Position numbers and translations under genes: made by a program. A DNA stretch of 11,915 nucleotides from Hyphomicrobiales bacterium (GTDB lineage Bacteria > Pseudomonadota > Alphaproteobacteria > Rhizobiales > HXMU1428-3): positions 1 through 11,915 of the forward strand of contig JAJFHW010000251.1 of NCBI GenBank assembly GCA_021775385.1. Reading direction: 5' to 3'. A model generated the notes under the pieces. It was not told the DNA's origin and did no database searches. It saw only the letters and a program-made list of their open reading frames with translations. Below are positions 1-11,915 of this stretch, in pieces. Numbering within the stretch: position 1 is the first letter of the stretch; each line of letters opens with the position of its first letter.

Positions 1-1
1 G

Positions 2-1459
2 CTCTGGTCTATCGGGTTTGGATATGGCTTTTGGTGGAGCCTTATTGCAGGCGAAGAAGCCACGCGGACCAGTCTTTCTGGATTACAAGAAGATGCAAGA
101 GATGCTGGAGGTGCCGTGGCTGCCCGGCTTGATGCAGTTAAAATTCAACTTGATAATGTTGTGAGCTGGTCTGAGACGCAAATGGCGCGTGAAGAAAGCA
201 GTGGTGGAAGTTGTGGCCGTGCCTCTGGAGCTGGCCGAGGACCTTTATATAATGCGCGGCGGAGTGTTCGTGACCAGGTTGCATCGCTCAGAGATGGTAT
301 TTCAACATCGTGGCTTGCGCCAGTTAAAGTAGATTTAGAGAAATTGAGATTAAGTGTTGCTCGTATTGAAGGGGCAACAGTTGCTGAGCGTCAAAAGATT
401 TTTGAGATAACTGCGTCTGGCGTGCGGGGGAATGCTAAAAATATTGCGGCACGCTCGAATGAACTTGGTAAGACAACGGCGACTGAAATGCTTGCTTTGG
501 CTGAGACAGTTTCTGTTTCGCCGGGGGCACCAGGATTTTCTTGTTATGATCCGACGCTGGCACAACGTTTACGGCAAGCAGCAGCTCAAGCTGGCGAACC
601 TGCTGTATTAAATTTACGAGAAGCTTCGTTTAATGAGGGGCCTGCTGGAGTTGCCAATGCAGTGAAGCGGCTCTGGGCTAATATGGGCTCTTATTTTACC
701 TCCCTTGTTTCTTATATTGCTTCTGGCGGTGAGGTGGCATCTGGGAAAACAGATGGTGGATCGAAAATTACTGGCCGGGATTTAATTGCGCTTTTGGCGA
801 CACTTGGGGTTGATTTGGGTCTGTTTGCTTTGACGGCTTTGAACCCGCCATCTGCTGGGCCATTGCGCCGAGATGGGTTGGAACGTAATCAAGCGCGGTT
901 GCATTTACCAAATATGACGGTGATTAGACAATTAACAGCAGCAATAGAAACCGCGATTTCACGAGCACCAGGGGCTGACATTGAATGGGTGCGAAAACAT
1001 CTAGTTCATCATGGGGGGACTTCGTTCTTTATAATCCCCAATCTCTATAGTGTAGCAAAAGATAATAAAGACGAAGAATTAAGGGCGCTTGCAATTAATC
1101 AATTGACAGGAGTGCTTGATGATTTGGAGTTGATACGGGTTCTCACGCCTCGTGAGCTTAGAAGAGCGCGGCGTGAAGAGGCGAGGGAGAGCCGGAGTAG
1201 TGTTCAGGAAAATGAACATATACGTAATCATGGTTTGCTCTCTAAAGGGCGACGGATGCTTGATATTGTGGGTTGGAGTATCGATGCTCAACGAGACTTA
1301 GAAGTTTTCCATCTTGTTGATACAGAAGGTTTAACACCGTTGCTTGCTGTTTTGAATGAAGCCAGCCGGGCAGGTGAGGCAAATGGGGATGATTCTGAAA
1401 AGGTTGAGGTTTCTGATATTGCTTCAGAAACGACAACTGATCCTCAATCAAAAGTTTAG
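2..1459 (+). CDS. Partial membrane protein with periplasmic coiled-coil domain, paralogue of the 2856-5687 gene (5' end outside window)
   Basis: I do not recognise a named family. The frame is open from base 2, so the GTG at 116 is probably not the start and the true start lies left of the window. About 485 codons are visible. The first residues (IGFGYGFWW) look like the end of a membrane helix. They are followed by a helical, charged, probably periplasmic segment with EEATR, a Cys codon at 212-214 in a Ser/Gly-rich patch, and a second Cys (FSCYDP) at 542-544. A second membrane helix lies at about 776-850 (RDLIALLATLGVDLGLFAL). A soluble, presumably cytoplasmic domain follows, with HHGGTSFFIIPN at about 1007-1042. 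Each landmark has a counterpart, in the same order, in the 943-residue protein on the other strand, so the two are paralogues. This copy ends soon after the C-terminal domain and lacks the long low-complexity tail. It converges on the 1534-1914 gene across a shared terminator. Function unknown; a role in an envelope-spanning complex is inference. Confidence 0.8.
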   Translation, partial: LWSIGFGYGFWWSLIAGEEATRTSLSGLQEDARDAGGAVAARLDAVKIQLDNVVSWSETQMAREESSGGSCGRASGAGRGPLYNARRSVRDQVASLRDGISTSWLAPVKVDLEKLRLSVARIEGATVAERQKIFEITASGVRGNAKNIAARSNELGKTTATEMLALAETVSVSPGAPGFSCYDPTLAQRLRQAAAQAGEPAVLNLREASFNEGPAGVANAVKRLWANMGSYFTSLVSYIASGGEVASGKTDGGSKITGRDLIALLATLGVDLGLFALTALNPPSAGPLRRDGLERNQARLHLPNMTVIRQLTAAIETAISRAPGADIEWVRKHLVHHGGTSFFIIPNLYSVAKDNKDEELRALAINQLTGVLDDLELIRVLTPRELRRARREEARESRSSVQENEHIRNHGLLSKGRRMLDIVGWSIDAQRDLEVFHLVDTEGLTPLLAVLNEASRAGEANGDDSEKVEVSDIASETTTDPQSKV

Positions 1460-1476
1460 TTTGAAATTATAAAAAG

Positions 1477-1516
1477 AAAAAGGGCCGCTAAAATTTTTTT
1501 AGTGGCCCTTTTTTTT
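1477..1516. terminator. Strong bidirectional intrinsic terminator
   Basis: The left arm 1477-1493 (AAAAAGGGCCGCTAAAA) pairs with 1497-1513 over 17 positions, including one G-T wobble, around a 3-base loop. An 8-T run (1509-1516) follows on the plus strand, and the A-rich stretch 1471-1481 gives a U-rich tail to minus-strand transcripts. It lies between the convergent stops at 1459 and 1534, so it can end both transcripts. Confidence 0.9.
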
Positions 1517-1533
1517 ATAATTTTATTCAAACG

Positions 1534-1914
1534 CTAATTTGTTTCTGATTTGCTATCTTCTTTACTTACTTCAATTTTTTTATGTGCGCATGGTATGGCC
1601 GTTAAGGTGCAGATATAATATTGGGAACTACCTGGTTTTGTGCATTTGATAGATTTGCTTTTGGCGTTGTGCCATTGGGCGAAATCTTCATTAAACTTTT
1701 TTTTCACCTGTTCTGACCATTGGATAATGGTGCGCATATTAGCAATTGATTCAAGAATATTTGGAAAGCCGGTCAGTTTTATTTTATCTTTACAAACTAA
1801 TTCTGTTTCGATTGTTTTTTCAGATTGTGTTTCCGCACTTGCTTGAGCAGAAAATAATCCAAATGAGAAAATTAGTAGTAATGATGCAAATTTTTTCAAA
1901 CTTTTCATCTTCAT
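1534..1914 (-). CDS. Small secreted protein with four cysteines
   Basis: 126 residues, probably exported to the periplasm by Sec. The N-terminus has basic residues (KMKSLKK), a hydrophobic core (about 9-22) and a good signal-peptidase I site, ASA before Glu28. The mature part of about 99 residues has cysteines at 41, 91, 102 and 109, and the motif W-x3-V...F-x2-D-FAQW-x2-A...C...Y-x-C...PC. From memory this resembles a W/Cys-rich module seen in small alphaproteobacterial exported proteins, but I cannot name a family. Start choice: the AGG of a weak SD (AGGTAA) is only 3 bases from the annotated ATG but 9 bases from the ATG two codons downstream (Met3, codon 1906-1908), so Met3 may be the real start. 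It lies 172 bases downstream of the 211-residue gene on the same strand, and its stop faces the bidirectional terminator. A periplasmic partner role for the neighbouring membrane proteins is inference only. Confidence 0.78.
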   Translation of the reverse strand: MKMKSLKKFASLLLIFSFGLFSAQASAETQSEKTIETELVCKDKIKLTGFPNILESIANMRTIIQWSEQVKKKFNEDFAQWHNAKSKSIKCTKPGSSQYYICTLTAIPCAHKKIEVSKEDSKSETN

Positions 1915-2086
1915 TTACCTAAAACGCAAGACTATGGCAGGCAAAATTGTAAAACTAAATTGGCAATTTTAACGCAGCCATATTTAATGGATTATGTTGT
2001 TTAATCCACTCTGCCATCAAACCTTTAATAAAAGAATATGGATTTAAAATATGATCTTTAAATGTTATTTAAGTTATGAATTTTGT

Positions 2087-2722
2087 TTAATGGCGTGTAA
2101 ATTCTGAGGCTAGGAAGTGAACATCATTTTGCGAAAATGAGCCTGATTTTGAGTGGGCACCTAGAAATGATTGTTCATTTGTTTGTTTCGCGCGCTTGAT
2201 ATGAACCTGAGGAATTTTGTCACAGATTTGCCATAAGGCATTAAATGCGCGCTCGCCTCTAATTGCAGCCTGTTTGCACTCTTTTTCAAAAATGTAGAAG
2301 CCGAACCGTGAACTAACTTCGCGGCGCATTGATTCGCCTGACCAGCTACATTGATTGGTTAGTGTTAATTGTTCGTGAGCATCTACCAAGTTTTGTCGAT
2401 TGCCCCAGCGGATATTTTTTTCTGGATTTAAACCACAAGGTGATGTTTCAGGGTCTAACCACTCACAGAGATGCTCTGTTGGTGTGATTTGAGCAAAGAT
2501 GATTTTTATCTCAACATTGGCAAGTGCAAATTTTTCACGGTATTGAATGCATGCTTTTGCAATGTTAGCTTCTGGTGAGCGAGCAATTAAAGTTAAGCTC
2601 TTATCAAGAGAGGCATCAGAAGAAATTTTTTGTATAAAATGATCTAAAATATCAAAGAAGTAGTTTAACTCAGCAGTATCGTCTGTCGCTGTTGGGCTGC
2701 TGATTTCTTTGATAAGTCCCAT
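2087..2722 (-). CDS. Unrecognised 211-residue soluble protein with conserved-looking W/G/DAHEQL motifs
   Basis: I cannot assign a family with confidence. There is no signal peptide or membrane segment, so it is probably cytoplasmic. The middle (about residues 42-80) alternates hydrophobic strands and a helix, like an alpha/beta fold. It is followed by a motif-like stretch: IRWGNRQNLVDAHEQL (104-119), CSWSGESMRR (125-134), then a C-terminal helical part with A-x-RGERAFNALW (about 153-164). The density of W, R, D, H and E there suggests a conserved binding or catalytic surface. I have a vague memory of DAHEQL-containing hypothetical proteins in alphaproteobacteria, which is not evidence of function. 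The start is supported by an SD (AGAAGGA, minus strand, about 2734-2739) some 10 bases upstream of the ATG. It lies 133 bases downstream of the 943-residue gene on the same strand, with no clear terminator between, so co-transcription is plausible. Confidence 0.75.
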   Translation of the reverse strand: MGLIKEISSPTATDDTAELNYFFDILDHFIQKISSDASLDKSLTLIARSPEANIAKACIQYREKFALANVEIKIIFAQITPTEHLCEWLDPETSPCGLNPEKNIRWGNRQNLVDAHEQLTLTNQCSWSGESMRREVSSRFGFYIFEKECKQAAIRGERAFNALWQICDKIPQVHIKRAKQTNEQSFLGAHSKSGSFSQNDVHFLASEFTRH

Positions 2723-2855
2723 TTTTTATTTTTCCTTCTTTTCTGGATATTGGCAGCATGTATTGGCTTTGCCATCTGTTGAAATTCACAATAACAATAT
2801 GGGGGTTAATGAATGATTGCCGTGTGAACTAAAAGTGATCAATTTTTAAAAAAAA

Positions 2856-5687
2856 TTAGACTTCTTTTTCTGTACCCTGTTTTTTATCCTTTTTGTCATC
2901 TGGTTCTGTTGTTGATTTTGTATCTTTTGCAAACCAGTCAGTTATTTTTCCAACAGCAATGTGGGCTAATTCAGGCTCTTCTTCGACCGTTTTGGGGTTT
3001 GTAGTCTTTTCTGCGTCATTTTCACTTTCCGTATTTTGGGAAGTTGATAGGTTATCTTGTAAGGCTTCTAGCTTTTTTGAGATCTGTTCTGCAGGTGGTA
3101 AATTTTCTTGTTCTTGCGTTTTACCAGTTGTTTGAACATTTTCAGTAGCTTCTTTGGCTTTTGGTTGTTCTGTTTTTTGAACTGGTGCCTTAGTGTTCTC
3201 GTCTTGTAATAGTGAGATTATGTTTGCACTGTCTGCTAGATCTTTTGTGATAGGCCCTTCTTTAGTTTGATTCTCTGTTGTTTCTTTTGTCTTCTGAGCC
3301 AATTCGTTATTTTGATTCTGAAACTCTTGCTGTAGTTCTTCTTTCTTTAAGTCATCGTATTTAAGGCTTTGGCTTTGCTGTTTCATTTCTTCGGTGATGA
3401 GAGGGGGCTGATTATTTGCAACAGCTTGCTGTTTTGCTCTATCCATTGGTTTGATACCTATTGGATTGTAGGAGGGTTGTTTGTTTGCAAAAGACTGATT
3501 TGCTATCGCTGGATTTTCTTGAGTTTCCTTTTGAATAGGTTGGCCAGCTCTCATGTTTGATTGAGGTGTTCTATTTGACGTGTGTAATGGTGGCTTTTGA
3601 GGCGTTTTTTGTGGTGTTCTTTGGTTTGTTTTGTGGATTTGTCCGCCTTGTGAGGGGGGAATATGTTGTCCATTATAAGATGTTCCCTGCTGTACTGGGT
3701 TTTGTCTATTATTATGGAATGCTGTGTTCTGAAATGTTGCGGGGGCAATGACATTGTTATGAGCCTCATGAGATTGAGGTTGGCCCTTTTCGCCAACTTT
3801 TCTCAGCATACGCGGTAATTCCATTACAGATTCATCTTGCTGCCCCTCTATGTAAGAGTGAGTGTTTACAATTGTTTGATCTTTAAGGTTTTGACCATTT
3901 TCGTCAAAGAGGCTTGTTTCATCAAAGAGGCTGGCGAAATTAGCTGACTTTTCATCTTTCAATGATCCGACTTTTTGCTCAGCTTCTGGGGTGTATTTTT
4001 CTAAGGTGCGTTGGTTCGCATTTGCGATTGCAACATCTTTGGCTGCTCCCATCACAGCATCAAGTACGATGTTGGACCAGGCACCATCTCTGAATTTATA
4101 AAGACGGAAGGCGCGATGCTCGGAAAATGAACTGCCCATCTTTTTTAATTTGCTTCTGATGATGAAGGTTGGTGGAATGATGGCTCTATCTACGATGCCA
4201 CGTCCTTCAAGGCTGACAAACAGGTTGGCCAAATATTGCGCCTGTATATCATTGGAAGCTAGGGGAATAGCGACATAATAATGACCGCCCCAATCAAATA
4301 CGACATGCTGGAAGAGGCTGAATTCTTCTCTGATGCCAGCAAAGTGTGTGGCATGGAAACTTGATAGAATGCCGCTGATTGGGCCGTCTCTGGCTTCTTT
4401 CATTACTGGGACCAAAGATTTTAAGCGATCCATTGGGCGATTGATAGAGACCAACAATAGACAAAAATCGACAAAAACAGCGATGGCGAGAGGAATGTAA
4501 TCTCTGTCGTTTAAACCAGCTTGCACATTTGTAAGCTGTAAGGGTGGTTTTTTACCATTGACAGAGCGAACGGCTTTTTGGCGAGCTTCTCTGATTTCGT
4601 CTTCGCTTGGTGGCATTTTTAGAACCATCAGGCCTTTTAATGTTGAGGCCAGGCGTCGGAAAGCTTCTATAGTTGCTTCTGATCCTTCAACTGCTGCGAT
4701 TTTGGGTTTCCCTAGAAGAGGTAATTGGTCAAAGGCTTGAACAACGCCTCGTAGTGCAGATTGAAGTTGATTGTCTGGGCACTTAAACGTTCCGCCTTTG
4801 TCATCAGGGAATTGGGTTTTAGTTGAGCGTTCAGCCAAACTGTTACGAATAGATTTTAGCTGTGGGTCAGTTCTGAAGGAATTAAACCGAGTGATTGTCA
4901 GGTCTAATCTTTGGTTCAAACTTTTCATAAAGGCATTTCTTGTGCCGGTTGCTGGGTCTACCGTTGAGGGGTGACGGGACGCAATTTTGGCCATATCGCC
5001 ATTAAGTTGTTTGATTTCAGTGGCAACCGTTTGAGCTCGCCTTGTGACGAAGTCGCCAGCAAATGAGAAACTTTTTGCATCATTGTCTCTTAAGCGTCGT
5101 CTTGGTCCATCGCCTGGGCGAGAATTTGGGCAGCTATTGCCTTTTGTGCGCTCTTCATTTGCTTTTTGAAGCGAGAGTGCTGTGAGGGTTGTAAGAGTGC
5201 TTTCTAATTGTTCTAACCTTGATTGCCCAGCTTGCAGTGAGCCTTGAACTTGTCCTACTGCACTTTCAGCTGATCTTGTTGCTTCAGAACGGCTTTCTAA
5301 AAACTTCCAATAGAAGCCAAAGCCGAAGCCGATAGAAATAAGAGTTAGAAATAAATAACCGAAAATGAAGACGGTTCTTAATAACCAATTTAAGGGTGCA
5401 AAAAGTTGATCAAGGATATAGACGATCATCAGCATGAGCATAGCAACGGCAAAACCGATTGCTAATTTATAGGTGACACCGATATCACCTGAATTGGCTG
5501 TGATGAGTTCTAAGAGACCAGAATAAGTTGAGACCCATGACAGTGTGCCAAGGCCAATAATAAGGAGCATTTTTTTGATATCGATTGGGGTCTTTTGTTC
5601 ATCTACATCTTTGAACATTCGCTCCAGTTCACTGGTGCTTGAGGAAAGTCGTTGATAAACACCGGTGTTTTTAATCATATCACTCAT
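2856..5687 (-). CDS. Large four-helix membrane protein with periplasmic coiled-coil domain and long disordered cytoplasmic tail
   Basis: 943 residues, no family I can name. Predicted order: cytoplasmic N-terminus (1-38); membrane helices at about 39-62, 73-97 and 102-128 (ending SIGFGFGFYW); a periplasmic domain (129-396) starting with a heptad-like coiled coil (about 133-178) and carrying exactly two cysteines, C186 (NSCPNSR) and C303 (FKCPDNQ); a fourth helix at about 396-415; a cytoplasmic globular domain (about 416-560) with DWGGHYYVAIP (465-475); then a tail from about 560 to the end rich in Q, N, P, T, K and E, probably disordered. Basic residues near TM1 and after TM4 fit this topology. 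The tail contains a six-residue tandem SLFDET/SLFDEN. The truncated gene at the left edge is a paralogue sharing all landmarks except the tail. The start is supported by AAGGG about 11 bases upstream. It is probably the first gene of a minus-strand unit with the 211- and 126-residue genes. The fold plan is compatible with a mechanical or tethering envelope component; that is inference. Confidence 0.82.
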   Translation of the reverse strand: MSDMIKNTGVYQRLSSSTSELERMFKDVDEQKTPIDIKKMLLIIGLGTLSWVSTYSGLLELITANSGDIGVTYKLAIGFAVAMLMLMIVYILDQLFAPLNWLLRTVFIFGYLFLTLISIGFGFGFYWKFLESRSEATRSAESAVGQVQGSLQAGQSRLEQLESTLTTLTALSLQKANEERTKGNSCPNSRPGDGPRRRLRDNDAKSFSFAGDFVTRRAQTVATEIKQLNGDMAKIASRHPSTVDPATGTRNAFMKSLNQRLDLTITRFNSFRTDPQLKSIRNSLAERSTKTQFPDDKGGTFKCPDNQLQSALRGVVQAFDQLPLLGKPKIAAVEGSEATIEAFRRLASTLKGLMVLKMPPSEDEIREARQKAVRSVNGKKPPLQLTNVQAGLNDRDYIPLAIAVFVDFCLLLVSINRPMDRLKSLVPVMKEARDGPISGILSSFHATHFAGIREEFSLFQHVVFDWGGHYYVAIPLASNDIQAQYLANLFVSLEGRGIVDRAIIPPTFIIRSKLKKMGSSFSEHRAFRLYKFRDGAWSNIVLDAVMGAAKDVAIANANQRTLEKYTPEAEQKVGSLKDEKSANFASLFDETSLFDENGQNLKDQTIVNTHSYIEGQQDESVMELPRMLRKVGEKGQPQSHEAHNNVIAPATFQNTAFHNNRQNPVQQGTSYNGQHIPPSQGGQIHKTNQRTPQKTPQKPPLHTSNRTPQSNMRAGQPIQKETQENPAIANQSFANKQPSYNPIGIKPMDRAKQQAVANNQPPLITEEMKQQSQSLKYDDLKKEELQQEFQNQNNELAQKTKETTENQTKEGPITKDLADSANIISLLQDENTKAPVQKTEQPKAKEATENVQTTGKTQEQENLPPAEQISKKLEALQDNLSTSQNTESENDAEKTTNPKTVEEEPELAHIAVGKITDWFAKDTKSTTEPDDKKDKKQGTEKEV
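3904..3932 (-). repeat. In-gene tandem duplication encoding SLFDE-T-SLFDE
   Basis: The 11-mer TCAAAGAGGCT occurs at 3904-3914 and 3922-3932, an 18-base period that is exactly six codons. It keeps the frame and encodes two consecutive SLFDE[T/N] units (about residues 586-597) at the start of the disordered tail. It may be a short linear binding motif or a simple slippage product. Confidence 0.6.
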
Positions 5688-5882
5688 TATCGAATTTACC
5701 CTTAAAGTCGATTTTACACTTGAAGCTGGTTAGTCGTAGTCAAACTTTTAATTTATGTGATCCATCTATCTTTCATCATTGGATCTGAATTCAACATGAA
5801 TGGTGGATGATGCATTTTTCTTATGCGTAAATTCTCATTTTCTTAGCGGTACCTAAAATCTATTGATGACCTTTTGAGTTGG

Positions 5883-6035
5883 TCATGTGTCTGATTTTGT
5901 CATTTTTGAGATGGCTTCGATTTCTATCTCTTTATCCTCAATACCTTCTGTAGCCGCCATATTTTTTGTAAATCCTACCGGTAGATTTGTTTTCTTACCG
6001 AGTTTTGACGACCGTCCTAACTTATTGAATAACAT
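5883..6035 (-). CDS. Possible small ORF (50 residues), doubtful
   Basis: The ORF runs from ATG at 6033-6035 to TGA at 5883-5885. It has a basic N-terminal half (KLGRSSKLGKK) and an acidic stretch (EGIEDKEIEIE), a composition more protein-like than the overlapping plus-strand frame. There is no good Shine-Dalgarno sequence before the ATG and no family I recognise. A strong stem-loop (6070-6094) sits about 35 bases upstream and could be a regulatory leader. This could equally be chance. Confidence 0.2.
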   Translation of the reverse strand: MLFNKLGRSSKLGKKTNLPVGFTKNMAATEGIEDKEIEIEAISKMTKSDT

Positions 6036-6069
6036 TCAATTTAAGTCTTGGAACGACCTCTCAAAGTTA

Positions 6070-6094
6070 TGGCTCTCAAATTTATTGAGAGCCA
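6070..6094. repeat. Perfect 10-bp stem-loop
   Basis: TGGCTCTCAA (6070-6079) pairs perfectly with TTGAGAGCCA (6085-6094) around a 5-base ATTTA loop. On the plus strand a short T run (ATTTTT) begins about 9 bases later; on the minus strand none follows. It could be a weak plus-strand terminator, the end of the holA transcript, or a protein-binding palindrome. Confidence 0.6.
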
Positions 6095-6278
6095 AAGCCT
6101 AGAATTTTTGGTGACAATTCCTTTTTGTTAAGGTTTTGTTTACCAATTCTTTGGGGCTGAAATTGGGCTTTTGGGGTGTTGGGTCTGTTTTAAGAGCTTT
6201 AGGTAAGATGGCTTTAAACAGTATTTGGAGGAATAGTGCTGTTGCTACGGGACAATATGAAGTGCAAATAAAAATGAT

Positions 6279-7334
6279 CTAGCGTTTTTTATTTTTTGCG
6301 AAGCCACCAAGGGATAATAGCAATTGTTCAAGTTCACAGACTTCTAGAGTCGGGTTATTGCGCCGCCTTGCTTTGCCCATGATTTCTTGAACTTTATGGA
6401 TGGCATGAGCGAGATGATCTTCATGCCAGATATTGAGTTGTTTGATGAAATTATCTCGGCGTTCAAAATATAGAGGAGGGCGTTGAGATTTTGCGACGGT
6501 ATCTATGGTCGCTCCGTTTGAAATGCTAAGTGCTCCTTTGTGTAATTTTTCAAGTTGACGCAAGAGACTGAGAAAAATTGGTGCTGGGTTTAAACCAGTG
6601 CTAATAGCGCGGCTTAGTTGATTAAGAGCGGTTTGTGGGTTACCTAGCAAGGTTTGTGCGATGATTTGATCCATCGCTATTTCTGACATGTCACTAAGGA
6701 TATTGTCGATGTCTTCAATGGTAATTTGATCTTTGCCCATAGCATACAGTGCGAGTTTTTCGACCTCTTTGCGACTGAGGCCACGATCAGCGCCTAAGCG
6801 AGATATGAGGTATTGTTCTGTCTCGCTAGAGAGGACTAATTTATTGTCATTTAAGATGTCTTGAATGAGATTATGAAGAGCTGCGTTGTTGTCTGTGTAA
6901 CAGGGGATCGCAGCTATGGTTTTGCCGCTTTCAAATATTTTTCTGAGCTTGGCTGTCTTTTTTAAATCACCGGCTTCAATGATTAAATCTGCCTCAAAGG
7001 GTGTTTCTTTTAAAAGAGCTTCCAGGTTGTTGACAGATAGAGCTGTGCCTGCCGTGACACGTAGAACTTTGCGTTCACCAAACATAGAAATGGTTTTTAA
7101 ATCAAGTGAGAGACGTTCAGGGTTAGCTGATAAATCATCATTTAAAATAGTTATTTGCTCAGTTTCAGAGCCTTGTTCAGAGCCGTGGCGTTTCGCTTTT
7201 GTCGCCAAGTTTTGACTTAGGAATTTAGCGCGCTCTGAGACAAGGCCATTGTCCGGGCCGAAGATGAGGTAAGCATCATAGGAAGATGGTGATTTAATGA
7301 GCCGGTCAATATCGCTCGGTTTTATAGCAACCAT
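6279..7334 (-). CDS. holA: DNA polymerase III subunit delta
   Basis: 351 residues, a normal length for HolA. The delta subunit is the wrench of the clamp loader: with delta' and tau/gamma it opens the beta sliding clamp and loads it on primed DNA. The N-terminal AAA+-like domain starts with AYLIFGPDNGLVSERAKF (about 21-38), a degenerate P-loop region as expected for delta, which does not hydrolyse ATP. MFGERKVLRV (about 84-93) and ADLIIEAGDLKK (about 115-126) match the family's beta-clamp-contact and core strands. RLGADRGLSRKEVEKLALY (about 179-197) is the typical family helix, and the C-terminal collar domain includes NPAPIFLSLLRQLEKL (about 249-264). It has a poor SD (GAG before TTAAAATG). 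It follows lptE by 113 bases on the same strand, the usual leuS-lptE-holA order of Hyphomicrobiales. parB, often next, is absent here. Confidence 0.93.
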   Translation of the reverse strand: MVAIKPSDIDRLIKSPSSYDAYLIFGPDNGLVSERAKFLSQNLATKAKRHGSEQGSETEQITILNDDLSANPERLSLDLKTISMFGERKVLRVTAGTALSVNNLEALLKETPFEADLIIEAGDLKKTAKLRKIFESGKTIAAIPCYTDNNAALHNLIQDILNDNKLVLSSETEQYLISRLGADRGLSRKEVEKLALYAMGKDQITIEDIDNILSDMSEIAMDQIIAQTLLGNPQTALNQLSRAISTGLNPAPIFLSLLRQLEKLHKGALSISNGATIDTVAKSQRPPLYFERRDNFIKQLNIWHEDHLAHAIHKVQEIMGKARRRNNPTLEVCELEQLLLSLGGFAKNKKR

Positions 7335-7447
7335 TTTAACTCACGATAATCAAAGATTTGCTCTAAATCTTTATTTAAGCTTTTTGTTTTTAATGACACT
7401 TTAGTTGCCCACCAACAACCGTACTATTCATTTTTAGGTGACAAGCT

Positions 7448-8023
7448 CTAGCTGTTTCCTGACAGGAATGCCGAAATTCTAACTTGGAGATCTTCAGCTG
7501 TTGTTTTTGCTGTACGATCTTCAGCATCACGACGAGAGCGTACATTTGAATAAATTGAGGTGTTATCGTTGAAAGCGGCTTTTGCGAAAGAAGAACCTTC
7601 TAAGATGGGCAATTTATTATCACCTACTCTATAGAGCTTGAAGGAGGTTTTTAATTCCAGGAATTGGCCTTCACTGTCACCGTCACGGCGCACGAATTGT
7701 GATTTCACAGATTCTTTTACGACTAATGATAATCTATATTGAGGAGCATCTGCATGTCCGCCGCCAGTGAAACGGAAAATAAGTTCATTACGAACAACTT
7801 GGCCAACCCGGCCAGGAACTTCTGGAATAGATACTGATTTCAGAGTTTCCTGAAGCTTTGCGTTTGTTTGTGTTGTTCCATAGAGAGGCTTGAATGCGCA
7901 AGCAGAGAGAAGTGCGCCCGTGCAGCTAAGCATAATGGCGATCATTACTGTTTTCAAGGAAACAGCTTTGAAGCTCATTTTTTTGGTTTTGCTTTTTTGA
8001 GTTAGGGGGTGTTTTCCCATCAT
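7448..8023 (-). CDS. lptE: LPS-assembly lipoprotein LptE
   Basis: 191 residues. LptE is an outer-membrane lipoprotein that plugs the LptD barrel and helps insert lipopolysaccharide into the outer leaflet. The N-terminus is basic, followed by a hydrophobic stretch and a lipobox LLSAC with the acylated Cys at 42; CAFKPLYG right after it is the signature start of the mature alphaproteobacterial protein. SIPEVPGRVGQVVRNELIF (about 65-83) and a C-terminal helix (RRDAEDRTAKTTAEDLQVRI) match the family. Start choice: AGGAT lies about 5 bases before the first ATG, whereas Met16 has no SD, so the long n-region is real, with Met1 or Met2 as start. It lies between leuS and holA. The long hairpin after leuS suggests lptE-holA may also be expressed from a separate promoter in the 8024-8105 gap, which I cannot pinpoint. 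Confidence 0.92.
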   Translation of the reverse strand: MMGKHPLTQKSKTKKMSFKAVSLKTVMIAIMLSCTGALLSACAFKPLYGTTQTNAKLQETLKSVSIPEVPGRVGQVVRNELIFRFTGGGHADAPQYRLSLVVKESVKSQFVRRDGDSEGQFLELKTSFKLYRVGDNKLPILEGSSFAKAAFNDNTSIYSNVRSRRDAEDRTAKTTAEDLQVRISAFLSGNS

Positions 8024-8096
8024 CGTCTATCCTGCATTTCTCTTTGAAATTAGCTCAAATCAAATATAAACGTAATTTTATAACTTAATATTACTT

Positions 8097-8141
8097 AAAA
8101 ACGAGTTCTTATCTGAAAAATGCGCGATTTTTAGATAAGAA
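8097..8141 (-). terminator. Long hairpin just after leuS: intrinsic terminator or attenuator
   Basis: 8106-8121 pairs with 8127-8141 (TTCTTATCT with AGATAAGAA, then AAAAAT with ATTTTT, with one bulged G at 8115) around a GCGCG loop. It begins 3 bases beyond the leuS TGA. On the minus strand the stem is followed by CTCG and five Ts (8101-8097), so it could terminate the leuS transcript. The stem is AT-rich and the T run is slightly displaced, so partial read-through into lptE is likely. Confidence 0.6.
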
Positions 8142-8144
8142 TTA

Positions 8145-10751
8145 TCAATTAGCTACAATATTCACGATTTTTTGTGGAACCACAATAATTTTGCGAATAT
8201 TTTTGCCATCAATAGCTTTTTGAATTCCGTCTAATTCTAGAGCGGCTTTCTCTACCTCATCTTTGGACGCATCGAGGGAAATAGTCAACTCACTACGGCG
8301 TTTTCCGTTTACTTGTACCGCTATTGTAATCGAACTTTCTTGTAAAAGTGACTTATTGACATCAGGCCATGCGGTTTTAGCCAGAAGTTCACTATTTCCT
8401 AAGTGAGCCCAACACTGTTCAGCTAGGTGGGGCATCATTGGCCCAAAACAGGTGATTAGAAAGCTTGTTGCTTCTTTTAAGGCAAATGCCATATCTGGCT
8501 TTATGTCTGATTTTGCAGCCGCCAAGTTGCTTGATACGATGTTTGTGTATTCATAAATTTGCGCAACCGAGCGATTAAATCGCAGTGCTTCAATGTCTTT
8601 AGAGACGTTATCAAGGGCTTTATGGGCCGCTTTTCTAAGCTCTAAAGCTTTATCTGAGAACTCAGCCGGTTCTTTATATGTTTCATCACCTAATAATGTT
8701 TTCACATCGCAGACTACACGCCAAAGCCGTTGAACAAAACGGCCAGCGCCTTCAACGCCAGCTTCTGTCCATACAACATCGCGTTCAGGTGGGCTATCTG
8801 ACAATACGAACCAGCGGGCTGTATCTGCACCATAATGACCTAAAATATCATCTGGATCGACAACGTTGAGCTTGGATTTTGACATTTTCTCAACGGAGCC
8901 GATTTTAACTGGTTTGCCAGTTTCAAGTTCTGTTGCAACGCGCTTGCCGTCATTGTCTTCTATACGAATGTCAGCGGGAGAAATCCAATCGCCGTCTTCG
9001 GTTTTATAGGTTTCATGGTTGACCATGCCTTGGGTGAAGAGGCCTTTGAAGGGCTCTTTTAAACCAATATGTCCAGCCACTTTCATGGCTCTTGTGAAAT
9101 AACGGGAATATAAAAGATGCAAAATCGCATGTTCGACGCCGCCGATATATTGATCTACCGGTAGCCAATGGTCGACTGTGTCTTTATCTGTTGGTGTGTC
9201 AGCTTGCGGCGCGCAAAACCGTGCGTAATACCAGGAGCTGTCTACGAAGGTGTCCATTGTGTCTGTTTCGCGCCGAGCGTCTTTGCCGCATTTTGGGCAG
9301 GTGGTGTTTTTCCAGGTTGGGTGATGGTCTAACGGGTTGCCTGGTTTGTCAAAGCTCACATCATCAGGGAGTTTTACCGGCAAGTCTTCTTCTTTAACTG
9401 GTACTGTTCCGCAGTCATCACAATGAATAATTGGGATTGGGCAGCCCCAATAGCGCTGGCGTGAAATGCCCCAATCGCGCAGGCGATAGTTGGTTTGGCG
9501 ACTGCCTTGGCTCGCACTCTCAAGGCGAGAAATGATTTCTTCTTTTGCGTCTTCAATTGATTTGCCATTGAGGAACTGCGAATTGGCAAGCTTGCCTGTA
9601 CTAGTATAAGCTTCATTTTCTACCGTGAAATTGTCTTCATCTTCTGGCACCACAACAGGGGTGACGGAGAGTTCATATTTCCGAGCGAAGTCTAAATCAC
9701 GTTGATCGTGCGCTGGGCAGCCGAAAATGGCGCCCGTGCCATAATCCATTAGGATAAAGTTGGCGATATAGACGGGAAGTTCAATTGAAGGATCAAAGGG
9801 ATGTTTGGCTCTGATGCCAGTGTCGATGCCTTTTTTCTCAGCGCGTTCTATATCTTCTTGCGATGTGCCAAGGCCGGCACATTCTTTGATGAAGTTTGCA
9901 ATCTCAGGATTAGTTTTGGCTAACTCTTCTGCAATTGGGTGACCAGCAGATAGACCACAGAAGCTTGCGCCAAAGATGGTGTCTGGGCGCGTTGTGTAAA
10001 CTTCTAAGTTATCTGTGCCTTCAGGAAGGTTGTCACCTTTAAGGTCAAAGCGCATTAACGCGCCGTGGGATTTGCCAATCCAGTTGGCTTGCATGATGCG
10101 GACTTTTTCAGGCCATTTGTCCAGAGTGTCTAAATCTTCTAACAGCTCATCAGCAAAGTCGGTGATGCGGAAGAACCATTGTGTTAGTTCGCGTTGTTCA
10201 ACCAGCGCACCTGAGCGCCAGCCTCTGCCGTCGATCACTTGCTCGTTGGCAAGGACGGTATGGTCTACCGGGTCCCAATTGACGCGGGCGGATTTTCTGT
10301 AAACCAGATTATGTTCTAAAAAGTCGATAAACAGCTTTTGTTGCTGGTGGTAATAGTCCACATCGCAGGTGGCAAATTCGCGTGACCAATCGAGCGACAA
10401 GCCGATCGATTTTAACTGATCGCGCATCACTGCAATATTGTTATAGGTATATTCTGATGGATGACCGCCATTTTTCATGGCTGCGTTTTCAGCTGGCATG
10501 CCGAACGCGTCCCAACCCATGGGATGTAACACGTTAAAACCTTTGGCGCGTTTGTACCTTGCTATCACATCGCCCATGGCATAGTTGCGCACATGGCCCA
10601 TATGGATACGGCCTGAGGGGTAGGGGAACATCTCGAGGACGTAATATTTTTCTTTGTCTGAGTTCAGCTCAGCTTCGAATATTTTTTCTGTTGCCCATTG
10701 CTTTTGCCAGATTTGCTCGGTTTCTGGTGCGTTATAACGCTCAGCGCTCAT
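8145..10751 (-). CDS. leuS: Leucyl-tRNA synthetase
   Basis: 868 residues, full length for bacterial LeuRS, a cytoplasmic class Ia synthetase that charges tRNA-Leu using ATP and leucine. Visible landmarks in order: the catalytic HIGH-type motif as HMGH (50-53) within [11 protein letters not shown]; a CP1 editing domain with TTRPDT (253-258) and [15 protein letters not shown] (338-352), the conserved Asp-bearing site that hydrolyses mischarged tRNA; a zinc-ribbon-like module with CDDC (444-447) and CPKC (485-488); [10 protein letters not shown] (500-509); the KMSKS loop (622-626); an anticodon-binding helical domain; and the C-terminal domain beginning VQVNGKRR. All key motifs are intact. SD AGGGGA (10758-10763, minus strand) lies 6 bases before the ATG. 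It is the first gene of the leuS-lptE-holA run and is preceded by a candidate promoter. The sequence resembles Hyphomicrobiales LeuRS. Confidence 0.97.
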
Positions 10752-10792
10752 GGTTTGTCCCCTGAATTGGATGTTTTAGACGTGTAATGGTG

Positions 10793-10820
10793 TGTTTAGC
10801 ATTAGGGGGTGTTGTGTCAA
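10793..10820 (-). promoter_or_regulatory. Candidate sigma70 promoter for leuS
   Basis: On the minus strand a perfect -35 box TTGACA (10815-10820) is followed after 16 bases by TAAACA (10793-10798), a weak -10 match. This would start transcription roughly 35 bases before the leuS ATG. The -35 is convincing and the -10 is not. Confidence 0.4.
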
Positions 10821-10857
10821 GTGTTGAAGTTTGAACTCTTTCTCTCTCACGGCTATT

Positions 10858-10948
10858 CTAAGCGCTAAAGGCGCTTAGGCCTCCGAGGGGCGGCGCAACG
10901 CGCCGGGCAACTCGCGTTGCCATGTCCTTCAGCCCGAAAAGGGCTGAA
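10858..10948. repeat. Cluster of four consecutive stem-loops, REP/BIME-like, with shared core
   Basis: Four perfect hairpins in about 90 GC-rich bases: CTAAGCGC 10858-10865 with 10871-10878; CGGCGC 10891-10896 with 10900-10905 (AAC loop); GGCAAC 10906-10911 with 10916-10921; TTCAGCCC 10928-10935 with 10941-10948 (GAAAA loop). The core CTCCGAGGGGCGGCGCAA (10881-10898) recurs with one substitution and one missing G at 11731-11747, in both places just after an 8-bp hairpin. It is much more GC-rich than the surrounding DNA. Confidence 0.7.
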
Positions 10949-11225
10949 CTCCTTCATCGTATTGTTGGTTTGGAGATGGGTGCTTTTAGGAAGTTCTTTA
11001 GATTTTTCGTTTTTCTTCTAGCGCGCTTACAGAGGTTGGAACTTTATTATTTAGCCAATTCATTGATTTATCTGTGTTTCTTCAAACTGAGCAAGCAAAA
11101 ACATGGGGATAAAAATAGTTTTGTTCTTTTTCTGTTCTTTTTGCGCGAATCAGTATATGTTCTCATTATGTTCCTTGCCGCTAAGTGGTAAGGGGGGAGT
11201 TAGATAGCATATATTAGGAGTAAAT

Positions 11226-11690
11226 ATGATGGGAACTTTTGATCAAGCATGGCTTAGCGGACGTGAAACACCAAACCCACTGAAAGCCACACCACTTTAT
11301 CTTGTCGATGACATGGCTTCAGCAAAACGCCGTTTTAGCGCGATGGGTTTTGAGATGACGACATTGCAATCAGATGCTTTAGCTGGAACGCAAGTTGATG
11401 TTCATAAAGATGGCTGTGTTGGTATGAACGCTGGGCAAACGCAGATCATTCTGGTTGAAGAAACCCACGCGAAGCGGACTATGCCGCCTGAAGTTCTCCC
11501 GTCATTCAAACATGGCCCTGCTCTTTATGTTTGGGTGGATTCAGTGGATGAAACGCGCTCGAAAATTGCTGATCCGGTGATTGCAGAAATGGTGACTGGC
11601 TATGGTACCTGGGAGCTCTTTGTTGAAAGCCGCATTGGTTTGATTATTTTTGCTGAGAAGTTGAGCCAGGAAATGAAGATGGCATCTTAA
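11226..11690 (+). CDS. VOC-superfamily (glyoxalase/bleomycin-resistance-like) protein
   Basis: 154 residues, matching one pair of beta-alpha-beta-beta-beta modules. ATPLYLVDDMASAKRRFSAMGFE (about 21-43) is the typical first strand and helix (strand, D-x-A-x4-F, then GF). The rest has GMNAGQTQIILVE (about 66-78), a second module PALYVWVDSVDETRSKI (about 98-114), and ends in LFVESRIGLIIFAEK, where DPDGN-type family members have their last strands. The usual metal-ligand position in the first strand is not His or Glu; a Glu near 144 in the last strand remains. So a metal-dependent lyase or dioxygenase role is uncertain, and a binding or resistance-type VOC is possible; the substrate cannot be predicted. 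The start is well supported: AGGAG (11216-11220) is 5 bases before ATG 11226 (a second ATG follows immediately). It is divergent from leuS and flanked on both sides by stem-loop repeat clusters. Confidence 0.8.
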   Translation: MMGTFDQAWLSGRETPNPLKATPLYLVDDMASAKRRFSAMGFEMTTLQSDALAGTQVDVHKDGCVGMNAGQTQIILVEETHAKRTMPPEVLPSFKHGPALYVWVDSVDETRSKIADPVIAEMVTGYGTWELFVESRIGLIIFAEKLSQEMKMAS

Positions 11691-11708
11691 TTTTGTCTCA
11701 CGTGCTAT

Positions 11709-11790
11709 GGTGATGCGGAGCATCACCGCACTCCGACGGGCGCGCAATTTTTTCGCTTAAGCCTTCGGCTTGCGAATGCGCGGGCCGGAG
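11709..11790. repeat. Stem-loop cluster downstream of the VOC gene, second copy of the REP-like element
   Basis: A perfect hairpin GGTGATGC 11709-11716 with GCATCACC 11720-11727 is followed by the core CTCCGACGGGCGCGCAA (11731-11747). The core is the left arm of a long nested, bulged hairpin: CTCCG with CGGAG (11786-11790), CGCGCA (11741-11746) with TGCGCG (11777-11782), TTCGC (11752-11756) with GCGAA (11772-11776), AAGCC (11759-11763) with GGCTT (11767-11771). It starts about 18 bases past the VOC stop, so it may also stabilise or end that mRNA, although no T run follows. Confidence 0.7.
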
Positions 11791-11869
11791 AGATACGGAA
11801 GGCTTCTTGTAAGATTTCATTTTCTTTTTTCAAAAGTGTTTTGCTTGTCTAATTCAATTGGATTTTCTA

Positions 11870-11915
11870 ATGCAGATTTCTACAGATCAAATTCTTTCAA
11901 CTCCAAATGAGTTGC
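11870..11915 (+). CDS. Possible start of a gene cut by the right edge
   Basis: An ATG at 11870 opens a frame reading MQISTDQILSTPNEL to the window end, which looks like a plausible hydrophilic N-terminus. There is no clear SD (GGA about 7 bases upstream is weak). With only 15 codons visible it is a guess. Confidence 0.25.
   Translation, partial: MQISTDQILSTPNEL

Follow-up and report, generated by a model that had tools for sequence, protein, structure and literature searches.

A four-helix membrane protein encoded next to a predicted PLD-fold protein and co-occurring with an additional class A penicillin-binding protein in Hyphomicrobiales

Gene content of the locus

The window, the whole stretch of 11,915 nucleotides that was analyzed, is one complete contig (C170) of a 400-contig, 2.88-Mb Hyphomicrobiales MAG with an estimated completeness of 79%. 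It begins with gene B on the plus strand, followed on the minus strand by C2 (126 aa), C1 (211 aa), A (943 aa), holA, lptE, and leuS. The genes and coordinates listed in a first-pass annotation of this DNA were correct when the open reading frames (ORFs) were checked. The lptE gene was assigned through a Pfam match to PF04390 and leuS was identified by eye. The product of the gene between lptE and A matched no Pfam family above cut-off, and we take it to be holA from its context. A 154-aa ORF past leuS has no Pfam match and is retained in several genomes of the same genus. The features are as follows.

2..1459, plus strand: protein B, paralog of A, 485 of about 617 aa, with its start on another contig
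1534..1914, minus strand: C2, small secreted protein of 126 aa, four invariant cysteines (8-sequence alignment; multi-copy family)
2087..2722, minus strand: C1, 211 aa, single-lobe PLD fold and cytoplasmic location (both predicted)
2321..2377, minus strand: C1 residues 116-134, degenerate HKD-like motif (58-sequence alignment)
2856..5687, minus strand: protein A, four-TM membrane protein, 943 aa (ORF and homologs)
2859..3962, minus strand: A residues 576-943, Q/K/E/T/N-rich tail, poorly conserved (consensus and composition)
4008..4436, minus strand: predicted cytoplasmic domain of A, residues about 418-560 (alignment and low-confidence model)
4503..5306, minus strand: mostly helical module of A, residues about 128-395, predicted to be periplasmic (invariant columns, model helices, and hydropathy)
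11226-11690, plus strand: 154-aa ORF past leuS

The window carries 485 of the approximately 617 residues of B, the length being that of the protein in a relative (L026). A 108-codon start of B was found at positions 2841-3164, at the edge of contig C187 (L235) of the same assembly, and the truncation is therefore attributed to an assembly break. On C187, this start is preceded by two ORFs resembling the cytochrome bd pair that lies beside B in relatives. C2 belongs to a family of secreted four-cysteine proteins whose profile finds as many as 10 matches in one genome; in the 8-sequence alignment, the invariant cysteines are residues 41, 91, 102, and 109.

A membrane-periplasm module shared by A and B

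Protein A has 1,204 homologs at an E value of ≤0.001 and matches no Pfam, PHROGs, or NCBIfam family above cut-off. One homolog (P0070) carries the NCBI name "Yip1 family protein"; a Pfam match to Yip1 was not seen for the A protein of the window. From hydropathy and the KK preceding the first helix, we infer a topology with the N terminus inside and four TM helices, in which the mostly helical module (residues about 128 to 395) would lie on the periplasmic side. Within this module, C186 and C303 are invariant, and they probably form a disulfide that holds the module. One alignment of A took in 49 of the 120 homologs among the matches listed (1,204 found). The predicted cytoplasmic domain (residues about 418 to 560) is conserved among A proteins and was not found in B, and the 368-residue tail that follows is likewise an extra of A relative to B. 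The structure model of A is weak, with a pLDDT of 67 and a pTM of 0.44.

The first-pass annotation had regarded A and B as anciently diverged paralogs, which is borne out by profile homology. When 50 A sequences were compared with 42 B sequences, the profiles aligned over 341 columns with a probability of 98.8% (E = 1.2e-16). The membrane and periplasmic parts alone reached 99.1% (E = 1.7e-18, 345 columns), with 2.2% for a reversed control. A search with the single A sequence also retrieves B from other genomes, at a best E value of 4.6e-13. The B sequences were drawn from the matches listed for this protein, with 41 of 120 homologs aligned (1,369 found). The A-B alignment runs from TM helix 1 through TM helix 4 and places both cysteines in register, C186 and C303 of A corresponding to C71 and C181 of the B protein in the window. 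Most of the motif pairs proposed earlier (IGFGYGFWW/IGFGFGFYW, EATR, the Cys patch, FSCYDP/FKCPDN, and the late helix starting with RD) also correspond in the profile alignment. The exception is GGTSFFIIP/GGHYYVAIP, which lies in the C-terminal parts; these score 0.3%, much like their reversed control (0.4%), and homology between the cytoplasmic C termini was rejected. Given the shared four-helix module and the unrelated parts after helix 4, A and B combine the same membrane-periplasm module with different cytoplasmic parts.

Gene neighborhood and co-occurrence

The neighborhood of A was analyzed in 80 of 111 confirmed loci, all from named genomes and covering Hyphomicrobium, Filomicrobium, Methyloligella, Methyloceanibacter, and many MAGs. 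Neighbors were counted only where the contig leaves room for them, which left out 11, 17, and 9 of the 80 loci for C1, alpha-2-macroglobulin (A2M), and C5, respectively. A is followed by C1 in 69 of 69 such loci, with a median gap of 151 b. C5, an additional class A penicillin-binding protein (PBP) encoded outside the window, is the gene immediately upstream of A in 42 of 71 loci and not in the other 29. For A2M, 40 of 63 loci have the gene no more than 2.5 kb downstream of A. Without the room rule, there are 44 C5 neighbors and 41 A2M neighbors. C5 and A are separated by leuS, lptE, and holA in the genus of the window.

Four loci (L092, L110, L114, and L118) come from MAGs titled as Devosia or Bradyrhizobiaceae, and their A copies are nested among Hyphomicrobium-type ones; these may represent wrong titles or a moved gene A. 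Upstream of C5 in the Hyphomicrobium facile locus (L087:2029-6584), a 390-aa gene and a 1,128-aa HerA/AAA-like gene are found, and ORFs of similar sizes recur in several other loci.

A PLD fold is predicted for C1, and none of 28 C1 members matches a PLD family in Pfam. One C1 alignment was built from 19 of 27 homologs plus 8 loci; the HKD-like motif was examined in an alignment of 58 sequences. H116, E117, W127, G129, and R134 are invariant, and Q118 is present in at least 90%. An active PLD-superfamily enzyme, acting on phospholipid, nucleic acid, or sugar-phosphate at the membrane, would fit the predicted fold and the invariant motif histidine. However, the catalytic HKD set is not kept in these 58 sequences, with Gln in place of the Lys in at least 90% and no conserved Asp, the equivalence of residues being read off the strands. 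We consider enzymatic activity of C1 very improbable.

Judged by its domains and motifs, C5 is a divergent extra class A PBP, combining a glycan polymerase with a putative transpeptidase. Its GT51 domain matches PF00912 above cut-off, and the GT51 motifs E58-D59, G99-S100-T101, and K128..E131 are invariant in 16 sequences. The transpeptidase residues SxxK, SxN, and KTG are conserved in alignments of 44 and 16 sequences, with PF00905 not matched. Against the NCBIfam models of PBP1a, PBP1b, and PBP1c, the C5 protein of L087 reaches at most 49.5 bits, where the cut-offs are 494 or more. All 25 genomes checked, including 11 with C5, contain PBP1a-family synthases above cut-off, indicating that C5 is present alongside the usual class A PBPs.

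We then surveyed 199 genomes of the order, with A and B scored only as strong matches (all about 1e-100 or better). A is present in 34, C1 in 40, B in 23, and C5 in 28. All 28 C5 genomes contain A, and none of the 165 genomes lacking A contains C5. C1 accompanies A in 33 of 34 genomes; in the exception (G171), A sits at the end of a contig. C1 also occurs in seven genomes that lack A. B is found with A in 22 of 23 genomes, and the single B genome without A (G039) is a 770-contig assembly in which the A profile matches the B gene. Fisher P values for these associations range from 1e-19 to 1e-29, and they overstate independence, as the genomes are related. A class-wide draw of 289 genomes yielded a match to A only in the genome of the window.

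In four genomes, C5 is present apart from A, either on other contigs (G008, G015, and G025, which have other genes upstream of A) or at about 24 kb (G179). The joint presence of both genes despite this separation argues against mere hitch-hiking. C5 linkage occurs on either side of the deepest split in the A tree. C5 was not found in six A genomes, namely, the incomplete genome of the window and five genomes of family f31 (G037, G113, G143, G170, and G192), in which C1 lies away from A. The f31 genomes show that A does not need C5 everywhere. In family f32, A and C5 are found in G171, and C1 without either of them in G038, G080, G114, G144, and G193.

The first-pass annotation had proposed that B, C2, C1, and A form a four-gene cassette whose families should also be found together in other genomes. 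The convergent block is present in the genus of the window, where seven genomes (the own genome and G002-G007) have B beside A, and the A-C1 pair is kept throughout the loci with room. Beyond the genus, the four genes do not stay together. In 15 of 15 sampled genomes with both, A and B lie on different contigs or 50 kb or more apart, and close C2 relatives adjoin C1 only in this genus and in G009. One conserved four-gene cassette was thus rejected. No neighbor family is common to at least three B loci outside one genus; one ABC-F-like family was seen near B at two loci (L035 and L039). A single assembly of A, B, C1, and C2 across cytoplasm, membrane, and periplasm could still account for the arrangement within the genus and for the co-occurrence of A with B and with C1. 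The lack of linkage elsewhere speaks against it, as do the 12 of 34 A genomes without a full-length B match, and we regard such a complex as improbable. The co-occurrence of A and B itself is compatible with two subunits or isoforms.

The A2M gene raises a further alternative, namely, that A and C1 serve an A2M-PBP1C pair in envelope defense and repair, with A anchoring or sensing the macroglobulin, like MagB-MagD in Pseudomonas. The CXEQ motif is present in 36 of 36 full-length A2M copies, which identifies them as type I A2M, and the cluster often extends into this gene in Hyphomicrobium and Filomicrobium. At the one locus scanned, that of H. facile (L087), PBP1C follows A2M, with its model above cut-off. 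In the genome of the window, contig C355 (L234) likewise carries a CXEQ A2M; the 743-aa ORF after it matches class A PBPs weakly and is presumably PBP1C. In contrast, A2M is present in 155 of the 199 genomes, most of them without A, and G002 and G004, of the same genus as the window, have it on another contig with other neighbors. On a quick A tree (with one very long row, L093, and 16 of 80 rows without an A2M label), the linkage changes 9 times, at least 5 of them forced by supported branches, and it is missing from the branch holding the window and Methyloligella. A2M as an ancestral partner of A was rejected on the basis of this tree, and a role of A and C1 in the A2M-PBP1C pair appears quite unlikely.

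Proposed role and relation to known systems

Based on the observed gene order, co-occurrence, and A-B homology, together with the predicted folds, our leading interpretation, to which we give somewhat less than an even chance, is that A and C1 are a dedicated accessory unit of C5 in one branch of the Hyphomicrobiales, with B as a second isoform. A would span the inner membrane four times, presenting its helical module to the periplasm and its domain and long tail to the cytoplasm. C1, as a PLD-fold protein without the catalytic set, would dock on the cytoplasmic part of A, and the two together would place or switch on C5; we infer both this docking and this control. B would carry the same membrane-periplasm module on another cytoplasmic domain and might be a hetero-oligomer partner of A. 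A and B could also be envelope-stress receptors, in which the periplasmic module senses damage and the cytoplasmic domains signal via C1 or other proteins, with the PBP as output or client; this seems unlikely.

An extended form of the accessory-unit reading is an unnamed wall machine of the Hyphomicrobiales, in which a private class A PBP is steered by a four-TM scaffold (isoforms A and B) and a cytoplasmic pseudo-phospholipase adaptor. It might serve polar or hyphal growth in a branch with budding members that lack MreB; we regard this extended reading as a whole as rather doubtful. The order is described as lacking MreB, and Agrobacterium as relying on PBP1a for polar growth (PMC10259793, PMC8546619). 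How wall growth is directed matters in bacteria described without MreB and its elongation complex. Compared with the Agrobacterium PBP1a, C5 is additional and far more divergent, and in the sampled genomes it was found only with A. A synthase seen in these genomes only alongside two unnamed families offers a concrete gene set for the study of wall growth.

Membrane or envelope cofactors of a class A PBP are known, including CozE, LpoA/LpoB, and MacP, the last a membrane cofactor (LpoA/LpoB and MacP, PMC10746261), and the role proposed for A resembles theirs. Unlike these proteins, A combines four TM helices and a large periplasmic module with a PLD-fold partner in the cytoplasm. No sequence similarity linking A to them was found, and the function given to A here is a proposal. 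If it is true, a four-TM partner and a PLD-fold adaptor would join the few known cofactors of class A PBPs. A literature search returned no recognizable paper on these families, which, with no family name to search by, is weak evidence of absence.

For the downstream genes, one report pairs type I A2M carrying the CXEQ motif with PBP1c in the yfhM-pbpC operon (PMC4498604). The same two genes and motif lie downstream of A in many Hyphomicrobiaceae, where A, C1, and C5 are added and the linkage is not ancestral to A. The Mag complex of Pseudomonas (MagABCDEF) is similar in that a macroglobulin has a membrane anchor encoded nearby; it differs in that the macroglobulin here is of the CXEQ type and MagB is described with one TM helix (PMC5764988).

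The predicted fold of C1 is shared with Nuc, Zucchini, and FAM83 of the PLD superfamily, with the HKD motif not kept in C1. FAM83 is a pseudo-enzyme of this superfamily. As a separate observation, C1 is co-directional with an adjoining glmM gene, involved in wall-precursor synthesis, in two genomes of one f31 genus (L206:4913-7138 and L207:6360-8593), where A sits elsewhere.
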